Made by a program: the position numbers and the translations under genes
In this document: positions 1 to 64,000 of the stretch, in pieces
Layout of the letters: every line of letters begins with the position of its first letter
How positions within the stretch are numbered: position 1 is the first letter of the stretch
Notes under the pieces: generated by a model
What the model saw: the letters and a program-made list of their open reading frames with translations, nothing else
Database searches by the model: none
Told to the model about the DNA's origin: nothing
NCBI RefSeq assembly: GCF_038592985.1
Contig: NZ_CP151951.1
Coordinates: forward strand, 2,967,001 to 3,031,000
Length of the DNA stretch: 64,000 bases
Source: Paenibacillus sp. FSL R10-2782
Lineage (GTDB): Bacteria > Bacillota > Bacilli > Paenibacillales > Paenibacillaceae
Direction of reading: 5' to 3'

Positions 1-123
1 GCCTGGCAGCTTCAAATCCTCTGCCATAAACACGCTGCTCGTACCTCCCGTACCCAATGTGCGGATAATCCGGTAACGCTCACCTACAATCGAGCCGTAT
101 TCCAAATTCGTTTGTTTTTTCAT
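1..123 (-). CDS. Serine/threonine protein kinase, N-terminal fragment
   Basis: The reading frame starts at ATG 121-123 behind a strong ribosome site (AAGGAGG at about 131-139) and runs off the left edge. The 41 visible residues read MKKQTNLEYGSIVGERYRII, then a glycine-rich loop LGTGGTSSVFMAED. This is the start of a Hanks-type kinase fold: GERYRI, then the G-x-G-x-x-S-x-V ATP-binding loop. The lysine, catalytic loop and any PASTA or transmembrane part lie outside the window, so the subtype cannot be judged. The gene is separated from its upstream neighbour by a terminator-like hairpin. Confidence 0.8.
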   Translation of the reverse strand, partial: MKKQTNLEYGSIVGERYRIIRTLGTGGTSSVFMAEDLKLPG

Positions 124-159
124 CTCTCTCCTACCTCCTTCCATAAGCAAACAACGCAA

Positions 160-237
160 AAAAGGGAAAGCCTACCGCAAAAGCACAATCTTCATGTCAC
201 CATGAAAACGATGTTCGCGGGATGCTTTCCCTTTATT
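160..237 (-). terminator. Rho-independent terminator-like hairpin downstream of the methyltransferase gene
   Basis: AAAGGGAAAGC and GCTTTCCCTTT form a perfect 11-bp inverted repeat with about 50 bases between them. Read on the minus strand it ends GGCTTTCCCTTTTTTG. The loop is long and holds a smaller hairpin. Confidence 0.55.
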
Positions 238-309
238 TAAACGTGATTATACTATTTTTGAGGAACAATTGGGTTTATTATATAGCACACCTATACCGAT
301 TGTAAAGCA

Positions 310-1383
310 TTATTTTCCATACTTGATCATATACAGTGTAATCTCATCCCGGTTATGGAATAACTGCTTGGCCCGCTGGATCTGCATGCCGGACTGCTCG
401 AACGAAGCGATTACATCATGAATAAGCGCCAAAGGCTTTTTATGCATTAGCTTGACCGTTACGATGGCAGTACCGCCACTGCGTAAACTATACAGCAAAT
501 CGGTGACGAGCCTTGCCATTTGTTTGGGACTCCAACTCATATCACAGACCAGCAGATCGAATGTATTTTCTTTGAATTTGACCTCACTCGCATTTTTACG
601 CAAAAAAGTCAGATTGGCATACTTCATCAACGAAGGCTCCATCTTTGCCGGATCAACCGCCGTTACCTTGAGTCCACGCTCCAGCAAAAAGGAAGTCCAT
701 CCACCTGGCGCTGCCCCGATATCCAGTCCTTGATGAAAAGCACTAAAATCAATGCCAAACGTCGCTTCTGCCTCCAGAAGCTTGAATTTGGCACGAGAGA
801 TTTGTCCGTCCTCCTTCTGAAAACGAACTGCGCCTCCGCTCCAGTCAGACAGATTATCCTGAGGTTCCGACACACCTGCATACCATGTATCCTTATCGGC
901 ATAAACGGACACAATAACCTCGGCTCCCTGCACCGTAAGCTCCATGGGAAGATCACTTATTTGATCACTCAAAGCCTGCTTGAGCGCACCTGCGCTTTCA
1001 GTCCAACTGCTGTCAGCTCCTTTACGCACCTGTAAAGAAACACGCTGATCTATCAGTTCTCGGCGGTTACGAATAAAAGCAACCAAACGCTCCAGCACCT
1101 GAGCCAAATCCGTACCTTCCTCCTGAAAATGAACAGGAAATAGATGACGCAAAAACATTGGCGGCTGCCCCGTAATCGTCCCTACTGCCTCGCTTGCATC
1201 TGCAGGTAGTGTAGCCAGAAAAATTTCACCTGGTAAAAGTATTGTGCTTTTCACAGAGCCAAACATTCTTCTAAGCTCTTCTTGGGCATAAGGTGCAAAC
1301 CCATGGTTGGTCGTGCAAACAAATCTTGACGATAACAAAGCGGTTTCACCCTGTTCATCTGTGCTCTTGTATATTTCCTTCAA
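310..1383 (-). CDS. SAM-dependent methyltransferase, RlmM/FtsJ-like rRNA 2'-O-methyltransferase
   Basis: About 357 residues. The C-terminal half has a Rossmann methyltransferase core: motif I DIGAAPGGWTSFLLERG, then VTAVDPAK, then LLVCDMSWSPKQMARLV, as in FtsJ/RlmM 2'-O-ribose methyltransferases. The N-terminal half (LSSRFVCTTNHGFAPYAQEEL) is THUMP-like. An rRNA target is inferred from the family, not shown. An ATG at 1456-1458 opens the frame but lies inside the preceding ABC gene. I prefer the TTG at 1381-1383, which follows GGAGGG at 1394-1399 and sits just past the upstream stop. It probably shares a transcript with the ABC ATPase gene. Confidence 0.8.
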   Translation of the reverse strand: MKEIYKSTDEQGETALLSSRFVCTTNHGFAPYAQEELRRMFGSVKSTILLPGEIFLATLPADASEAVGTITGQPPMFLRHLFPVHFQEEGTDLAQVLERLVAFIRNRRELIDQRVSLQVRKGADSSWTESAGALKQALSDQISDLPMELTVQGAEVIVSVYADKDTWYAGVSEPQDNLSDWSGGAVRFQKEDGQISRAKFKLLEAEATFGIDFSAFHQGLDIGAAPGGWTSFLLERGLKVTAVDPAKMEPSLMKYANLTFLRKNASEVKFKENTFDLLVCDMSWSPKQMARLVTDLLYSLRSGGTAIVTVKLMHKKPLALIHDVIASFEQSGMQIQRAKQLFHNRDEITLYMIKYGK

Positions 1384-1390
1384 AATAACG

Positions 1391-2164
1391 TTACCCTCCA
1401 GTGCACACCCGAATCCAGGGACGTTCGCCATCCCAATCCAGCTCAACTGGAACTTCATAAGTGTGCATAATCAATTCTTTCGTTAAAACATCTTTTTTCG
1501 GTCCGGCTGCTGCTACCTTGCCATCACGAATTAGCGCTACATGGGTAAAAAGGGGGACAATCTCCTCAATATGATGAGTTACATAGACCACTGACAAATC
1601 CCGCTTGCGAAGACGATCAATTTCAACCAGCATTTTTTCCCGTTCAAATAGGTCCAGTCCGGCGCAAGGCTCATCCATAATCAGCAAACGAGGCTCCGCC
1701 ATCAGTGAACGAGCCAGCATCACCTTTTTGCGTTCTCCCTGAGATAAGGTACCCAGCGGATGATGCATCAGAGCGCCTAAATTCATCCCTTCCAGCAGAG
1801 ATACGGCTTTTTCCTTTGTCTCTGTCGGAATCTCCTGATAAAAACGCAAAAAAGCATACGCTCCAGTAGCGACCACTTCCCAAACCGGATCTTTTAGAGC
1901 CAATTTCTCCAGCAACGTCTGGCTGATATATCCGATCTGCTTGCGTACTTCCCGCACGTCACATTGACCATACGTTTGTCCAAGCACCTCGACCGTTCCA
2001 CGACTCGGAAACATATACCCGGTCATCATTTCCAGCATTGTTGTTTTACCAGAACCGTTACGCCCCAGAATGGCCCAGTGCTCATTTTTCCGTATTTCAA
2101 GATTCACATCGTCCAATATTCGTCTATCTTCCCGCTGCAATGTGATATTCTTCATGGATATCAT
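1391..2164 (-). CDS. ABC transporter ATP-binding protein, YlmA-like
   Basis: 257 residues, a single ABC ATPase domain. Visible motifs are Walker A (GRNGSGKTT), Q-loop region (IGYISQTL), signature (LSQGERKKVMLARSL), Walker B (LLIMDEPCAGLDLFE) and the switch histidine (VYVTHHIEEI). The EHWAILGRNGSG opening resembles B. subtilis YlmA. No permease gene lies next to it, so either its membrane partner is elsewhere or it does not act in transport. The start overlaps the stop of the thioredoxin-like gene (ATGA), and a second ATG three codons in (MKNITL) is equally possible. Confidence 0.85.
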   Translation of the reverse strand: MISMKNITLQREDRRILDDVNLEIRKNEHWAILGRNGSGKTTMLEMMTGYMFPSRGTVEVLGQTYGQCDVREVRKQIGYISQTLLEKLALKDPVWEVVATGAYAFLRFYQEIPTETKEKAVSLLEGMNLGALMHHPLGTLSQGERKKVMLARSLMAEPRLLIMDEPCAGLDLFEREKMLVEIDRLRKRDLSVVYVTHHIEEIVPLFTHVALIRDGKVAAAGPKKDVLTKELIMHTYEVPVELDWDGERPWIRVCTGG

Positions 2165-2475
2165 TCCACCACACTCCTTATCCTGCTCAGCAAGTGTTCC
2201 ACAGATTCCATTTTGTAGATGATTTCAGGATTTTCGTTCTCACCGTTATATAAAAGCAACGCAGGAACACTGGAAATCCGGTACTCCTGTACCAGTTCGG
2301 GAATATAGTTAATATCGCTTTGCAACACGACTCCTTCGGGGAGCAAATGCTCTGCCACTTCCAGCATCCGCCGGGCCGCCGCACAGGTTCCGCACATGGG
2401 AGTGTACACAAACAAAGCCAGCTTGCATCCCTCCCATATGGCGCGACGCACCTCCTTTTGTCCCAGCTCCTTCAT
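2161..2475 (-). CDS. Thioredoxin-like protein
   Basis: 104 residues with a thioredoxin fold: FVYTPMCGTCAAARRML gives a CxxC active site (CGTC), and ISSVPALLLY supplies the cis-proline segment. There is no signal peptide, so it should be cytoplasmic. The CGTC motif is unlike the WCGPC of general thioredoxins and fits the small YtpP-type group. It overlaps its neighbours by 4 bases on both sides, so it is translationally coupled between a receiver-like protein and an ABC ATPase. The physiological partner is unknown. Confidence 0.85.
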   Translation of the reverse strand: MKELGQKEVRRAIWEGCKLALFVYTPMCGTCAAARRMLEVAEHLLPEGVVLQSDINYIPELVQEYRISSVPALLLYNGENENPEIIYKMESVEHLLSRIRSVVE

Positions 2476-2810
2476 CGTTCCGACTCTTTTTGGATCTCGC
2501 GCATGCGCTCCTCCGGTACCGGCCCGTTATGCACGGTAACTCCTTCCGGCTTGTTGGCATACAGCAGCTCGTACATGGCTCGTCTGCCCTCTGGACTAGA
2601 GGAATGCAAATAAATTTCACGCGGATACAACTGCTTTCCTGCAATAGCAGCAGCCACATCTTTCCCCGTTGGCTGACCCGGTCCCAAATCATAATCCAGC
2701 GATAGCACCGAAATCGGGTATTCATGAAGCAGTAACAAACACTCCTCTGCATCCCTTGCCAGCTTAAAGCCAGGAGGACAAGGCCGATAATCGTCCATAA
2801 ACAAATGCAT
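2472..2810 (-). CDS. Small receiver-like protein (cyclic-phosphate processing receiver family)
   Basis: About 112 residues. The start MHLFMDDYRPCPPGF puts an acidic pair (DD) at the end of the first strand, followed by LSLDYDLGPG with a central aspartate. This is the layout of a response-regulator receiver domain, and it resembles the family called cyclic-phosphate processing receiver domain. No output domain is attached. The ATG at 2808-2810 is chosen because AAGGAGG lies 8 bases upstream. The longer frame to 2858 has no ribosome site. It overlaps the thioredoxin-like gene by 4 bases. Function is inferred from resemblance only. Confidence 0.7.
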   Translation of the reverse strand: MHLFMDDYRPCPPGFKLARDAEECLLLLHEYPISVLSLDYDLGPGQPTGKDVAAAIAGKQLYPREIYLHSSSPEGRRAMYELLYANKPEGVTVHNGPVPEERMREIQKESER

Positions 2811-2874
2811 CAACATCTCCTCCTTTTTTCCCATGGATGTAAGCTTCATAAGCCTCAAAGATGAAGATCATCCT

Positions 2875-3732
2875 TCAGACTGTTTTCTGCCAGCTTTGGA
2901 TCATTTGAATATCTTCACGATGTGTCCCATCAGATCCCGTTTCGGTTTCCAAAACGACAGGAATGCCTGTTACCGGCTCCTGCTCCAACATCCAATGCAT
3001 GCCCTCCAGACCAATACATCCCTGCCCGACACGTGCATGTCTGTCTTTTTTAGAGCCATACGGGTATTTAGAATCGTTCAAATGAACTGCACACAGGGCT
3101 GGCCAATAACCGAGTCGCTCCCCTTTTTCGATCAACGCCTCATCACTTCCACCGTTCCACAATCCAGCTGCATACGCATGACAGGTATCCAGACAAAAGC
3201 CGATGCTGTCAGGATATTGGCACAACTGGCGAATTTGCACCATTTCCTCCAGCGTGGTTCCCATCGGACCGTGATCCCCTGCCTGATTTTCAATCAGTAT
3301 TTTTGCATTTCCCTGCCAACCTTCCAGCACATCATCAAAACAACCAATGATATTCCGATAGCCGTCCAGCGGGTCAGACGCATGGGTATGCCCAAAATGA
3401 ACGACAATCCCCTTCGAGCCACAGGCTTCAGCGATATCCAGATCGTTTCGCAATGAAGCAACTGTCAGCTCATAAAGCTCCTGTCCGCGTTCGCGCCCGT
3501 GAGCTGGATTAACGGGATATGGCGAGTGGCCAATAGATTGAAGTTCATGTTTTATACAATAAGCTTTGCAAGCAGCCGCATCAGCAGCATTCCATTCCTT
3601 CTGCCTAAGACTACGCGGGTTTTTCGGAAAATATTGAAAAGAACGTCCCCCCTGCTCTCGTGCACGCGCAGCGGCTTTGGAAAAACCGCCTCGCGTGCTC
3701 ACATGAGAGCCGATCAGCAGTTTAGGCATCAT
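2875..3732 (-). CDS. nfo: Deoxyribonuclease IV (AP endonuclease, endonuclease IV)
   Basis: 285 residues, normal for the family. It cleaves DNA 5' of abasic sites in base excision repair. Metal-binding motifs of the TIM barrel appear in order: GSHVSTRGG, VVHFGHTHA, IENQAGDHG, GFCLDTCHAY, VHLNDSKYPYGSKKDRH and VLETETG. The start ATGATG overlaps the last codons of the Fpg/Nei gene by about 11 bases, so two base-excision-repair enzymes are made from one transcript: a glycosylase/lyase that creates abasic sites and an endonuclease that processes them. Confidence 0.95.
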   Translation of the reverse strand: MMPKLLIGSHVSTRGGFSKAAARAREQGGRSFQYFPKNPRSLRQKEWNAADAAACKAYCIKHELQSIGHSPYPVNPAHGRERGQELYELTVASLRNDLDIAEACGSKGIVVHFGHTHASDPLDGYRNIIGCFDDVLEGWQGNAKILIENQAGDHGPMGTTLEEMVQIRQLCQYPDSIGFCLDTCHAYAAGLWNGGSDEALIEKGERLGYWPALCAVHLNDSKYPYGSKKDRHARVGQGCIGLEGMHWMLEQEPVTGIPVVLETETGSDGTHREDIQMIQSWQKTV

Positions 3733-4540
3733 GCTGCTGTACCGGGCAATAAAATGCTTTTTTTCCCGCCAGCTCTACCCGCACAATTTTCCCGCCGCTT
3801 GGCGATTCTTCTCCTTCACGGTCATACACCCGGCACTGATGGTCAAAACCGCCCGTCAGCGTATCCCCCTCCATCAAAGGAATTTCCATATAACCACCTT
3901 CCGCAGTAGCTTCACGAAGTACGGATTGCGTAGCATGGTACAGCTTTTCCACTTTTTCTGGCGACTGCACGATGTTTTGTACTTTGGAACCTGGTGTAAA
4001 TCCGGCGATATAAGCAATTTCGTCTGAATAACAATTGCCAATACCGGAAAAAACATGCTGATTCACCAGCGTTGTTTTCAAAATACCCCTACGTCCCTTC
4101 AGACGTGCCGTGAACTTTTCCAATGTCATACGACGATCCAGCGGATCAGGTCCGAGTTCAGACATCGTCTCTTCTGTTTCTTTTGCCGTCAGCAAGTGCA
4201 GGTAACCCAAGCGCAGCCCGATAAAATAAAGCTTTACTCCACTAAAATCCAGTTCAATTTGAACCGTACGGTCAGGGCGCTGCTCCTCCGTTCCCAGATA
4301 CAGCATTCCTCCCAGCATCAGATGCAGCACAAGCCGCCCGCCCGTGTTCAGATGAAAAATCAAGTGCTTGCCTCGACGCTCCATATATACAACGGTAGTT
4401 CCCAGCAATTGCTTCTCAAATGTTTCCACTTCGGTATTAATGGATTTCACACGGTTAACCGTCACTCCGGTAATCGGAATGTCCAAAATTTGTTTTGACA
4501 ATAGCGTTCTGTAGTTCTCCATCTCAGGAAGTTCCGGCAT
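3722..4540 (-). CDS. mutM: Fpg/Nei-family DNA glycosylase with a degenerate zinc finger
   Basis: About 272 residues. After Met removal it begins PELPEMENY, giving the Schiff-base proline and the catalytic glutamate. A lysine in RRGKHLIFHL and the helix-two-turn-helix segment HVFSGIGNCYSDEIAYIAGF are also present. The C-terminal finger is abnormal. Where family members have two CxxC pairs, this protein reads HQCRVYDREGEESPSGGKI and later KKAFYCPVQQ, so zinc cannot be bound in the usual way. It resembles the 'zincless' fingers known in some Nei-like enzymes. Start chosen at MPELPE because Pro2 must become N-terminal. The name mutM is by family; a second, canonical copy may exist elsewhere. Confidence 0.82.
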   Translation of the reverse strand: MPELPEMENYRTLLSKQILDIPITGVTVNRVKSINTEVETFEKQLLGTTVVYMERRGKHLIFHLNTGGRLVLHLMLGGMLYLGTEEQRPDRTVQIELDFSGVKLYFIGLRLGYLHLLTAKETEETMSELGPDPLDRRMTLEKFTARLKGRRGILKTTLVNQHVFSGIGNCYSDEIAYIAGFTPGSKVQNIVQSPEKVEKLYHATQSVLREATAEGGYMEIPLMEGDTLTGGFDHQCRVYDREGEESPSGGKIVRVELAGKKAFYCPVQQHDA

Positions 4541-4613
4541 GTCAACATCTTTCCTTTCGTAGCTGCAAATCACTTTTGATTCATGCAGATTTTTTTAAAA
4601 TGTATATTTACTA

Positions 4614-5420
4614 TTACTTAAACTCTTCTCGGAGCCAATCCTGCAATTCATCCAGATTGTCAAATATCAGGTCAGGTTTTACTCCAACGGCACGCATATG
4701 TCCGTCCATATTAGCGCGGGTCGAAACACCCGATAGTATGAGAGCTGTTTTGCAACCTGCCGCCGCACCTGCCGCAATATCGGTAAGCATATTATCGCCC
4801 ACAACCAGAGCTTCATCCGCTCTAATGTTCAAGCGATCCAGCGCATAGTTCATTAACACGCTTGAAGGCTTGCCGATGACGACGGGCTTTACCTGTGATG
4901 CCGCCTCAATCGCAGCTCCAATCGTTCCTGCCCCCGGCGTGAGTCCATCTTGTGAAGGTAATTGAAGATCAGGGTTTGTCAAAATAAAAGTGGCTCCTTC
5001 CCGAATCCATCGCATAGCAGCAACCAGCTTATCATATGTAAATTGGCGATCTATCCCCTGCACCACATAATCGGGATGATCCTCCACAAGCTGCAATCCG
5101 GCATCCGTAAGAGCCTGACGCAATCCCGTTTCACCAATACAATATACACTTGCTCCAGGGCTTTGCTGTGCAACATATTGTGCAGCCGCCAGCGCCGAAG
5201 TACATACTTCATCGCTAACTGCATCAATTCCCATACCGACCAAATGCATTGCCACCGACTCAGGTGTGCGTGAAGCATTATTCGTAACATAAGCATAAGG
5301 TATCTGGTTCGTGCGCAATTGGGATATGAGCAGATCCGCACCCTTGATCATCCGGTCCCCATGGTACAATGTTCCATCCAGATCAATTAGTAACGATTTT
5401 ATCGTAATTCCCTCCCGCAC
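4614..5420 (-). CDS. HAD-superfamily phosphatase, NagD/YutF type (TIGR01457-like)
   Basis: 268 residues. HAD motifs are clear: motif I LLIDLDGTLYHG, motif II VTNNAS, the motif III lysine in VKPVVIGKPSSVL, and motif IV VVGDNMLTDIAAGAAAG. The 270-residue length and cap type fit the NagD/YutF group of p-nitrophenyl- and nucleotide-phosphatases. The true substrate cannot be read from sequence. The start is uncertain. A GTG at 5418-5420 has a weak ribosome site, while a strong GGGAGG sits inside the frame 8 bases before an ATA codon, so a rare start codon is possible. Confidence 0.88.
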   Translation of the reverse strand: MREGITIKSLLIDLDGTLYHGDRMIKGADLLISQLRTNQIPYAYVTNNASRTPESVAMHLVGMGIDAVSDEVCTSALAAAQYVAQQSPGASVYCIGETGLRQALTDAGLQLVEDHPDYVVQGIDRQFTYDKLVAAMRWIREGATFILTNPDLQLPSQDGLTPGAGTIGAAIEAASQVKPVVIGKPSSVLMNYALDRLNIRADEALVVGDNMLTDIAAGAAAGCKTALILSGVSTRANMDGHMRAVGVKPDLIFDNLDELQDWLREEFK

Positions 5421-5864
5421 TTCAAATCAATTCATCATAAACATTTGAATGATAATTCATCCCATGAATAATGTTCACCCTCTTATTTAATCACCTTAAT
5501 CATTTAGGTCATAAAATAAGAGGGTCTCCCCATTTCATCTTATCTATTTTAAGTCAAAAATACGTATGAAGTCCATGAATTGCTGATAAACCGTTCAAAA
5601 TAATGCCATTCCTCGCTAAAAGCCGTCGCTTTCCCATGGAATAAGCTTACACCTCCGTCGAAATCCATCGAAGATGCCTTTTTTACAAGGGAAATTTCCT
5701 GTAGTTCCTCACCCTGCTTAAAATATAAAAACCTTAAAATTCGATATATAGAAAACGGAATATATCACACCTCCATATGTGGTAGTACAAATTCATTCGA
5801 CCCCACCCATATGTCGTCCTCAACTCTTGTCACATCCTGCGCTTTCCCGGAAAATAATTTCGCA
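5421..5864. other. Intergenic region with a 12-bp inverted repeat
   Basis: About 440 bases with no convincing gene. ACCCTCTTATTT (5477-5488) and AAATAAGAGGGT (5514-5525) form a perfect 12-bp inverted repeat about 60 bases upstream of the phosphatase gene. No T-run follows on either strand, so it looks like a leader structure or operator rather than a terminator. The remainder is AT-rich and without recognisable signal. Confidence 0.4.
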
Positions 5865-5899
5865 GGAAAAACAAAGGCACCGGAGCAAGCCCCGGCACC
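5865..5899 (-). terminator. Rho-independent terminator after rnz
   Basis: On the minus strand GGTGCCGG and CCGGTGCC form an 8-bp stem with two G-U pairs, followed by TTTGTTTTT. Confidence 0.7.
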
Positions 5900-5929
5900 C
5901 ATACACGTTTTATCCTCTATTACTACCGT

Positions 5930-6862
5930 TTATGAACCGATATCAGGCACGGCTAACAGCACATGCTGCTCCGCCAGCAATGAATTGGGGAATATACTCC
6001 GCGCTTCCTCCAGCAACGGCTGGAGCTGCTCCTGATCTTTATATCTGGAACTAAAGTGCGTCATAATCAACTGACTCGCACCTGCCGCTTTTGCTGCTTC
6101 CGCTGCCTGGAGTGCTGTACTATGATGATATTCATACGCCGTTTCCGCCAGCTCATGCAGAAAAGTAGCTTCATGAACGACAACCGTTGCATCTTGAGCC
6201 AACACTACGGTATTCGGGCAAGGTCGCGTGTCACCAAGAATGGTGATGATACGTCCTTTTTTCGGCGTACCCATTACATCCTGCGGATGAAGAATGACCC
6301 CACCCTCCACCTCGACGCTTTCTCCACGCTTCAGCTTACCATACACCGGGCCTGGCTTGATTCCGTATTGCTCCAGCAGCTCCTGATTGAGCTTGCCGGG
6401 CTTATCCATCTCTACAATACGATATCCGTAGCTGTCAATTCGATGATCCAGCAAAGCCGACTCCACACGAAACTGCCCATCATCAAACAACAGCCCTCCC
6501 GTATGCTCCACAATGTGTAGTGGGTAGTTGATATGGGATTGGCTTATTCCCAGAGATAATTCGACGTACTGCTTGAGTCCGAGCGGCCCGTATACCATCA
6601 GCGGTGTCGTCCCCCCCTGATACGCCCTGCTCGACAGCAGACCCGGCAGACCAAAGAGATGGTCTCCATGCAAATGGGTAATGAATATTTTTTCAAGCCT
6701 GCTTAGCTTAAGCGGCGAACGCAGTACCTCCTGCTGAGTTCCTTCGCCGCAATCGAACAACCACATGCTTCTTCGTTCTTCCAGCAAACGGAGTGCGATG
6801 GACGTCACGTTTCGCTGGATGGTAGGCACACCTGCATTCGTGCCGAGAAAATAAAATTCCAT
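5930..6862 (-). CDS. rnz: Ribonuclease Z
   Basis: 310 residues. It removes the 3' trailer of tRNA precursors. The metallo-beta-lactamase signature THLHGDHLFGLPG is intact. FLGTNAG at the N-terminus, GDTRPCPN (bridging aspartate), VVHEATFLHE and MTHFSSRY (final histidine) complete the tRNase Z pattern. The length matches the short bacterial form. It stands between metH and the NagD-like gene, ends in its own terminator and is probably monocistronic. A shifted alternative product is unlikely, given the start METFYFLG-like opening (MEFYFLGTNAG). Confidence 0.95.
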   Translation of the reverse strand: MEFYFLGTNAGVPTIQRNVTSIALRLLEERRSMWLFDCGEGTQQEVLRSPLKLSRLEKIFITHLHGDHLFGLPGLLSSRAYQGGTTPLMVYGPLGLKQYVELSLGISQSHINYPLHIVEHTGGLLFDDGQFRVESALLDHRIDSYGYRIVEMDKPGKLNQELLEQYGIKPGPVYGKLKRGESVEVEGGVILHPQDVMGTPKKGRIITILGDTRPCPNTVVLAQDATVVVHEATFLHELAETAYEYHHSTALQAAEAAKAAGASQLIMTHFSSRYKDQEQLQPLLEEARSIFPNSLLAEQHVLLAVPDIGS

Positions 6863-6942
6863 GACTTTTTAACCTTCTTCCTGCTGACCAGCAAAACCTC
6901 CGAAGCTCCGGAGGGTCTTTGCTATCCCATCTGATAAAGGTG

Positions 6943-9900
6943 TTATACCTTTTCGACGTTAAAATACTGCGCTTGAGGGTGGCTGAACACCATAGCTGAT
7001 ACTGAAGCCTCCGGTTCCATCATAAACCCTTCTGTGAGTTCAACGCCAATATCCTCAGGTTTCAACAGCTGGAACAATGGTCCCTGATCCTCCAGATCAG
7101 GACATGCCGGATAGCCAAAAGATACCCGTATGCCCTGATATCTAGCCCCATGCCGCTGTTTCATCGTCATGTCTGCCGAGTCCGGGAAACCCCAGCTGTC
7201 CCTTATAATATGATGAAGTCGCTCAGCGAGTCCTTCTGCCACTTCCAGCGCTACCGACTGAAGTGCATGAGAGCGTAAGTAATCCCCTTTTTCTTTCCAT
7301 TGCGTGGAAAGCTGCTGAATACCATGACCCGCCGTAACGACCATAAAACCTACATAATCCATAACTCCAGATTCCACCGATTTCAAGAAGTCAGCCAGGC
7401 ATAAATAAGGCTCTACTTGTTGACGCGGAAACGTAAATGTATGCAGTACCTTGCTCACATCTGATGGATCATAAACCAAAATCTGATCTCCCTGTGACTG
7501 CGCCGGGAAGAAACGGTATACAGCATGTGCCTGAATAATTCCATCCGTAACGGCTTCAAACATGATACTATCTACGGTTTCCTTTAACTGAGTCGCTTTC
7601 GGATTCCCCGAAGCCAGCAATTGCTCTACATTTCCTTTTAATCCAAGATGGTGCCCCATCAGCATCTGCATATTCACATAAGGCAAAATATAATTGAGCG
7701 GATAGTTACGCAGTACATGGCGATCCGTATCCGGCGGAATATATACGGGCAAATCCTGAGCAATGTTAGAGCGAACAGCCCGGGTAAGTTTAGGCAACGG
7801 CTTGGCTTCCACGACCGTTGCGGCTTCCGCTTCCCGTTCAGCCTCCATTTCCTCTGCCATTTTCTTGCGGGACTCAGGATTCATCAGCTTGTTAGCTATG
7901 TCCAAACCATCCATTGCATCCTTCGCATAGACAACCATTCCGTCATACTCGGGACGGATACGGTTTTTTGTAAACTTACGCGTCAAAGCAGCTCCGCCAA
8001 CCATAATCGGGATATCAATATTCGCATTTTTCAAATCCTGTGCAGTCAACACCATCTGTTGAGCCGATTTAACAAGTAAACCGGATAAGCCAATCGCGTC
8101 GGCCTTTTCTTCACGGTAAGCCTCAATAATGCGTTCTGGTGGTACTTTTATACCCAGATTTACAATATGGTAACCATTGTTGGATAGAATAATCTCTACC
8201 AGGTTTTTACCAATGTCATGCACATCACCTTTGACCGTAGCCAGCAAAATCTTTCCTTTTACCGAGGATTCATTTTTCTCCATAAACGGTTCCAAGTAGG
8301 CTACCGACGCCTTCATGACTTCAGCGCTTTGCAGCACCTCTGCAACGATCAATTCGTTATTGTTAAACAAACGGCCTACTTCTTCCATTCCCTTCATCAG
8401 CGGCCCATTAATAATTTCCAGCGAAGAATACTTGGCGAGCGCTTGCTCCAGATCTGGAATCAGCCCCTCCTTACTGCCCTCTACTACATAGGAAGCCAGC
8501 CGCTCTTCGAGCGAAAGGTTGGACACCTTCTCCTTCTTCTCCACTTTCTTATTACGGAAAGCAGCCACAAAAGCAGCTAATGTATCGTCGTTCGTTTTAT
8601 AAATCAGGTCTTCGGCGAGCTTTCGTTCATGCTCGGGTATCGAAGCATAACGTTCGAGCTTCTCCGTATTTACAATCGCATAGTCCAAGCCTGCTTTGGT
8701 ACACTCGTACAAATAGACGGAATTGAGAACCTCACGCCCCGCCTCCGGCAATCCGAAGGACACGTTACTAATACCCAGAATGGTGTGAACTCCTGGAAGC
8801 GCCTCTTTAATAATCCGAATCCCCTCAATCGTTTCCTTGGCCGAACCGATGTATTGCTCATCACCTGTGCCCACGGGAAATACGAGTGTATCAAAAATAA
8901 GATCCTCCGGAGCCAGACCGTAACGGTTCACCAGCAGATCATAAGAACGTTTGGCCACCTCAAGCTTATCCTCACGTGAAATAGCCTGTCCGCGCTCATC
9001 AATGGTTCCAACAACAACAGCCGCGCCGTATTTATGAATAAGTGGTGCCATTTTCTCGAATTTCTCTTCGCCATCCTCCAAATTAATGGAGTTAATGATC
9101 GCCTTACCTTGCGAATATTGCAAGGCGGTATCAATGACCTTGATATCCGTCGTATCAATTACGAGAGGAACCTTTACCTTATTCACTACCAGCTTCAAAA
9201 AGGCTTCCATATCCGTCATTTCATCACGGTCCGGGTCCTGTACACAAATATCTATGACATGCGCTCCGCTCTTTACCTGAGCACGGGCAATTTCGGAGGC
9301 CTCTTCGTATTTGCCTTCCACGATCAAACGCTTGAATTTGCGGGAGCCAAGAACATTCGTTCGCTCACCAACCATATAGGGACGATTTTCCTGTTCAATA
9401 TATACAGGCTCAATACCCGATACAGCCGGTGGGTGATGGCCTTCCAGCGGACGCGGCTCAAACTGAGCCATACTTTCACTCATAACCCGGATATGCTCAG
9501 GCGTGGTACCGCAACAGCCTCCTGCGATATTAAGCCAGCCTTTTTCGGCGAAAGCAGCCATTTTACGTGCCAAAGAATCAGGAGATTCATGATATTGACC
9601 GTTTTCATCGGGCAGACCTGCATTCGGATAACAGCTAATTGCTGCTGAGGACATATCGGAGAGAGAGCGAATGTGATCCCGCATAAATTCCGGCCCTGTA
9701 GCACAGTTTAGCCCGATCGACACCGGATGCAAGTGTTCCAGCGATATGCAGAAGGATTCAATATTTTGACCTGCTAAAGTCGTTCCCATTGGTTCAATCG
9801 TTCCCGAAATCATTAACGGAAGCTCAATACCTGTCTGTTCAAAAGCCTGCCGAATTCCAATACTTCCGGCTTTGACGTTAAGTGTATCCTGTGAAGTCTC

Positions 9901-10383
9901 CAAAAGCAGGGCATCCACGCCACCTTCAATCAGCGCCAAGGCCTGCTCTTCATAGCTCTCAATTAGCTCCGCAAACGTAACACCACCTGTCACGGATAAT
10001 GTTTTCGTCGTCGGTCCCATGGCTCCTACAACAAAACGAGGCTTGTCCGCAGTATAGTACTTATCTGCTGCATTACGCGCCAATTTAGCTGCAACCAGGT
10101 TAATTTCACGGGCACGCTCCGGTATATCGTAATCCGCCAAAACAACGGATGTTGCTCCAAAAGTATTCGTTTCAATCAGGTCTGATCCGGCCTCCAAGTA
10201 TGCTTCATGTATCCCTTGAATGACATCTGGTCTAGTCAAGACCAGCATCTCGTTGCAGCCCTCTAGCTCTTCCCCGCCAAAATCGTCGGGGGAAAGGTCC
10301 TCTTGCTGGATCATGGTGCCCATGGCCCCGTCAAGAATGAGTATTCTTCGTTGTAATGCATCCTGTAAGCTAACTTTATCCAA
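6943..10383 (-). CDS. metH: Cobalamin-dependent methionine synthase
   Basis: 1146 residues. It transfers a methyl group from 5-methyltetrahydrofolate to homocysteine via methylcobalamin. Domains in order: homocysteine-binding barrel (about 1-320; zinc cysteines in GLNCATG and GGCCGTT), pterin-binding barrel (about 345-610), B12 cap and Rossmann domain (about 640-860; DVHDIGKN carries the lower-ligand histidine), and the SAM-dependent reactivation domain (about 880-1140). The start is a TTG at 10381-10383 preceded by a G-rich site (GGGGGGGAAGAG). No SAM or cobalamin riboswitch is visible in the roughly 230-base upstream gap. Confidence 0.97.
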   Translation of the reverse strand: MDKVSLQDALQRRILILDGAMGTMIQQEDLSPDDFGGEELEGCNEMLVLTRPDVIQGIHEAYLEAGSDLIETNTFGATSVVLADYDIPERAREINLVAAKLARNAADKYYTADKPRFVVGAMGPTTKTLSVTGGVTFAELIESYEEQALALIEGGVDALLLETSQDTLNVKAGSIGIRQAFEQTGIELPLMISGTIEPMGTTLAGQNIESFCISLEHLHPVSIGLNCATGPEFMRDHIRSLSDMSSAAISCYPNAGLPDENGQYHESPDSLARKMAAFAEKGWLNIAGGCCGTTPEHIRVMSESMAQFEPRPLEGHHPPAVSGIEPVYIEQENRPYMVGERTNVLGSRKFKRLIVEGKYEEASEIARAQVKSGAHVIDICVQDPDRDEMTDMEAFLKLVVNKVKVPLVIDTTDIKVIDTALQYSQGKAIINSINLEDGEEKFEKMAPLIHKYGAAVVVGTIDERGQAISREDKLEVAKRSYDLLVNRYGLAPEDLIFDTLVFPVGTGDEQYIGSAKETIEGIRIIKEALPGVHTILGISNVSFGLPEAGREVLNSVYLYECTKAGLDYAIVNTEKLERYASIPEHERKLAEDLIYKTNDDTLAAFVAAFRNKKVEKKEKVSNLSLEERLASYVVEGSKEGLIPDLEQALAKYSSLEIINGPLMKGMEEVGRLFNNNELIVAEVLQSAEVMKASVAYLEPFMEKNESSVKGKILLATVKGDVHDIGKNLVEIILSNNGYHIVNLGIKVPPERIIEAYREEKADAIGLSGLLVKSAQQMVLTAQDLKNANIDIPIMVGGAALTRKFTKNRIRPEYDGMVVYAKDAMDGLDIANKLMNPESRKKMAEEMEAEREAEAATVVEAKPLPKLTRAVRSNIAQDLPVYIPPDTDRHVLRNYPLNYILPYVNMQMLMGHHLGLKGNVEQLLASGNPKATQLKETVDSIMFEAVTDGIIQAHAVYRFFPAQSQGDQILVYDPSDVSKVLHTFTFPRQQVEPYLCLADFLKSVESGVMDYVGFMVVTAGHGIQQLSTQWKEKGDYLRSHALQSVALEVAEGLAERLHHIIRDSWGFPDSADMTMKQRHGARYQGIRVSFGYPACPDLEDQGPLFQLLKPEDIGVELTEGFMMEPEASVSAMVFSHPQAQYFNVEKV

Positions 10384-10612
10384 AATCTCTTCCCCCCCGC
10401 AAAACGTTAAATCCTAGTTTAGCAGAAACCGTATCATTTAGATAGATTGAAGTAAAACATACGTTTTATACGGCTTCTTTTGTGCAAAAGAAACTTTCGA
10501 TATTCATTGTTACAGTTTTCAACATAAAATATTTCAAACCTATATTGTACAACGATTCAAGACATGATATCCTGTATATAACATTAAACCAAGTGGAAAA
10601 GAGGGATAATAG

Positions 10613-11155
10613 ATGGCTGAAATCTTTATACGCAATACGAATGTACGAATTAGCGATGAAGACAAGGTACGTGAATTTTTGGAAAGTCAAGAGGTATTGT
10701 ACGAGCATTGGGATGCCTCCAAGCTGTCCGGGGAGCTGCAAGAAAACTTCACCCTGACAGATGAACAAAAATTGGCTGTTCTAAGCACTTTTGAAGCCGA
10801 AATCAAGGATTTAGTCGCCCGCCGTGGGTATAAAATATGGGACGTTATCACCTTGTCCGAAGCAACGCCGAATTTGGACGAGCTGCTTGCCAAGTTTGAG
10901 CAAATTCATACCCATACAGAAGATGAAATCCGTGCTATTGTAGCAGGCAAAGGTATTTTCATCATTAAAGGTCCTGAAGAAATCGGTTATTTTAATGTTG
11001 AGCTCTCACCGGGTGACGTTATTTCCGTACCAGAAAATATTCCTCACTTCTTTACCTTAATGGAGAATCAGAAGATCGTCGCAGTACGTTTGTTCATCGA
11101 AGAAAATGGCTGGATTGCCGAACCGTTTGAAGATCCATCGTTTATTAAGGCATAA
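10613..11155 (+). CDS. mtnD: Acireductone dioxygenase
   Basis: 180 residues, full length. This cupin enzyme oxidises the acireductone of the methionine salvage pathway. With Fe it gives the methionine precursor, with Ni an off-pathway product. The metal ligands are H-x-H-x4-E in IHTHTEDEIRAI and a later histidine in VPENIPHFF. It stands alone, divergent from metH, so two methionine-forming steps share one intergenic region. A possible promoter is TTGTAC at 10545-10550 and TATCCT at 10568-10573 with a 17-base spacer. Confidence 0.95.
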   Translation: MAEIFIRNTNVRISDEDKVREFLESQEVLYEHWDASKLSGELQENFTLTDEQKLAVLSTFEAEIKDLVARRGYKIWDVITLSEATPNLDELLAKFEQIHTHTEDEIRAIVAGKGIFIIKGPEEIGYFNVELSPGDVISVPENIPHFFTLMENQKIVAVRLFIEENGWIAEPFEDPSFIKA

Positions 11156-11203
11156 TACCTGCTATTAAAGAATAATAAGAATTCACCCTAATGTGGATAA
11201 AGC

Positions 11204-11246
11204 AACTCCCTCTGCTCTGAGATACCTGAGCGGAGGGAGTTTTTTT
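11204..11246 (+). terminator. Rho-independent terminator after mtnD
   Basis: ACTCCCTC-t-GCTC and GAGC-g-GAGGGAGT form a long stem with one mismatch, followed by seven T residues. Confidence 0.9.
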
Positions 11247-11278
11247 GCCTTATTACTATAATAAGAAACGGAGAGCAC

Positions 11279-12082
11279 TTACTTAAACGATTGAATAATT
11301 CCATTCAATTCGGACAGATGCTTAATTTCGAACTTTGGCTTGATTTCTGTAGTATTGGTTTTGGCGTTTCGGTTCACCCACACGGAGTGCACACCTGCTG
11401 CCAGAGCTCCTTGAATATCAGTCGTCAGCTTATCCCCAACCATTAAAGCATGTTCAGGCTCAATACCAAGAAGCCCCAAAGCATGCTGAAAAATAGACGG
11501 ATCAGGCTTGCCTTTACCAAACGAACCTGAAATAACAACGTGATCAAAAAATGGAGCTAACTGCGGAACCCCATCCAGCTTTTCCTGCTGTAGATCAGGG
11601 GAGCCGTTTGTCAACAAAAGAAGCTTATACTGCCCTTTCAATTGCTCCAGAATCTCAAACGTTTCTTCATAAACATGGGGACGGGAGCGTCTTTCCAAAG
11701 CAAATTGGGTTGCCAGCTTCTGCGCCAACTCCTCATTATCTATCCCCAGCTGTTGGAGACCTCTACGCCAAGATTCCTTTCGATAAGCAGGTGCCAACTG
11801 TTCCAATTGCCGGAACTCAGGCTGCTCTCCTGCCGTAAAATTCGCCCACAATCCCTCAAACGGATTAATACCAATCAATTGAGTAAAACTGAAGGTTTCA
11901 TAAGACTCATACAAAGAACGCGCTTCCTTGCGGACTGCTTCTTCCAAAGCTTCTGAATCAACGCCTGCTTCCTGGGAGCCTGTCTGGCAGGCCGCGTCAA
12001 ATGCCTCTTCTACGCTGCGCTCATCCCACAGAAGTGTATCATCAAGATCGAACATTACGGCCTGAATCGCCATCTGAATCAT
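11279..12082 (-). CDS. HAD-family hydrolase, YjjG/PynA-like
   Basis: About 267 residues. HAD motifs: VMFDLDDTLLWDE (nucleophile and acid aspartates), LLLTNGS (motif II), lysine in GKGKPDPSIF (motif III), and MVGDKLTTDIQGALAAG (motif IV). A helical C1 cap lies between motifs I and II. The pattern fits house-cleaning nucleotidases and phosphoglycolate-phosphatase-like enzymes, but the substrate is not determinable here. ATG at 12080-12082 follows GGAAAGAGAG. A second in-frame ATG three codons on is also plausible. Confidence 0.85.
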   Translation of the reverse strand: MIQMAIQAVMFDLDDTLLWDERSVEEAFDAACQTGSQEAGVDSEALEEAVRKEARSLYESYETFSFTQLIGINPFEGLWANFTAGEQPEFRQLEQLAPAYRKESWRRGLQQLGIDNEELAQKLATQFALERRSRPHVYEETFEILEQLKGQYKLLLLTNGSPDLQQEKLDGVPQLAPFFDHVVISGSFGKGKPDPSIFQHALGLLGIEPEHALMVGDKLTTDIQGALAAGVHSVWVNRNAKTNTTEIKPKFEIKHLSELNGIIQSFK

Positions 12083-12170
12083 CCACTCTCTTTCCACTTT
12101 ATTATGTATGCTGGTTCCGCCTTATTGCGTCTACAAGCATTCCAATCGTTATGTGCCCATATTAGTCAAG

Positions 12171-12210
12171 AGGCCGCAATGTGTTATATGAAATAACATC
12201 ATGCGACCTT
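12171..12210. other. Imperfect hairpin in the gap downstream of a small membrane protein gene
   Basis: AGGCCGCAATGTGTTAT and ATAACATCATGCGACCT form an imperfect stem of about 17 bp with a 5-base loop. It follows the minus-strand membrane protein gene, but no T-run is present, so its role as a terminator is uncertain. Confidence 0.4.
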
Positions 12211-12267
12211 ATTTACAGAGGTTACAGGCCCACCGACAATTTAAACGATTCGTACCAACAGAAGTCG

Positions 12268-12777
12268 TTATTTTTTGTCTACTTGAACCTGATTAGATAG
12301 CGCAAACTTCTCAAGCCGCTCTGCAATGGCATCCGTATCATAACGGCCCAGTGATTTTGTAAAAATAAAGTTGCCACCCTTACCTTTTCTTTCAACTGTT
12401 ACGTAACCCTTTTCAATCTTGATGGCTTTCATATCCTCTGCCGTCATTGGACGCTCTCTGCCACCCTTCAACATGTACAACGTGCTCTTTCCAACCTTCA
12501 AATAAGGACGGCGGATGAAAAAGATAACAGCCAGCATCAAATACAAGCCGAATACAAGCCAGTCCATGCCGCGCATACCAGTCTTAGTCAAAAAATAACT
12601 CATGAGCATGTACAGAACTGCAAGTCCAGCCAACATGATTGGCACGGTAATATTACGTCCACGGAAAATATCCATTGCAGAACCGGTGCCACTAATGGTT
12701 TGGATGCCTTGCTTTTTGCGCGACTTATTCAAATGCGCTGTGTTTTTGCGAACTTTTCTTTCAAATGACCGGGCCAT
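12268..12777 (-). CDS. Hypothetical membrane protein with two transmembrane helices
   Basis: 169 residues, family not recognised. A strongly basic N-terminus (about 1-25, FERKVRKNTAHLNKSRKKQG) precedes two hydrophobic helices (about 44-66, VPIMLAGLAVLYMLMSYFL, and about 72-90, WLVFGLYLMLAVIFFI). These are followed by a polar cytoplasmic tail of about 75 residues with short beta-like segments (AIKIEKGYVTVERKGKGGNFIFTK). Both ends are probably cytoplasmic. Start MARSFERK is supported by the sharp basic onset. It stands alone between the HAD gene and the yneA/DUF896 group. Confidence 0.75.
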   Translation of the reverse strand: MARSFERKVRKNTAHLNKSRKKQGIQTISGTGSAMDIFRGRNITVPIMLAGLAVLYMLMSYFLTKTGMRGMDWLVFGLYLMLAVIFFIRRPYLKVGKSTLYMLKGGRERPMTAEDMKAIKIEKGYVTVERKGKGGNFIFTKSLGRYDTDAIAERLEKFALSNQVQVDKK

Positions 12778-12905
12778 CTCTCAATTCCCTTCCCAAATAT
12801 ATTGCCTAAAAACAATTGCCACCAATCCTAATCTATATAAATACCAAAAATAGATACCTAAAAAAACGAAAAGCAAATTACGCAGGCTAAGCCGCTTTAG
12901 CGACA

Positions 12906-13112
12906 TTAATGTGTCAGCCCACCATTTCCCTTCGACGCATCTTCGTCCACAATTTCAATCGTATCAAGTTGCTGCCGAAAATTACGGCGAATGTTATCCA
13001 AATAAATTTCCCGAAGATTGGCGCGCTCTGTTGTTTCCTCTTCCGTCAATCCTTCGGCTTTTGCTTTGCGAGCCAATTCATTGATGCGCTGTACCAAGCT
13101 GTCTATATCCAA
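12906..13112 (-). CDS. DUF896 protein, YnzC-like
   Basis: 68 residues. RINELARKAKAEGLTEEETTERANLREIYLDNIRRNFRQQLDTIEIVD is the typical DUF896 two-helix hairpin. In B. subtilis the homologue ynzC lies in the SOS-controlled yneA-yneB-ynzC operon, and here the order lexA / yneA / this gene is kept without yneB. The frame reaches 13157, but the TTG at 13110-13112 is preferred because GGAGGGG lies 7 bases upstream and the protein then begins MDIDSLVQRINEL, as the family does. Confidence 0.85.
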   Translation of the reverse strand: MDIDSLVQRINELARKAKAEGLTEEETTERANLREIYLDNIRRNFRQQLDTIEIVDEDASKGNGGLTH

Positions 13113-13217
13113 ATTCTGTCCCCTCCATATAAGCAAAGATATAATACACTTTGACATGTAGAAAAGAGCTTGTCAAGGTTCTCGCATCACGTTCCCTAAT
13201 AGCTCTAATGGTACTGC

Positions 13218-13589
13218 TCAGAAGTGTGGAAGCTTTAAAACCTGGCCTGCCTGCACTCCCCGTTCTTCCAGTCCGTTAATCCGAACAATTCCTTCTATAT
13301 ATACCCGTGTATCCATTCGTTTCGGTTTATGATTGGAAGCAATCCGCCACAATGTGTCCCCAGGCTGCACAATAAGTTTGGTTACCTCTACATTCGGAAC
13401 CGATGGAGCCGCGAATACCGTCAGTACACCTGTACCCGCAATCCAGGAGATGATAACCAGAATAAGAAGTTTGGAGAGAATACTGTTAGTAATGGTCCGT
13501 ACAAGCTGTGCCTTTCTCTCATTCCGGACATTTTGCATCTTTTCTAAATTCAATGGAAAAATACTTTGATATGTGCTATATTTCATCAT
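13218..13589 (-). CDS. yneA: LysM protein, YneA-like SOS cell-division suppressor
   Basis: 123 residues. One N-terminal transmembrane helix (about 36-60, TNSILSKLLILVIISWIAGTG) is followed by an extracytoplasmic LysM domain (KLIVQPGDTLWRIASNHKP ... VRINGLEERGVQAGQVLKLP). This is the YneA layout: a membrane-anchored, short-lived protein that blocks division after DNA damage. Location divergent from lexA and the dense LexA-box-like sites between them support the role. GGAGG at about 13599-13603 precedes the ATGATG start. The specific name rests on context, since LysM alone is not specific. Confidence 0.85.
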   Translation of the reverse strand: MMKYSTYQSIFPLNLEKMQNVRNERKAQLVRTITNSILSKLLILVIISWIAGTGVLTVFAAPSVPNVEVTKLIVQPGDTLWRIASNHKPKRMDTRVYIEGIVRINGLEERGVQAGQVLKLPHF

Positions 13590-13602
13590 TGGCTGCGTCC
13601 TC

Positions 13603-13732
13603 CAAACGTTTGTTCCTATGTTTTTTCACAATATAACACGAACATTTGTTTTATTCAATAGAAAAGAGAACAAAAGTTCGCGATTATTTTTAGGGATTAT
13701 TTAGAACTTATGTTTGTACGAACGGAGGTTCT
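13603..13732. promoter_or_regulatory. Cluster of five LexA (SOS) box-like sites between yneA and lexA
   Basis: Compared with the Gram-positive consensus CGAACNNNNGTTCG the sites are: 13603-13616 (CAAACGTTTGTTCC), 13639-13652 (CGAACATTTGTTTT), 13667-13680 (AGAACAAAAGTTCG), 13703-13716 (AGAACTTATGTTTG) and 13719-13732 (CGAACGGAGGTTCT). The last lies inside the lexA promoter spacer, which gives autorepression. The first three lie close to the yneA start. Site strength is judged by eye only. Confidence 0.8.
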
Positions 13733-13742
13733 ATGCTATAAT
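13714..13742 (+). promoter_or_regulatory. lexA promoter
   Basis: TTGTAC (13714-13719) and a perfect TATAAT (13737-13742) are separated by 17 bases. A LexA-box-like site (13719-13732) fills most of the spacer, so bound LexA would block RNA polymerase. Confidence 0.85.
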
Positions 13743-13776
13743 TTTCCCAAACGTTACTAAATGGGGTTGATACGGT

Positions 13777-14403
13777 ATGTCTAAGATTTCAAGCCGCCAG
13801 CAGGCCATTCTTGAATTTATCCGCAATGAAGTGCGTCTAAAGGGTTATCCCCCTTCTGTGCGCGAAATAGGTGAGGCTGTCGGATTGGCTTCCAGTTCTA
13901 CGGTTCACGGTCATTTGGATCGTTTGGAGAAAAAGGGACTGATTCGTCGTGATCCAACGAAACCACGGGCCATCGAGTTACTCGGTCAAGATGAATCGGA
14001 TAACAGCAACTTGATTAATTACTCAATTAGTCGTGTGCCGGTCGTCGGCAAAGTTACAGCTGGTTTGCCTATTACAGCAACAGAAAATATTGAAGATTAC
14101 TTTCCTCTTCCCCAACATTTTGTTGGTGAGGATAAAATATTCATGTTATCTGTTGTAGGAGAAAGCATGATTGAAGCTGGTATTGCTAACGGAGACTATG
14201 TCATTGTACGTCAACAGCAGACAGCCGATAACGGCGACATTGTCGTGGCCATGACGGACGAGGACGAGGCTACTGTTAAAACTTTTTACAAGGAAAAAGA
14301 TCATATCCGACTTCAACCGGAAAATCCGGCCTTTGAACCGCTTCGTCTGACGCACGTCAGTATTTTGGGCAAGGTTGTAGGACTCTTCCGGGACTTCCAC
14401 TAA
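13777..14403 (+). CDS. lexA: LexA repressor
   Basis: 208 residues. An N-terminal winged helix (1-65; [20 protein letters not shown] is the recognition region) is followed by the S24 self-cleavage domain. The Ala-Gly cleavage bond is A95-G96 in GKVTAGLPI, the catalytic serine is S130 ([16 protein letters not shown]) and the lysine K168 (DEATVKTF). RecA filaments on single-stranded DNA trigger self-cleavage and derepress the SOS genes. A LexA-box-like site inside its own promoter predicts autoregulation. A terminator follows 40 bases after the stop. Confidence 0.97.
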
Positions 14404-14440
14404 TTTTTCATTTTTCAGCCCCGTTATTCTTCCCTCTACA

Positions 14441-14480
14441 ACAAAACCGGCTGCCCATGGCAAGCCGGTTTTGTGTTGAT
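14441..14480 (+). terminator. Rho-independent terminator after lexA
   Basis: CAAAACCGGCT (14442-14452) and AGCCGGTTTTG pair over 11 bp, followed by TGTTGATTTT. Confidence 0.8.
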
Positions 14481-14831
14481 TTTATATATACAAAACGTTC
14501 CTCAAAGCTATTCTTTTTCCTTTTGATAGCCTTAGATTTTAAATCTTTGGAAAAGCAACTTGAAGCCGTATGTACTTTCCGAAAGAAATAACTACACAGA
14601 GTACCATCAGGAATATAAAGTGCTTTCTGTAACTTTATCCTACAACGTAAGTGGAAAAGGATACGGCAGGAAAGCATGAGTTTTTCCGTTCCTTACCTCC
14701 ATACTTTATTTGTTTCTGAATATTAGGATCATAGGTGATAGCTTTTTTTTGCTTTTAATAGATTTATGCTGATACATTGCTAGCGCTAATGACATATGAA
14801 TAAAGTAGACCTTAGAAAAGGAGATAAGCTG
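14481..14831. other. Intergenic region between lexA and two small basic genes
   Basis: About 350 AT-rich bases. GCCGTAT near 14570 and ATACGGC near 14660 are complementary and about 90 bases apart, so a large folded leader is possible. An open minus-strand frame here crosses the lexA terminator and is not supported. No known riboswitch was recognised. Confidence 0.3.
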
Positions 14832-15002
14832 ATGATCAAAAATAGAGTCAAGACGTATAAGCATCGTATTGGCAAGAACAAATTTCTGGTCGTAAAAGTC
14901 TTTCAGGCCGCAGCCGCAGAAACAAGAAGCGGTAACGCACTAGCCACAAACGCATTAAACATCAAAATTTCCAAACGCAGCCGTAAGCGTAAACACTTTT
15001 AA
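14832..15002 (+). CDS. Small, very basic protein with GNALA motif (copy 1)
   Basis: 56 residues, no family recognised. The start MIKNRVKTYKHRIGKNKF follows AAAAGGAGATAAGCTG. An upstream in-frame ATG at 14796 has no ribosome site. Roughly a third of the residues are Lys or Arg, concentrated at both ends (SKRSRKRKHF at the C-terminus). The middle, FQAAAAETRSGNALATNALNI, shares R-x-GNALAxN with the next gene. There is no signal peptide or hydrophobic helix, so a nucleic-acid-binding or spore-packing role is conceivable but not shown. Co-transcribed with copy 2, 43 bases downstream. Confidence 0.65.
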   Translation: MIKNRVKTYKHRIGKNKFLVVKVFQAAAAETRSGNALATNALNIKISKRSRKRKHF

Positions 15003-15045
15003 GATTCATCCGTACCTTCATTTCTTGTGAAGGGAGGTGAATATC

Positions 15046-15186
15046 ATGTGTAAAAGACATTTCAAACGTAGCGTGAGAAGAAGAGGCTTATTGATCCTTT
15101 CAAATCAGAGAGCCGTTGCACGTGCTAGAGGTAACGCACTGGCTGTTAATCTGTTTAGCGTAAATGATAGACAACGCAGACGTTAA
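15046..15186 (+). CDS. Small, very basic protein with GNALA motif (copy 2)
   Basis: 46 residues, no family recognised. The ribosome site is excellent (AAGGGAGGTGAATATC before ATG 15046-15048), which argues that this short frame is translated. It begins MCKRHFKRSVRRRG and ends FSVNDRQRRR. The centre VARARGNALAVNLFSV matches the TRSGNALATNALNI block of the upstream gene, so the pair is probably an ancient tandem duplication. Eleven arginines in 46 residues give an extreme positive charge. A strong terminator closes the two-gene unit. Confidence 0.65.
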   Translation: MCKRHFKRSVRRRGLLILSNQRAVARARGNALAVNLFSVNDRQRRR

Positions 15187-15204
15187 TGATGTTTTAAGCG
15201 AAAA

Positions 15205-15231
15205 GCGGGAAGGATTTCTTCCCGTTTTTTT
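15205..15231 (+). terminator. Rho-independent terminator after the small basic genes
   Basis: CGGGAAG (15206-15212) and CTTCCCG (15218-15224) pair, then seven T residues follow. Confidence 0.9.
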
Positions 15232-15270
15232 GCCACATTATCGTGTATAACGGAAATTACACCTATAATA

Positions 15271-15388
15271 GAATCAATTTCATAATACCCACAGTAGCTT
15301 TAATAAAAAGTACATATAGATCAAAATGGTTTGATTTGTCTATATGTAGTATACATTTCGTTGGCTTAATCATTTATGAAATGGATTC
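15271..15388. mobile_element. MITE-like 118-bp inverted-repeat element, copy 1
   Basis: The ends GAATCAATTTCATAA and TTATGAAATGGATTC are imperfect inverted repeats. An inner pair, ACATATAGA and TCTATATGT, makes nearly the whole element foldable. A second copy of the same length with about 90% identity lies at 55781-55898. No coding capacity of its own. Target-site duplication is not clear. It sits between the small basic genes and the first agr-like operon. Confidence 0.7.
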
Positions 15389-15660
15389 AATAAAAATTGA
15401 TTTTTATGGTTATTCTCCCCTATGAACTATTGTGTCTTTATCTTGACTGTATGATCATTATCCTAAATACTTTTAACGAAATGCTTTTCCTAGTGGAGAT
15501 GCCTACTTCCCTACCTTTTGAAACAGAAAAGCTAGACCCGAACGGAATTTGTGCAAAGATCTTGCTAACCACAGCGCATTATTTCTCACTTCCGCAAAAA
15601 CGAGCGAATGAGTGCTGAATGTCTCTTATGTTTTAACAGTATAAGGCGAGTATTTTTGAC
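15389..15660. other. Intergenic region without recognisable gene
   Basis: About 270 AT-rich bases. A plus-strand frame of about 73 codons is open here, but it has no ribosome site and no recognisable protein character, so I do not call it. Confidence 0.3.
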
Positions 15661-15690
15661 AAAAAAAAAGAGCCGCTATCTAGTAGCAAC
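15661..15690 (-). terminator. Rho-independent terminator overlapping the end of the LytTR gene
   Basis: On the minus strand GTTGCTA and TAGCGGC pair with two G-U pairs around a 5-base loop, followed by nine or more T residues. The stem includes the last codons of the LytTR gene, so the operon ends exactly there. Confidence 0.8.
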
Positions 15691-16071
15691 TCCAGTGAAG
15701 ATTATGTTCGAATTAATGAAACCCATTTCCTCTATAACCTCTCCAAATCGGTGATAAGAGATTGGACACCTCTTCGACGTTTTTGTTATCTCACATTCAA
15801 AGTAAGCGTCTTTGAAAATGCCATTAACAATTTTCACCTTCTCCACATTCAGAGTATTGCTTCTGTCCACATTCAAGAAACGGAACCCATTATTATTTAG
15901 GAAGCTTTCCCAATGCTTTAAGGTGCCGATCATGTAATATGTTTTTTCGAATGTGTGAACTAGAATCTGATCCCTCTTATGTCCTTTAGATATGAAAAGA
16001 ACCTTGTCCACGGGTATGTTTTCACCCTTGTTAATACCTCCAGGAACAGCTGATACGGTTAGGTTTAGCAT
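15676..16071 (-). CDS. Stand-alone LytTR DNA-binding regulator
   Basis: About 131 residues. The LytTR signature is visible: VLFISKG near the start, YYMIGTLKHWESFLNNNGFRF, then LNVDRSNTLNVEKVKIVNG, matching the family pattern F-x-R-x-H-R-S-x-x-V-N. There is no receiver domain before it and no room for one. It is the last gene of an agr-like operon, 16 bases after the AgrD-like gene, and ends in a terminator. The start is the ATG with GGAG 9 bases upstream. The GTG five codons earlier coincides with that ribosome site. A role in sensing the AgrD-derived peptide is inferred from context. Confidence 0.82.
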   Translation of the reverse strand: MLNLTVSAVPGGINKGENIPVDKVLFISKGHKRDQILVHTFEKTYYMIGTLKHWESFLNNNGFRFLNVDRSNTLNVEKVKIVNGIFKDAYFECEITKTSKRCPISYHRFGEVIEEMGFINSNIIFTGVATR

Positions 16072-16087
16072 TTCACATATCTCCACT

Positions 16088-16234
16088 TTATTTCAACAGT
16101 TCTTCAGGTGGTTCGGGACTGTGAATCCAAGACAAACTCGCTGTACTCACTGATGCAACTGCAAGTGAAGTCAGTAATATGGCGGCATTGTAGTACATGC
16201 CAATTTTAAATTTACTAAATATAGGACTTTTCAT
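16088..16234 (-). CDS. AgrD-like cyclic lactone autoinducer prepeptide (locus 1)
   Basis: 48 residues. It has the three AgrD parts: a basic amphipathic/hydrophobic leader (MKSPIFSKFKIGMYYNAAIL and LTSLAVASVS), a core, and an acidic tail SPEPPEELLK. Aligned on the tail P-x-E-L, the core ends at Ile37 and a Ser at -5 gives a five-residue ring S-L-S-W-I, i.e. a lactone rather than a Cys thiolactone. The start overlaps the AgrB stop by ATGA, with GGGAGGTG in the ribosome site. The exact mature peptide is inference. Confidence 0.85.
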   Translation of the reverse strand: MKSPIFSKFKIGMYYNAAILLTSLAVASVSTASLSWIHSPEPPEELLK

Positions 16235-16767
16235 TTTTCGCACCTCCCTCCTATTAATGTTAAGCTCTGAACAAAAAAACTAGCAGCTACCACCGAAATA
16301 GCCAGCCACAAATTAAGTGTTATTATGAAGACTCCGAAAATCTTCAACAATGGGTAGTGCCGTTTAGGTATACGAGTCTTCCCGTCTATTCTAGACGGGG
16401 CGTAAACTAAGACAAGTATTATACTTAATACCGACGTAATAACTATCCCATTATAGTTTAAATTCACAAAGGACAAGGCAGTAAGTAAAGCTGTAGATAC
16501 AACAATACATACCACATTGCTCCTTAAATGTATTCCTCCTACAACTTGACGCAGTATAGAAAAAGATATCATCGCCAGTATGGTTTCCTGCACCTTACCC
16601 GTAATAAATGAAAGACCGATAGTTAACACAATAATTGAAACTGTATTAATCACAACGGCTATTCCATGTTTTAAAACCGCAATAGAAGCTGGATGATCCG
16701 GTACAACTGTTTTGATATGAGTTGCAATATCAAGAGCGATAGTATCAAGATTTTTTATAATAATCAC
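16231..16767 (-). CDS. AgrB-like membrane protease (locus 1)
   Basis: 178 residues with about five or six membrane helices. The catalytic pair of AgrB is present as H80 and C87 in RQVVGGIHLRSNVVC, the same 7-residue spacing as in staphylococcal AgrB. The enzyme cuts and cyclises the AgrD prepeptide in the membrane. It overlaps the upstream membrane-protein gene by 23 bases and the AgrD-like gene by 4, indicating translational coupling. The start is odd: GTG at 16765-16767 has GGAG only one base upstream, so an ATT or ATA codon a few bases on might be used. Confidence 0.92.
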   Translation of the reverse strand: MIIIKNLDTIALDIATHIKTVVPDHPASIAVLKHGIAVVINTVSIIVLTIGLSFITGKVQETILAMISFSILRQVVGGIHLRSNVVCIVVSTALLTALSFVNLNYNGIVITSVLSIILVLVYAPSRIDGKTRIPKRHYPLLKIFGVFIITLNLWLAISVVAASFFVQSLTLIGGRCEK

Positions 16768-17377
16768 GCTCCGTCTTTAGCGCATAGTACAAGAACATTC
16801 CAGATGCCAAAGCTATAAACAAAATACTCAGAGGAAAATTATTGACGTAGAACATAAATGTACTAGCGGCTAGTACCCCAATTATTAAAATAACAACAAG
16901 TACATGTTCCCACCTAAAACGCAAGCTTTCATAATCTGCTGTAAAGCCTATTTTGAATTTATATAGCAACCATGATATAGCTAATACCCATGCACTGGTT
17001 ACCGCTTGAGCTAACGATCCCTCTGGAGAGGTCTCCATGTCTGATGTCAATGTACCAAAGATCATTACTATGATTATTGCTTGGAACAGCGTATACAAAA
17101 ACGTACCTGTAATGGATATAATAGCTGACCAAATAATAGGCATCCTTACAACAGTAGTTATCAATAATGTGAATAATATAATGTTTATAGTCGGAGCAAA
17201 AAAAGACAACGACGTTTCTTCTCTTAACACCAGACTTTGCAAATTCATGATCAGGCCGATAAACAATGCAGGCCAGACAAAATCTAAAGCTCGGATTCTG
17301 AAAATAGTAAGCATTAAAACAAACGCCGCAAATGTTTCAACATTAGAAAATAGCAAGAACCGTATAGGCTCCCACAT
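16745..17377 (-). CDS. Polytopic membrane protein, AgrC sensor-like but without kinase domain (locus 1)
   Basis: About 210 residues with about seven predicted helices (for example FVLMLTIFRIRALDFVWPAL, IILFTLLITTVVRM, WVLAISWLLYKFKIGF and VLVVILIIGVLAASTF). It then ends at ALKTERDYYKKS, just where an AgrC-type sensor would continue into its dimerisation helix and ATPase. No histidine-kinase motif exists in it or nearby. First gene of the operon, followed by AgrB. Start ATG 17375-17377 with GGGGA 8 bases upstream. The sensor or inhibitor role is inferred from position and topology only. Confidence 0.7.
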   Translation of the reverse strand: MWEPIRFLLFSNVETFAAFVLMLTIFRIRALDFVWPALFIGLIMNLQSLVLREETSLSFFAPTINIILFTLLITTVVRMPIIWSAIISITGTFLYTLFQAIIIVMIFGTLTSDMETSPEGSLAQAVTSAWVLAISWLLYKFKIGFTADYESLRFRWEHVLVVILIIGVLAASTFMFYVNNFPLSILFIALASGMFLYYALKTERDYYKKS

Positions 17378-17418
17378 AACACATATCCCCTTCACTCCAT
17401 TGTAACCAATACTATAAT

Positions 17419-17490
17419 TCTATATTTGCTATAACAGTATAGCAATACAATTACCTGTTTATTTGGAATATTATGTATTATGTTAGGTAG
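17419..17490 (-). promoter_or_regulatory. Promoter/operator element upstream of agr-like locus 1
   Basis: A block of about 50 bases at 17441-17490 matches 21461-21510 upstream of locus 2 almost without gaps (AGCAAT-CAAT-ACCT-TT-A--TGG pattern on the plus strand). In both loci a TATAGA/TATACA -10-like box lies 17 bases further toward the gene (17419-17424 here). TTGCTATAACAGTATAGCAA at 17426-17445 is an inverted repeat present only here. Confidence 0.6.
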
Positions 17491-17873
17491 ATATTTTTCA
17501 CTCGTTTCCTTACAATGTGTGTATTGCTCTAAGAGCCAGATTTTCAAAAAAACTCTTGTTTCACGAACTGGAAAATACCACTTTCCTCCCATTTTTCGTT
17601 TGATAAGTCGCGGATCATGGAAAAATGCATCGAGAATTGCATTCCAACTCATACATGTCCTCTTCTTTAATTATTTAGGATGATACAAACAATCAAAAAG
17701 ATCATAAAATACAATCAGCTAAAATGATTTGTCTTTTCCCTTTAACAGCAACTAAGTAACATCATAATTATCATAACCTTAATTTTTTCTTATAGCTATC
17801 CCGATGTTCTTGCTTACGGGCCACATTGGGTTAGACCCTTGAACCAGTGATCATAAAATATCAAATGCGTAAC
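17491..17873. other. Intergenic region between agr-like locus 1 and the OsmC gene
   Basis: AT-rich. A minus-strand frame (17392-17652, 86 codons, beginning MSWNAILDAFFHDPRL) has a fair ribosome site but its second half runs through the promoter element of locus 1. It may be a gene remnant and is not called. Confidence 0.3.
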
Positions 17874-17921
17874 AAAAAAGGGCTGCAAAGTTGCTTTCAT
17901 GCAAACCTGCAGCCCTTTTTT
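17874..17921 (-). terminator. Rho-independent terminator after the OsmC gene
   Basis: AAAAAAGGGCTGCA and TGCAGCCCTTTTTT pair over 14 bp around a loop of about 20 bases. It is symmetric and could work in both directions. Confidence 0.9.
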
Positions 17922-17945
17922 GTATTCTGTTAAGGGGTCAGCGTC

Positions 17946-18392
17946 TCAATTTTCAATAACGACGCGATTCAGCTTGAGATTTACCGGATTGGCAATCGTG
18001 TCGCCCACAGGACATTTGCTCTCCAGAAATTGCACGAATTGTTCGACCTTCTCGGCAGACGAATTGGTCTTGATGTAGAACGTGTATCGTATATCGGAGT
18101 AACCAGGGCGGATTTCAGATCTGTTAAAAAATCCGTCGAGATCCAGGTCACCTTCAATATCTACCCTAAAATCTTCAAGCTCTACATTGAATTTGGCAGC
18201 ATATACCCTGGCCACAATGGATTGGCATGCGCCCAGGGAGGCAAGCAAAGCTTCTACAGGATTCATTCCCGTGTCAGTACCCCCAAGGTTTTTCGGCTCG
18301 TCGATGACCAGTTCGAATTGTCTTACATTGGTAACGACTTTAACCCCATCCTTTAAATGGGCAGTTGCTTTGAATGTTTGAACATTTGGCAT
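17946..18392 (-). CDS. OsmC/Ohr-family peroxiredoxin-like protein
   Basis: 148 residues. The two redox cysteines of the OsmC fold are in LGACQSIVARVYA and SKCPVGDTIANP. The family reduces organic hydroperoxides using thiols or lipoyl proteins. GGTDTGMNPVEALLASLGAC is the family signature. This is the YhfA/OsmC branch rather than strict Ohr. The ribosome site is strong (AAAAGGAGGG). It is monocistronic with its own terminator. The AT-rich upstream region contains TTATTCAACTAA, which recurs 180 bases away, but no known regulator site was recognised. Confidence 0.9.
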   Translation of the reverse strand: MPNVQTFKATAHLKDGVKVVTNVRQFELVIDEPKNLGGTDTGMNPVEALLASLGACQSIVARVYAAKFNVELEDFRVDIEGDLDLDGFFNRSEIRPGYSDIRYTFYIKTNSSAEKVEQFVQFLESKCPVGDTIANPVNLKLNRVVIEN

Positions 18393-18710
18393 ACATTCAC
18401 CCTCCTTTTTCTGTACAGCCCAAGTGTGGTTGGGTGTTTCGAAGTTATAATTTTAATATAATTATTCAACTAATTTTAGTATGAATTATAATTCTGCTGA
18501 TCATAACCTGTCAATAGATGAGTGTTGTTTGGATTCCGACCTTTATTCTTGTCTTTCATCATTTGGCAATACTATCTTGTCCTTAAGGGTCGGTCTACTC
18601 GTTTAATTATAAAAACGGCCATATATCCTTATCAGAATGAATTATTCAACTAACTGTGAAAGATAGCTTAATAAAACAGCCCATTCAAAGAATAAAAGCC
18701 TCCCACTAAT
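18393..18710. other. Intergenic region with a repeated 14-mer, upstream of OsmC and next to the IS
   Basis: AATTATTCAACTAA occurs at 18460-18473 and again at 18640-18653 in the same orientation. The first copy is about 70 bases upstream of the OsmC start. The target duplication AAT of the IS element is at 18708-18710. No gene is supported. Confidence 0.4.
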
Positions 18711-19997
18711 AAACTGTACCCTATGTAAAGGACATTTCTAAAAAAGACCTATACTGTTTGAAGAAGATGATCTCTGTACTGAACGGGGGTCATCCTTTTT
18801 AAATTCCATTGGTATCTGTAGTAGTTGTAGTAGGTCATATATGCCTTGATTTCTCGTTTGACTTCATCCAGCGTGGTGCAGTTCTTCAGCGATATTTCAT
18901 CATTAAAATGACCAAAGAAGGATTCCTGCGGAGCATTGTCCCAGCAATTTCCCCGTCTGGACATGGATTGCCCGAGACCCATACGTTTCACTTTCTTCTG
19001 AAAATCCGGATGAGTGTAGTGGGTACCTTGATCGGAATGAATGAAGGCGTCTTGGGTCTTCTTGAATCTACGATTCTTCTGTAAGTGAAGCAAGGTGTTT
19101 GTCGCCAGATCCATGGTGGCTCGCTCCGACACATGATAAGCCAAAATTTCATTGGTGGAGCTATCCTTGATCGTGGACAGATAGGCTCGCTTCCCTTTTC
19201 CATAACTTAAGTAGGTAATATCGGTGAGAAGAATCTTGCCAGGCACTCCCTGTTTGAAGTTACGTTGTAATAAGTTAGGCACGACTCGATGCTCCTGGGT
19301 TGCCTTCATCATTCGCTTGTACGGATTCGCTTTTCGATGAGGACATACGATACCATATTTTTTCATGATTCTTCGGATTCGCTTGAGATTCCAGACGATC
19401 TGAAATTGTCCTTCCAGTGTCATCTTGATGGAGCGCGCTCCTTTGTTACGCTTTTTAAAATCGAAGGCCTTGCTGACGTGAACTCGGATTTCCTCGTCAG
19501 CCTGCTCTTTCTGATTGCGCCTGTGGATGGATGACGCGGTCCAATACCGGTAGTAGCCGCTTTTGGAGACACCTGCAATCCCGCACAGATAGCTCACCAT
19601 TCGTCGGAGATTGTATTTCAGAATCACGGTGCCTCTTGCATCGTGCAAGCCTAAGTCGCCTTGCTCTCTGTAACGGGCTCTCCACCGTTTTGCAGCGGCT
19701 TTGATGCGAGTCATTCCAACGATCTGTACTTCGAACCCACAGGACTCAAAAATGTCCATGGGCAGCTTTCCTTGCTGATTCGATGTAATAAAGAGTTGTC
19801 TGAACTCATCTGTATACGTAATTCCTTTGGTCGATGCAGACTTCACATACGGGTTTTCGGAAAGTTGTTTCACTTCTTTTGTTGTAAACGTTTTTTTACT
19901 CATCGGCTGATCTCCATCCTTGTCTCGTTCGTGGCATAAATTAAAAATACCCCATAGATAGACTTTTTTAAAGTGTCTACTCTATAGGGTACAGTTT
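18711..19997 (-). mobile_element. IS3-family insertion sequence (IS150-like)
   Basis: About 1287 bp. The ends AAACTGTACCCTAT and ATAGGGTACAGTTT (extending imperfectly to about 35 bases) are inverted repeats. AAT flanks both sides (18708-18710 and 19998-20000), a 3-bp target duplication typical for IS3 elements. It carries a single transposase frame. It lies directly downstream of the AgrD-like gene of locus 2. Confidence 0.9.
18749..19903 (-). CDS. IS3-family transposase, OrfA and OrfB fused by an apparent internal deletion
   Basis: 384 residues in one frame. Residues 1-90 (TTKEVKQLSENPYVKSASTK ... RWRARYREQGDLGLHDARG) are an OrfA-type helix-turn-helix. From about residue 95 (NLRRMVSYLCGIAGVSKSGYY) it is OrfB. 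The integrase core has D (LLTDITYLSYG), D (IHSDQGTHYTHP) and E (NAPQESFFGHF). Related IS elements have a leucine-zipper segment plus a -1 frameshift between OrfA and OrfB. Here that segment is missing and the frames are joined. Whether the fused enzyme is active is uncertain. Confidence 0.85.
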   Translation of the reverse strand: MSKKTFTTKEVKQLSENPYVKSASTKGITYTDEFRQLFITSNQQGKLPMDIFESCGFEVQIVGMTRIKAAAKRWRARYREQGDLGLHDARGTVILKYNLRRMVSYLCGIAGVSKSGYYRYWTASSIHRRNQKEQADEEIRVHVSKAFDFKKRNKGARSIKMTLEGQFQIVWNLKRIRRIMKKYGIVCPHRKANPYKRMMKATQEHRVVPNLLQRNFKQGVPGKILLTDITYLSYGKGKRAYLSTIKDSSTNEILAYHVSERATMDLATNTLLHLQKNRRFKKTQDAFIHSDQGTHYTHPDFQKKVKRMGLGQSMSRRGNCWDNAPQESFFGHFNDEISLKNCTTLDEVKREIKAYMTYYNYYRYQWNLKRMTPVQYRDHLLQTV

Positions 19998-20072
19998 AAT
20001 ACTGGAGAAGCTTTTCTGTATCTATATTACAATTATATTTGGTGGCAAAATTCGCTTTCCATCTTCCAAATA

Positions 20073-20219
20073 TTAATTCGTTTCTTTACTCTTCTGATCT
20101 TTTTTCTTCAACTCTTCTGGTATTGATTTAGCGCCAAATACTGTTTTTTCATTTTTAGTAGATTCGCCAGCGTATTTCCCCAGTTTTACATTTAAAGCTC
20201 TCGCCAATCTCTTATCCAT
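20073..20219 (-). CDS. AgrD-like prepeptide (locus 2), unusual core without cysteine
   Basis: 48 residues, the same length as the locus 1 peptide. It begins MDKRLARALNVKLGKYAG and carries the tail motif SIPEELKKK, comparable with PPEELLK of locus 1. The leader is more basic and less hydrophobic than usual. Aligned on P-E-E-L the core would end at Phe29. With no Cys, a Ser at -9 (S-T-K-N-E-K-T-V-F) could give a nine-residue lactone like that of the Fsr pheromone, but this is speculative. GGAGGGG precedes the start, which lies inside the end of the AgrB-like gene. Confidence 0.75.
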   Translation of the reverse strand: MDKRLARALNVKLGKYAGESTKNEKTVFGAKSIPEELKKKDQKSKETN

Positions 20220-20740
20220 TTCCGTTCCCCTCCTCTCCATATAGGAATTATACTGAAAGCTTGTACCGCTAAAGACAAACATATTATCGTTGATTGTGTA
20301 AAAAAATTCAACATGCAAATGGAAATGCATATGATTTTGAAATACTTATGGTTTGCAGACTTTTCAATATAGATAAAATGATTAGGTGCATAAACGAAAA
20401 ACACTAGTAATGAGCAAACGCTAATAATTAAAAATGTTGATATTCCCATAGAGAAAAAAGGTATAGTAACACATACTGCTGTTGTAAAAAATAAACAGAA
20501 CGTAAGACTAGAGAAGTGTGCACCTCCTGAAAATTTTCTTATTAACATAAGACTGCCAAGCGCTAATAACGACCCGAAGAAATGACCTGTTAACCAGCCT
20601 GTAAGTGAGACAAAAAGGATAGTCGAAAATTCAGTAAGCCTTATCCCGAGTGCATATTCCATCACTTCTATACTTGTAGGTCCATCAGGATCAGCTTTTT
20701 TTATTTCTGTTGCGATGTACCTGGATAACGCTTCTAGCAT
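20192..20740 (-). CDS. AgrB-like membrane protease (locus 2)
   Basis: 182 residues, multiple membrane helices. The catalytic pair is H75 and C82 in IRKFSGGAHFSSLTFC, with the conserved GG-x-H and 7-residue spacing. FVYAPNHFIYIEK in the later part resembles VLVYAPSRIDGKT of the locus 1 protein, so the two are paralogues. The ribosome site GGGGGG lies 9-12 bases before the ATG. It overlaps the upstream membrane-protein gene by 50 bases and the AgrD-like gene by 28. Confidence 0.9.
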   Translation of the reverse strand: MLEALSRYIATEIKKADPDGPTSIEVMEYALGIRLTEFSTILFVSLTGWLTGHFFGSLLALGSLMLIRKFSGGAHFSSLTFCLFFTTAVCVTIPFFSMGISTFLIISVCSLLVFFVYAPNHFIYIEKSANHKYFKIICISICMLNFFTQSTIICLSLAVQAFSIIPIWRGGERKWIRDWREL

Positions 20741-21404
20741 CCTCGTAATCCCCCCGCTCTGAAAAAAAATAGGACAATCCGAAAGTAAACAATGAAATGG
20801 AAAGTAATCCTATTGTGCTAGAGTTATAAAGCATATATAAAGTAATAAAGATAGTAATCGTTGATATTAGCGAACCTAAAATTAACATCTTATTTAGGGA
20901 TGAGAAATAATTTTCACCTCTTAAAAAATCGTGTGGAGGCTGAATTATAAACGAGAACCCAAAGTTATATTTCCCCATAACAAAAGAAATCAAGTATGCA
21001 ATAATGATAGAAGATAACTGAATAAAGTAAATAGAAAACCCAGAAGTGTAATTGATAGCACCCGGTTGTGCTGCTCCGAAAAAATTCGCAAATAGATATA
21101 CAAATAGCTGTAGGTTAATGTAGGCTGTTAGACCAGAACCTGCAGAAAAAGCCCCCAGATGTGTTTTGATCCCTAAACCGAATCTAAAAAAGATAACCAT
21201 AAACAAATACTGAAACGGCAAATCTAATTTAGGGACACCTATAACTACCCTCATAAGAAAAGAAAACAAAGCTATGCCAATTGCGTAGAAAAGTATTTTT
21301 CTACGATATTCCCAAACGGGAAGCATATAAAGCTTTAAGACCAAAGTCACAACGGCCAAAGCATCGAATACCCCAAGTAAAATATACAAAAAAGCAGATA
21401 ACAC
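20691..21404 (-). CDS. Polytopic membrane protein, kinase-less sensor-like (locus 2)
   Basis: 237 residues with about seven predicted helices (FLYILLGVFDALAVVTLVL, ILFYAIGIALFSFLMRVVIG, FQYLFMVIFFRFGLG and LISTITIFITLYMLY are examples). It ends in a short basic tail, SVIQVHRNRNKKS. As in locus 1 it precedes AgrB and has no histidine-kinase domain. Start GTG 21402-21404 with GGAGG about 11 bases upstream. Any receptor function is inferred. Sequence relation to the locus 1 protein is not obvious by eye. Confidence 0.7.
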   Translation of the reverse strand: MLSAFLYILLGVFDALAVVTLVLKLYMLPVWEYRRKILFYAIGIALFSFLMRVVIGVPKLDLPFQYLFMVIFFRFGLGIKTHLGAFSAGSGLTAYINLQLFVYLFANFFGAAQPGAINYTSGFSIYFIQLSSIIIAYLISFVMGKYNFGFSFIIQPPHDFLRGENYFSSLNKMLILGSLISTITIFITLYMLYNSSTIGLLSISLFTFGLSYFFSERGDYEDARSVIQVHRNRNKKS

Positions 21405-21438
21405 AGATACACCATCCTCCTATTTAGCCTGCTGTAAT

Positions 21439-21510
21439 TGTATATTTTACTGGGATTAGTAGCAATGCAATAACCTATTAAACTGGTAATTTTTGTCCTC
21501 ATGTAAGATA
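21439..21510 (-). promoter_or_regulatory. Promoter/operator element upstream of agr-like locus 2
   Basis: 21461-21510 matches 17441-17490 over about 50 bases with nearly no gaps. The -10-like TATACA (21439-21444 on the minus strand) has the same 17-base offset as at locus 1. The distance to the first gene (about 57 versus 64 bases) is also alike. Confidence 0.6.
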
Positions 21511-21546
21511 ATTATTTATAGTTTGTCCAAACAATATCCTACAACT

Positions 21547-21852
21547 TCATCCAACTAAAATCATCCTCGTATTTTTGGACAGCTTTACTTCCCTCCTGCT
21601 GGTGCTAATGGATGTTACTACACCAGTCATCACCGTGTCGTCGAACGGGCTAAATACTACCAGTGAGACGGTCGCGCGTGAGTTGTAGGAATCTATTAGT
21701 GCCTGCTCAATTAATTGGACCTATTGATCGTCGAGTTCTGGCTTGCCCCGGTGCTGACGATCCTTCATAAGCTTTAAGTAAGCTTCTTTATGTTCTGGTA
21801 TGATGATCCGCGCACTCTCGAATATTCCATTGCCTTCAAGTTTCTTTCCCAT
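21547..21852 (-). pseudogene. YolD-like protein gene with an in-frame stop
   Basis: The ATG at 21850-21852 has a good ribosome site (AGGAGGCGACATAC). Residues 1-43 (MGKKLEGNGIFESARIIIPE, then HKEAYLKLM...KPELDDQ) are a clear YolD N-terminus. Codon 44 is TAG (21721-21723), after which the same frame continues for 57 codons with YolD-like VTLSVFSPF-type text (VSLVVFSPFDDTVMTGVV). YolD proteins are often linked to DNA polymerase V-like UvrX genes. None is nearby. A single substitution seems to have broken it recently. Confidence 0.8.
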
Positions 21853-21929
21853 GTATGTCGCCTCCTGATGTTTATGTAGAAATTATATCCCGAACATATG
21901 TTCCTTACAAGAACTTTTGTTTTCTATTT

Positions 21930-22181
21930 CTAAAACTTTGTACTAGGGCCTGTACGCAAACCAATTTGATTCATAAACGAATGGAAAGCAGCGTTACCAT
22001 GAACATGTTTGCTGTTTTTTTCATAGCGAGTAATGGGGCAAATTTCGTCATGGTGCTCCTGTTCGAGCCACACAAAGCACGGCGCATTCAGCATCCGTCC
22101 TCCTTGTTTCTTTCGGGCTGGGGGTAACAAGGGTTCAAGTATATTCCATTCTTTATCCGTTAACTCGTATCTTCGTCTCAT
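21930..22181 (-). pseudogene. IS5-family transposase remnant
   Basis: MRRRYELTDKEWNILEPLLP at the N-terminus is the classic start of an IS5/IS1031-type transposase (RRYELTDEQW...LLPP). After about 25 residues the similarity is lost, and no DDE region follows. No inverted repeats could be placed with confidence. It is evidence of past transposition in this island. Confidence 0.7.
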
Positions 22182-22494
22182 GTTCCTTATTTTACTATTT
22201 CTACGAGTTGTACAGTTTGCATACACGTCCTAGAGAATTAAATCCCAAAGAATAAAATTTTCTCTGATGTTCGTTGAGTCGAATTTGTGAAACAAAACAG
22301 GAAGGTTTTGTATCATCGAACTTTGGAGATTAGATTCGGAGATTAAGGACCGCCTTCTTCTTTGCTTTTTCCCGCAAACAGGTTTTAATCATTGTCCAAT
22401 GCTGCATTCCCCTTAATAAACGTCGCGTAAGCTGTGGCGCCTGGCGACTAACTTTCCATATCTCCGGTACGGTATATCTTATTCTTTCCTAATT
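22182..22494. other. Intergenic stretch without recognisable gene
   Basis: About 310 bases between IS5-like and IS30-like fragments. Frames are broken on both strands. I see no promoter or RNA structure that stands out, and it is probably degraded transposon sequence. Confidence 0.3.
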
Positions 22495-22608
22495 GTGCCG
22501 TTGCAAATTTCCCAGCGCCCGAAAGACGTTCGTTCACGGGAGACGTTTGGACATTGGGAGCTGGATACCGTGGAGTTCTTCCCTAAAGGCGCAGACTTCG
22601 TCAAATAA
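22495..22608 (+). pseudogene. IS30-family transposase remnant
   Basis: The frame reads VPLQISQRPKDVRSRETFGH then WELDTVEFFPKGADFVK and stops. ISQRP...SRETFGHWELDTV is the start of the IS30 catalytic domain (usually FGHWEGDTV). It is joined directly to FFPKGADF, which belongs near the C-terminus, so the middle of the gene has been deleted. The first catalytic aspartate is the D in LDTV. Confidence 0.7.
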
Positions 22609-22829
22609 CGGATGGATCCTTGGAGCAAGCAATACATTGAATCAATCAACCTCCAAGAAAATGCTTGAGTTGGAAAACCACTCACGAATTTTTCAAAGAA
22701 TAACCGCCACACTTGGATTTACAATCTATCACTTACAAATTATTCAAGTTTTTTTGCAAGTACAGTCAAGATTAACTCAAGAGGGCAAATCTCTAGTCTC
22801 ATCATAATAATTAAGGAGGAAATCTGCAT

Positions 22830-23237
22830 ATGAGTAAGAAAGTTAAAATGTTTTTGGCAATTTTTTCGATCTTTGCTGTATTTGGAAGTACGGCCGCTTT
22901 TGCAGCAGAAACTAAGGCGACAGATGAGTTGACATCACCGACTGATCTGCAAAGTCAGACGGTTACAAATACTGCAAATTCAATACTTGTTCCTGCCACA
23001 GAGGCAGAACTTCAAGTTCAGTTTAAACATGATTTCCAAGGGACTGTTATAGGGAACGGTGTTCGCTTACGGTCTACTCCTTCTAAAACGGGGGCAATTT
23101 TAGAATCGATGTATAGTGGTGAAAAAGTCTGGATTGATCAGAGCTACCCTACAAATGGTTGGTATCATGTTACCAGAATATCCACCGGTCGCACAGGTTA
23201 TGTTTCTGACGATTATATTCAGCCTGATTTTGAGTGA
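22830..23237 (+). CDS. Secreted SH3b-domain protein
   Basis: 135 residues. A signal peptide (MSKKVKMFLAIFSIFAVFGS then TAAFAAE, cleavage probably after AFA) is followed by a low-complexity linker (26-65). A bacterial SH3 domain (about 68-133) has the typical GVRLRSTPSKTGAILESMYSGEKVW and WYHVTRISTGRTGYVSDDYI. Such domains bind peptidoglycan peptides, usually attached to hydrolases. Here no enzyme domain is present. The ribosome site is AAGGAGGAAATCTGC. It is monocistronic with a strong terminator. It could be a cell-wall-binding or effector-like small protein; the role is unknown. Confidence 0.85.
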   Translation: MSKKVKMFLAIFSIFAVFGSTAAFAAETKATDELTSPTDLQSQTVTNTANSILVPATEAELQVQFKHDFQGTVIGNGVRLRSTPSKTGAILESMYSGEKVWIDQSYPTNGWYHVTRISTGRTGYVSDDYIQPDFE

Positions 23238-23282
23238 TTCTGAAAGCTGATTACTAACTTAAAAATAAAGAGATTTGACCTC

Positions 23283-23330
23283 AAAGGGACGAAGCAGGAT
23301 AAACCTCTGCTTCGTCCCTTTTTCGTTTTT
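23283..23330 (+). terminator. Rho-independent terminator after the SH3b gene
   Basis: AAAGGGACGAAGCAG and CTGCTTCGTCCCTTT are a perfect 15-bp inverted repeat followed by TTCGTTTTT. Confidence 0.92.
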
Positions 23331-23666
23331 CCGCTATCTCTACTTTCTTGAACAGATTATGGGTCAGACTGATTATGATAATCACCTCAAAGAAGCGAAT
23401 GAATAGTTCAAAACCTTGATGGTTAGCTAAGGAATCCGTGATAAGTGGACTCTTTTTAAGGAATACATTTTAAGTAGACGACTTGCTTACCAACATAACA
23501 AAATCAGTAAACAAAAAAACACAGTTGAAGCCATATCCGGGTCAGTTGTGTTCTTTACCCATTACTCATTCGTAAGAATCTCATACAATAAAAAATATCG
23601 CCTAGAAAAATATTCCTAGGTCTAATAGACTATATACAAATATTACTTGTGATTTAGGGGGATACT
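23331..23666. other. Intergenic region, probably degraded sequence
   Basis: About 335 bases. Short frame pieces look like eroded coding sequence but no family was recognised. AACACAGTTGA (about 23519) and TCAGTTGTGTT pair over 11 positions with two mismatches and could be an old minus-strand terminator. Confidence 0.3.
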
Positions 23667-24317
23667 ATGAAAATCGTAACATCTATAATGGTGGTTGCTG
23701 CTTTCTTAACAATTAGCGCTTGTTCGTCTGGCAATACAGAGGTCAGTAAAGACAATCAAGTGCAGAAACTTCAAGCAGAGTTGGCAACTGCCAAGAAAGA
23801 AAACGAGGCGCTTAAAAGCGTTTCAAACGGCAATTCTCAATCGGCAGATTCAAAGATAGAAGCCGCAACTGACAAATACCCTACTATTAGCAAAGGCACG
23901 CCTGTGACCATCAAAGACTATGCAGAGATCACTGTTAAAGATACTAAATTCGCAAAAAAGATTATTCCGTCGAATGCTAGTGGGCTCTATAGTCTGTATG
24001 AGTCAAAAGAAGCAGATTCTACATACTTTGCCTTAATACTTAAAGCGAAAAATTTGGGTTCCAGTGGCGTGGATTCCAGTAAAGTTGCAATTGTGAACTT
24101 AAAATTTGATAATAAATATGATTATGAAACATTCTCTACTATTGAGGAGAAGGGTGGAGAGGATTTTGGATATACAAGAGGGACAGATATTGATCCTCTT
24201 AAAACAGCTACACTTTATTATCTAGTCAAAGTGCCTAACGAGGTAGCAAAAAGTACCAAACCATTGAATGCAGAAATTTTAGTACAAGATAAAATATACA
24301 ACTATAAAGTAAGATAA
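23667..24317 (+). CDS. Lipoprotein with C-terminal beta domain
   Basis: 216 residues. A signal peptide with lipobox LTISAC places the lipidated cysteine at about residue 19. A short coiled coil (VQKLQAELATAKKENEALKS, about 32-51) precedes a beta-rich domain of about 130 residues (ITVKDTKF ... YFALILKAKNLGSSGVDSS ... LYYLVKVPNE). It resembles DUF4352-type immunoglobulin-like lipoproteins, but I do not claim the family. The ribosome site is TTAGGGGG. It is monocistronic, ended by a short GC-rich terminator. Function unknown. Confidence 0.85.
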   Translation: MKIVTSIMVVAAFLTISACSSGNTEVSKDNQVQKLQAELATAKKENEALKSVSNGNSQSADSKIEAATDKYPTISKGTPVTIKDYAEITVKDTKFAKKIIPSNASGLYSLYESKEADSTYFALILKAKNLGSSGVDSSKVAIVNLKFDNKYDYETFSTIEEKGGEDFGYTRGTDIDPLKTATLYYLVKVPNEVAKSTKPLNAEILVQDKIYNYKVR

Positions 24318-24321
24318 AAAC

Positions 24322-24346
24322 AACCCCGGAGCAATCCGGGGTTTTA
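24322..24346 (+). terminator. Rho-independent terminator between convergent genes
   Basis: AACCCCGGA and TCCGGGGTT form a 9-bp stem with a GCAA loop, followed by TTAG. It probably serves both the lipoprotein gene and the convergent winged-helix-like gene. Confidence 0.8.
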
Positions 24347-24616
24347 GTATTTCGTAAAGTATCTTGTTGCGTCTCCCATGGGCATGATGATCTTCTGATC
24401 CCGATCCCAGCCCTCGATGATGACGATATCCCTTAGCGTGGACTTGTATGCCCACATAATATAGTTATCCCTCTCCAGCTCAATCAGCCCGGCTCGTATG
24501 TCCGCTGTGGGTCTGCCTGTCTTTGTCTCAAGTTCCGCCATTGTGGGCATACAGCGACGGACCCGTGAATAATTGTACAGTATCCGAAGCAGCTTGCGCT
24601 CGATGTCCGCTAACAT
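24344..24616 (-). CDS. Hypothetical small protein, winged-helix-like
   Basis: About 90 residues, family not recognised. Secondary structure by eye is helix (MLADIERKLLRILYNYSRVR), helix (MPTMAELETKTG), helix (PTADIRAGLIELERDNYI), then beta strands. This is the order of a winged helix such as in LexA or phage regulators. The start with GAGGAG 8 bases upstream is preferred over an ATG three codons earlier. It is probably a phage- or element-derived DNA-binding protein. Confidence 0.6.
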   Translation of the reverse strand: MLADIERKLLRILYNYSRVRRCMPTMAELETKTGRPTADIRAGLIELERDNYIMWAYKSTLRDIVIIEGWDRDQKIIMPMGDATRYFTKY

Positions 24617-24672
24617 GATGATCACTCCTCTGCATTAATTATATGCAAACAAGCGTTCGTTATTCAAGATGC

Positions 24673-24708
24673 AAAAAAAGGAGCAGGAAGGGTCACCCCT
24701 CCTGCTCT
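24673..24708 (-). terminator. Rho-independent terminator after a secreted-protein gene
   Basis: On the minus strand GAGCAGGA-type arms (GAGCAGGAGGGGTGACCC then TTCCTGCTC) are followed by CTTTTTTT. Confidence 0.85.
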
Positions 24709-24722
24709 TCAGGTTTGATTAT

Positions 24723-25079
24723 TTAATTATACATATTAACATAAACATACGTACTAGCATCTCCGGTTATTTCTACTCGGTATATACCTTGCCCGTGTCT
24801 AATCTTAGCAAAGGCACTTGTTTCACTATCGGAAGACATTTGAACGTTATACACTACTTTATCTTGAACGTTTACATTTGAAAAATACACTTTCACTCTT
24901 GCTTTTCCAGTACCATTCATGAATGTATCGATACGTGTAGTACCATCAGAAATTATATGCCCACTAGCGAAAGTATAATTCTTATGTTTGTCTAAAGTCA
25001 ATTCAGCCGCATAGGCACTCACACTAAATACGAAAGAAAGAACAAACATTAATAAAAAAACTGGCTTAAACTTTTTCAA
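24723..25079 (-). CDS. Small secreted protein of unknown function
   Basis: 118 residues. A clear signal peptide (MKKFKPVFLLMFVLSFVFSV then SAYAAE, cleavage after AYA) leaves a mature part of about 93 residues that is beta-rich (YTFASGHIISDG, KARVKVYFSNV, KVVYNVQMSSD, YRVEITGDASTYVYVNMYN). No cysteines and no recognised family. The fold could be a small beta sandwich. It is monocistronic with its own terminator. Together with the SH3b protein, the lipoprotein and the discoidin protein it makes this island rich in small exported products. Confidence 0.8.
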   Translation of the reverse strand: MKKFKPVFLLMFVLSFVFSVSAYAAELTLDKHKNYTFASGHIISDGTTRIDTFMNGTGKARVKVYFSNVNVQDKVVYNVQMSSDSETSAFAKIRHGQGIYRVEITGDASTYVYVNMYN

Positions 25080-25185
25080 CTCAAACGACCTCCTAGAATT
25101 ATGTAATAGTTCACTACTATCCTATCTCACTACCTGTGTCGAAGTAAGGGAAAATATGTAACTAACACAAGAAATTATCTAAAAA

Positions 25186-25216
25186 TGTCAGAACCCGCAA
25201 ACCAGTAGGTTTGGGG
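25186..25216. terminator. Possible terminator hairpin by the NucB remnant
   Basis: AACCCGCAAACC and GGTTTGGGGTT pair with one mismatch around AGTA, followed on the plus strand by TTCTTATTT. Orientation relative to any active gene is unclear. Confidence 0.45.
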
Positions 25217-25221
25217 TTTTC

Positions 25222-25419
25222 TTATTTGAGTATGAATTCTACTTTGGTCCCGTCCGGATAATCTTCGAGCTGGTTCCCTACCCAGCTTCCAGACCCACGG
25301 TTATCCTTTGGACTTATGTACTTAATATCCGCACCCTCTCCACCTTCAGCACACATTGCCATTGGCCACTCGTCGCGGTCGTATCCTTTTTTAGTTGGAT
25401 AGCCCTTAAGCGATTCCTT
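25222..25419 (-). pseudogene. NucB/NucA-type secreted DNase, C-terminal remnant
   Basis: An open stretch of 65 codons, preceded by an in-frame TAA, reads [20 protein letters not shown] then [20 protein letters not shown] then [16 protein letters not shown]. This is the second half of the NucA/NucB nuclease domain including the D-x-D-E-W-P active-site loop. The signal peptide and first half are missing and no start codon with a ribosome site is in frame, so it is a 5'-truncated pseudogene. Confidence 0.85.
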
Positions 25420-25658
25420 TTATCATCTGACACCTCCATAGTATTTAAATCTTCTCTATACTAATGGAGAGTCATGTCGAAGATCGCATAGCTTGTCGCA
25501 AAAAAAAGACCTTTCAATTATAGCGAACTAGAGAGAGTGAGAAAATTAAAATCCACTATTAAGCTTTATTTTGAATTTATAGACATAAATGTTTAGACAA
25601 GGGATTCTTTTTTGTATATTATTATTGTTGAATTTATAACCAATGAGGAGTGCTAAAT

Positions 25659-26471
25659 ATGAAAAAGGTATTGGTCAAAATTTTGCTTTCACTAAGCATA
25701 GGTCTTGCAGCTCTATCAACTTCAAATGCTCACGCCGCAGGTTTAGAATCAATAAATCTTGTGCCAAAAATGACAAGTAATACAGCACCTAGTGGTGAGG
25801 CTTTTGCAAGTTCAAGTATTGGTGGACAAGCATATATGCTTTTTGATCAAGTTAATACTAGTTATGATTATGATTGGGCAACCACTGCTCAACTTCCAGC
25901 CTATGTTGGATATGACTTTAAGGAGAACGCGGTAGTTACAAAATATACTTTAAGTCCTACTGATTCAGATACATATGTAAACGGCATACCTAAAACTTGG
26001 ACTTTTCAAGGTTGGGATGGGACTCAATGGATAGATTTAGATAAACAGCAAGATCAAATAAACTGGAAAAGAGGAGAAATTAGAGAGTTTGCTATCATAA
26101 ATAGCAAAAGCTATTCAAAATATCGTTTATATATAACAGCGGATAATGGCAGAACTGGTGGGTATACTTGTATTGGTGAACTGCAGTTATTCGGTTATAA
26201 AGAACCAATAACTCCGGATATACCCGAAATGGGGAATCGTGCAATACTTACAGTGACCATGATTACTGGTCTTGAAAAAGAATTCGATCTCTCAATGGAT
26301 GAAGTATTAGCATTTATCAACTGGTATGATGCTAAGGATGCTGGTTCTGGGCCATCCAAGTATGCCATTGATAAGCACAATAACAACAAAGGACCATTCA
26401 GTAACCGTAAGGACTATGTAATATTCAATAAAATCCTTACGTTTGAAGTAAGTGAGTATTCAACTAAATAA
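25659..26471 (+). CDS. Secreted discoidin (F5/8 type C)-like protein
   Basis: 270 residues. A signal peptide (KVLVKILLSLSIGLAALSTS, ending NAHAAG) is followed by a domain of about 150 residues with discoidin character: APSGEAFASSSIGGQAYMLF, WATTAQLPAYVGYDF, YTLSPTDSD, KTWTFQGWDGTQWIDLD, YRLYITADNG and GELQLFGY. Such beta-sandwich domains bind carbohydrates. A C-terminal region (about 190-270) with FDLSMDEVLAFINWYDAKD is a separate small domain, not identified. ATG at 25659 has GAGGAG 8 bases upstream. No catalytic domain, so a binding protein or adhesin is likely. Confidence 0.85.
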   Translation: MKKVLVKILLSLSIGLAALSTSNAHAAGLESINLVPKMTSNTAPSGEAFASSSIGGQAYMLFDQVNTSYDYDWATTAQLPAYVGYDFKENAVVTKYTLSPTDSDTYVNGIPKTWTFQGWDGTQWIDLDKQQDQINWKRGEIREFAIINSKSYSKYRLYITADNGRTGGYTCIGELQLFGYKEPITPDIPEMGNRAILTVTMITGLEKEFDLSMDEVLAFINWYDAKDAGSGPSKYAIDKHNNNKGPFSNRKDYVIFNKILTFEVSEYSTK

Positions 26472-26476
26472 ACAAC

Positions 26477-26518
26477 AAAGGACTCCATGCTGGTTACATA
26501 AGCAACGGAGTCCTTTAT
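26477..26518 (+). terminator. Rho-independent terminator after the discoidin gene
   Basis: AAAGGACTCC and GGAGTCCTTT pair over 10 bp around a 20-base loop. Confidence 0.8.
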
Positions 26519-26595
26519 CATGTCTACTCTAAATTCAAACTGATCCCTCATGAAATACTTTCCGTTAATCTTGATCGACTCAAGCGAAAATTTTT

Positions 26596-26864
26596 CTACT
26601 GGACCACGTAATCCTCAAACGTCACCCGTATAACACCATATTCTGACTCGGATACTTTTTTTCTTCTCGACTTCCGTCTTGAAATTCACATGTAAAATAA
26701 TAATACCGAGCCGAACTATCTTCTAACCAATTCATTCTTTTATCAACCACTTTTGCAACTCGTTCAATTTTTGGTTGCTTTAAATTTCTCACATGTTCTC
26801 GGTTTGAGGATATTATAATAGGCACAAAAACAACTAATAGTAAACCGATAACTGCAAGTAACAT
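26596..26864 (-). pseudogene. DUF2500-like membrane protein gene, frameshifted
   Basis: From MLLAVIGLLLVVFVPIIISS (one membrane helix) the frame continues with ERVAKVVDKRMNWLEDSSAR and YYYFTCEFQDGSREEKKYPS, similar to DUF2500 proteins, and stops at 26622. In the next frame the sequence SESEYGVIRVTFEDYVVQ continues to 26596 and fits the expected SxSEYG segment, so a frameshift near 26640 is likely. No convincing ribosome site precedes the ATG. Family assignment is by recollection of the pattern. Confidence 0.5.
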
Positions 26865-26939
26865 TTGAGGCTTCAGCCTAAACGGGACTACGCAGGTTGT
26901 AGTTAAATTACCATTGTGATAAACTGAATGTAATTTGAT

Positions 26940-27184
26940 GATGGGAGTTGAACGGATATATGTAGAACTTTCTTGCTTCGAGATCACGAAAAGAACGGAC
27001 TCAGCGATCGGCTGTGGTCGTTTTATTTCATCTCTGCAAGAAAGCTCTGCGTTTCGTTTGCGCTCCCTCTCCGGACAGTCATACGGCCCCTTGGAATTGG
27101 GCCGTATTTCCTCGTATGGATTAGAGCCGCAAGATAGCACCTTTCTTGCGGCTCTTTTTATTTCCAAACGAAAGGATGATTGCC
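26940..27184 (+). promoter_or_regulatory. Long leader with probable transcription attenuator for the ABC-F gene
   Basis: AGAGCCGCAAGA (27123-27134) and TCTTGCGGCTCT (27144-27155) form a 12-bp stem followed by TTTTATTT, a complete terminator lying only 30 bases before the ABC-F start. Upstream, CTTTCTTGC (26968-26976) can pair with GCAAGAAAG (27036-27044) or with the left arm of the terminator, giving a mutually exclusive fold. ACGGCCC/GGGCCGT forms a further hairpin between them. An uninterrupted plus frame covers the whole leader (from about 26935). Ribosome-mediated attenuation is inferred. Confidence 0.65.
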
Positions 27185-28672
27185 ATGCCCGCCATTCAGG
27201 TGACCAATCTCACTTTTGCCTATCCAGGCAGCTATGACCCCATATTCGAAAATGTTCATTTTCAAATTGATACAGACTGGAAGTTGGGCTTTACGGGGCG
27301 AAACGGTCGGGGGAAAACGACGTTCTTAAACCTGCTTCAGGGGAAATACGAATACAGCGGTACGATTTCCACACCAGTCGCCTTTGATTATTTTCCGTTT
27401 CCCGTCGAACACCCGGAGTATTTGACCTTAGACGTCGTCGAAGAGATCGTGCCAAACTATGAGAACTGGAAGTTAATGCGTGAACTGAACTTGCTTAAGG
27501 TTTCAGAAGACGTGTTGTACCGGCCATTCGAATCGCTGTCCCAAGGAGAACAGACGAAGGTATTGCTGGCCGTGCTATTCATCCAAGACAATCGATTTCT
27601 GCTCATCGACGAGCCGACCAATCATCTCGACTTGCACGCACGCAAGCTTGTCGCCGATTATCTGAATACGAAGCGCGGTTTTATTCTTGTTTCACACGAC
27701 CGGGCTTTTCTCGACCGCTGTGTGGATCATATTCTATCGATCAACAAAACGAATATCGAAATCCAAAAAGGCAACTTCTCCAGCTGGTGGACGAACAAAA
27801 CTCGCCAGGACACGTTCGAAATGGCACAAAACGAAAAGCTGTACAAAGACATACAACGTTTATCTACTTCTGCTAAACGTACTAGCGGCTGGTCTTTCGA
27901 GACCGAAAAATCGAAAAACGGCACACGAAATTCCGGTTCCAAGCTTGACAAGGGTTACGTCGGGCATAAGGCAGCAAAAATGATGAAACGCTCGAAATCC
28001 ATCGAACAGCGGCAACACGCTGCTTTAGAGAAAAAATCGAAACTGCTCCGAAATATCGAACAGTCAGAAAGCCTTGCAATCTCTCAGCTCGTGTATCCCA
28101 AATCGGAATTGGCGATGCTGGATCACGTCACGATTTACTATGGGGAAAGAGCGGTTTGCAAGAACGTTTGTCTGACGATCGAACCAGGAGATCGGATTGC
28201 AATTTCAGGTCCAAATGGATCAGGTAAGTCTAGCTTGCTCCGTCTACTCAACGACGAGGCGCTACACTATACAGGAACGTTTCAGCGGGAGCCGCAGCTT
28301 CGCGTTTCCTATGTATCCCAGAATACTTCTTATCTGCGAGGAACGCTTTCCGATTATGCAGCAGAGCACAGAATTGACGAAAGCTTATTTAAGGCAGTGT
28401 TGCGTAAGCTAGATTTCGCCCGCATCCAGTTTGAGAAGGATATATCGGCGTTTAGCGGCGGTCAGAAGAAGAAGGTTCTGATCGCGAGAAGCCTATGTGA
28501 GGAGGCTCATCTGCATATTTGGGACGAACCACTCAACTTTGTCGACGTGATTTCCCGGATGCAAATTGAGGAGCTGCTGCTTGAGTACACGCCGACCATT
28601 GTATTCGTGGAGCATGATCGGGAATTTCATGACCGTGTCGCCACGAAAACGGTTGAACTCGGTGGGGATTAG
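27185..28672 (+). CDS. ABC-F ribosomal protection protein, Lsa-like
   Basis: 495 residues with two ABC domains and no membrane helices. Domain 1: GRNGRGKTT (Walker A), LSQGEQTKV (signature), LLIDEPTNHLDLH (Walker B). Domain 2: GPNGSGKSS, FSGGQKKKV, HIWDEPLNFVD. The interdomain linker (about 190-275) is the part that reaches the peptidyl-transferase centre in this family. FGY/FAY...DWKLGFTGRNGRG resembles Lsa-type proteins, linked to lincosamide, streptogramin A and pleuromutilin resistance. ATG 27185 with AAAGGA 8 bases upstream is chosen. The leader attenuator supports drug-inducible expression. Confidence 0.88.
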   Translation: MPAIQVTNLTFAYPGSYDPIFENVHFQIDTDWKLGFTGRNGRGKTTFLNLLQGKYEYSGTISTPVAFDYFPFPVEHPEYLTLDVVEEIVPNYENWKLMRELNLLKVSEDVLYRPFESLSQGEQTKVLLAVLFIQDNRFLLIDEPTNHLDLHARKLVADYLNTKRGFILVSHDRAFLDRCVDHILSINKTNIEIQKGNFSSWWTNKTRQDTFEMAQNEKLYKDIQRLSTSAKRTSGWSFETEKSKNGTRNSGSKLDKGYVGHKAAKMMKRSKSIEQRQHAALEKKSKLLRNIEQSESLAISQLVYPKSELAMLDHVTIYYGERAVCKNVCLTIEPGDRIAISGPNGSGKSSLLRLLNDEALHYTGTFQREPQLRVSYVSQNTSYLRGTLSDYAAEHRIDESLFKAVLRKLDFARIQFEKDISAFSGGQKKKVLIARSLCEEAHLHIWDEPLNFVDVISRMQIEELLLEYTPTIVFVEHDREFHDRVATKTVELGGD

Positions 28673-28707
28673 AATTTTACAAAGTGACTTGGAGTAAGAC
28701 ATGATTT

Positions 28708-28757
28708 CAACGGCAGTCTAGGATTTTATTTTCTCGGCCTTGACTGCCGTTGTTTAT
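28708..28757 (+). terminator. Rho-independent terminator after the ABC-F gene
   Basis: CAACGGCAGTC and GACTGCCGTTG form an 11-bp stem around a loop of about 22 bases, followed by TTTATATT. Confidence 0.8.
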
Positions 28758-28862
28758 ATTATTGAGTGCAGTCTAATACTATTTCACGAATTCTAAGGGA
28801 TTTATAATTCTTCTATAGCAGTTTTTGTTTCCATAAAATCATTCTATCTTTATAAAAGAGTA

Positions 28863-28893
28863 AAAAACCTCTCCGAACGTAGAGAGGTTTTTC
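28863..28893. terminator. Bidirectional terminator-like hairpin
   Basis: AAAAACCTCTC and GAGAGGTTTTT pair over 11 bp. A-run and T-run on opposite sides allow function on both strands. Confidence 0.8.
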
Positions 28894-28938
28894 TATATCT
28901 CTATTTTATTTACGTATAATGCTGTGACACTACGGATT

Positions 28939-29545
28939 TTATTTAAGTGAAGCTATAGCCTTATTTATTTCTTCTAATCCAGTCTTCAATCCTCTCTTTG
29001 CCTTGAAGGAATTATCTCGTAACTTGCAGTATCATTCTTATTTGAATAAATGAATGTTAGTAATGTAACATCTCCCTGTCTCAGGAAAGCATGAAAATTC
29101 CGGTAAGCATCTTCCCTATTCATACCTACATCAATAGAGAAATACAAGAAATTTTCATTTATATTATCGCATCTTGCATCACTGACCAAAGGTATGTCCA
29201 TCTTTTGTGAGTCCTTATATGCTCTTCTTATGATTTGATATGTCGGTGTGTAGAAATATACTAACGATGGGCTTTTTTTATTTACAGCAAATTATTTTCA
29301 TAAACTTTGATTATCCGGCTAGATTCCTCTTGAAACATATCACTACGATCACTCTCTAACCCTTTGGTTATAGCTAATTGAATTTGTTCGTCCGTGAAAT
29401 CGTAGTACCAATGATTTTTCGAAACAGAAACGGATGCTTCATCCTGTCTTTTTTCCTCAGATAGAGAAGCAGAAACAAATGCTGTTATAAATACACCTAT
29501 GACAACAGCTAAGATAATGCACGCACGTTTTATTTTGTTGTTCAT
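28939..29545 (-). pseudogene. Membrane-anchored protein gene with frameshifts
   Basis: Frame 1 (from 29545) reads MNNKIKRACIILAVVIGVFI (signal anchor) and DFTDEQIQLAITKGLESDRS, and stops at 29282. The next frame continues as SPSLVYFYTPTYQIIRRAYK, then FSIDVGMNREDAYRNFHAFL, and stops at 28986. A third frame ends LKTGLEEINKAIASLK at 28939. The pieces look like one protein of about 200 residues broken twice, the first break next to a run of seven A (minus strand). No family recognised. A sequencing error in the homopolymer cannot be excluded. Confidence 0.55.
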
Positions 29546-29551
29546 GATATA

Positions 29552-29880
29552 TTATTTTACGCTTGCAATTGCGGCATTAATTTCTTCTAATTCAGATTTG
29601 TATTTAGATAGTCCTTGCCCTGTCTCAGCTAAATCTTTCTTGGTTTCAGCAACACCCGCTTCACTGGAATAGACTTCTCCAGATCATTTTTTCTCATTTC
29701 CATTTTGTGATGCTCCAAGCCTCGAACCTGCCTGACTCCACGACTTTGTCGAAATTAGAATCAGCTTTTGAACTTATCGAAATAGATTGTTCCTTAACTG
29801 CCGACGAATCTGTTCACCTTCATTTAGAGCTTTTTTATTATGCGATGCTCCATTCTCATTGGACGACAGAGGACTGATAT
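29552..29880 (-). pseudogene. Decayed gene whose tail resembles the neighbouring pseudogene
   Basis: The last open stretch reads SSEAGVAETKKDLAETGQGL then SKYKSELEEINAAIASVK and stops at 29552. Its ending LEEINAAIASVK matches LEEINKAIASLK of the adjacent pseudogene, suggesting tandem duplicates. Upstream, frame pieces (SNENGASHNKKALNEG, KVVESGRFEAWSITKWK) are joined by frameshifts. A short coiled coil is likely at the C-terminus. Not recognised. Confidence 0.45.
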
Positions 29881-29917
29881 ATGGAAAAAATAATCCAAGG
29901 GCTCATAAAAAACAGAA

Positions 29918-30163
29918 TTGAATGATGATTTACGCATCCACTCACTTCGTCACACTTATGCAGTCCTCATGCTTGAAGCTGGTGCAGACATTAAGTTTGT
30001 TCAAGAGCAGCTTGGTCACGGCAGCGTTCAAATTACATCCGATGTGTATGCGCACATCTCTAAAAAGTTGGAAAAACGCAGTATGGATAAATATGAGCAA
30101 TACACAGCTTCTATTCTCGGTTCAGAGTTGGGGGATAAAAAAGGGACACCACAGAAGAAATAA
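29918..30163 (+). pseudogene. Tyrosine recombinase (phage-type integrase), C-terminal remnant
   Basis: 81 codons: LRIHSLRHTYAVLMLEAGAD then IKFVQEQLGHGSVQITSDVY then AHISKKLEKRSMDKYEQYT. HSLRHTYA holds the Arg and His of box II, GHGSVQITSDVYAH holds the second His and the catalytic Tyr. The N-terminal two thirds (arm-binding and first catalytic Arg) are absent and an in-frame stop lies just upstream. This marks the right border of the accessory island, next to glnA, and suggests that an integrated element once entered here. Confidence 0.85.
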
Positions 30164-30191
30164 CGATTTCCTCCAAGGCGTCCCCCAAACT

Positions 30192-30225
30192 AAAAATCCC
30201 TCAACGCTTAGAGCGCCAAGGGATT
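30192..30225 (-). terminator. Rho-independent terminator after glnA
   Basis: On the minus strand AATCCCT-TG-GCGCT and AGCG-TTG-AGGGATT pair, followed by TTTAG. Confidence 0.8.
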
Positions 30226-30232
30226 CCACATT

Positions 30233-31561
30233 TTAGTAAAGCGTCAAATATTGATCACGTTCCCATTGATGCACTTGGGTGCGATACATATCCCATTCAA
30301 TTTCCTTAAGCTCGTAGAAGTAAGCCAGCGCATGGTCACCCAGAGCGTCAGAGATAACTTCGCTCCGAATAAGCTCGGACAACGCTTCTTTCAAGTCTGC
30401 AGGCAGGCTTGGAATCCCTTCTTCAATCCGCTCTTCCTCAGACATAACATAGATGTTACGATCAATCGGTGCTGGCAGAGCCATTTGGCGTTTGATACCA
30501 TCCAAACCAGCTCTCAGCATCACAGCTAGTGTCAAATAAGGATTCGCAGCCGGGTCAGGATTACGAACTTCGACGCGGGTACTCAAACCACGAGATGCCG
30601 GAATTCGAATCATCGGACTACGGTTACTGGCGGACCATGCAACGTAACAAGGAGCTTCATAACCCGGTACAAGACGTTTGTACGAATTCACCGTTGGATT
30701 CGTGATTGCTGCCATCGCACGTGCATGCTTGAGAATACCAGCCATATAATGGCGAGCCGTCTGGCTCAATCCGAGTTCGTCTGATTCATCATAAAATACG
30801 TTTTCATTGTTCTTGAATAACGATTGGTTACAGTGCATACCGGAGCCATTCACGCCAAACAAAGGTTTTGGCATAAAGGTGGCGTGCAGACCATGCTGAC
30901 GTGCAATCGTCTTAACAACGAGCTTGAACGTTTGGATCTGATCGGCAGCTTTGACTGCATCCGCATATTTAAAGTCAATCTCATGCTGGCCAGGTGCAAC
31001 TTCATGATGGGACGCTTCAATTTCAAAGCCCATCTCTTCAAGCTTAAGAACAATTTCCCGACGGCAGTTTTCACCTAGATCCATCGGTGCCAAGTCAAAA
31101 TACCCACCTTGGTCATTCAGTTCTGTAGTCGGTTCACCTTTTTCATCGGTTTTGAACAGAAAGAATTCAGGCTCCGGTCCGACATTCATCGAAGTGTAAC
31201 CCATTTCTTCTGCTTCCTTAAGTACACGTTTCAAGATACCGCGCGGGTCGCCGGCAAAGGGAACCCCGTCCGGCTTATAAATATCGCAAATCATACGAGC
31301 TACACGATCCGAGGTTACCCATGGAAATACTACCCATGTATCCAGATCCGGGTATAAGTACATGTCAGATTCTTCAATGCGTACATAACCTTCAATGGAA
31401 GAACCGTCAAACATCATTTTGTTATCCAGCGCTTTTGGCAGTTGACTAACCGGAATTTCTACGTTCTTAATCGTACCAAGCAAATCTGTAAACTGCAAAC
31501 GAATAAAACGAACATTTTCTTCTTCGGCAATCCGAAGAATATCTTCTCTGGTATAACTCAC
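30233..31561 (-). CDS. glnA: Glutamine synthetase, type I (GSI-alpha)
   Basis: 442 residues, the length of the feedback-inhibited Gram-positive form. It makes glutamine from glutamate, ammonia and ATP. Visible motifs: [22 protein letters not shown] region with the regulatory Arg, GPEPEFFLF metal-binding, [24 protein letters not shown] (HCxQS), and the Glu flap [13 protein letters not shown] followed by RIP. The adenylylation tyrosine loop of enterobacterial GS is absent. It lies 116 bases downstream of glnR, so control is expected through GlnR and feedback-inhibited GS as in Bacillus. Confidence 0.98.
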
Positions 31562-31677
31562 ACTAACCTCTCCCTTTCTGTAACGACTATATAAAAATCA
31601 GCTGTTCCATAATCCTTTTAAATAATAAGGCCTGGTCTGCAAGTAAAGCGGTTGTAAGCCAAAATGCAGGCTCTACA

Positions 31678-32091
31678 TTATCTCTTATTAAAAAAACGTG
31701 ATAATTCACCTTGGATCAGGGATACCTGTCCTGGTCTTTTACCTGCCACAAGCTGTTGTTTCAGCAAGCGGTGAAGCTGGGTATCGGACATCTCACGACG
31801 TTTGACTTCCGTATCTGCAGTAATAACAGTAGCTTCTTCCGATTCCTTGGTGACCGGATTCATGACTTGTTTAATTCCCGCAATGTTAACACCCTTCTCA
31901 ATCAACGCCTTGATTTCAAGCAAACGCTCTACATCGTTAAAAGAAAAAAGACGTTGGTTACCCGACGTACGGGCAGGAACTATCAAGTTATGCTGTTCAT
32001 AATAACGAATCTGACGTGCTGACAAGTCCGTTAGCTTCATGACAATACCTATTGGAAATAAGGCCATGTTTCTGCGAATTTCGTCGCCCAT
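31678..32091 (-). CDS. glnR: MerR-family nitrogen regulator GlnR
   Basis: 137 residues. An N-terminal MerR winged helix (VMKLTDLSARQIRYYEQHNL then IVPARTSGNQRLFSFNDVER) is followed by a C-terminal tail that in GlnR senses feedback-inhibited glutamine synthetase. Position before glnA confirms the identity. It represses glnRA and other nitrogen genes when glutamine is ample. Its own promoter has a TTGACA/TACAAT pair and one perfect GlnR box just upstream. The ribosome site GGAAGG precedes the start. Confidence 0.96.
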   Translation of the reverse strand: MGDEIRRNMALFPIGIVMKLTDLSARQIRYYEQHNLIVPARTSGNQRLFSFNDVERLLEIKALIEKGVNIAGIKQVMNPVTKESEEATVITADTEVKRREMSDTQLHRLLKQQLVAGKRPGQVSLIQGELSRFFNKR

Positions 32092-32127
32092 TTGTCATCA
32101 ACCTTCCAGTGATCTATTATTCACCTT

Positions 32128-32157
32128 ATTGTACATTTAGCTGATGCAAAGTGTCAA
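32128..32157 (-). promoter_or_regulatory. glnRA promoter
   Basis: On the minus strand TTGACA (32152-32157) and TACAAT (32128-32133) are separated by 18 bases, about 35 bases before the glnR start. Confidence 0.8.
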
Positions 32158-32162
32158 TGATA

Positions 32163-32179
32163 TGTTAGAAAAACTCACA
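32163..32179. promoter_or_regulatory. GlnR/TnrA operator overlapping the end of ynbB
   Basis: TGTTAGAAAAACTCACA fits the consensus TGTNA-N7-TNACA at every fixed position. It lies just upstream of the glnR -35 box, centred near -50, and covers the last codons of ynbB. Confidence 0.82.
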
Positions 32180-33428
32180 ATAATTTACGTTCTTTCATCG
32201 TTTGCAGGGCCATCAGCACTCCATATTTCACATGAGAGTAGGTTAAGCCCCCTTGCATGTAACCAATATAGGGTTCACGAATCGGAGCATCTGCAGATAA
32301 TTCCAGACTCCCTCCTTGTATAAAAGTGCCTGCAGCCATAATAACCGGATGCTCATAGCCCGGCATATCCCACGGCTCCGGCACCACATGGCTATCTACA
32401 GCGGCAGCACGCTGAATCCCTTGGACAAAAGCAATTAAATGCTCAGGTCCGCTAAAAGAAATGGCCTGAATCAAATCGGTGCGTTCCTCATGCCAGGCAG
32501 GTTTCGTTTCAAATCCCATGTCTTCAAAGACCGCCGCTGCGAATATACTCCCTTTAACCGCTTGCCCAACCAGTGTTGGAGCAAGAAATAAGCCCTGAAA
32601 GATACCTCTTGTGGTACCTAACATGGCCCCTACCTCACCACCGATTCCAGGCGCAGTTAAGCGGTATGCTGCCAGTTCCACATACTCCTGTTTACCGCAA
32701 ATATATCCTCCCGTTTCGGCAATACCGCCACCAGGATTTTTAATCAGTGAACCTGCCATCAAATCGACACCGACCTGAGTAGGCTCCAGCTTTTCGGTAA
32801 ATTCACCATAACAATTGTCCACAAAGACAATAACGTCAGGTTTAATCGCCTTTACACGGGCTGTCATTTCCTCGATATCTGCCACACTAAAGGAAGCTCT
32901 CCAATCATAGCCGCGTGAACGCTGGATGCCGATCACCTTCGTATTGGCATGGATTGCAGCCTCCACTGCTTTCCAATCTACTTTATCTTCTGCTGTCAGC
33001 GCCGTTTCTCCATAAGTAATGCCAAAATCCTGCAATGACCCGGTCCCATCGCCGGGCTTACCGATCACTTTGTGAAGCGTATCATACGGTTGCCCCGTAA
33101 TATACAACAGCTCATCACCTGGACGCAGAACGCCGAATAAAGCAGTGGCAATCGTATGCGTTCCCGAGGCAAAGTGCGGGCGAACCAGCGCCGCCTCCGC
33201 ACCGAACACATCAGCATAAACCTCCTCCAGTACCTCACGTCCCCGGTCATTGTACGCATATCCCGTAGAGCCGGCAAAATGGAAATCGCTCACTTGCTTC
33301 CGCTGAAATGCCTGAATAACCTTCCACTGATTTGCATCTACAATATGATCTATACGCTGTAGCCGTTCCTGTATTTTGCATTCTGCTGTTTCCTGAATTT
33401 GTTGGATTTCCGGACTAAAAACTACCAT
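32175..33428 (-). CDS. ynbB: Methionine gamma-lyase-like PLP protein (aluminium resistance family)
   Basis: 417 residues of the Cys/Met-metabolism PLP fold. The PLP lysine is in DLMAGSLIKNPGGGIAETGG, with PHFASGTHTIATALFGVLRPGDELLYITG before it and VFVDNCYGEF containing the cofactor-contacting Asp. Described in other bacteria as an 'aluminium resistance protein', its real reaction is not established. The order hflX-ynbB-glnR-glnA is the same as in B. subtilis. The terminal codons overlap the GlnR operator. Confidence 0.92.
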   Translation of the reverse strand: MVVFSPEIQQIQETAECKIQERLQRIDHIVDANQWKVIQAFQRKQVSDFHFAGSTGYAYNDRGREVLEEVYADVFGAEAALVRPHFASGTHTIATALFGVLRPGDELLYITGQPYDTLHKVIGKPGDGTGSLQDFGITYGETALTAEDKVDWKAVEAAIHANTKVIGIQRSRGYDWRASFSVADIEEMTARVKAIKPDVIVFVDNCYGEFTEKLEPTQVGVDLMAGSLIKNPGGGIAETGGYICGKQEYVELAAYRLTAPGIGGEVGAMLGTTRGIFQGLFLAPTLVGQAVKGSIFAAAVFEDMGFETKPAWHEERTDLIQAISFSGPEHLIAFVQGIQRAAAVDSHVVPEPWDMPGYEHPVIMAAGTFIQGGSLELSADAPIREPYIGYMQGGLTYSHVKYGVLMALQTMKERKLL

Positions 33429-33541
33429 CTTACCTTCATGACCCTCTCTCTTTACGCAGACTTAGGCTATTGTTGTTATAATATCGTTCGCTTGGAATGA
33501 TAAGCATTATCATTGAATTGACCTAAAAACATCATCAGATG

Positions 33542-34828
33542 TTAACCTTCTGTGAAGTCCCTGAGGGCATGACCATATTTTTCATATTCGCCTCGCTGAA
33601 CTTCTACCTCATAAATGACATCATTCCCATCATATTCGGTCAGAAGTACGTCCCCGATCCGGTAAAGCACCGATGTCAGATCCCCACGTTCTGCCGGAAT
33701 ACGGAATCTCAGCGTATCTCCACTCAAGTGCTCCTGAATCAGCTCACGAAGACGTAGCAGATCACTTTCATCGAAGGAACTGATTTTCAAATAGCCCTCG
33801 CCGGAAGGAAGCATTTCCAGTTGCTCAGGAGTACAAGCGTCTTTTTTATTAAACAATACGATCTGTGGCTTGTCCGCTGCTCCCAATTGCTCCAAAATCG
33901 TTTCCACGACCTTCATCTGTTCGTCACGCATATCCGAAGAAGCATCTACCACATGCAAAATAAGGTGAGCCTCATTCGCTTCCTCCAAAGTAGCGCGGAA
34001 AGAAGCAACCAAATCATGAGGAAGATTTTGAATGAAACCAACGGTATCTGTAAGAATAATCTCTTTGCCGCTCGGCAGCTCCATCGTTCTGGAGGTAGGG
34101 TCCAGCGTCGCAAACAGTTGGTTCTCAATATATACATCAGCCGCTGTCAGCTGCTTTAACAGCGTTGATTTACCCGCATTGGTGTAGCCGACAAGCGCTA
34201 CCTGCACAATACCGCTCTTTTGCCTGCGCTCTCTATGTAAATACCGATGACGGGTGACCTCCTCCAACTGACGTTTCAAATCACTGATGCGATCACGAAT
34301 GTGACGACGATCTGTCTCCAGCTTGCTTTCACCTGGACCACGTGTTCCGATTCCACCACCGAGTCGTGACAGATTTTTTCCATGTCCAGACAAACGGGGC
34401 AACAAATAGGACAGCTGCGCCAGTTCAACCTGAATAATACCTTCTCGTGTTTTCGCTCGCTGGGCAAAGATGTCCAGAATAAGCTGCGTTCGGTCGATAA
34501 TTTTGAGATCCAGACTTTCTTCCAGATTTCGCACCTGAGCCCCCGACAGCTCCTGATCAAAAATAGCCGTATTCGCACCCAATTCCTCGGCAGCTGCGCG
34601 CAGTTCCTCTACCTTACCTTTGCCGATAAACCATTTGGAATCCTTTACTTCCTTGTTCTGGGTCAAAACGCTAAGCACTTCAACACCAGCCGTCTCAGCC
34701 AGCTTCACAAGCTCATCCAGAGAGTATTCTGTATTGATGCCAGAACGCTTGACTTCATCCGTAATCAGACTGACCAGTACCGCCTTATCCTGCATTTCGG
34801 TTTGTGTATCATAAGTGGAGTTCGCCAT
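33542..34828 (-). CDS. hflX: GTPase HflX
   Basis: About 428 residues. An N-terminal HflX domain (LAETAGVEVLSVLTQNKEVK, GKGKVEELR) is followed by a linker helix and a G domain: G1 GYTNAGKSTLL, G3 DTVGFIQNLPHDLV, G4 NKKD. A C-terminal subdomain closes it. HflX splits stalled 70S ribosomes under stress. ATG at 34826-34828 (MANSTYDTQ) has AAAGGAG 8 bases upstream and is preferred to the ATG 8 codons earlier. It sits between spoVK and ynbB as in Bacillus. Confidence 0.95.
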   Translation of the reverse strand: MANSTYDTQTEMQDKAVLVSLITDEVKRSGINTEYSLDELVKLAETAGVEVLSVLTQNKEVKDSKWFIGKGKVEELRAAAEELGANTAIFDQELSGAQVRNLEESLDLKIIDRTQLILDIFAQRAKTREGIIQVELAQLSYLLPRLSGHGKNLSRLGGGIGTRGPGESKLETDRRHIRDRISDLKRQLEEVTRHRYLHRERRQKSGIVQVALVGYTNAGKSTLLKQLTAADVYIENQLFATLDPTSRTMELPSGKEIILTDTVGFIQNLPHDLVASFRATLEEANEAHLILHVVDASSDMRDEQMKVVETILEQLGAADKPQIVLFNKKDACTPEQLEMLPSGEGYLKISSFDESDLLRLRELIQEHLSGDTLRFRIPAERGDLTSVLYRIGDVLLTEYDGNDVIYEVEVQRGEYEKYGHALRDFTEG

Positions 34829-34942
34829 ATTGTTTGCTCCTTTATTTTCCATATTAACTCTCGCACAGAGACCGACCTGATATTCAGGCCGGCCCCCGTT
34901 CGACGTTATACAATTCGATGTGATTCAGATTTCTATTATCGC

Positions 34943-35926
34943 CTATCTTTTGTCCATTTTCAAATCCTCTGGACGCAGCGTCATCAGTTCCTGCTTTCCC
35001 GGCTGCCCGCTTCTGTACTGATTGAGCAACCTGACAGCCTGATGCCGAATCGCTTTTTCGATCACATTGCGGACATAACGCGCGTTGCTAAATGCATGAA
35101 GACTGTCGTTGCGTTCATTCAACAGATGCTCTTTCATTTTGAGTATGGACTGAGGCATGAGAATATAATCCCGTTCTTTGGCCATCATTTCGGAAATTTG
35201 GATAAGCTGATCCACGGTATAGTCCGGAAAATCCAGCTGGATGGGAAAACGGGAAGGCAAGCCAGGATTCGTACGCAAAAAGAAGTCCATCTCTCCCGAG
35301 TATCCGGCAAGGATCAAAATAAATTGATTTTTCTGATCCTCCATGGATTTTACTAAGGTATCAATAGCTTCCTTTCCAAAATCCTTTTCCCCTCCCCGCG
35401 CCAAACTATACGCCTCATCAATAAACAGCACCCCACCCAAAGACTTTTTCACCAGATCCCGCGTTTTTTGCGCTGTATGTCCGATATACTCTCCTACCAA
35501 ATCAGCCCTCTCCACCTCAATCAGATGGCCTTTGCTCAGTACTCCCATTTTTTGCAGCATTTTAGCGATAATGCGGGCCACCGTCGTTTTCCCTGTACCC
35601 GGGTTTCCTTTGAAAATCATGTGATATACGTGCGCGTTACTCAACAGCCCCGCATCAGTACGCATATGGGCAATTTGCAAAAAAGCATATACTTCAAATA
35701 CCAGATCTTTGATGTTATCCAAGCCAACGAGATGATCGAGTTCCTTCTGAATTTCCTGATAGAGACTAAGATACTGCGGTAACGCCTGCGACTTGGTCGA
35801 AGTTGCTGCATCCGTCTCATCAACATTTACCGAAGCTATCGGCTCCGGGCTACGCAGCACGACATTGATTTGTCTGGAAGGTCTCTCCTCCGTCCGCTTG
35901 CCCGCGGCGATTCCCCGTCCGTTCAT
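34943..35926 (-). CDS. spoVK: Stage V sporulation protein K, AAA ATPase
   Basis: 327 residues. A CbxX/CfxQ-type AAA module: Walker A FKGNPGTGKTTVARIIAKML, Walker B GGVLFIDEAYSLARGG, sensor 1 ILAGYSGEMDFFLRTNPGLP and arginine fingers in SRFP. The N-terminal 60 residues are unstructured. In B. subtilis SpoVK is needed late in sporulation. A sigma-E-like sequence (GAATACATT) lies upstream near 35975, but this is weak evidence. Upstream of hflX, as in Bacillus. Confidence 0.92.
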   Translation of the reverse strand: MNGRGIAAGKRTEERPSRQINVVLRSPEPIASVNVDETDAATSTKSQALPQYLSLYQEIQKELDHLVGLDNIKDLVFEVYAFLQIAHMRTDAGLLSNAHVYHMIFKGNPGTGKTTVARIIAKMLQKMGVLSKGHLIEVERADLVGEYIGHTAQKTRDLVKKSLGGVLFIDEAYSLARGGEKDFGKEAIDTLVKSMEDQKNQFILILAGYSGEMDFFLRTNPGLPSRFPIQLDFPDYTVDQLIQISEMMAKERDYILMPQSILKMKEHLLNERNDSLHAFSNARYVRNVIEKAIRHQAVRLLNQYRSGQPGKQELMTLRPEDLKMDKR

Positions 35927-36075
35927 GCATCCATCACCTCAACATTTCTTCAGGCACAGCTTACCCTATTAATGTATTCGGCCCGGCATGTCCTTATTAG
36001 CATAAAAGCAACAGGAGCTTGTGCAAAGCATTTTGTTTATAGAGAAGCTGCCTTTATGAGAAAACGTTATACGTT

Positions 36076-36771
36076 TCAGGACACCCAGGTTTGGGCACTG
36101 AGCCACCACTTTTGCAGCGTCCATTTGGCGTAAGCCAGTACCTCTCTCGATTGATGAAGCGGCATATTCAGTACTTTAGATTCCGCCAGAGCCATCTGAG
36201 GACGTTCCAAATTCAAAAATCGGGCTATTTCCAGCGCCCGTGGACCATGATAACTGTGGGTGATAATCACAGTCGAGCTCCAACCATACTCCTGCATGAT
36301 ACGCTGGCTATATAGTAGATTTTCGTAGGTGCTGGTCGCATGGTTTTCCAACACAATATGCTGCGCTGGAATACCTCTGTCAACCAAATAGCGTTGCATC
36401 CCCTCAGCCTCAGTATACGGGTAAGTTGGTTTGTCCAGCCCTCCGCTTACAATCAGACGCTTTACTGTACCGTTGCGGTATAGCTGCAGGGCCTCGTTCA
36501 GCCTCTCCTTTAGCCCCGGACTTGGCTCTGCTCCCCACATGGAAGCCCCAAGTACAATTCCTACCTGTGCTTGCTGAAGCGGAGTGGTAGAGGCAGCGTT
36601 ATTCATATCCCAAAATCGAATACCTCCCCATACCAAAGCGATCACAATGATAACCAGCAGACAAAGCATAAGACGTTTGGCTGCTGAAAACTTTTTTTCT
36701 AGGCGGCTCAGCCTGTTTTTTGATTCAGAACTTTTTGGCCCAGTGCTTCTAATCCTCTGCAAAACCTTCAC
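36076..36771 (-). CDS. YdcF-family (DUF218) membrane protein
   Basis: 231 residues. One N-terminal membrane helix (about 33-52, LMLCLLVIIVIALVWGGIRF) precedes an extracytoplasmic DUF218 domain: VGIVLGASMWGAEPSPGLKE, LIVSGGLDKPTYPYTEAEGM, ENHATSTYENLLYSQRIM and VIITHSYHGPRALEIARF. These are the conserved Glu, Asn and His segments of the SanA/YdcF group, which are implicated in envelope functions. Overlaps the DUF402 gene by 4 bases, so the two are made together. Confidence 0.87.
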   Translation of the reverse strand: MKVLQRIRSTGPKSSESKNRLSRLEKKFSAAKRLMLCLLVIIVIALVWGGIRFWDMNNAASTTPLQQAQVGIVLGASMWGAEPSPGLKERLNEALQLYRNGTVKRLIVSGGLDKPTYPYTEAEGMQRYLVDRGIPAQHIVLENHATSTYENLLYSQRIMQEYGWSSTVIITHSYHGPRALEIARFLNLERPQMALAESKVLNMPLHQSREVLAYAKWTLQKWWLSAQTWVS

Positions 36772-37325
36772 CGTTCCCTTTTAAAATCACCGTTGTGAAA
36801 CCATTCTGCCCGGTGTTTCAGCGACATTTTAAAATATGGGAATTTATGGGTATCTATCCGTCGTAAAACCTCAGCCGCAGTACGATTAGCCAGTTCTGCC
36901 TCCTGTGTCGAGATATGCCCGCGCTGTAACGCATCCTCCAGCTCATCCTCATCCACTAAAAAGATTTCGCCATTTTTAAGTACAACAACATCCAAATACA
37001 AATCGTCAAACCAGGGCACTCCCTGATCAGTCACTCCCTGATTTCGGCAGGTATCAATATACCATTCCACAATCTGCTCCCGATTGTCGAACATAGCAGT
37101 TACTACATAATGCGCACCCTTCGGATAATATTGCAACCAGGAATACCCTTTATCCGCTATGCAAAACGTATGACCGCCGTAGCTTTTCCATAACGGCTCC
37201 TTGAGACTCAAAATGGTATACAAGGTCACATATCCTGTAAACACGTCACTTTCCACATACCGGCAAGCAAACTTGCGGTTCGTTATTCTGCGCCAGTTGG
37301 CCCGGTCTCCGAATTTGCGCTTCAT
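36768..37325 (-). CDS. DUF402 nucleoside tri-/diphosphatase-like protein
   Basis: About 185 residues. DUF402 motifs are visible: CIADKGYSWLQYYPKGAHYV, WYIDTCRNQGVTDQGVPWFD and the acidic cluster DDLYLDVVVLKNGEIFLVDE, which binds divalent metals. Members of this family (Ntdp) hydrolyse nucleoside tri- and diphosphates. The frame opens at 37382, but ATG 37323-37325 (MKRKFGDRANW) with GAGAGG upstream gives the family-type N-terminus. Followed with 4-base overlap by the YdcF-like gene. Confidence 0.85.
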   Translation of the reverse strand: MKRKFGDRANWRRITNRKFACRYVESDVFTGYVTLYTILSLKEPLWKSYGGHTFCIADKGYSWLQYYPKGAHYVVTAMFDNREQIVEWYIDTCRNQGVTDQGVPWFDDLYLDVVVLKNGEIFLVDEDELEDALQRGHISTQEAELANRTAAEVLRRIDTHKFPYFKMSLKHRAEWFHNGDFKRER

Positions 37326-37407
37326 AAATGATGTTCCTCTCCAACATTGGTAAAACCAGCTTACCATATTTAAACTGTACACTCAAAAATAACACCCTTT
37401 ACCACAA

Positions 37408-37453
37408 CAAAAAAGGTATTCCCAGACCATAATATGGTCCGAAAATACCTTTA
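37408..37453 (-). terminator. Rho-independent terminator after ponA
   Basis: On the minus strand AAAGGTATTT..GACCAT and ATGGTC..AATACCTTT pair with a small internal loop, followed by TTTTTG. Confidence 0.85.
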
Positions 37454-37491
37454 GTATAAAACAAATACATATCACACACAGCATACGTCTT

Positions 37492-40152
37492 CTAATCTCG
37501 GTTGCGAAGTCCACGATTGGAGCTCGACTGACCGTTGGAGTTGGTTTCCTGACTGCCATCCGATGTGGTTCCTGTGGTAGATGGATCCGTGGTAACTGGA
37601 TTTACCGTGGAATCACTATTGAAGGTACCTGCATCTGGTATTGTTGTCTGACCATTCCCCTGGTTCGTGTCACTACCGATGCCGGAGCCGCCACTATGAT
37701 TGCCTGTACTGCCAGTGCCATTTCCGCCAGTGTCTCCAGGAATCGTCGGAACCTGTCCCGGGCTGGTGCTATTATCGGTACCTCCAGGAACTGTATTCCC
37801 CTGATCGGTGCCGTTCTGACCGTCTGTAGTCCCGCTGTTATCCGGTAATGTTCCATCCTGATTCGGATCGGTTCCCTGCTGCGGATCTACCGGAGTGGTC
37901 TCTGCCGGAATTTCCACACGGATTGTATTGGATGGAGCAGATTCCTTACCATCCGCTCCATAAGCCGTTACATAATATTCATACGACGCTCCGGCTAATG
38001 GAGACGTATCTTCTCCACTTGTGCCTTTCATTGCCTCCATAATCACCGTAAAGCCCCCTTCGGAAGCCTCTTTGCGATACACGCGGTATTGCACATTGTC
38101 TCCCGCTGCCGCAGTCCAGGACAACGATACAATTTGTGTATCCTGACTATAAGACCCGCTCAGCCCGCTTGGAGCAGTAGCCTGAACTGGCACGTCTGGC
38201 TTCTGCTCAACTGGTGGTTCATATCCTTTTGGCTGGCTGAATTGCGTAACCGGGTGCCCCTTGAGGGCTTCACCCATGACCCTTCCGAAAAAGGCTGCCG
38301 ACTGCCCACTGTAGTTTCTCAGCATATGTTTGCTGTCCGGCTTGTCATAGCCCATCCATACCGCACCAGTATATTCCGGCGTATAACCGACAAACCAGAT
38401 ATCACGGTTGCCACTATTCCCGCTAATTCCACTCTGGGTTGTACCGGTTTTACCCGCTACTGGCCAATCAATACGGGCTTTGCGGCCCGTACCGCTATTG
38501 ACTACGTTTTGCATCATCTGCGTCATTTCATAAGCTGTTTTCTCGCTCATTACGGTTTTAAATTCTTCTTTGTGAGTGTAAACCGTTTTGTCATCACTAT
38601 CGTTAATTTGCTTGATGGAGTAAGCTTTTTGGAACTGTCCATTATTGGCAAAAGCACTGTATGCCTGTGCCATTTCAAGCGTGTTCGTTCCTTTACTTAA
38701 TCCACCCAATGCGATAGCGAGCGAGTGATCATTTTTGTCCATCGGGATGCCTACGCTTTCCGCGAATTGGACCCCTCTTTCCACACCGATCTGATTGAGC
38801 AACCATACTGGCGGGATATTTTCAGACTTTGTAATCGCATCGGTCATACTGATGGTCGAAGAGTAACCATGCAAGTTTTTCGGGCTATACCCGTTAAAGC
38901 TCTGTCGCTCATTACTCAAAGGTGTATCCATTGTAAATTTGCCGGATTCGAGAGCCGGCGCATACGCCGCAATAGGTTTAAAGGCCGAGCCTGGCTGTCT
39001 GCGGCTTTGCGTAGCGCGGTTAAAGGTTCCCTTTTTGTAATCCCGTCCGGGTGCCATTGCGGCAATTCCGCCCGTCTGGTTGTTAATGATGACCATGGAG
39101 CCCTGAACAGGCTGATCGTCCGGACTTTTTTCGAACATACTATCATCTGCCATCGCCTGATCCAGCGCATTTTGGGCCTGAGCATCCATCGTCGTATGAA
39201 TTTTGTAGCCGCCAACGATCAGATCGTTTCCGCTGACTCCCGGCAAAGCATCCTCCGCCTCATTCATCACATATTCCATAAAATTTTGATACTTTTGAAC
39301 TTTTTCCGGCTGCTTGTAATCATAATCTACAGCCTTGGCCTCTTCCATTTCCTGCTTGCCAATCATTCCCTGCTCAAACATTAGCTGAAGAACCACAGCA
39401 CGTCGTTCCTTTGAGTTTTCCGGATTACTGATTGGATTATATTTGGAAGGCCCTTTTGGAATAGCTGCCAATGTGGCGATCTGCCATAGCTTTAATTCTT
39501 TTAAGTTCGATTGCCCAAAGTACCCCACCGAAGCTGCCTTGATTCCTGAATAGGAGCGTCCAAACCAAATTCGGTTCAAATACAACGTAATAATCTCATC
39601 TTTAGTCAAATTCCGTTCTAGCGCCATTGCAATGGATACCTCGGTCGCTTTACGGAAAAAGGTCTTGTCACGCGACAAAAAAAGGTTTTTGGCCAACTGC
39701 TGGGTCAGCGTACTGCCACCCTCCACTGCCGAACGGGCTACGATATCTTTTACGGCCGCCCGGCCGATAGACCAAATATCAACCCCCTGGTGCTCCATAA
39801 ATCGTTTATCCTCAGTTGCTATAAAAGCTTTTTTGAGCAATGGTGGAATTTCTTCACTTTTGACAGGATCGCTTTTTTGTACGGACAGCTCGCCCATAAG
39901 CACACCATTACGATCGTAAACCTTTGATGTCTCGTTCACTGTAATTTTATCCTTATTGGCTTTGTAAATTTGTTCGCCATTTACCATGACAAACAAATAT
40001 CCACCCAACGCGCAAAATATAGCTAACGCCGCCGTAATAAACAGGGTCCATCCAACTTGCTTAGCTGTAATCTTCTTTTTCTTGCCCTTCGGCTTCTCTT
40101 TAGGTGTGTTTCTATTGCGATTGCCGGATCTGGACAATGAATCATTTGGCAT
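37492..40152 (-). CDS. ponA: Class A penicillin-binding protein 1 (PBP1A type) with fibronectin and low-complexity tail
   Basis: 886 residues. A basic cytoplasmic head and one membrane helix (about 33-55) are followed by the GT51 glycosyltransferase (EDKRFMEHQGVDIWSIGRAA and GGSTLTQQLAKNLFLSRDKT) and the transpeptidase: SxxK as GSAFKP, SxN as SEN, KTG as KTGTT. A fibronectin type III domain (about 675-765) follows. The last 120 residues are almost only Gly, Ser, Thr, Asn, Asp, Pro and Gln. It polymerises and cross-links peptidoglycan. The disordered tail is a Paenibacillus/Bacillus-type wall-spanning extension. Confidence 0.96.
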   Translation of the reverse strand: MPNDSLSRSGNRNRNTPKEKPKGKKKKITAKQVGWTLFITAALAIFCALGGYLFVMVNGEQIYKANKDKITVNETSKVYDRNGVLMGELSVQKSDPVKSEEIPPLLKKAFIATEDKRFMEHQGVDIWSIGRAAVKDIVARSAVEGGSTLTQQLAKNLFLSRDKTFFRKATEVSIAMALERNLTKDEIITLYLNRIWFGRSYSGIKAASVGYFGQSNLKELKLWQIATLAAIPKGPSKYNPISNPENSKERRAVVLQLMFEQGMIGKQEMEEAKAVDYDYKQPEKVQKYQNFMEYVMNEAEDALPGVSGNDLIVGGYKIHTTMDAQAQNALDQAMADDSMFEKSPDDQPVQGSMVIINNQTGGIAAMAPGRDYKKGTFNRATQSRRQPGSAFKPIAAYAPALESGKFTMDTPLSNERQSFNGYSPKNLHGYSSTISMTDAITKSENIPPVWLLNQIGVERGVQFAESVGIPMDKNDHSLAIALGGLSKGTNTLEMAQAYSAFANNGQFQKAYSIKQINDSDDKTVYTHKEEFKTVMSEKTAYEMTQMMQNVVNSGTGRKARIDWPVAGKTGTTQSGISGNSGNRDIWFVGYTPEYTGAVWMGYDKPDSKHMLRNYSGQSAAFFGRVMGEALKGHPVTQFSQPKGYEPPVEQKPDVPVQATAPSGLSGSYSQDTQIVSLSWTAAAGDNVQYRVYRKEASEGGFTVIMEAMKGTSGEDTSPLAGASYEYYVTAYGADGKESAPSNTIRVEIPAETTPVDPQQGTDPNQDGTLPDNSGTTDGQNGTDQGNTVPGGTDNSTSPGQVPTIPGDTGGNGTGSTGNHSGGSGIGSDTNQGNGQTTIPDAGTFNSDSTVNPVTTDPSTTGTTSDGSQETNSNGQSSSNRGLRNRD

Positions 40153-40339
40153 TCCCCTGACTCCCTTTCGCGAATAATCATATGTTGCCGATCGTATACA
40201 TAGCTTGCTGTCGACAGCATGAAAGCAATCGGAATGAAAAGAACAACCTGTTGAGGTTGCTCCCGGTCACATTCCTATACGGTTAGACGAGACGGTCGTT
40301 TAAAAAGTTTCATCAACCCAGGCGACCGTCAAGCCGTAA

Positions 40340-40585
40340 TCAGTTATCGCTGGCGTTATCCTGTTGCTGTACAAGCGACACATTGCGTTGCGGTGAAAAG
40401 GTGGAAATAGCATGCTTGTAGATCAGCTGTTGCTTTCCATCCGAGTCGATAACAATTGTGAAGTTGTCAAATGCTTTAATCGTTCCCCGCACCTGAAATC
40501 CGTTGATCAGGTACACCGTTACTGGTATAGAATCCTTGCGCAATTGATTCAGAAACGTATCTTGGATATTAATGGACTTGTTCAT
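40340..40585 (-). CDS. hfq: RNA chaperone Hfq
   Basis: 81 residues. Sm1 motif [24 protein letters not shown] and Sm2 motif [12 protein letters not shown] are intact (the Bacillus YKHA variant of YKHA/VKHA). A short acidic/Gln tail follows. It forms a hexamer that binds sRNA and mRNA. Start ATG 40583-40585 (MNKSINIQD) with GGGGG 10 bases upstream. A longer frame exists but overlaps miaA. Directly downstream of miaA, the usual order in Firmicutes. Confidence 0.96.
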
Positions 40586-40605
40586 TTTAGCCGTACCCCC
40601 AATAA

Positions 40606-41586
40606 TCATTTGGATTGTTTTGAAGTATATTCAAGGTCTGTCCGGAACTTTCCTGCTATAATTTCGTGTATTCGGGCTGCATGAGCAGAAAAATTTCCGA
40701 AATCGGTGACATCTACCCACTGGATATCCTTCATATGGCGAAACCACGAGAGCTGCCGCTTCGCAAAATGACGCGTATCCCGTTTCAGCCAAGTCACCGC
40801 CTCTTCCAAAGACACCTCTCCTCGCAGGTAGGAGGATATCTCTTTATAGCCTAGACCTTGCATGGAGATGGCATCGCTTCGCACTCCCCGTTCCATTAAG
40901 GAAGTTACCTCAGCAACAAGCCCTTGATCGAGCATCCCGTCAATTCGGTCTTCAATACGTTTATATAGCATTTGCCTATCCATTGTCAAACCTACGATGC
41001 AGAGCTGATAGGGAGATTCCTTTTTTTGACTGGCCAATTGTGAGCTAAGCGTCGTTCCGCTAACATGATAAATTTCCAACGCTCGAACGACTCGGCGGCG
41101 GTCATTGGGATGAAGACGACGTGCACTTTCGGGATCAACCGCCTGTAGTCGGGCATGAAGCGCCTCGGCCCCAAATTGATCGGCATAATCAAGCTGTTCC
41201 TGACGAAAAGCTTCATCAGCTCCCACCTCGGAAAACTGGTATTCATAGCAGACAGACTCCACATATAAACCTGTCCCACCTACGATAAACGGCAGTTTCC
41301 CTCTGGCATGAATATCTGGTATGAGGCGACGGCAATCTTCCTGAAAAGCAGCTACCGAATATGGGTATTCCGGCTCATGAATATCAATCAAATGGTGCTT
41401 GATTCCTTCCATTTCCTGTTCGGAAATTTTGGCAGTTCCAATATCCATATGACGGTACACCTGCATGGAATCTCCGGAAATAATTTCCCCGCCAAATTGC
41501 CGTGCCATCTCGATGCTTAATTTCGTCTTGCCGACCGCAGTCGGGCCGACAAGAACAAGTAGTTTAGGCTTAGATGCCGCTATCAA
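40606..41586 (-). CDS. miaA: tRNA dimethylallyltransferase
   Basis: About 326 residues. It adds the isopentenyl group to A37 of tRNAs reading UNN codons. P-loop [15 protein letters not shown], substrate motif [49 protein letters not shown] and [16 protein letters not shown] are all present. The start is a TTG: 41584-41586 has GGAG 9 bases upstream and is preferred to the TTG at 41592, which is too close. It overlaps the methyltransferase gene by 17 bases, so translation is coupled. Confidence 0.95.
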
Positions 41587-42421
41587 TATCAATCACTCCG
41601 TACACTGTTTTCGTTGTGCCTCGTTGCTCCACACGGAAGCCGAGGCGGGCAAATTCCCCACTGCCCCGTTTTTCCTTCAATACAATTGTTTTCCTTGCAA
41701 TCCGTTTTGCCTGAACAATACTTTCCTCATCCAGCGCATCCGGGTTAGCCAACCCTCTCAATGGACTGATTGCACTAGAATCAAGCAACGGATCACGGAA
41801 CATCGGGTCAAAATAGATAATATCCACACTGCGATCCGGCAAGCTCCTCAAATAGTCCAAATGATGACCAAAACGAACTTCAATGCTGGAAAATGCCTCA
41901 TCTACCGCAGCGTTACCGGAACGGTAATGCCTCATTCCATCCTTGATTAAAGCATAGACAGGAAAAGAACTTTCCACAGCAGTTACTTGTCCAGAGCTTC
42001 CCGTTCCAATTGCAAACAGGAGGGAATCCGTTCCGAGTCCTGCCGTGCAATCTAGCACGGTATCCCCCGGAACGAGCCGAGCGGCGGTCAACATCGGATC
42101 AGGCTCGCCCTTCAGCACCCGCTTGGCTCGGATGAAGCCCATGCTCGGGTGAAAAGTCATCGCCGGTTGTTCCGAGCTAATCAGCCTCACCCCATCCTGT
42201 ACGAGCACCAGCACTTGACGAACTCTATGAGCAGCAGTCAGCCTTGCTACCGATATACCACGACGGGGTGCATACAGCACTCCCAGCTCAGCTGCAAGCA
42301 GTTCCGCCCGCTGCACGACCTCAGCCGAGGGAGAATCCCCTGTAGTTACCAACAAATGGGATTCTCCCTCCTGGAGCCTCGCCTGCTTTTCTTCTTCACG
42401 GTTTTCCCGATCCTGTAACAT
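41570..42421 (-). CDS. Class I SAM-dependent methyltransferase, RsmJ-like
   Basis: About 283 residues. Motif I VLDCTAGLGTDSLLFAIG, motif II VTAVESSFPV and catalytic-loop DIIYFDPMFRDPL (DPMF) fit base-methylating enzymes of the RsmJ/DUF548 type, which act on 16S rRNA guanosine. The N-terminal part (PRRGISVARLTAAHRVRQVL) is additional. ATG 42419-42421 has GGGAG 7 bases upstream. Located between mutL and miaA in a coupled run. Substrate is inferred from family only. Confidence 0.85.
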   Translation of the reverse strand: MLQDRENREEEKQARLQEGESHLLVTTGDSPSAEVVQRAELLAAELGVLYAPRRGISVARLTAAHRVRQVLVLVQDGVRLISSEQPAMTFHPSMGFIRAKRVLKGEPDPMLTAARLVPGDTVLDCTAGLGTDSLLFAIGTGSSGQVTAVESSFPVYALIKDGMRHYRSGNAAVDEAFSSIEVRFGHHLDYLRSLPDRSVDIIYFDPMFRDPLLDSSAISPLRGLANPDALDEESIVQAKRIARKTIVLKEKRGSGEFARLGFRVEQRGTTKTVYGVIDIDSGI

Positions 42422-42433
42422 ATACAAACTCCC

Positions 42434-44548
42434 TTACATTACTCTCTTAAACAGCTTCTCCAAATCATATGTGGAAAAGGATACAACGATAGGCCTCCCA
42501 TGCGGGCAGGTGTACGGCTGTCTGCACGCCGCCAAACGCTCCAGCAGTACGACAGCCTGTCGGTCGGTCAGCTTTTGGTTTGCTTTGATCGACGCCCGGC
42601 AGGAGCACATGATCGAGGCTGCCTCCCGTAGCTTAGCCAGATCTATTGCTTTTTCATCCAGCACCCATCCTGCCATTTCCTCAATAACATCCGCTTCTTC
42701 TCCTTGAGGAAGCCAGTAAGGATAGGAGCTAACACGGAAGGTTTGACCTCCAAAATGCTCCAAATACACTCCCGCCTGCTCAAACCAGTGCAGCCTTGTT
42801 TTCAGCTTTTCCGTCTCCGAGGGCGTAAATTCTAATGTAATCGGCAGCAGTAGCTCCTGCGATACCGCCTCGGGATTGCCGAATTTTTCATAATAAAATT
42901 CGTAGTTAACCCGTTCATGCGCAGCATGCTGGTCAATTAAATACAGCCCCTGATCGTTCTGCGCAATCAAATAGGTTCCATGGTGCTGACCAATCAAATT
43001 TAGCTCAGGAAAAGCGGGCAACTCGGGAGCCTCACCCGATACCACTGCCAACTGCTCTGCATTCAGCCGTGACTGACGTGTCTTCTGATCCGTGAAATAG
43101 CGGGAATCCTCGGCGTTTCCTCCACCCGGTGAAGCAGAAGACCGATAAGCTACAGAAGCAGCCGCTTCCTGTACTCTGCCGCTGTACAAGGGGGATGAGC
43201 TCGATCCGGCTTTATTCCCATCGTTTCCATCCACAAAATCTGCATCCAGTTCCTCGTCACTGACACGTTGCCCAGAAGACGGGTTCCCCCGACCAGAGGC
43301 AGGGAGCCTTTCCCTAGCTTGACGTTGCTCACGCTCCGTGCAAAGCCTGTGGTTTTCCTCATTCTCGTCCAAGCGAATGGATTGGCGCGGGTCACGACCC
43401 TCCGGGTAAGATCCGGAAAGCGACTGTGCCTCCCTCCGGCTCTCGCCAGCAGAAGAATTTCCTTCCATATCGTTTCCCTTCGAGAAATGAAACTGCTCCT
43501 GGACGAACGAGCCGCTATCCTTACCGCCAATTTCGCGCTTGACCGCCTTCGGAATCAGTACCTGTTGTCCTAAAACAGCCTTTACCGAATCCTCAACCAG
43601 TTGAAACAGCTCGGCTTCCTTGCTGAACCGCACCTCCAGCTTGGCGGGATGAACGTTAACATCTACTAGTGAAGGATGCATTTCCAACTGGATCACAGCC
43701 AGTGGAAAACGATTGATCGGCAGCAAAGTATGATACGCTTTGAGCAGCGCCTGATTCAATCCATAGCTGCGCACAAAGCGTCCGTTCACCACCGTTGAGA
43801 TGGCGTTCCGATTCGATCTGGTCCACTCCGGGCGACTGACATAGCCGCTAATGCGGTAATCCAGACTCTCTCCTTCCAGCAGCAGCATGGATTTCGCAGC
43901 CGAAGTTCCATAAACCGCAGCAATCACCTGAAGCAAGTCACCATTGCCCAGCGTTTGAAGCAGTGTATTCCCATTATGCCTTAAGGTGAAGGCAACTTCC
44001 GAATGCGAGAGCGCCATTCGGTACAACACATCCGAAATGTGCCCCAGTTCTGTCTGGATCGTTTTCATATATTTCAGCCTTGCAGGCGTGTTATAAAACA
44101 GCTCCCGGACGGTAAAATCCGTCCCCTGTCGGGCCACTGCATCCTCATGGAGCATCAGCTTGCCGCCCTCAATTACCAATTTGCGGGCACGTCCGTCATC
44201 TCCGGCTGCTGTGAGCAGCTCCACTTTCGATACAGCCGCAATACTCGGGAGTGCTTCTCCCCGGAAGCCCAGGCTCGTGATCTGGAACAGATCGCGTCCG
44301 TGTCCGATTTTGCTGGTCGCATGCCGATAGAACGCCGTTTCCACATCTTCAGGCTCGATGCCACTACCGTTATCCGTCACCCGGATGCTTTGCAGTCCGC
44401 CTTCCTCTACCCATACGTCGATACGGGTACCGCCCGCATCAATCGCATTTTCCACCAGTTCCTTCACGACGGAGGCTGGACGCTCCACAACCTCACCGGC
44501 AGCAATCTGGTTGGCAATATGCTCATCCAGTACCCGAATTTTAGACAT
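42434..44548 (-). CDS. mutL: DNA mismatch repair protein MutL
   Basis: 704 residues. The GHKL ATPase motifs are ENAIDAGGTRIDV, VTDNGSGIEPED and GFRGEALPSIAA. A proline/charge-rich linker (about 330-500) is longer than in many homologues. The C-terminal domain carries the nuclease motif DQHAAHERVNYE, CSCRASIKANQKL and CPHGRP, so this is an endonuclease-type MutL as in bacteria lacking MutH. It nicks the new strand after MutS recognition. It follows mutS by 75 bases. Confidence 0.97.
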   Translation of the reverse strand: MSKIRVLDEHIANQIAAGEVVERPASVVKELVENAIDAGGTRIDVWVEEGGLQSIRVTDNGSGIEPEDVETAFYRHATSKIGHGRDLFQITSLGFRGEALPSIAAVSKVELLTAAGDDGRARKLVIEGGKLMLHEDAVARQGTDFTVRELFYNTPARLKYMKTIQTELGHISDVLYRMALSHSEVAFTLRHNGNTLLQTLGNGDLLQVIAAVYGTSAAKSMLLLEGESLDYRISGYVSRPEWTRSNRNAISTVVNGRFVRSYGLNQALLKAYHTLLPINRFPLAVIQLEMHPSLVDVNVHPAKLEVRFSKEAELFQLVEDSVKAVLGQQVLIPKAVKREIGGKDSGSFVQEQFHFSKGNDMEGNSSAGESRREAQSLSGSYPEGRDPRQSIRLDENEENHRLCTEREQRQARERLPASGRGNPSSGQRVSDEELDADFVDGNDGNKAGSSSSPLYSGRVQEAAASVAYRSSASPGGGNAEDSRYFTDQKTRQSRLNAEQLAVVSGEAPELPAFPELNLIGQHHGTYLIAQNDQGLYLIDQHAAHERVNYEFYYEKFGNPEAVSQELLLPITLEFTPSETEKLKTRLHWFEQAGVYLEHFGGQTFRVSSYPYWLPQGEEADVIEEMAGWVLDEKAIDLAKLREAASIMCSCRASIKANQKLTDRQAVVLLERLAACRQPYTCPHGRPIVVSFSTYDLEKLFKRVM

Positions 44549-44623
44549 CCTTTTAACCTCCCCCTGACTTCAAAGTGTGATGAAAAACTGGAAATATAAT
44601 ATCGTTACCAACAGATATGGGTA

Positions 44624-47407
44624 CTATAGGCCGTTGGCCTTGTTCTTCAGTTCGTTTAATAGCTGCATCGCCTGCAAAGGTGTCATGTTCATGACATCGG
44701 CGTTTTTCACCTTGCGTAAAATCTGGCGCACAATTGGGTTAACCTCGGTCGTCTCCAGCTGCGGCTTGACAGGAGCAAGCTCTTGCTCTCCGAAAATAGA
44801 CAGCTGTACGACTCCGGTAGCCGTATGTTCCAGCACACTGGTGTCTTCCACAGCCTTTTGCGTGTTTTCTTTTACAACGGTGGCTTGCTGTGACACAGGC
44901 GAAGCCCGCAATGCCGCTTCTCTGCTCTCCCGCAGCGTCTGATCTGAATGGGTGCTGTCCGAAACAACGTTTTCCCTTGCTGCTGCAACAACCTCGGTGC
45001 CCGCCGTCACTTGGGCAGCCGCGTGCTCAAAGCCATGCAATAGCCCATTGGCACGTTCAATGATATTATCCGGCAAACCCGCAAGACGAGCACAATAGAT
45101 ACCGTAACTGCTGCTGGCCGCGCCAGATATGAGCTTACGCAGGAAATTCACCTTGTCGCCGCTTTCCTGTACCGCCATGGAATAGTTTCGCAGCGAGGAC
45201 AGGCTTTGCTCCAAATGGGCCAGCTCATGAAAATGCGTAGACACCAGCGCCTTACAGCCGATCGTGTCATGGACAAATTCAATCACAGCTTGAGCAATCG
45301 CCATTCCCTCACTGGTGGACGTACCTCGTCCCAACTCGTCAATAATGATCAGGCTTCGCGGAGTCGCTTTGTCTGTCATGACCTGAATATCAGCCATTTC
45401 CACCATGAACGTACTCTGGCCGCCGATCAGATCATCCGCCGCACCGATGCGCGTAAAAATGCGATCCAGCATCGGCACTTTGGCATGTGCAGCCGGAACG
45501 AAGCAGCCGATCTGCGCCATGATTGCGATCAGCGCAACCTGACGCATATACGTGCTTTTCCCAGCCATATTCGGTCCGGTGATTAGCAAAATATGCGCAT
45601 CTGCTTCCTCCAGCGCCGTACCATTGGCGATAAAGCTGCCATCCTTCATCACAGCTTCCACAACGGGATGTCGCCCTTGCTCCACCACGAAATCATATCC
45701 CGTTGTCAGCTCAGGCTTCACGAAGCCACGCTCTGCACTGACCGATGCCAGCGACTGGTACACGTCAATTTCTGCCACTCGCTCTGCCAGCTTTTGCAAA
45801 CGCGGAATTTCAGTATTTAGTTTACTCCGAAGCTCAGAGAAAAGAGAGTACTCCAGATCCACCATCTTATCCTCGGCTTCCAAAATCAGTGATTCCTTTT
45901 CCTTCAGCTCCGGTGTAATATATCGTTCCGCATTCGCCAGCGTTTGCTTGCGTTCATATCGCCCTTCTGGCAATGAAGCCAGGTTGGATTTGGTTACCTC
46001 GATATAATAGCCAAATACTTTGTTATATCCAATTTTGAGCGACCGAATGCCCGTTGCTACACGTTCCTTCGCCTCCAGCTCGGCGATCCAGCGCTTGCCG
46101 TTCACGCTCGCTTCACGCAGTTCGTCCAGACGCTGATGATAACCTTCCTTAATGAGGCCCCCGTCCCTTACGGAAATAGGCGGCTCGTCCGCCACGGCTT
46201 CCTCAATCAACGCGCACAAATCTGTACAGCTATCCAGCGTTTGGGCAATTCGGCGCAGTGTCTCCGATTCCGATCCTGCACAGAGCTCACGCAAAGCCGG
46301 AATCCGGGTCAATGACAGCTTGAGCGCAATCAGATCGCGTGCATTGGCGCTACCAAAGGCAATTCGCCCAACCAAACGCTCCAGATCGTAAATTTCTTTA
46401 AGCTGTGCACGCACATCCTCACGAAAAATAAACTGGTGGTACAGCTTGTCAACCGCCTCCAGCCGTTCCTCGATCAGATGGCTACTAAGCAGCGGCTTGT
46501 CGATCCAGCGTCGCAGCAACCGCGCTCCCATCGACGTCTCCGTCCGATCCAGCAGCCATAGCAGCGAGCCTTTCTTGGAGCGCTCACGAACCGTCTCCAC
46601 CAGTTCCAGATTGCGGCGGGTAAATGGATCAAGAATCATAAAATGGTTCGGATCATAAACAGAAATCTGGGTCAACTGGCCTAACGATCTTTTTTGCGTT
46701 TCATTCAAATAAGCAATCAAACGCGACACACACTGCCTGCGTTCCTCGTTGAGCCTTGCCCACGTTGCTTCACCAAATTGACCACGCACAAGTTCATCCT
46801 TAGACTTGTCCCAGGCTGTGTATACAACACGACGCCCAACGGGTGACATTCGGGAGGTTACGAAATCTAGCAGATGACCATCGCCCACCATTTCTGACGG
46901 CTCATAAATATTAATTTCATCCAATAGCCATTCTTTCGAATCCGGTACAGAGGTCACATACAGCTCACCTGTTGACAAATCGCAGGCTGCCAGTGCCAGC
47001 ATCCCGCCCGTCTCGGTGACACATACCATGTAGTTGTTGGATTTGTCACCCAGCACCTTACCTTCCATCACCGTACCCGGAGTAACGACACGGACAATAT
47101 CTCGCCGTACCATTCCCTTTGTAGCCGAGGCTTCCTCCATCTGTTCGCAGATGGCAACCTTATAGCCCTTTTCAACAAGGCGCTGTATGTAATTTTCCGC
47201 CGAATGATAAGGCACGCCGCACATTGGAATTTTTTCCGTGCCGCCACCCTCGCGTCCGGTAAGTGTAATCTCCAACTCCCTGGATGCAAGAATCGCATCA
47301 TCAAAAAACATCTCATAAAAATCCCCCAGGCGGAAAAACAAAAACGCATCCTGGGCCTGGTCTTTTATGGATAAATATTGTTCAATCATCGGTGTATATT
47401 TGGCCAT
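44624..47407 (-). CDS. mutS: DNA mismatch repair protein MutS
   Basis: About 927 residues. The mismatch-contacting FYE is in FRLGDFYEMFFDDA. The ATPase has Walker A GPNMAGKSTYMRQ, Walker B IIDELGRGTSTSEG and STHFHELAHLE. A C-terminal QLSIF (in VVQLSIFGEQEL) is a sliding-clamp-binding motif, as in B. subtilis MutS. ATG 47405-47407 (MAKYTPMIEQY) fits the family start. The GTG 7 codons earlier forms part of the ribosome site. Co-directional with mutL. Confidence 0.97.
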   Translation of the reverse strand: MAKYTPMIEQYLSIKDQAQDAFLFFRLGDFYEMFFDDAILASRELEITLTGREGGGTEKIPMCGVPYHSAENYIQRLVEKGYKVAICEQMEEASATKGMVRRDIVRVVTPGTVMEGKVLGDKSNNYMVCVTETGGMLALAACDLSTGELYVTSVPDSKEWLLDEINIYEPSEMVGDGHLLDFVTSRMSPVGRRVVYTAWDKSKDELVRGQFGEATWARLNEERRQCVSRLIAYLNETQKRSLGQLTQISVYDPNHFMILDPFTRRNLELVETVRERSKKGSLLWLLDRTETSMGARLLRRWIDKPLLSSHLIEERLEAVDKLYHQFIFREDVRAQLKEIYDLERLVGRIAFGSANARDLIALKLSLTRIPALRELCAGSESETLRRIAQTLDSCTDLCALIEEAVADEPPISVRDGGLIKEGYHQRLDELREASVNGKRWIAELEAKERVATGIRSLKIGYNKVFGYYIEVTKSNLASLPEGRYERKQTLANAERYITPELKEKESLILEAEDKMVDLEYSLFSELRSKLNTEIPRLQKLAERVAEIDVYQSLASVSAERGFVKPELTTGYDFVVEQGRHPVVEAVMKDGSFIANGTALEEADAHILLITGPNMAGKSTYMRQVALIAIMAQIGCFVPAAHAKVPMLDRIFTRIGAADDLIGGQSTFMVEMADIQVMTDKATPRSLIIIDELGRGTSTSEGMAIAQAVIEFVHDTIGCKALVSTHFHELAHLEQSLSSLRNYSMAVQESGDKVNFLRKLISGAASSSYGIYCARLAGLPDNIIERANGLLHGFEHAAAQVTAGTEVVAAARENVVSDSTHSDQTLRESREAALRASPVSQQATVVKENTQKAVEDTSVLEHTATGVVQLSIFGEQELAPVKPQLETTEVNPIVRQILRKVKNADVMNMTPLQAMQLLNELKNKANGL

Positions 47408-47458
47408 ACCGTCTACTAACCCCCACACATTGTTCCGTTTAAACTTACATTACCTTTC

Positions 47459-47467
47459 ATTATAGCA
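47459..47467 (-). promoter_or_regulatory. Extended -10 promoter for mutSL
   Basis: On the minus strand TGCTATAAT (TATAAT at 47459-47464) gives an extended -10 about 50 bases upstream of the mutS start. No good -35 is visible. Confidence 0.55.
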
Positions 47468-47516
47468 AAAATGACAGTCGATAACATGAAAGCAATCGCA
47501 GACAACATCTCTCATT

Positions 47517-48749
47517 TTACGAAAGCCTCCAAAACGGACGCAAATCCCGAGATTCATCCCATTGCTTTCCTTGGCGCAGACTGTCCAGCAAAGGCCCGAC
47601 ATATGCTTTATACTGCGGATATACATCCAGTAAAACGATATCCAAAATAAGAGGTTCCATATACCCTCCCAGCACAATCCGATTTCCTTCATAAAAAGCT
47701 CTATGGGCCTCTTCCTCATCTAGTGGCCTACGCTGCAAGCGCGGATATTGAGACGCGATGAGAAATGCCATTCCAATCACGCCTTTCGCGAGCTGCGGCG
47801 AAACGAGAAAGCTGGGTAGCGTACGGTATTCAAAACCGCCGTACGGTTGGCGGCGAAAATCGCCCAAATTGCCGTAATGTGGTCTGCGCCGGGCTGCGCA
47901 TTTGTCTTCTAACAACGCCAAAGGCAGCGCCAAATAATTATCTAGCGCACGTAGCAGAGACCCGTTCAGCGAAATTCCGCTAAAATGCAGATGCCCTCCC
48001 AGCGGAAAACCCGACTGCGGCATCCCGCCTGCTTGCCAAATTAGCGTACGATCAGCAATGCGCCGGGCCGCTGCCGCAAAGGCATGGCGTAAATGGTTTA
48101 GCAAAAGATACGGATCGCCACTTGGTGCGGGTCGAAGCTCAGCGACCGGGTACAACGTCCGCCCCCGGCGCGTAACCGCATCGCATCCTGCCACGCCAAG
48201 GCGTCCCAAATATCGTGAAGCCGGTACGACCCGTCCTTCCGGCATGCGGACCAGCACAAATTCAGGGTCCATCCCGATTAGCAGCTGTTTATCCCCTTGT
48301 GCCGCTGGAAGATCCTCTCCCTGAACATCCTCCTCGCGAGCAGCGGCTTCATATAGCGTGTCTAGGCGTCTATCATTTAGCCATGGCTGAGCCACGACTT
48401 CACGTACCTGACAACTGCGCTCGCCCAGCAGTGTCAACGTCACCTCGCCACTGTCGAGGCCGAGAGTGTACAAAGTACGTACAGCTAGACGCTCCATTCG
48501 GACGGACAGCTGAGAGCTGCTATCCAACGCAGACGGATTATAAGCGCGGACTTTGGAGTGTCCTTCAATCGTGCGTCTTCGAATTTCCAGCATTCGTAGC
48601 TGATGGATCTGCACTGCATAGCCTACCGCAAAATCTGCTGCGTTGTCGTCAATCCAGCGAACCGATATGCCGGAGCGTTCCAGCCGGCGCTGCTTTTCAT
48701 CATCCGACATCTGTCTAAAGCGTTTAAGCGCCTGTCCCGCCTGCTGCAT
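47517..48749 (-). CDS. Phage-like amidoligase family protein (COOH-NH2 ligase type)
   Basis: 410 residues. MDPEFVLVRMPEGRVV, AELRPAPSGDPYLLLNHLRH, SGFPLGGHLHFSGI and GGFEYRTLPSFLVSP are the conserved acidic/His segments of the putative amidoligase/COOH-NH2 ligase superfamily (glutamine-synthetase-like fold, ATP-dependent amide bond formation). The N-terminal 150 residues are a separate, unrecognised region. It sits between cotE and mutS, where sporulation genes gather, so a role in modifying spore or wall material is conceivable but unproven. Confidence 0.8.
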   Translation of the reverse strand: MQQAGQALKRFRQMSDDEKQRRLERSGISVRWIDDNAADFAVGYAVQIHQLRMLEIRRRTIEGHSKVRAYNPSALDSSSQLSVRMERLAVRTLYTLGLDSGEVTLTLLGERSCQVREVVAQPWLNDRRLDTLYEAAAREEDVQGEDLPAAQGDKQLLIGMDPEFVLVRMPEGRVVPASRYLGRLGVAGCDAVTRRGRTLYPVAELRPAPSGDPYLLLNHLRHAFAAAARRIADRTLIWQAGGMPQSGFPLGGHLHFSGISLNGSLLRALDNYLALPLALLEDKCAARRRPHYGNLGDFRRQPYGGFEYRTLPSFLVSPQLAKGVIGMAFLIASQYPRLQRRPLDEEEAHRAFYEGNRIVLGGYMEPLILDIVLLDVYPQYKAYVGPLLDSLRQGKQWDESRDLRPFWRLS

Positions 48750-48790
48750 TATCTTCCCCCCTACCAGATTACGGACGAATTCCCTTCCCT

Positions 48791-48865
48791 ACAACAAAAA
48801 AAGGAGGGCCTCTCCCCCCTGCGCAGCTTCAGCCGGCGCAAAAGAGTAAAGCGGCCCTCTTTTTG
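48791..48865 (-). terminator. Rho-independent terminator after cotE
   Basis: AGGGCC (about 48801-48806) and GGCCCT (48853-48858) form the base of a branched hairpin. On the minus strand it ends CCTTTTTTTG. Confidence 0.75.
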
Positions 48866-48875
48866 ATTACTTCCG

Positions 48876-49433
48876 TCAGAGCTCGTCGTCAATGAGGTCG
48901 GGGTCGAGCTCCTCATAGTCCCCTTCTTCCGCTCCAAAATCATAGTCCTTGTCAAAATCGTCACTGCTGCCATTCGGGAATACTTCTACAACAATTTTCG
49001 TTTCTGCCACCAGTTCCACCGCAAATTCCCGCTCGACCCGGATAATTACGCTGCCGCCCCCTGAAGACACACTGGCCTCAACGCAGCTTGGCTCCTGTGT
49101 CGCCTCGGCGGATACTTCCACTGTAGACGCCCGGTGCTTAGGATCAAGATACGAGAGCGGTACATTTTCTACGTACGACACCGTTTCCTTTGCCACATCG
49201 GTCTGCGAGTTTTTATCGTATGAGTACCAGATATTGATATCATACGTCCCCACGACCTCAATGCCGTCTCCAGCCGCCACAGACTCATACTGGTGGTTAA
49301 TAATCCATGCCCCCAAAATGCTGGTCGGATTATTAGGCGGAGTTACGGTATGGGTTACGGTAGAGAATTTGCGACCTTTACCACAGATCGCTTTTGTAAT
49401 AATCTCTCTACGATTTTTATGACTCAATGCCAT
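48876..49433 (-). CDS. cotE: Spore coat morphogenetic protein CotE
   Basis: About 185 residues. REIITKAICGKGRKFSTVTH then PTSILGAWIINHQY is the hallmark CotE N-terminus. The middle has VGTYDINIWYSYDKNSQTDV and the C-terminus is strongly acidic (SDDFDKDYDFGAEEGDYEEL). CotE forms the layer on which the outer coat assembles. ATG 49431-49433 (MALSHKNRR) has GGAGGAGG upstream. A GCATACAT sequence near 49470 resembles a sigma-E -10. The neighbourhood cotE-mutS-mutL matches B. subtilis. Confidence 0.96.
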   Translation of the reverse strand: MALSHKNRREIITKAICGKGRKFSTVTHTVTPPNNPTSILGAWIINHQYESVAAGDGIEVVGTYDINIWYSYDKNSQTDVAKETVSYVENVPLSYLDPKHRASTVEVSAEATQEPSCVEASVSSGGGSVIIRVEREFAVELVAETKIVVEVFPNGSSDDFDKDYDFGAEEGDYEELDPDLIDDEL

Positions 49434-49559
49434 TCTTGAACCTCCTCCATACAATCAATCATTCCATACATATGTATGCAGGAAGTAGGCGAATGTTGAG
49501 TGAATAGGCGAAAAGGAAAAAATATTATTTGTATAAGCTTATGCTCTAACGGCTTGAAC

Positions 49560-50456
49560 TCATGCACGCCAATGTGTTACATGCTGCTCGACAATCCGTA
49601 AAAATTCGCTGAGCGCCGGGGATTTCCACTTTTTCGTATGATAGGCGACCTGGGTAGCCACCTGCTGTTCGCTGTCATCCCAGCTTAAACGCGCCATCTT
49701 CCCTTCACGCAGCTCATTTTGCACCGTAACCAGCGGAAGCAGCGCAACGCCCAATCCGGCCATGACACATTGCTTGATCGCTTCAATACTCCAAAACTCC
49801 AAACTAGGGTCTGCAAAAATACCGTGTCTGTTCAAATATTGTTCAAAAAGGATTCGATAGGTGCAGCCCGTCTCTGTGTGCAAAATGGTTTCGTCCTTCA
49901 AGTCAGCTGGCTCTACTTTACTATAGGAAGCCAGTGGATGGCCCAATGGTGCAACCAATGCCATCGGCTCGTGTATGAGCGTAGTAACATGCAGTTCTCT
50001 ATCCTCCGTCTCCGGCTGAAGCAAAAAAGCCAAATCCAGCTCACCTGAGCGGGTCAAATCGCGCAATTCCCAGCATTCACCGGGTTTAAGCACGATTTTC
50101 ACCTTGGGATAACGCTCTCTGTACTCACGGATCAGGCTCGGCAGGCGGAAAGCCGCCAGCGACTCTGGCGCTCCAATTTTGAGCGTGCCCGTCAGCACCG
50201 TTTCTGAGCGTAACGCATCCTTGGCAAGGGCATGCATCTTGGAAATCTCCTGAGCATAGGGCAGCAGGCGTCGTCCGGCATCAGTGAGCATGATTTTCTT
50301 ACCTATGCGGTCAAAAAGAGGTGTGCCCAGTTCTGTCTCCAGCGTCTGAATTTGAGCAGTTATACTCGATTGTGCATAATCCAGTATACGCGCAGCCCGC
50401 GTAAAACTGCCTGCCTCAACCACATTTAAAAACGTAAATAAATGCCGTGATTCCAT
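49560..50456 (-). CDS. LysR-family transcriptional regulator
   Basis: 298 residues. An N-terminal winged helix (MESRHLFTFLNVVEAGSFTR then AARILDYAQSSITAQIQTLE) is followed by a periplasmic-binding-like effector domain (TGTLKIGAPESLAAFRLPSL, LDLAFLLQPE, LGVALLPLVTV). ATG 50454-50456 with AAGGAG. The frame extends far upstream, but that part overlaps the divergent permease gene. The divergent layout suggests it controls the APC permease. TTATCTGATAA and repeated CGAT motifs in the 115-base gap are candidate operator sequences. Effector unknown. Confidence 0.9.
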   Translation of the reverse strand: MESRHLFTFLNVVEAGSFTRAARILDYAQSSITAQIQTLETELGTPLFDRIGKKIMLTDAGRRLLPYAQEISKMHALAKDALRSETVLTGTLKIGAPESLAAFRLPSLIREYRERYPKVKIVLKPGECWELRDLTRSGELDLAFLLQPETEDRELHVTTLIHEPMALVAPLGHPLASYSKVEPADLKDETILHTETGCTYRILFEQYLNRHGIFADPSLEFWSIEAIKQCVMAGLGVALLPLVTVQNELREGKMARLSWDDSEQQVATQVAYHTKKWKSPALSEFLRIVEQHVTHWRA

Positions 50457-50571
50457 AAGTTGCTCCTTCAATCGTTTTTTTCGATGAAAGCTATCGTTAT
50501 ATTCCGTTTTTCCGATAGATTGATTATCTGATAAGCTGAAGGAAATGACAAGAGAAAGAAGGCTTACCTGC

Positions 50572-51882
50572 ATGACAAATGAACATAAACTACAATCCAC
50601 CATTGGTCTTCCACAGGCCATTGCGCTATATATCGGGGCGGTGCTGGGTTCGGGGATACTGATTGTACCCGGTCTTGCCGCCGAAATGGCGGGTCCGGCA
50701 TCCCTATTGGCATGGGGCTTTATGACCCTGCTCATCTTGCCGATGGCCCTGTCCATGGGACTGCTGTCCGCCAAATTCCCGAGCGCTGGAGGGGTATCGC
50801 ATTTTGTTACGCTGGCTTTTTCACCGCGTGCAGGCTCTTATATCGGGTGGTTTTTTCTAATGTCAGTTCCGATTGGGGCGCCTGTTGCCGCACTCACCGG
50901 AGCTGGCTATATGACCGCCGCCATGGGCTGGGGAGAGGGAAGCCGGATGGGACTGGCCGTCGCCATGCTGGCGGTTGGACTGATCATTAACTGGATCGGT
51001 ATGAAGGTTGCCGGACGTATTCAGATCGCCGTTGTCATTGCTATCGTTGCTGTCCTGATCTTCGCCATTGTCGCAGCGCTGCCACAAATGAAATCGGTAC
51101 ACTTCACACCGTTTGCTCCGCACGGCTGGCTTCCTGTCGGTCAAGCGACCGCGATTCTGTTCTGGTGCTTCATCGGCTGGGAGGCCGTCTCCCATTTGTC
51201 AGAAGAATTCACCAATCCTCAGCGGGCGGCTGTTAAGGGTGTCACCGTTGCAGCCATCATCGTTGGCCTGCTTTATTTTCTTACTGCACTGGCTACAGTC
51301 GGGACACAAAGCTACCTTGCAGGCGGATCGGACGCTTCGCTCGTATGGGTGATTAGCCGGGCTATTGGTCCGTGGGGCGCAGTGATCGCGGGCTTGACGG
51401 GCATCTTTATTTGTACAGCTACGATTATCGCTTATGTAGGTGCTGCTTCACGCGTCGCGTATGCTTTATCCCGGCAAGGCCATGCCTTCCACTGGATGGG
51501 TCTCTTGTCCCGACGTTTTCATACGCCAATTGGGGGTATCGCGTTTCTTTCCCTTTGTTTCGTCGTCATTATGTCTCTTTACGGTAGCGGTACCGTTTCA
51601 CTTACCAACCTGATCCAGTTCCCCAACGCCACCTTTATCCTGACCTATCTGGGCGGGTGTGCTGCGGGTATCAAGCTGCTACGGGGTAATCGCTGGGGCG
51701 TAGCCATTAGTTGGGTGTCATTCATCTCGACGGCGGTGGTGTTCCCCTTTGTCGGCTGGGCCATGCTTTATCCTTGCCTGATCACCGTTGCCTTATGGAT
51801 CGCAGGTCGGATTCGGCACAAACGAACCCTGCCTGCGCCGTCCGTCATCACTGAAAAAGAAAAAGCTACTGTCCTTCATTAG
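50572..51882 (+). CDS. APC-superfamily amino acid permease, YjeH-like
   Basis: 436 residues with about 12 membrane helices. The start GLPQAIALYIGAVLGSGILI VPGLAAEMAGP is the GSGI helix-1 substrate/ion motif of APC transporters. The size and opening resemble the YjeH/YfnA group, which includes methionine and branched-chain amino acid exporters. The actual substrate is not known. ATG 50572 with AGAAGG 9 bases upstream is preferred to the ATG at 50545. Divergent from the LysR gene, which probably regulates it. Confidence 0.9.
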   Translation: MTNEHKLQSTIGLPQAIALYIGAVLGSGILIVPGLAAEMAGPASLLAWGFMTLLILPMALSMGLLSAKFPSAGGVSHFVTLAFSPRAGSYIGWFFLMSVPIGAPVAALTGAGYMTAAMGWGEGSRMGLAVAMLAVGLIINWIGMKVAGRIQIAVVIAIVAVLIFAIVAALPQMKSVHFTPFAPHGWLPVGQATAILFWCFIGWEAVSHLSEEFTNPQRAAVKGVTVAAIIVGLLYFLTALATVGTQSYLAGGSDASLVWVISRAIGPWGAVIAGLTGIFICTATIIAYVGAASRVAYALSRQGHAFHWMGLLSRRFHTPIGGIAFLSLCFVVIMSLYGSGTVSLTNLIQFPNATFILTYLGGCAAGIKLLRGNRWGVAISWVSFISTAVVFPFVGWAMLYPCLITVALWIAGRIRHKRTLPAPSVITEKEKATVLH

Positions 51883-51890
51883 ACAGTAGC
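51865..51890. terminator. Bidirectional terminator between permease and exporter genes
   Basis: GCTACTGTC and GACAGTAGC form a 9-bp stem with an 8-base loop overlapping the permease stop. The minus side is followed by TTTTTCTTTTTC. Confidence 0.85.
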
Positions 51891-51911
51891 CGTTTAGATT
51901 GGGCCTCGATT

Positions 51912-52934
51912 CTAAGCTTTGACTGGAGTGGGGGCCTTGTCCTTTTTAGCAATTTTTAAATACTGATGTAATTCATGTGTAAGCTGCAACAGTGTCGAAC
52001 GAATTTCGAACTCCTCCCGGGTTGCGGGAAGCTCCATTTTTTTAAATTCCTCACGCACCTGCTCCAGCAGCTTCTCCGTCTTCCCCGTATAATGTCCAGC
52101 CAGAACGTCATTGCTGAGCTGATCGAATAGCTCGGCCAAAAGTTTAGCCTGCGGCATATGCTGGTACATCTGCGAGATTAGCTGCATCATATTTTGAATC
52201 GAATCCAGTTGTTCCCTGCGCATATAAAAATACACATTCCAGCCCTCTTGCGGACGAAGCATCTGATTTTCCAATGAACGCCCCGCCTCGGTCACTCCTT
52301 TGGCGATGACATTGCTCGCTTCTATAACTTCCTTGCCATCCCATATGTATGCCGGACTGCGTAATGTATTGGCCATATTTCTGAATATAATGGAAAACGT
52401 CCGGTCCACCTCCTGCCGGATTTGCTGCATCGTGTTATCAGAGCGCGGCATGTAGGCCAGATTGACAACCATCGCAGACCCTAGTCCGATGACCAGCAGA
52501 TACAATTGAGTCATTAGCACCTGCATATCAATCTCACCACCGCTAAATACACGGAACACAACGACTGAACCCGTGACGATTCCTTCTTTAAAGCCTACCC
52601 GTACAATGACCGGAAACGCCGTTAAAATATATAATGCCAGTACCCAATCATGGAATCCGAATACAACAAACAAAACACAAGCAAAAAGAAGCCCCACGAC
52701 GGATGCAAAAAATCTCGCCGAAATGGTACGGAGACTTCTCTTGCGAGTGACATCCACCCCCAAAATAGCCAAAAGCCCTGCCGAGGTGGCTCCATGAATG
52801 CCAAAACCATCCGCAATGAGTACGGCCATTAATGCGGCAATAGCCGTTTTAATCGTACGAAAGCCCATGAAAAAATTCTGTCCTCTCTGGATGAAATCTG
52901 TTTTCGTAAAACTTTGAATCATTTTCATTTTCAT
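51912..52934 (-). CDS. Aromatic acid exporter family (ArAE) membrane protein
   Basis: 340 residues. The first half has about six membrane helices (FRTIKTAIAALMAVLIADGF, GATSAGLLAILGVDVTRKRS, FFASVVGLLFACVLFVVFGF and so on), with the TxxRxxxxxxGT-type VTRKRSLRTISARF. The second half is a soluble helical domain (about 165-335). This is the ArAE_1/FUSC layout of B. subtilis YgaE-type proteins. Substrate unknown. No ribosome site stands out at MKMKM. The gene stands alone between the permease and the ABC importer. Confidence 0.85.
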   Translation of the reverse strand: MKMKMIQSFTKTDFIQRGQNFFMGFRTIKTAIAALMAVLIADGFGIHGATSAGLLAILGVDVTRKRSLRTISARFFASVVGLLFACVLFVVFGFHDWVLALYILTAFPVIVRVGFKEGIVTGSVVVFRVFSGGEIDMQVLMTQLYLLVIGLGSAMVVNLAYMPRSDNTMQQIRQEVDRTFSIIFRNMANTLRSPAYIWDGKEVIEASNVIAKGVTEAGRSLENQMLRPQEGWNVYFYMRREQLDSIQNMMQLISQMYQHMPQAKLLAELFDQLSNDVLAGHYTGKTEKLLEQVREEFKKMELPATREEFEIRSTLLQLTHELHQYLKIAKKDKAPTPVKA

Positions 52935-53004
52935 GGTACTTTATTTTCACGTTTTACACAAATGAGGAATTTGCAAAATCCTGAAATGTATAGAAGTTTG
53001 ATTC

Positions 53005-53850
53005 TTATCGCTGAGGACGATCAGACAGTAACAGTCGCTCCACATACACGACCGCCTGGTACATCAGTGTCGCTACGACCGCAATGATAAGTAAACTGGA
53101 CATCACCAGCGTGAAATTGAACACCTGGAAGCCGTAGATGATCAAATAGCCCAGCCCGTTTTTAGCTACCAGAAATTCACCGACGATCACGCCAACCCAG
53201 GCCATGCCGACATTCACCTTTAGTGTAGAGACGATAGCTGGAAAGGATGCAGGCAAAATCACCTTGCTAAACGTATCGCGCCGCGATCCACCAAATGTGC
53301 GAACCACCTTGATCAGATTCGAATCCACTTCCTGAAAGCTGTTATACACGACTAACGTCGTAATAATGACCGTAATCGAGAGGGTCGTCATTAGAATAGC
53401 GGTAAATCCCGCTCCGAACATGACGATAAAGATCGGCCCCAGCGCCACCTTGGGCATACTGTTGAAGACAACCATATAGGGGTCCAGTACCTTCGACAGA
53501 AACGGCGACCACCAGATCAGCACAGCCAGCAGTGTTCCCAGCAGCGTCCCCAGTAAAAAACCCGCTAACGTTTCTCCAACCGTGACACCGACATGCCCCC
53601 ACAGCTCGCCACTGACCGCATCCTTGCCTATTTGGGTAAATATTTTGCTTGGATAACTAAACAGCAGTACATCAATCCATTTCATCCGACCCGCAATTTC
53701 CCACAACACAAATAAAAATACTACAATAGCTGTCTGTACACCCGTTACCAACCGTCGCTCCGAGCGCCTGCTGCGCTGATACTCCTGATGCAGCCCTTGA
53801 ATCCATCGCTGTTCGAGCCGATCCGCTTCGTCCTTCACTTTTCTACTCAC
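53005..53850 (-). CDS. ABC transporter permease, SsuC/TauC/ThiX-like
   Basis: 281 residues with six membrane helices. The EAA-like loop VVRTFGGSRRDTFSKVILPASFPAIV-type segment (VVRTFGGSRRDTFSKVILPA, then SFPAIVSTLKVNVGMAWVGV) is typical of nitrate/sulfonate/taurine-family permeases. It has a longer basic N-terminus (about 1-40) than usual. Last gene of an operon with 4-base overlap after the ATPase. The substrate may be a sulfonate, thiamine precursor or similar; it cannot be told from sequence. Confidence 0.9.
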   Translation of the reverse strand: MSRKVKDEADRLEQRWIQGLHQEYQRSRRSERRLVTGVQTAIVVFLFVLWEIAGRMKWIDVLLFSYPSKIFTQIGKDAVSGELWGHVGVTVGETLAGFLLGTLLGTLLAVLIWWSPFLSKVLDPYMVVFNSMPKVALGPIFIVMFGAGFTAILMTTLSITVIITTLVVYNSFQEVDSNLIKVVRTFGGSRRDTFSKVILPASFPAIVSTLKVNVGMAWVGVIVGEFLVAKNGLGYLIIYGFQVFNFTLVMSSLLIIAVVATLMYQAVVYVERLLLSDRPQR

Positions 53851-54659
53851 TCCTTTGCTCCCGAAGCCTCCAGTTCACCCCATATTTCATGAAAAAGCTC
53901 ATTAAAGCCCGGCTGCTCGCGTGCATAAAAAGGCTGAGCTTCGCGGATGGAATCCGGAATTTCAAAGGTACGCCGGATGTGGCCCGGATTTCGGCCCAGC
54001 ACAATAATCCGGTCGCTAACCGCAATCGCCTCCGCCAAGTCGTGTGTGACCAAAATAGCTGTTTTCCTCCGCTCACGCAAGGTTTCGGCAATCAGGTCTT
54101 CCAACTGGAGCTTGGTCTGATAATCCAGCGCAGAGAACGGCTCATCCAGCAGCAGAAGTCCTGGATTGGTTGCCAGCGTCCGTACCAGCGCCACACGCTG
54201 GCGCATCCCCCCGGATAACTGGGACGGATGCAGATGCTCCTTCCCTTCCAGCCCCATGCCCTCCAGCAGGAGTCGGGTCCGTTCACGCGAGTCCTCATCT
54301 ACCCGGTTGCCCAACTCCAGACCCAGCAGCGCATTATCCATGATCGTACGCCACGGAAACAGGTAATCCTGCTGCAACATGTAGCCGACCTCCGGACTCG
54401 GACCATTTACAGGCTGACCTTGCAGCAGCACCTGACCCGCCGCCGGGCGCAATAACCCAGCGATCATGGACAGGATTGTCGTTTTGCCGCAGCCGCTTGG
54501 GCCAACCAAACTGATAAACTCTCCTGTCCCTACGGCGAAGTCGATATCCTCAACCGCGAGCGAGGCCTCCCGGTCTGTTACATACACATGCGTCACTTGC
54601 TTCAGCTCCACCACCGGGACCGTTGCATCCGAAATAAGACAACTCCGTTCTTCTGTCAT
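53847..54659 (-). CDS. ABC transporter ATP-binding protein, SsuB/TauB-like
   Basis: 270 residues. Walker A GPSGCGKTTILSM, Q-loop YMLQQDYLFPWRTIMDNALL, signature QLSGGMRQRVALVRTLA, Walker B LLLLDEPFSALDYQTK and switch His VTHDLAEAI. FPWRTI after the Q-loop is characteristic of the nitrate/sulfonate family. Energises import through the neighbouring permease. Overlaps both neighbours by 4 bases. Confidence 0.93.
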   Translation of the reverse strand: MTEERSCLISDATVPVVELKQVTHVYVTDREASLAVEDIDFAVGTGEFISLVGPSGCGKTTILSMIAGLLRPAAGQVLLQGQPVNGPSPEVGYMLQQDYLFPWRTIMDNALLGLELGNRVDEDSRERTRLLLEGMGLEGKEHLHPSQLSGGMRQRVALVRTLATNPGLLLLDEPFSALDYQTKLQLEDLIAETLRERRKTAILVTHDLAEAIAVSDRIIVLGRNPGHIRRTFEIPDSIREAQPFYAREQPGFNELFHEIWGELEASGAKE

Positions 54660-55744
54660 GGCGAGCCTCCGGCGTCTACACCTGTATCAGCGGCTCCATT
54701 TGTTCCCGCTTTTGCAGGCTGGTCAGCGTTCCCCGATGAGCCTGCTGCAATCACCTTCGCTGCAAAGCTTCGGTTCACCAATTGATCCAGCGCAACCGGA
54801 CTTTCCAGCTCGCCCGCCGAAGTCATAACATCCTGTAAATTCTTCCATTCTTTTTCCTCAATCATTGGATTCAAGGCATAGGTGCCTTGTTCCTTATACC
54901 GCTTGACACTACTGGTCAGAACCGACAGATCTGTATCCTTGAAATAGGGCATAATGGCTTCGGCAATCTGCTCAGGTGGATGCGTGGCAATCCACTGCTG
55001 TGCCCGGTATACAGCCTTCGTAAATTTTTGTACGGCCTCGCCATTTTCGTTCAGATAGCTTTGCTTCGCCATATATACGGTATAGGGTAGCTCGCCGCTC
55101 TCCACACCAATGGAGGCCACTACACGTCCCCGGCTTTCTTTTTCGAAAATAGACGCCTGTGGCTCGAATAACTGCACATAATCCCCTGTACCAGAACCGA
55201 AAGCAGAGGCAACATTGGCAAAATCAATATTTTGAATCAGCTTCAAATCCTTGTGTGGGTCAATGCCGTGTTTGCGCAGTGCAAATTCCAACGACATTTG
55301 TGGCATTCCGCCCTTTCTTTGCCCAAGAAAATTTTGTCCTTTCAGCTTTTCCCAATCAAAGCTACCCTGCGTTTGCCGGGCAAACAGAAAGGTTCCGTCC
55401 GTCTGCGTCAGTTGGGCAAAATTAATGATGGGGTCCTCTGCCCCTTGCTGATACACATAAATAGATGTTTCCGCACCGATAAGTGCGATATCCGCCTGAT
55501 TGGACAGCAACGCCGTCATCGTCTTGTCGCCACCGGGAATCGTCGCCAGTTGGACATTCAGCCCCTCCTGAGCAAACATCCCCTGGCTCAAGGCTACATA
55601 CTGTGGCGCATAAAAGACCGTTCGGGCTACTTCGCCCAGTCTAATCTCAATCGTCTGCTCCCCTTTGGGTGCGCACCCGCCGAGCAGCAGCAACCCGAGC
55701 ACTGCCGCAGCCGCCACAGCTTTGAAACGAGCGCCGATATTCAT
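54656..55744 (-). CDS. ABC transporter substrate-binding lipoprotein, SsuA/NMT1-like
   Basis: 362 residues. The lipobox LLLGGC (C about 24) anchors it outside. EIRLGEVARTVFYAPQYVAL SQGMFAQEGLNVQLATIPGG and TALLSNQADIALIGAETSIY are the NMT1/SsuA signature. A linker at the C-terminus (about 335-362: GSSGNADQPAKAGTNGAADT) is low complexity, perhaps a spacer. First gene of the three-gene importer. A MITE-like element ends only about 36 bases upstream of its start, so its promoter lies within or beyond that repeat. Confidence 0.9.
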   Translation of the reverse strand: MNIGARFKAVAAAAVLGLLLLGGCAPKGEQTIEIRLGEVARTVFYAPQYVALSQGMFAQEGLNVQLATIPGGDKTMTALLSNQADIALIGAETSIYVYQQGAEDPIINFAQLTQTDGTFLFARQTQGSFDWEKLKGQNFLGQRKGGMPQMSLEFALRKHGIDPHKDLKLIQNIDFANVASAFGSGTGDYVQLFEPQASIFEKESRGRVVASIGVESGELPYTVYMAKQSYLNENGEAVQKFTKAVYRAQQWIATHPPEQIAEAIMPYFKDTDLSVLTSSVKRYKEQGTYALNPMIEEKEWKNLQDVMTSAGELESPVALDQLVNRSFAAKVIAAGSSGNADQPAKAGTNGAADTGVDAGGSP

Positions 55745-55780
55745 CCCTGTTCCCTCCCCACCTTTTTTGCATTGTAGACT

Positions 55781-55898
55781 GAATCAGTTTCATAATACCC
55801 TCAGTAGCTTTAATCAAGAGTACATATAGATCAAAATGGTTTAGTTTGTCTATATGTAGTACACATTTCGTTGGGTTAATCATTTATGAAATGGATTC
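55781..55898. mobile_element. MITE-like 118-bp inverted-repeat element, copy 2
   Basis: GAATCAGTTTCATAA and TTATGAAATGGATTC at the ends, with ACATATAGA/TCTATATGT inside. Same length as 15271-15388 and differing at roughly a dozen positions. It occupies the 5' region of the SsuABC-like operon. Confidence 0.7.
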
Positions 55899-55946
55899 AA
55901 CTTCATATATTGTTATGCGGCTGCCTACTCAATGGTTAATCGCACA

Positions 55947-55979
55947 CAAAAACCCCGCGTTCGCCCAGGAACGCGGGGT
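55947..55979 (-). terminator. Rho-independent terminator after the carboxypeptidase gene
   Basis: ACCCCGCGTTC and GAACGCGGGGT form a perfect 11-bp stem. On the minus strand TTTTTGTGTG follows. Confidence 0.92.
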
Positions 55980-56012
55980 AGATGCACAAATGATGATGTT
56001 ATAGCTTGTAAA

Positions 56013-57530
56013 TCACAGCTTGTATATGGAGGTATATTTTTCTTCCAGATAATCAGCCAGATAATCCGGGTTTAGATCCTCGCCCGTAATGGATACAATC
56101 AGCTCGGACGGCGTCCGGCTCTTGCCGTAACGGTAGATCCGTTCGATCAGCCATTGCTTGATCGGCTCCAACTCTCCAGCAGCAATCAGCTCATCCAGAT
56201 TTGGCAGTTCCTTGCGCAGTGTCGCCAAAATTTGCGCTGCATACATATTGCCAAGCGAGTAAGAGGCAAAATAACCAAAATCACCACCGGACCAGTGAAC
56301 GTCTTGAAGAACGCCAAGCCCGTCATTCGGCGGAAGAAGTCCCAGATATTCCTTATATTTTGCATTCCATACTTCTGGAAGGCGCTTCACATCCAGCTTT
56401 TCATTAAACAGCATTTTTTCAATTTCATAGCGGATAATGATATGTAAATTATATGTCAGCTCATCCGCTTCAATACGAATCAGTGAATTTTCCACACGAT
56501 TAACGGCCAGGTAGAACTGTTCTGCTGTGACCTTTGCCAGACGGTCTGGAAAATGCTTTTGCAAGTCAGCATAATATCGATCCCAAAAAGCACGGCTGCG
56601 TCCAATCATATTTTCCCACAAGCGAGACTGGGATTCATGTATCCCCATGGAGGTTCCTTCAGAAAGCAGCGATCCTGCCAGCTCAGGCGCAATATTTTGC
56701 TCATACAGCGCATGACCGCCTTCATGCAATGAGCTGAAAATCGCGCTAGTCACATCATCTTGCAAATAATGTGTGGTTATGCGCACATCGCCCGGATTTA
56801 ATCCTGTCGCAAAAGGATGCACGCTCTCATCCAAACGACCTGCGTCGAAGTCATAACCCATCTGTTTCAAAATGAACAGGCCGAACTTCTCTTGCTGCTT
56901 CACATCAAACACACCGTCCAGAAAGCTCTTATCCGGCTGATTGGGTGAAGCCTGAATTTTAGACAACAGCGGCACAAGACGCTTTTTGAGACGATCAAAC
57001 ACAGCATCCAGCTTTTCAACCGTCATCCCCGGCTCATATTGATCCAAAAGCGTGTCGTATTCCGTATCCTTGACTCCCCAATAACCGATAAACTCACGTT
57101 TCATCTCTACGATTTTAGACAAATAAGGCTCGAATTCGGCAAAATTGCTATGTTCCTTGGCATCCTCCCACTTGCTCTCCGCCTGAGCTGCGAGTACGCT
57201 GTATTCCCGATAACGGTCAGCCGGAACTGAGCGGTTCAGCTCATAATTTTTGCGGCATTCCTCCACCAATCTGCGATCATTGTCCTCCAATTGCTCCAGT
57301 TTGTCTTCTGCGGTAAAAAATTGCAGCAATTGTCCCATTTCACCCGAAATAATCAGCTTGAACATCTCAGTGGACAACATACCCAACGTTTCCGAACGAA
57401 TATCAACGCCCTTGCGCGGAGCACCTGTTCGTAAGTCCCAGTGCATCAAGCCCACGGCCTCGCCATAACTTTTGATTTTGTGTGCTAGCTCTTTTAAAGC
57501 TGCCAATTGGTCCAACGTCTGTTGCGCCAT
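56013..57530 (-). CDS. Carboxypeptidase M32
   Basis: 505 residues, the usual length of thermostable carboxypeptidase 1/Taq-type enzymes. The zinc motif is [10 protein letters not shown] (HExxH), followed by the third ligand in [35 protein letters not shown] and [20 protein letters not shown] are family blocks. No signal peptide, so it acts in the cytoplasm on peptides from protein turnover. ATG 57528-57530 ([10 protein letters not shown]) is the family start. The longer frame upstream is AT-rich and implausible. Monocistronic. Confidence 0.95.
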
Positions 57531-57787
57531 AATCGAGGTCACCTCTTTATCTAAAATGGATAAAACTTTATACTTCTTATACTTGATGATACTTATATTA
57601 AAAAGTATAATCAACACACAACATTTGCGACCAGCTCCTGAAGGCTTTAAAAAACTGTCAGATAGTACATATTTGTCAAGGGGTAAAACCTGATTGTCGG
57701 TCTGTGTGGATCGGAATTAGGCTTCTTCCATGCTGGTCTGCTACAAAAAAATGGTTCAACATTAAATAGTATACGGAGGGAACAATC

Positions 57788-58351
57788 GTGGATCACATCA
57801 AAGAGATTTTGGAATACAACCGCGTTTTCGTGGAAAACAAAGAATACGAAGCCTATCGTACAGGCAAGTTCCCCAATAAAAGAATGGTCATCATTACCTG
57901 TATGGATACGCGTCTGACTGAACTGCTGCCCAAAGCCATGAATCTGCGCAACGGCGATGTCAAAATTATTAAAAATGCGGGTGCGATTATCTCCCAGCCT
58001 TTTGGAAGCGTTATGCGTAGTGTGCTCGTTGCCCTGTATGAGCTGGAAGCGGATGAAGTGCTCGTCATAGGCCATTACGAATGCGGTATGGCCGCGCTGA
58101 ATGCGGACCACATGGTCAATGAAATGCTGGAGCGCGGGATTTCACAAGAGGTACTAAGCACTCTGGAAAATTCAGGGATTAAACTAAACAAATGGCTGAA
58201 AGGTTTTGACAACATTGAGGAAGGGGTTAGAAGTACCGTAAAGCTTATTAAGAATCACCCCTTGCTCCCGCCTAATGCGCCTGTTCACGGTATGGTCATC
58301 CATCCGGACACCGGGGAGCTAACGCTGGTTGTTGATGGAAATAAGCAGTGA
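57788..58351 (+). CDS. Beta-class carbonic anhydrase
   Basis: 187 residues. Zinc ligands: CxDxR in VIITCMDTRLTELL and HxxC in VIGHYECGMAAL. NLRNGDVKIIKNAGAIISQP is the typical active-site block. It interconverts CO2 and bicarbonate. The size and C-terminal PVHGMVIHPDTGELTLVVDG resemble the YtiB/YvdA group. The start is GTG 57788-57790 with GGAGGGA 6 bases upstream. Divergent from the M32 gene and followed by a strong terminator. Confidence 0.93.
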   Translation: MDHIKEILEYNRVFVENKEYEAYRTGKFPNKRMVIITCMDTRLTELLPKAMNLRNGDVKIIKNAGAIISQPFGSVMRSVLVALYELEADEVLVIGHYECGMAALNADHMVNEMLERGISQEVLSTLENSGIKLNKWLKGFDNIEEGVRSTVKLIKNHPLLPPNAPVHGMVIHPDTGELTLVVDGNKQ

Positions 58352-58370
58352 AAATCCTATAATTAACATT

Positions 58371-58422
58371 AAAAAGGGTATTTTTAAGGCGTACTTTACG
58401 ACCTAAAAATACCCTCTTTTTT
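58371..58422 (+). terminator. Rho-independent terminator after the carbonic anhydrase gene
   Basis: AGGGTATTTTTA and TAAAAATACCCT pair over 12 bp around a loop of about 17 bases, followed by CTTTTTT. Confidence 0.9.
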
Positions 58423-58600
58423 ATGAAAATAAGCACATATGAGTGTATGATGATCCGAGTTAATTTTGGCTAACCTGTGAACGACCTATCTGAAAGTTGT
58501 CAAACCATACAGTTTCAGTGTACACTTTTCATGAAGCGGCAGAACACCTGCCGTAGAGCCGTTATAACCGTTACTAAGATGGATGAAGGAGATAAAATCT

Positions 58601-59167
58601 ATGAATTTACTATCGTATGGTCTGTTGGGCCTTCTCGCCAGAGAAGAATCCTCCGGCTATGATCTGATGCTGCGTATCCAGCCTTTTTGGCAGGCTAAGC
58701 ACAGTCAGATCTATCCACTGCTAGCGCGTATGGAAAGCAAGGAATTGCTTGCTTCCCGCTGGATTCAGCAGTCCGACAAACCTGATAAAAAAATGTATAC
58801 CATTACAGACAAGGGAATTCATATGCTTCAGCAATGGTCCCAGGAATCACTGGCCGCTCCGGTCACACGGGACGAATTAAGCCTGCGGCTGTTCTGTCTC
58901 TGGCTGACGGACAAAAGCAGTGCCAACCGTATGCTGGAGGAACGCAAACGTCATTTCATCCAGCGAATACGGCACCTTGAGGATATTCTGAACGACATTC
59001 CCGACGAGGATCTGCATTTTGGCAGCAAAAACTTCGGTGATTACATTCTCGTGCAAAAAGGGCTTATGAATGCCAAAGCGGGTCTGGAGTGGTGCCAAAT
59101 GGTACTCCGTATGTTGCTTGCCGGAGATGTAAGAGCGGACACTAATCCATTTTCACTTAAACCATAA
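58601..59167 (+). CDS. PadR-family transcriptional regulator
   Basis: 188 residues. A winged helix (LLSYGLLGLLAREESSGYDL ... AKHSQIYPLLARMESKELLA ... KKMYTITDKG) is followed by the C-terminal helical dimerisation domain typical of PadR/AphA proteins (about 95-175). ATG 58601 has AAGGAG 9 bases upstream. An ATG six codons earlier overlaps that ribosome site. No obvious transporter or decarboxylase target nearby. It may regulate itself or the downstream glycine-rich protein. Confidence 0.9.
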   Translation: MNLLSYGLLGLLAREESSGYDLMLRIQPFWQAKHSQIYPLLARMESKELLASRWIQQSDKPDKKMYTITDKGIHMLQQWSQESLAAPVTRDELSLRLFCLWLTDKSSANRMLEERKRHFIQRIRHLEDILNDIPDEDLHFGSKNFGDYILVQKGLMNAKAGLEWCQMVLRMLLAGDVRADTNPFSLKP

Positions 59168-59323
59168 GACTGAATGCTTTAGTCCAATCATGCATAGGCT
59201 TTATATATCAATAAAATTTGAATGTTTTAAATTTTTTGAAACCCTTTTCTATCCGTTTCGTATTACTGGTAAGCGGCTGTTTGACCTATATCAAACCAAC
59301 ATACCAAGGGGGATTATATTTAC

Positions 59324-59779
59324 ATGAAAAAAACATTTACTTTGAAAAATATGATGATGCTGATGATGGCCTTTACCCTGCTGATTGTTATGGTCGCACC
59401 ATCTACAGCCGACGCGAGGCGAGGCGGCGGATTTAAATCCGGGCCAAAAACGTACCAATCTACACCGAGCAAGGCCACTAACAACAACGGCATCAATAAG
59501 TCCGATAGTGGCACCAAATCCAGTGCAACTGCAGGGAATACAAGCAGAACAGGTGGATTCCTTGGCGGTGGCGGTGGATTCCTGAAAGGCATGATGCTGG
59601 GTGGTTTGGCAGGTATGCTCTTCGGCGGACTGTTTGGCAACATGGGCGCACTGGGCAGCTTGCTTGGCCTTGCGGTCAACATTCTCGCTATATACGTCCT
59701 GATCATGGTCGGAGTAGGTATCTACCATGCTATTAAAAATCGTCGCAGACCTGATGATTCCCGTGGAGGACGTTACTAA
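59324..59779 (+). CDS. Glycine-rich membrane protein of unknown function
   Basis: 151 residues. A signal peptide or first helix (TLKNMMMLMMAFTLLIVMVA) ends PSTADARR. A low-complexity Ser/Thr/Asn/Gly stretch (30-80) precedes FLGGGGGFLKGMMLGGLAGM, a Gly-rich membrane helix. A final hydrophobic segment (LGLAVNILAIYVLIMVGVGI) and a basic tail follow. The overall order resembles bacterial Tim44-like small proteins, but without a Tim44 domain. Probably co-transcribed with YxcD, 3 bases downstream. Confidence 0.75.
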   Translation: MKKTFTLKNMMMLMMAFTLLIVMVAPSTADARRGGGFKSGPKTYQSTPSKATNNNGINKSDSGTKSSATAGNTSRTGGFLGGGGGFLKGMMLGGLAGMLFGGLFGNMGALGSLLGLAVNILAIYVLIMVGVGIYHAIKNRRRPDDSRGGRY

Positions 59780-59782
59780 GTT

Positions 59783-60064
59783 ATGATTTTAAGTATGGAT
59801 GAAATTGTAAACGCCATCTGTCTGCATATGGCTGAACGCAAAGGCGTCCAGCCCACTGATGTGACAGTAGAATTAAGCTGGGAAGAGGATACAGGATACT
59901 CAGCAGAAGTCCATGTACAGGGTCGCAGCCAGTATCTGGTGGAAGCCAACATGATCGAGGCCATCTTGAGATACCTGCATTCCGAGTACAATATGCGTGC
60001 CTATCGCGAGCAGGTCAGACTGGATCTGGACGAAGAAATTACAGCCATTGTCCAGACTGACTGA
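59783..60064 (+). CDS. YxcD-family protein (DUF2653)
   Basis: 93 residues. MDEIVNAICLHMAERKGVQP then VELSWEEDTGYSAEVHVQGR and LRYLHSEYNMRAYREQVRLD match the DUF2653/YxcD family. An alpha-beta fold with an acidic C-terminus is expected. Function unknown. The start is 3 bases after the previous stop, so the two genes are coupled. A possible later start is ATG at 59795 (MDEIVNA), which fits the family N-terminus better. The two cannot be separated by ribosome sites. Confidence 0.82.
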   Translation: MILSMDEIVNAICLHMAERKGVQPTDVTVELSWEEDTGYSAEVHVQGRSQYLVEANMIEAILRYLHSEYNMRAYREQVRLDLDEEITAIVQTD

Positions 60065-60105
60065 ATAACGTGTAGAGTCACCTAACAGAATGTGCATTGA
60101 AACGG

Positions 60106-60147
60106 AAGAACCGACCTTCGCTTGATCCGAGGGTCGGTTCTTCTTTA
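60106..60147. terminator. Rho-independent terminator between convergent operons
   Basis: AAGAACCGACC and GGTCGGTTCTT pair over 11 bp, followed by CTTTACG on the plus side. It probably stops both the yxcD unit and the STM4011-type operon. Confidence 0.85.
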
Positions 60148-60164
60148 CGTTCTATAGGACCATG

Positions 60165-61043
60165 CTAAATGTGTGGAGCTGAGGATACCGGAACCTGGGG
60201 TGCTCTTTCGAGCAGACCACTGCCGTACATTTCCCGAAATGGCTGCTCCTCCATATGAATGTACCCGATATAACAGCCGCATTCCTTCATCCGGCACGGA
60301 CGCTTGGCACTTAGTCCTTCAAGGCCATCTCTGTACAAGTGACCCAGCACTCGCCGATCCTGGTAGCAATGTTTTACACGTCCGTCACCCTGTACGTAAA
60401 ATACATCCTCTCCAGCGCGACACGCCCGCCCCTGACTACTGTAATCCTGCAAATTCCATTGGAAATAGGGATCTATAGCCGTTAATTCAGCAATCTCGGC
60501 ATCGGTATAATAATGTGGTCGATCCTTGTAAGCGTTGACCCACAAATAAACATCCTTCGGAAGCTGTGATCGCAAGGAATGAATAGCGGGAAAAGCCTGT
60601 CTCAGTCCCACGGTGCCGACACTGTAGGAAATACCAAGTTCATATAGCTTCATACCTTGAGATATAAAAGCCGGCTCCTTCGTCTCTCCCGGATGATACG
60701 TCGCCCACAGCGCAGCCGTCTTCGGATTCAGTTCCCTGGCCCAATCCAGCTTAGCGGACAGGTTCGTCTGTACAGCCACTTTATCCACATGCGCCATATG
60801 GGAAAACTCAATCATGGTCTTGCGGTACCAGGAATGAATGAGAGCTTCTCCATACGGATTGAAAAATATGGATAGTCGATGCCCCAAAGTTCCCTGTTCC
60901 CGTACCCAATCGGCAAAACGCTCCAGTTGCGCCCGATCCTTGTTCAATGTTTCACGGCTATCCACGTTTTTGCTGAACGGGCAGTAAGGGCAAGCATAGT
61001 TGCACGAAGCCAACGAGCCACGATAATATAGGGTTGCTCTCAT
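60165..61043 (-). CDS. STM4011-family radical SAM protein
   Basis: About 292 residues. The iron-sulfur motif is CNYACPYCPF (CxxxCxxC). The C-terminal part has further cysteines (GRACRAGED, GRVKHCYQDR, RPCRMKECGCY), suggesting an auxiliary cluster like SPASM. In the known STM4011-STM4015 neighbourhoods this protein is paired with a HemN-like radical SAM enzyme. ATG 61041-61043 overlaps the upstream stop (ATGA), and the longer frame is a shadow. Substrate and product unknown. Confidence 0.88.
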   Translation of the reverse strand: MRATLYYRGSLASCNYACPYCPFSKNVDSRETLNKDRAQLERFADWVREQGTLGHRLSIFFNPYGEALIHSWYRKTMIEFSHMAHVDKVAVQTNLSAKLDWARELNPKTAALWATYHPGETKEPAFISQGMKLYELGISYSVGTVGLRQAFPAIHSLRSQLPKDVYLWVNAYKDRPHYYTDAEIAELTAIDPYFQWNLQDYSSQGRACRAGEDVFYVQGDGRVKHCYQDRRVLGHLYRDGLEGLSAKRPCRMKECGCYIGYIHMEEQPFREMYGSGLLERAPQVPVSSAPHI

Positions 61044-62464
61044 GCGCCTACGTAGCCTTCCATCCGCTCCCGTACTGCCGTGGATATCATCCAATCGCCA
61101 ATCGCATCGGAATAAGCCATTCCTTCCTCGGTCAGTCGCAGTGTGTCGTCCACAACCACCGCCATACCAGAATCCAATAACAAGGACATTCCTGCAAAAT
61201 CATCCGCCAGAGACGCATCGAAGCGCGCGGCGTAAGCAGATAGCTCCAGACCTTCACGATGGAGAAGTGCCTTCAGAATAAAACGCCGCTTGCTCTCCTC
61301 CACATTTAAAATAAAACCGTAGTCAGCCAGATCATGGCGCTCGGCGGCGACATAATCAGCAATAATACCGCGCGTTGCGGCTGCACTAACACCGTATCGG
61401 CTAGCATAGTGAACATTACGCGTATAGGAGCGCGCACCGCAGCCCAGACCGGCCATGCCTTCCTCCTGACAGCTGTATGGCAGCAACTCCTTGCCGAGTG
61501 CATCATCATTTTTGGCAAAACGGCGCATGGAATATTGTACATATCCCGCCTGTTTGAGTCTTTCACGTGCTACTTCGTACAAGCTGAGACGAATATCATG
61601 ATCCAGCCCGGTATAGCCCGGCTTTAAAATCGTATTTTCCCGAATGTATAATGGGTAAATAAAAATTTCACCCGGTGCGTAAGATAATGCCTCTTCCAGA
61701 GAGTACAGCCACGTTTCCACCGTTTGACCGGGGAGACCATAGATCAGATCCACGTTCAACAGCGGAAAATCGTACTCCACCAGCCGCGCAAGCGCTTCTC
61801 GTACAAGCTTGGGCTTCTGAGGGCGGTATATGGCCGCACTCTCCGACTCCACAAAGCTCTGGATCCCCATGCTGACACGGTCCGTTCGGCGGCGCTTGAG
61901 CACCTCCAGCCGATCTTCGGTTACCGTATCCGGCGACGTTTCCACCGAAATGGAAGCATGTTCCGGGTCTAAACCCATTATATTTTCCGCAATGTCAAAC
62001 AATCGCTCGACCAAAGGAGCCTCCAGCAAGGTTGGCGTACCGCCGCCGATCGCAAAGCGTGAAAACGGCCGACCACCCATGATTGGCGCCCATTGTCGGG
62101 CTTGTCTTTCAAGCGCATCCACATACTCCTTATGCACATCCAGCCGCTTGTCAGGCAAAGTGAACAGGTTACAGAATCCACAACGAGCCGCGCAAAACGG
62201 AATATGCATATACAAAAAATAGCTCTCCAGCTCCTCCTTCTCCCACAACTCTTGCAGTGAGAGCTGTGTATCAAACGGCCGATAGGCCGTTTTATGCGGA
62301 TAAGAGTACAAATAGGAGCGGTAGGGAGCTTCACGGATCGTACGTGCCCATTGGGCAGGGTTCTCAGGCCATGGAGACCCTGATGCTGAGCCTGCGTCCA
62401 GCCCTGCAGGGGGATTGCCTTCTGCTCCCGTTAGAAGCGAGTGATTCAAATGCATGGCTTTCAT
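61040..62464 (-). CDS. STM4012-family radical SAM protein, HemN-like
   Basis: 474 residues. The radical SAM motif is HIPFCAARCGFCNLFTL (CxxxCxxC), with GGGTPTLLEAP and SISVETSPDTV typical of the HemN/coproporphyrinogen dehydrogenase-like group. The C-terminal part is a HemN-type wing (SKRRFILKALLHREGLELSA). HemN-like proteins are diverse and heme synthesis should not be assumed. Start MKAMHLNHSLL. The first 40 residues are unlike HemN. Coupled to STM4011. Confidence 0.9.
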   Translation of the reverse strand: MKAMHLNHSLLTGAEGNPPAGLDAGSASGSPWPENPAQWARTIREAPYRSYLYSYPHKTAYRPFDTQLSLQELWEKEELESYFLYMHIPFCAARCGFCNLFTLPDKRLDVHKEYVDALERQARQWAPIMGGRPFSRFAIGGGTPTLLEAPLVERLFDIAENIMGLDPEHASISVETSPDTVTEDRLEVLKRRRTDRVSMGIQSFVESESAAIYRPQKPKLVREALARLVEYDFPLLNVDLIYGLPGQTVETWLYSLEEALSYAPGEIFIYPLYIRENTILKPGYTGLDHDIRLSLYEVARERLKQAGYVQYSMRRFAKNDDALGKELLPYSCQEEGMAGLGCGARSYTRNVHYASRYGVSAAATRGIIADYVAAERHDLADYGFILNVEESKRRFILKALLHREGLELSAYAARFDASLADDFAGMSLLLDSGMAVVVDDTLRLTEEGMAYSDAIGDWMISTAVRERMEGYVGA

Positions 62465-62533
62465 TTCTGCTCCCTCCTCGCGCTGGATTGATTTCTTTAC
62501 ATTTTACCAGTGCAATCTAAAATTTCTTGTACC

Positions 62534-63316
62534 TTACAACACAAATTCGCGGTAAGGCACATTCCATACTACCTCATGAGCTAGACGATGCCCTTCGTAG
62601 CCGTCTTCCCCATAAGCCGTACCATGATCGGAAAAGGCCATGCAAAACGTCTTTCCCCGTTCTCGTAAAGCATCAAACAAACGCCCAAGCTGCCCATCCA
62701 CATAACGCAAGGCTACACGTTGGGACTCCACCGAATCCTTAGCTGAGCCCTCCAGAAAATAGTGATTAGGGCCATGAATAGCTGATACATTCAGGAACAA
62801 AAACAGCCGCTGCGCCGGGTCCGCCTTCTCCAGTAGCTTAAGGGCATGATTCACCTGATGCTCGGTTGAACGGGGATTCGTAACGCCGAAGGTCATACGC
62901 CAGTAGCTTTCCTGAAAATACCCCGGCAGCACCTTGGCAAGCTTGTTTTTTTTCGTAAAAAAAATAACGCCGCCGATGCAGATTGTTCGATACCCCTCAC
63001 CCGCCAGCCCGGATACAATATCCGGTGCATCAAACAGCCACGTATGCGGATGCGTCCGCAGTCCCGTATCCATTGTATGAAACAGCCGTATGTGGGAGGC
63101 CTTATCCGTATTAGCCGGTGTAGGCAAAAATCCGCCAAAAAACGCATGATGTGCAGCATAGGTAAAGCTGCCCGGCGTATGGCGTTTTTCCCATGGTCCA
63201 GACTCGCATAGATTCGGACAGTTCTCCTCCTCCAGCTTGGCTACATCGTAACGCAGCGTGTCGAGCGTAATCATGACAATATCATGAGAACCGACAATCT
63301 GATTCATATCGGTCAT
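62534..63316 (-). CDS. STM4013-family sulfatase-like hydrolase
   Basis: About 260 residues. An alkaline-phosphatase/sulfatase fold: DIVMITLDTLRYDVAKLEEE (first metal site and nucleophile region) and AFSDHGTAYGEDGYEGHRLA (second metal site). LNVSAIHGPNHYFLEG lies between. Short for a sulfatase. ATG 63314-63316 (MTDMNQIVGSHD) overlaps the STM4014 stop by ATGA, so the longer frame is rejected. It may act on a phosphate or sulfate ester of the pathway product. Confidence 0.85.
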   Translation of the reverse strand: MTDMNQIVGSHDIVMITLDTLRYDVAKLEEENCPNLCESGPWEKRHTPGSFTYAAHHAFFGGFLPTPANTDKASHIRLFHTMDTGLRTHPHTWLFDAPDIVSGLAGEGYRTICIGGVIFFTKKNKLAKVLPGYFQESYWRMTFGVTNPRSTEHQVNHALKLLEKADPAQRLFLFLNVSAIHGPNHYFLEGSAKDSVESQRVALRYVDGQLGRLFDALRERGKTFCMAFSDHGTAYGEDGYEGHRLAHEVVWNVPYREFVL

Positions 63317-64000
63317 AACGAGTCTTTCCTTTCCAAAGTTGCAGTCCCATTGGCGAGATGCAGCATTTCCCATTCATATGGATTCCATCCCTGATGCTTT
63401 ACACGATATAGCAGGTCACCGAACGGATTAACATCCAGCACGTATGGACGACCGCCATGCGCCGGAACCAGCACATCCAGCCCAGCGACCATAGAGGCTG
63501 GAAATGCGCTCATCGCGGCTTCCGCAGTCTGCTGCACCGATTCTACCGTATCCTGCGGCAACCCAGCGCCCTCCAGCAAGAGCCGTTCATTGCGCAAATG
63601 CAGATTCGTAATCGGACTCCGACTCAAACGCAAAACGGCATGACAAGCCTCTGCTCCACAAACGAGCTGGCGTACATCGTAAACACGTCCGTTCAGACTC
63701 GCTTTAGGTATCCAGCGCTCCACATGCACCCCTTCCGAGCATAGCCAGCCCAGGGTAGCATGAATGTCCTGCTTGTCCGTATAACGGCGCAAGCGTCCGG
63801 CATTGTAATACATGCGCTGTCCGTGTACGATTTCCGTTCCGATGGTGGTTACCGCCAGTTCTGCCCGTGTCCGCGGATGCACCTGATAGGCTATTACACC
63901 AGAAGCACCGGACCCGCAAAATATTTTCACAAACAGGCGGTAAACCCCGCTCTCCTTCATCGCTGCGTGCAGATCAGCAACATCACGAAAGGTACCGTCT
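63313..64000 (-). CDS. STM4014-family ATP-grasp-like protein, partial
   Basis: The frame is open to the right window edge, so the start is missing. Visible are GTFRDVADLHAAMKESGVYR, VKIFCGSGASGVIAYQVHPR (the lysine and glycine-rich loop of ATP-grasp enzymes), LLLEGAGLPQD and VAGLDVLVPAHGGRPYVLDV NPFGDLLY (metal-binding D-x-N). ATP-grasp enzymes ligate carboxylates to amines. First visible gene of the cluster, coupled to STM4013 by ATGA. The family name rests on context plus ATP-grasp features. Confidence 0.8.
   Translation of the reverse strand, partial: DGTFRDVADLHAAMKESGVYRLFVKIFCGSGASGVIAYQVHPRTRAELAVTTIGTEIVHGQRMYYNAGRLRRYTDKQDIHATLGWLCSEGVHVERWIPKASLNGRVYDVRQLVCGAEACHAVLRLSRSPITNLHLRNERLLLEGAGLPQDTVESVQQTAEAAMSAFPASMVAGLDVLVPAHGGRPYVLDVNPFGDLLYRVKHQGWNPYEWEMLHLANGTATLERKDSL

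Follow-up and report, generated by a model that had tools for sequence, protein, structure and literature searches.

In a window of 64,000 nucleotides from Paenibacillus sp. FSL R10-2782, the minus strand carries an agr-type operon (15669-17489) in which AgrB and AgrD occur together with a membrane protein lacking a kinase and a LytTR regulator lacking a receiver. That this operon is an agr system without phosphorelay on either side is well supported by its sequence, and we infer that it signals without phosphorelay. Direct coupling between the membrane protein and the LytTR regulator would be the best explanation of the arrangement, with a probability of roughly 0.7. In the proposed mechanism, AgrB would cut and cyclise AgrD to give a secreted five-residue Ser-lactone, probably SLSWI and perhaps with an N-terminal tail. 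The membrane protein, an AgrC sensor half without kinase, would bind this peptide outside the cell and would contact the regulator, a DNA-binding half of AgrA that has no receiver, directly via conserved cytosolic loops. Binding of the peptide would most likely release the regulator from the membrane protein, in the manner of the LytTR Regulatory Systems (LRS), and the operon would then be activated by its own product. The stripped-down layout, found in a soil bacterium, many of its relatives and some phages, may thus reflect direct contact between a receptor and a DNA-binding protein. If so, AgrC-type cyclic-peptide sensing needs no phosphorylation, and the path from receptor to DNA becomes testable with two proteins.

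Gene content and conservation of the operon

The operon comprises TM1, AgrB1, AgrD1 and LytTR1, in that order, with neighbouring genes overlapping or almost touching. TM1 (16745..17377, minus strand) is an ORF of 210 amino acids with homology to AgrC N-termini and a model with seven predicted helices, and matched no Pfam family at E<=1. AgrB1 (16231..16767, minus strand) is a membrane cysteine peptidase (PF04647, E 9e-17) with the residues H80 and C87, and AgrD1 (16088..16234, minus strand) is a pro-peptide of 48 amino acids that matches TIGR04223 with an E-value of 3e-7, above the curated cut-off. LytTR1 (15676..16071, minus strand), of 131 amino acids, resembles an AgrA without receiver, and its end overlaps a terminator-like hairpin followed by a T-run (15669..15693, minus strand). 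The likely starts were picked by eye (TM ATG 17377, AgrD ATG 16234, LytTR ATG 16071). All the components listed in the initial annotation, namely four coupled genes, a terminator and the H80/C87 pair of AgrB, were recovered. AgrB family matches at E<=0.001 occur at only two places in the genome, AgrB1 and the AgrB2 of a second locus described below. Close by in the window, at 14833-15002 and 15046-15186, lies a tandem pair of small, very basic proteins with a common RSGNALA/RGNALA stretch.

A search with TM1 identified relatives in 27 of 75 genomes of the genus, at 51 places, every one of which was retrieved. A profile built from 32 TM proteins found matches in at least 110 of the family's 197 genomes and at least 15 of its 19 genera, among the matches listed, of which a part was retrieved. 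The set used for counting comprises 196 loci (L033-L083, L104-L176 and L209-L280, overlaps removed) and yields 193 TM matches, in which tandem pairs count twice and one gene (L249) is split across two frames. AgrB lies directly downstream of TM in 175 of these 193 matches. A LytTR gene is found within 1.7 kb of TM in 160, with 32 of the 193 having less than 1.6 kb of downstream sequence, and since all loci were found through TM, the frequency of LytTR-only genes elsewhere is outside the reach of the survey. The conserved gene order that the initial annotation had proposed to look for in Paenibacillus is thereby established: the architecture is real and widespread, and the order seen at locus 1 is far beyond chance because it recurs in most of the 193 matches. 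The catalytic His of AgrB is kept in 174 of 175 cases and the catalytic Cys in 173. None of the 193 TM matches carries a C-terminal kinase, the residues past the match numbering 25 or fewer, and six have neither AgrB nor LytTR beside them, one of these (L250) being situated at a contig end.

The exceptions to this layout bear on the coupling of TM and LytTR. At three loci (L108, L110 and L114) TM adjoins LytTR and both AgrB and AgrD are absent, and as TM and LytTR are kept together there, the two appear to be tied to each other. Two groups were counted against direct coupling. One consists of 12 loci in a single group (L056-L067) with TM-AgrB-AgrD and no LytTR nearby, although 10 of the 12 genomes hold a LytTR-bearing operon elsewhere; the other consists of four loci (L072, L073, L074 and L078) where TM stands without AgrB, AgrD or LytTR. 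The solitary TM of these four loci is possibly a listening-only receptor. The gene adjoins one for a small Cys-rich protein.

The membrane protein and the question of a kinase

By homology, TM represents the sensor half of a single branch of AgrC. When the TM profile was compared with the N-termini of AgrB-adjacent kinases from other Bacilli, four of them (L188, L179, L182 and L202) matched with E-values, computed within this small set, of 6e-8 to 8e-5; L205 gave 0.24 and L203 was absent from the matches. In these kinases the DHp domain (SPOB_a) begins at residue 239-251, shortly behind the four TM matches, whose ends lie at 193-230. For five of the six AgrC-type kinases the frame is located ahead of AgrB in the same orientation, and that of L202 comes after it; the order of the five, shared by TM and AgrB, was counted in favour of TM as an AgrC sensor half. 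A profile-profile comparison of 80 TM proteins with the six AgrC-type N-termini gave a probability of 97.7% and an E-value of 7e-12 over 220 columns, with controls at or below 0.4% (reversed TM, 0.1 and 0.4%; TM against AgrB, 0.1%; AgrB against AgrC, 0.1-0.2%). A smaller comparison, resting, unlike the larger one, on an alignment with one overlong row (L202), gave a probability of 95.5 over 154 columns. No match to TM was obtained with the AgrC N-terminus of the staphylococcal type (0.3%). Thus the comparison with AgrC N-terminal domains suggested in the initial annotation relates the membrane protein to a single branch of AgrC.

The AlphaFold model of TM1 shows seven long helices with a pLDDT of 87.9, and a search of the PDB with the TM model returned no structural relative. 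Among the matches listed, relatives of TM are named 'hypothetical' or 'uncharacterized', with the exception of one UniRef label (P0020, DUF1275). In 134 TM proteins of the Ser/Cys type, conservation amounts to 2.62, 2.69 and 2.09 bits in the predicted cytosolic loops, 1.72, 1.20 and 1.39 bits in the predicted outer loops and 1.65-2.12 bits in the helices, where the topology is a positive-inside guess on the seven-helix model and the loops are short. One loop, L5, is no more conserved than the helices.

An unlikely alternative is that TM1 handles the peptide, in export, leader removal or self-protection, and is not its receptor, with LytTR1 regulating the operon independently. Such a role would suit a protein without Pfam family whose gene so regularly adjoins AgrB, but the homology of TM to the AgrC sensor spans the entire protein, and TM stays beside LytTR at the three loci where AgrB and AgrD are gone.

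Forms that retain more of a classical system were found outside this set. The TM profile matches 40 of 398 Bacilli genomes. In four genomes of one genus (L288-L291) the match lies inside proteins of 418-453 amino acids followed by AgrB and AgrD, and at three of these four loci a receiver-bearing regulator of 244-251 amino acids is present. Their length suggested full kinases, which was ruled out: no HATPase was detected in any of the four by Pfam at E<=0.01, two of them having been rescanned at E<=10, and in the alignment the acceptor His, the N-box Asn-Ala and the G-box stretch are missing from all four, so that they are pseudokinases with a degenerate kinase region. The six comparison kinases, called intact from their motifs, all possess the acceptor His and the N-box, and five possess the G-box; L179 stops short of it (frame end 1313) and may be broken. 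At L293, a locus outside the family, a kinase-less TM is paired with a receiver-bearing LytTR regulator. Four states are therefore found, namely a motif-bearing kinase, a pseudokinase, no kinase with a receiver and no kinase without a receiver, between which we infer a direction of change. If the proposed mechanism holds, the motif-bearing kinase, the pseudokinase and the form with no kinase represent evolutionary intermediates.

A kinase encoded elsewhere might still serve the operon. TM1 would then be a co-receptor or a remnant, an unlinked histidine kinase would relay the signal, and LytTR would act downstream of a response regulator. The genome holds four LytTR genes and 13 HATPase_c_5 matches, of which the strongest alone adjoins a LytTR gene; it belongs to a pair of GHKL kinase and receiver-LytTR protein at 569-571 kb that lacks its own AgrB and was counted in favour of such a relay. 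A relative of this kinase (E<=1e-20) occurs in 59 of 75 genomes of the genus. By its distribution, however, the kinase does not track the operon, because it is missing in 9 of the 27 genomes with TM (TM1 search; present in 18) and is found in 41 of the 48 others. The TM profile search adds at least four genomes of the genus with TM (G033, G049, G053 and G067), each with the kinase. LytTR1, moreover, has no receiver to take the phosphate. The relay through an unlinked kinase is accordingly judged improbable, and the genomic search for a kinase and AgrA partner elsewhere, a possibility raised in the initial annotation, favours the operon acting without one.

The LytTR regulator, upstream elements and known systems

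LytTR1 matches PF04397 with an E-value of 1.5e-6 and no other Pfam family, receiver included. Its model has a pLDDT of 92.7, and the best PDB matches are the DNA-binding domain of AgrA (4xqj, 4xqn, 3bs1 and 4g4k, E about 5e-6), so the regulator described initially as a LytTR protein without receiver is one in both family and fold. The LytTR frames are shorter than 200 amino acids in 155 of 160 survey loci, and no receiver was matched in the five longer ones. Two of these, L213 and L214, contain two LytTR stretches in one chain according to Pfam. In L035 and L211 Pfam detects one LytTR (below the cut-off in L035), and the C-terminal half resembles the first LytTR region of a relative with E-values of 4e-12 and 8e-12. 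In the fifth, L223, the frame starts inside AgrB and one LytTR spans residues 91-161. The double-LytTR proteins belong to some operons of the TM2 type, and with two LytTR domains per chain, pairing would not require phosphorylation.

Upstream of TM1 a promoter-like sequence, TTGCTA-17 bp-TAGAAT (17417..17445, minus strand), fits the consensus, and its -10 region is conserved in close relatives; the scan found nine promoter-like sites against a mean of 7.4 in shuffles, which is no excess. A conserved element, TACCTAACAT-N11-TTCCAAAT (17461..17489, minus strand), was identified from close relatives and a genome pattern search and is a candidate LytTR site. A similar element precedes TM2 (21481..21510, minus strand), as found by alignment of close relatives and the same kind of search. 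The element, common to close relatives, reads as an imperfect direct repeat. Its strict form occurs in the genome only before TM1 and TM2, the two sites from which the pattern was derived, with one match in the backward control. Across the family, repeat pairs at single spacings of 20-24 bp slightly exceed shuffles (7 against 1.6 of 123 upstream regions at 21 bp), and a motif search, for which near-duplicates were dropped to leave 78 of these regions, scored 54.8 against 35-45 in four shuffles with a motif of low information. The direct repeats of LRS measure 9 bp, are spaced 11-13 bp apart and sit just upstream of the -35 region; with so weak a family-wide motif, repeats of this type are not established throughout the family. 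In the clade of TM1 and TM2 the sequences are suggestive of LRS-type direct repeats.

The initial annotation had taken the membrane protein and the regulator for an LRS-like pair. Part of this holds, as AgrB and AgrD are indeed combined in a conserved layout with a membrane protein that has no kinase and a LytTR protein that has no receiver; a role as an inhibitor of the LRS type is not supported for the membrane protein, which is related to AgrC, and the gene order is reversed. Like the LRS HdrRM and BrsRM, the present operon unites a receiver-less LytTR protein with a polytopic membrane protein. Unlike them, it has the regulator gene downstream, AgrB and AgrD in between, and an AgrC-related membrane protein. 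In one account, the LRS regulator gene is located upstream of the membrane-protein gene, and LRS-like Bacteroides operons with the two in reverse order are listed too (PMC6193735). The order of the S. mutans type is not that of TM, AgrB, AgrD and LytTR seen here, and membership in the LRS is not supported; the operon may nevertheless work like one. With the Agr system of staphylococci and other Bacilli (AgrBDCA) it shares the AgrB and AgrD families, represented here by a peptidase with His and Cys and by the AgrD1 pro-peptide, as well as the sensor of one AgrC branch and an AgrA-like DNA-binding domain. It differs from Agr in that the sensor has no kinase domain and the regulator no receiver, neither an AgrC kinase nor a receiver-LytTR AgrA being present. 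In addition, most members have Ser or Lys at the ring-closing position, unlike the Cys of Agr.

AgrD cores, the second locus and phage copies

Core positions in AgrD were counted backwards from the PxxL motif. Among 143 distinct cores, 101 have Ser or Cys at -10 (one of them, L042, being a false ORF), 30 have Lys at -9, and none has both; of the remaining 12, seven have Ser or Cys shifted by one and one (L071) is mis-anchored. The last four, from L072, L074, L078 and L108, lie at loci that have no AgrB and are not AgrDs. The rule was applied to 20 loci retrieved after it had been fixed, all of which conform (14 Ser/Cys and 6 Lys); they hold 16 distinct five-residue cores, some of them near-copies of earlier ones (L295, for example, resembles L279). 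In 175 loci assigned by script, the ring-closing residue is Ser in 101, Lys in 34 and Cys in 33, with seven AgrDs missed by the selector. Three of the seven (L214, L224 and L257) were typed as lysine by eye from six-frame text, L224 and L257 having no PxxL motif and being anchored on the corresponding proline, and the other four (L112, L115, L042 and L132) were read as serine type. Apart from the singleton L167, the lysine type falls into a single clade of 36 tips, three of them typed by eye, in the trees of TM (support 84) and AgrB (support 85). The exclusivity of Ser/Cys and Lys has a Fisher p of 3e-30 in a test that ignores relatedness. Independent origins of the lysine type were not upheld: the trees require no more than two changes on TM and AgrB and three on LytTR, so most of the weight of the rule comes from a single deep clade, with L167 in addition.

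Rings closed by Ser or Cys across five residues and by Lys across four have the same size, 16 atoms. Since Lys and Ser/Cys never co-occur, this arithmetic predicts a lysine lactam of equal size, and lysine-type AgrDs could give rise to lactam peptides with the 16-atom ring unchanged; linear peptides cut at the lysine are another possible product. In the mechanism proposed for Agr, Cys28 attacks the AgrB thioester to form a 16-membered thiolactone (PMC4979651). The window holds one core of each type. For AgrD1 the predicted ring is SLSWI (16124..16138, minus strand; positions -10 to -6 before PxxL), a putative 16-membered Ser lactone whose cleavage site is likewise predicted. For AgrD2 it is KTVF (20136..20147, minus strand), a putative 16-membered Lys lactam placed by the core positions. 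Lysine-type AgrDs would represent new chemistry for autoinducing peptides, and no description of natural lactam autoinducers or of the four-gene system was recognized from titles or abstracts in searches of the open PMC full texts. That the cyclic peptide is aimed at competitors, with LytTR1 as a local regulator, would fit rings that differ greatly among species and an operon carried by phages, but is highly improbable, since the sensor is of the AgrC type and the DNA-binding domain of the AgrA type, and both are signalling parts.

The second set, TM2, AgrB2 and AgrD2 (20073-21404), was absent from the initial annotation. TM2 (20691..21404, minus strand) is a second kinase-less sensor, assigned to the lysine-type clade by its ORF, the same HMM family and the tree. 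AgrB2 (20192..20740, minus strand) matches PF04647 with an E-value of 4.5e-19. AgrD2 (20073..20219, minus strand), a pro-peptide of 48 amino acids that has Lys at -9 but lacks Ser or Cys at -10, was recognized by its position behind AgrB2 and its PEEL motif, with no match in Pfam or NCBIfam, TIGR04223 included. The regulator of this operon has been lost at about 20037-20072, as in L033, where 21 N-terminal residues are left; the relatives L035 and L211 retain a double-LytTR-like protein. An IS3-type element (about 18711-19998; transposase 18749-19903, PF00665 among others) lies between the TM2 locus and a gene that we take to be OsmC-like, and is missing at the corresponding site of L033, a locus of the same species. 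At 1339 kb in the genome (L102:1459-1812) a solitary LytTR-only gene (PF04397) is found with no AgrB linked. Its product resembles, by eye, phage LytTR proteins and might serve TM2.

The same order of TM, AgrB, a small peptide and a protein of 118-122 amino acids occurs in the Brevibacillus laterosporus phages Abouo, Davies and Emery and the Paenibacillus larvae phages Harrison and Paisley, with TM present in two copies in Davies and Emery. The last protein passes the Pfam cut-off for LytTR in Abouo, Harrison and Paisley but falls short of it in Emery (0.0016) and Davies (0.0074). The three phage AgrDs compared with the AgrD profile gave no match and owe their name to position and motif. Genes for an integrase, a recombinase or a regulator are annotated in the vicinity of the phage copies, which would form a counterpart of arbitrium based on an extracellular peptide. 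An earlier report (PMC3901668) had noted AgrB and AgrD in Davies, Emery and Abouo, together with membrane proteins devoid of HATPase; here these membrane proteins are assigned to the TM family and are followed by a LytTR-only gene. The agr3 of phiCDHM1, according to the same report, differs in having a HATPase-bearing AgrC and no response regulator (PMC3901668). Two further papers mention an agr-like cassette in P. polymyxa (PMC7425212) and two AgrB clusters in a Paenibacillus strain (PMC10938842).

Taken together, these operons may, as a tentative reading that we hold to be somewhat doubtful, constitute a third kind of peptide signalling in Bacilli and temperate phages, based on contact between an AgrC without kinase and a LytTR activator that lacks a receiver and is sometimes double. 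A deep branch that includes the phages and the second locus would use lysine-closed 16-atom lactams with the ring size of classical thiolactones, and the phage copies, lying among integrase and repressor genes, may inform lysogeny. At one survey locus (L081), TM-AgrB-AgrD-LytTR is situated on a 28-kb contig together with integrase-like and further phage-like ORFs, as recognized by eye.
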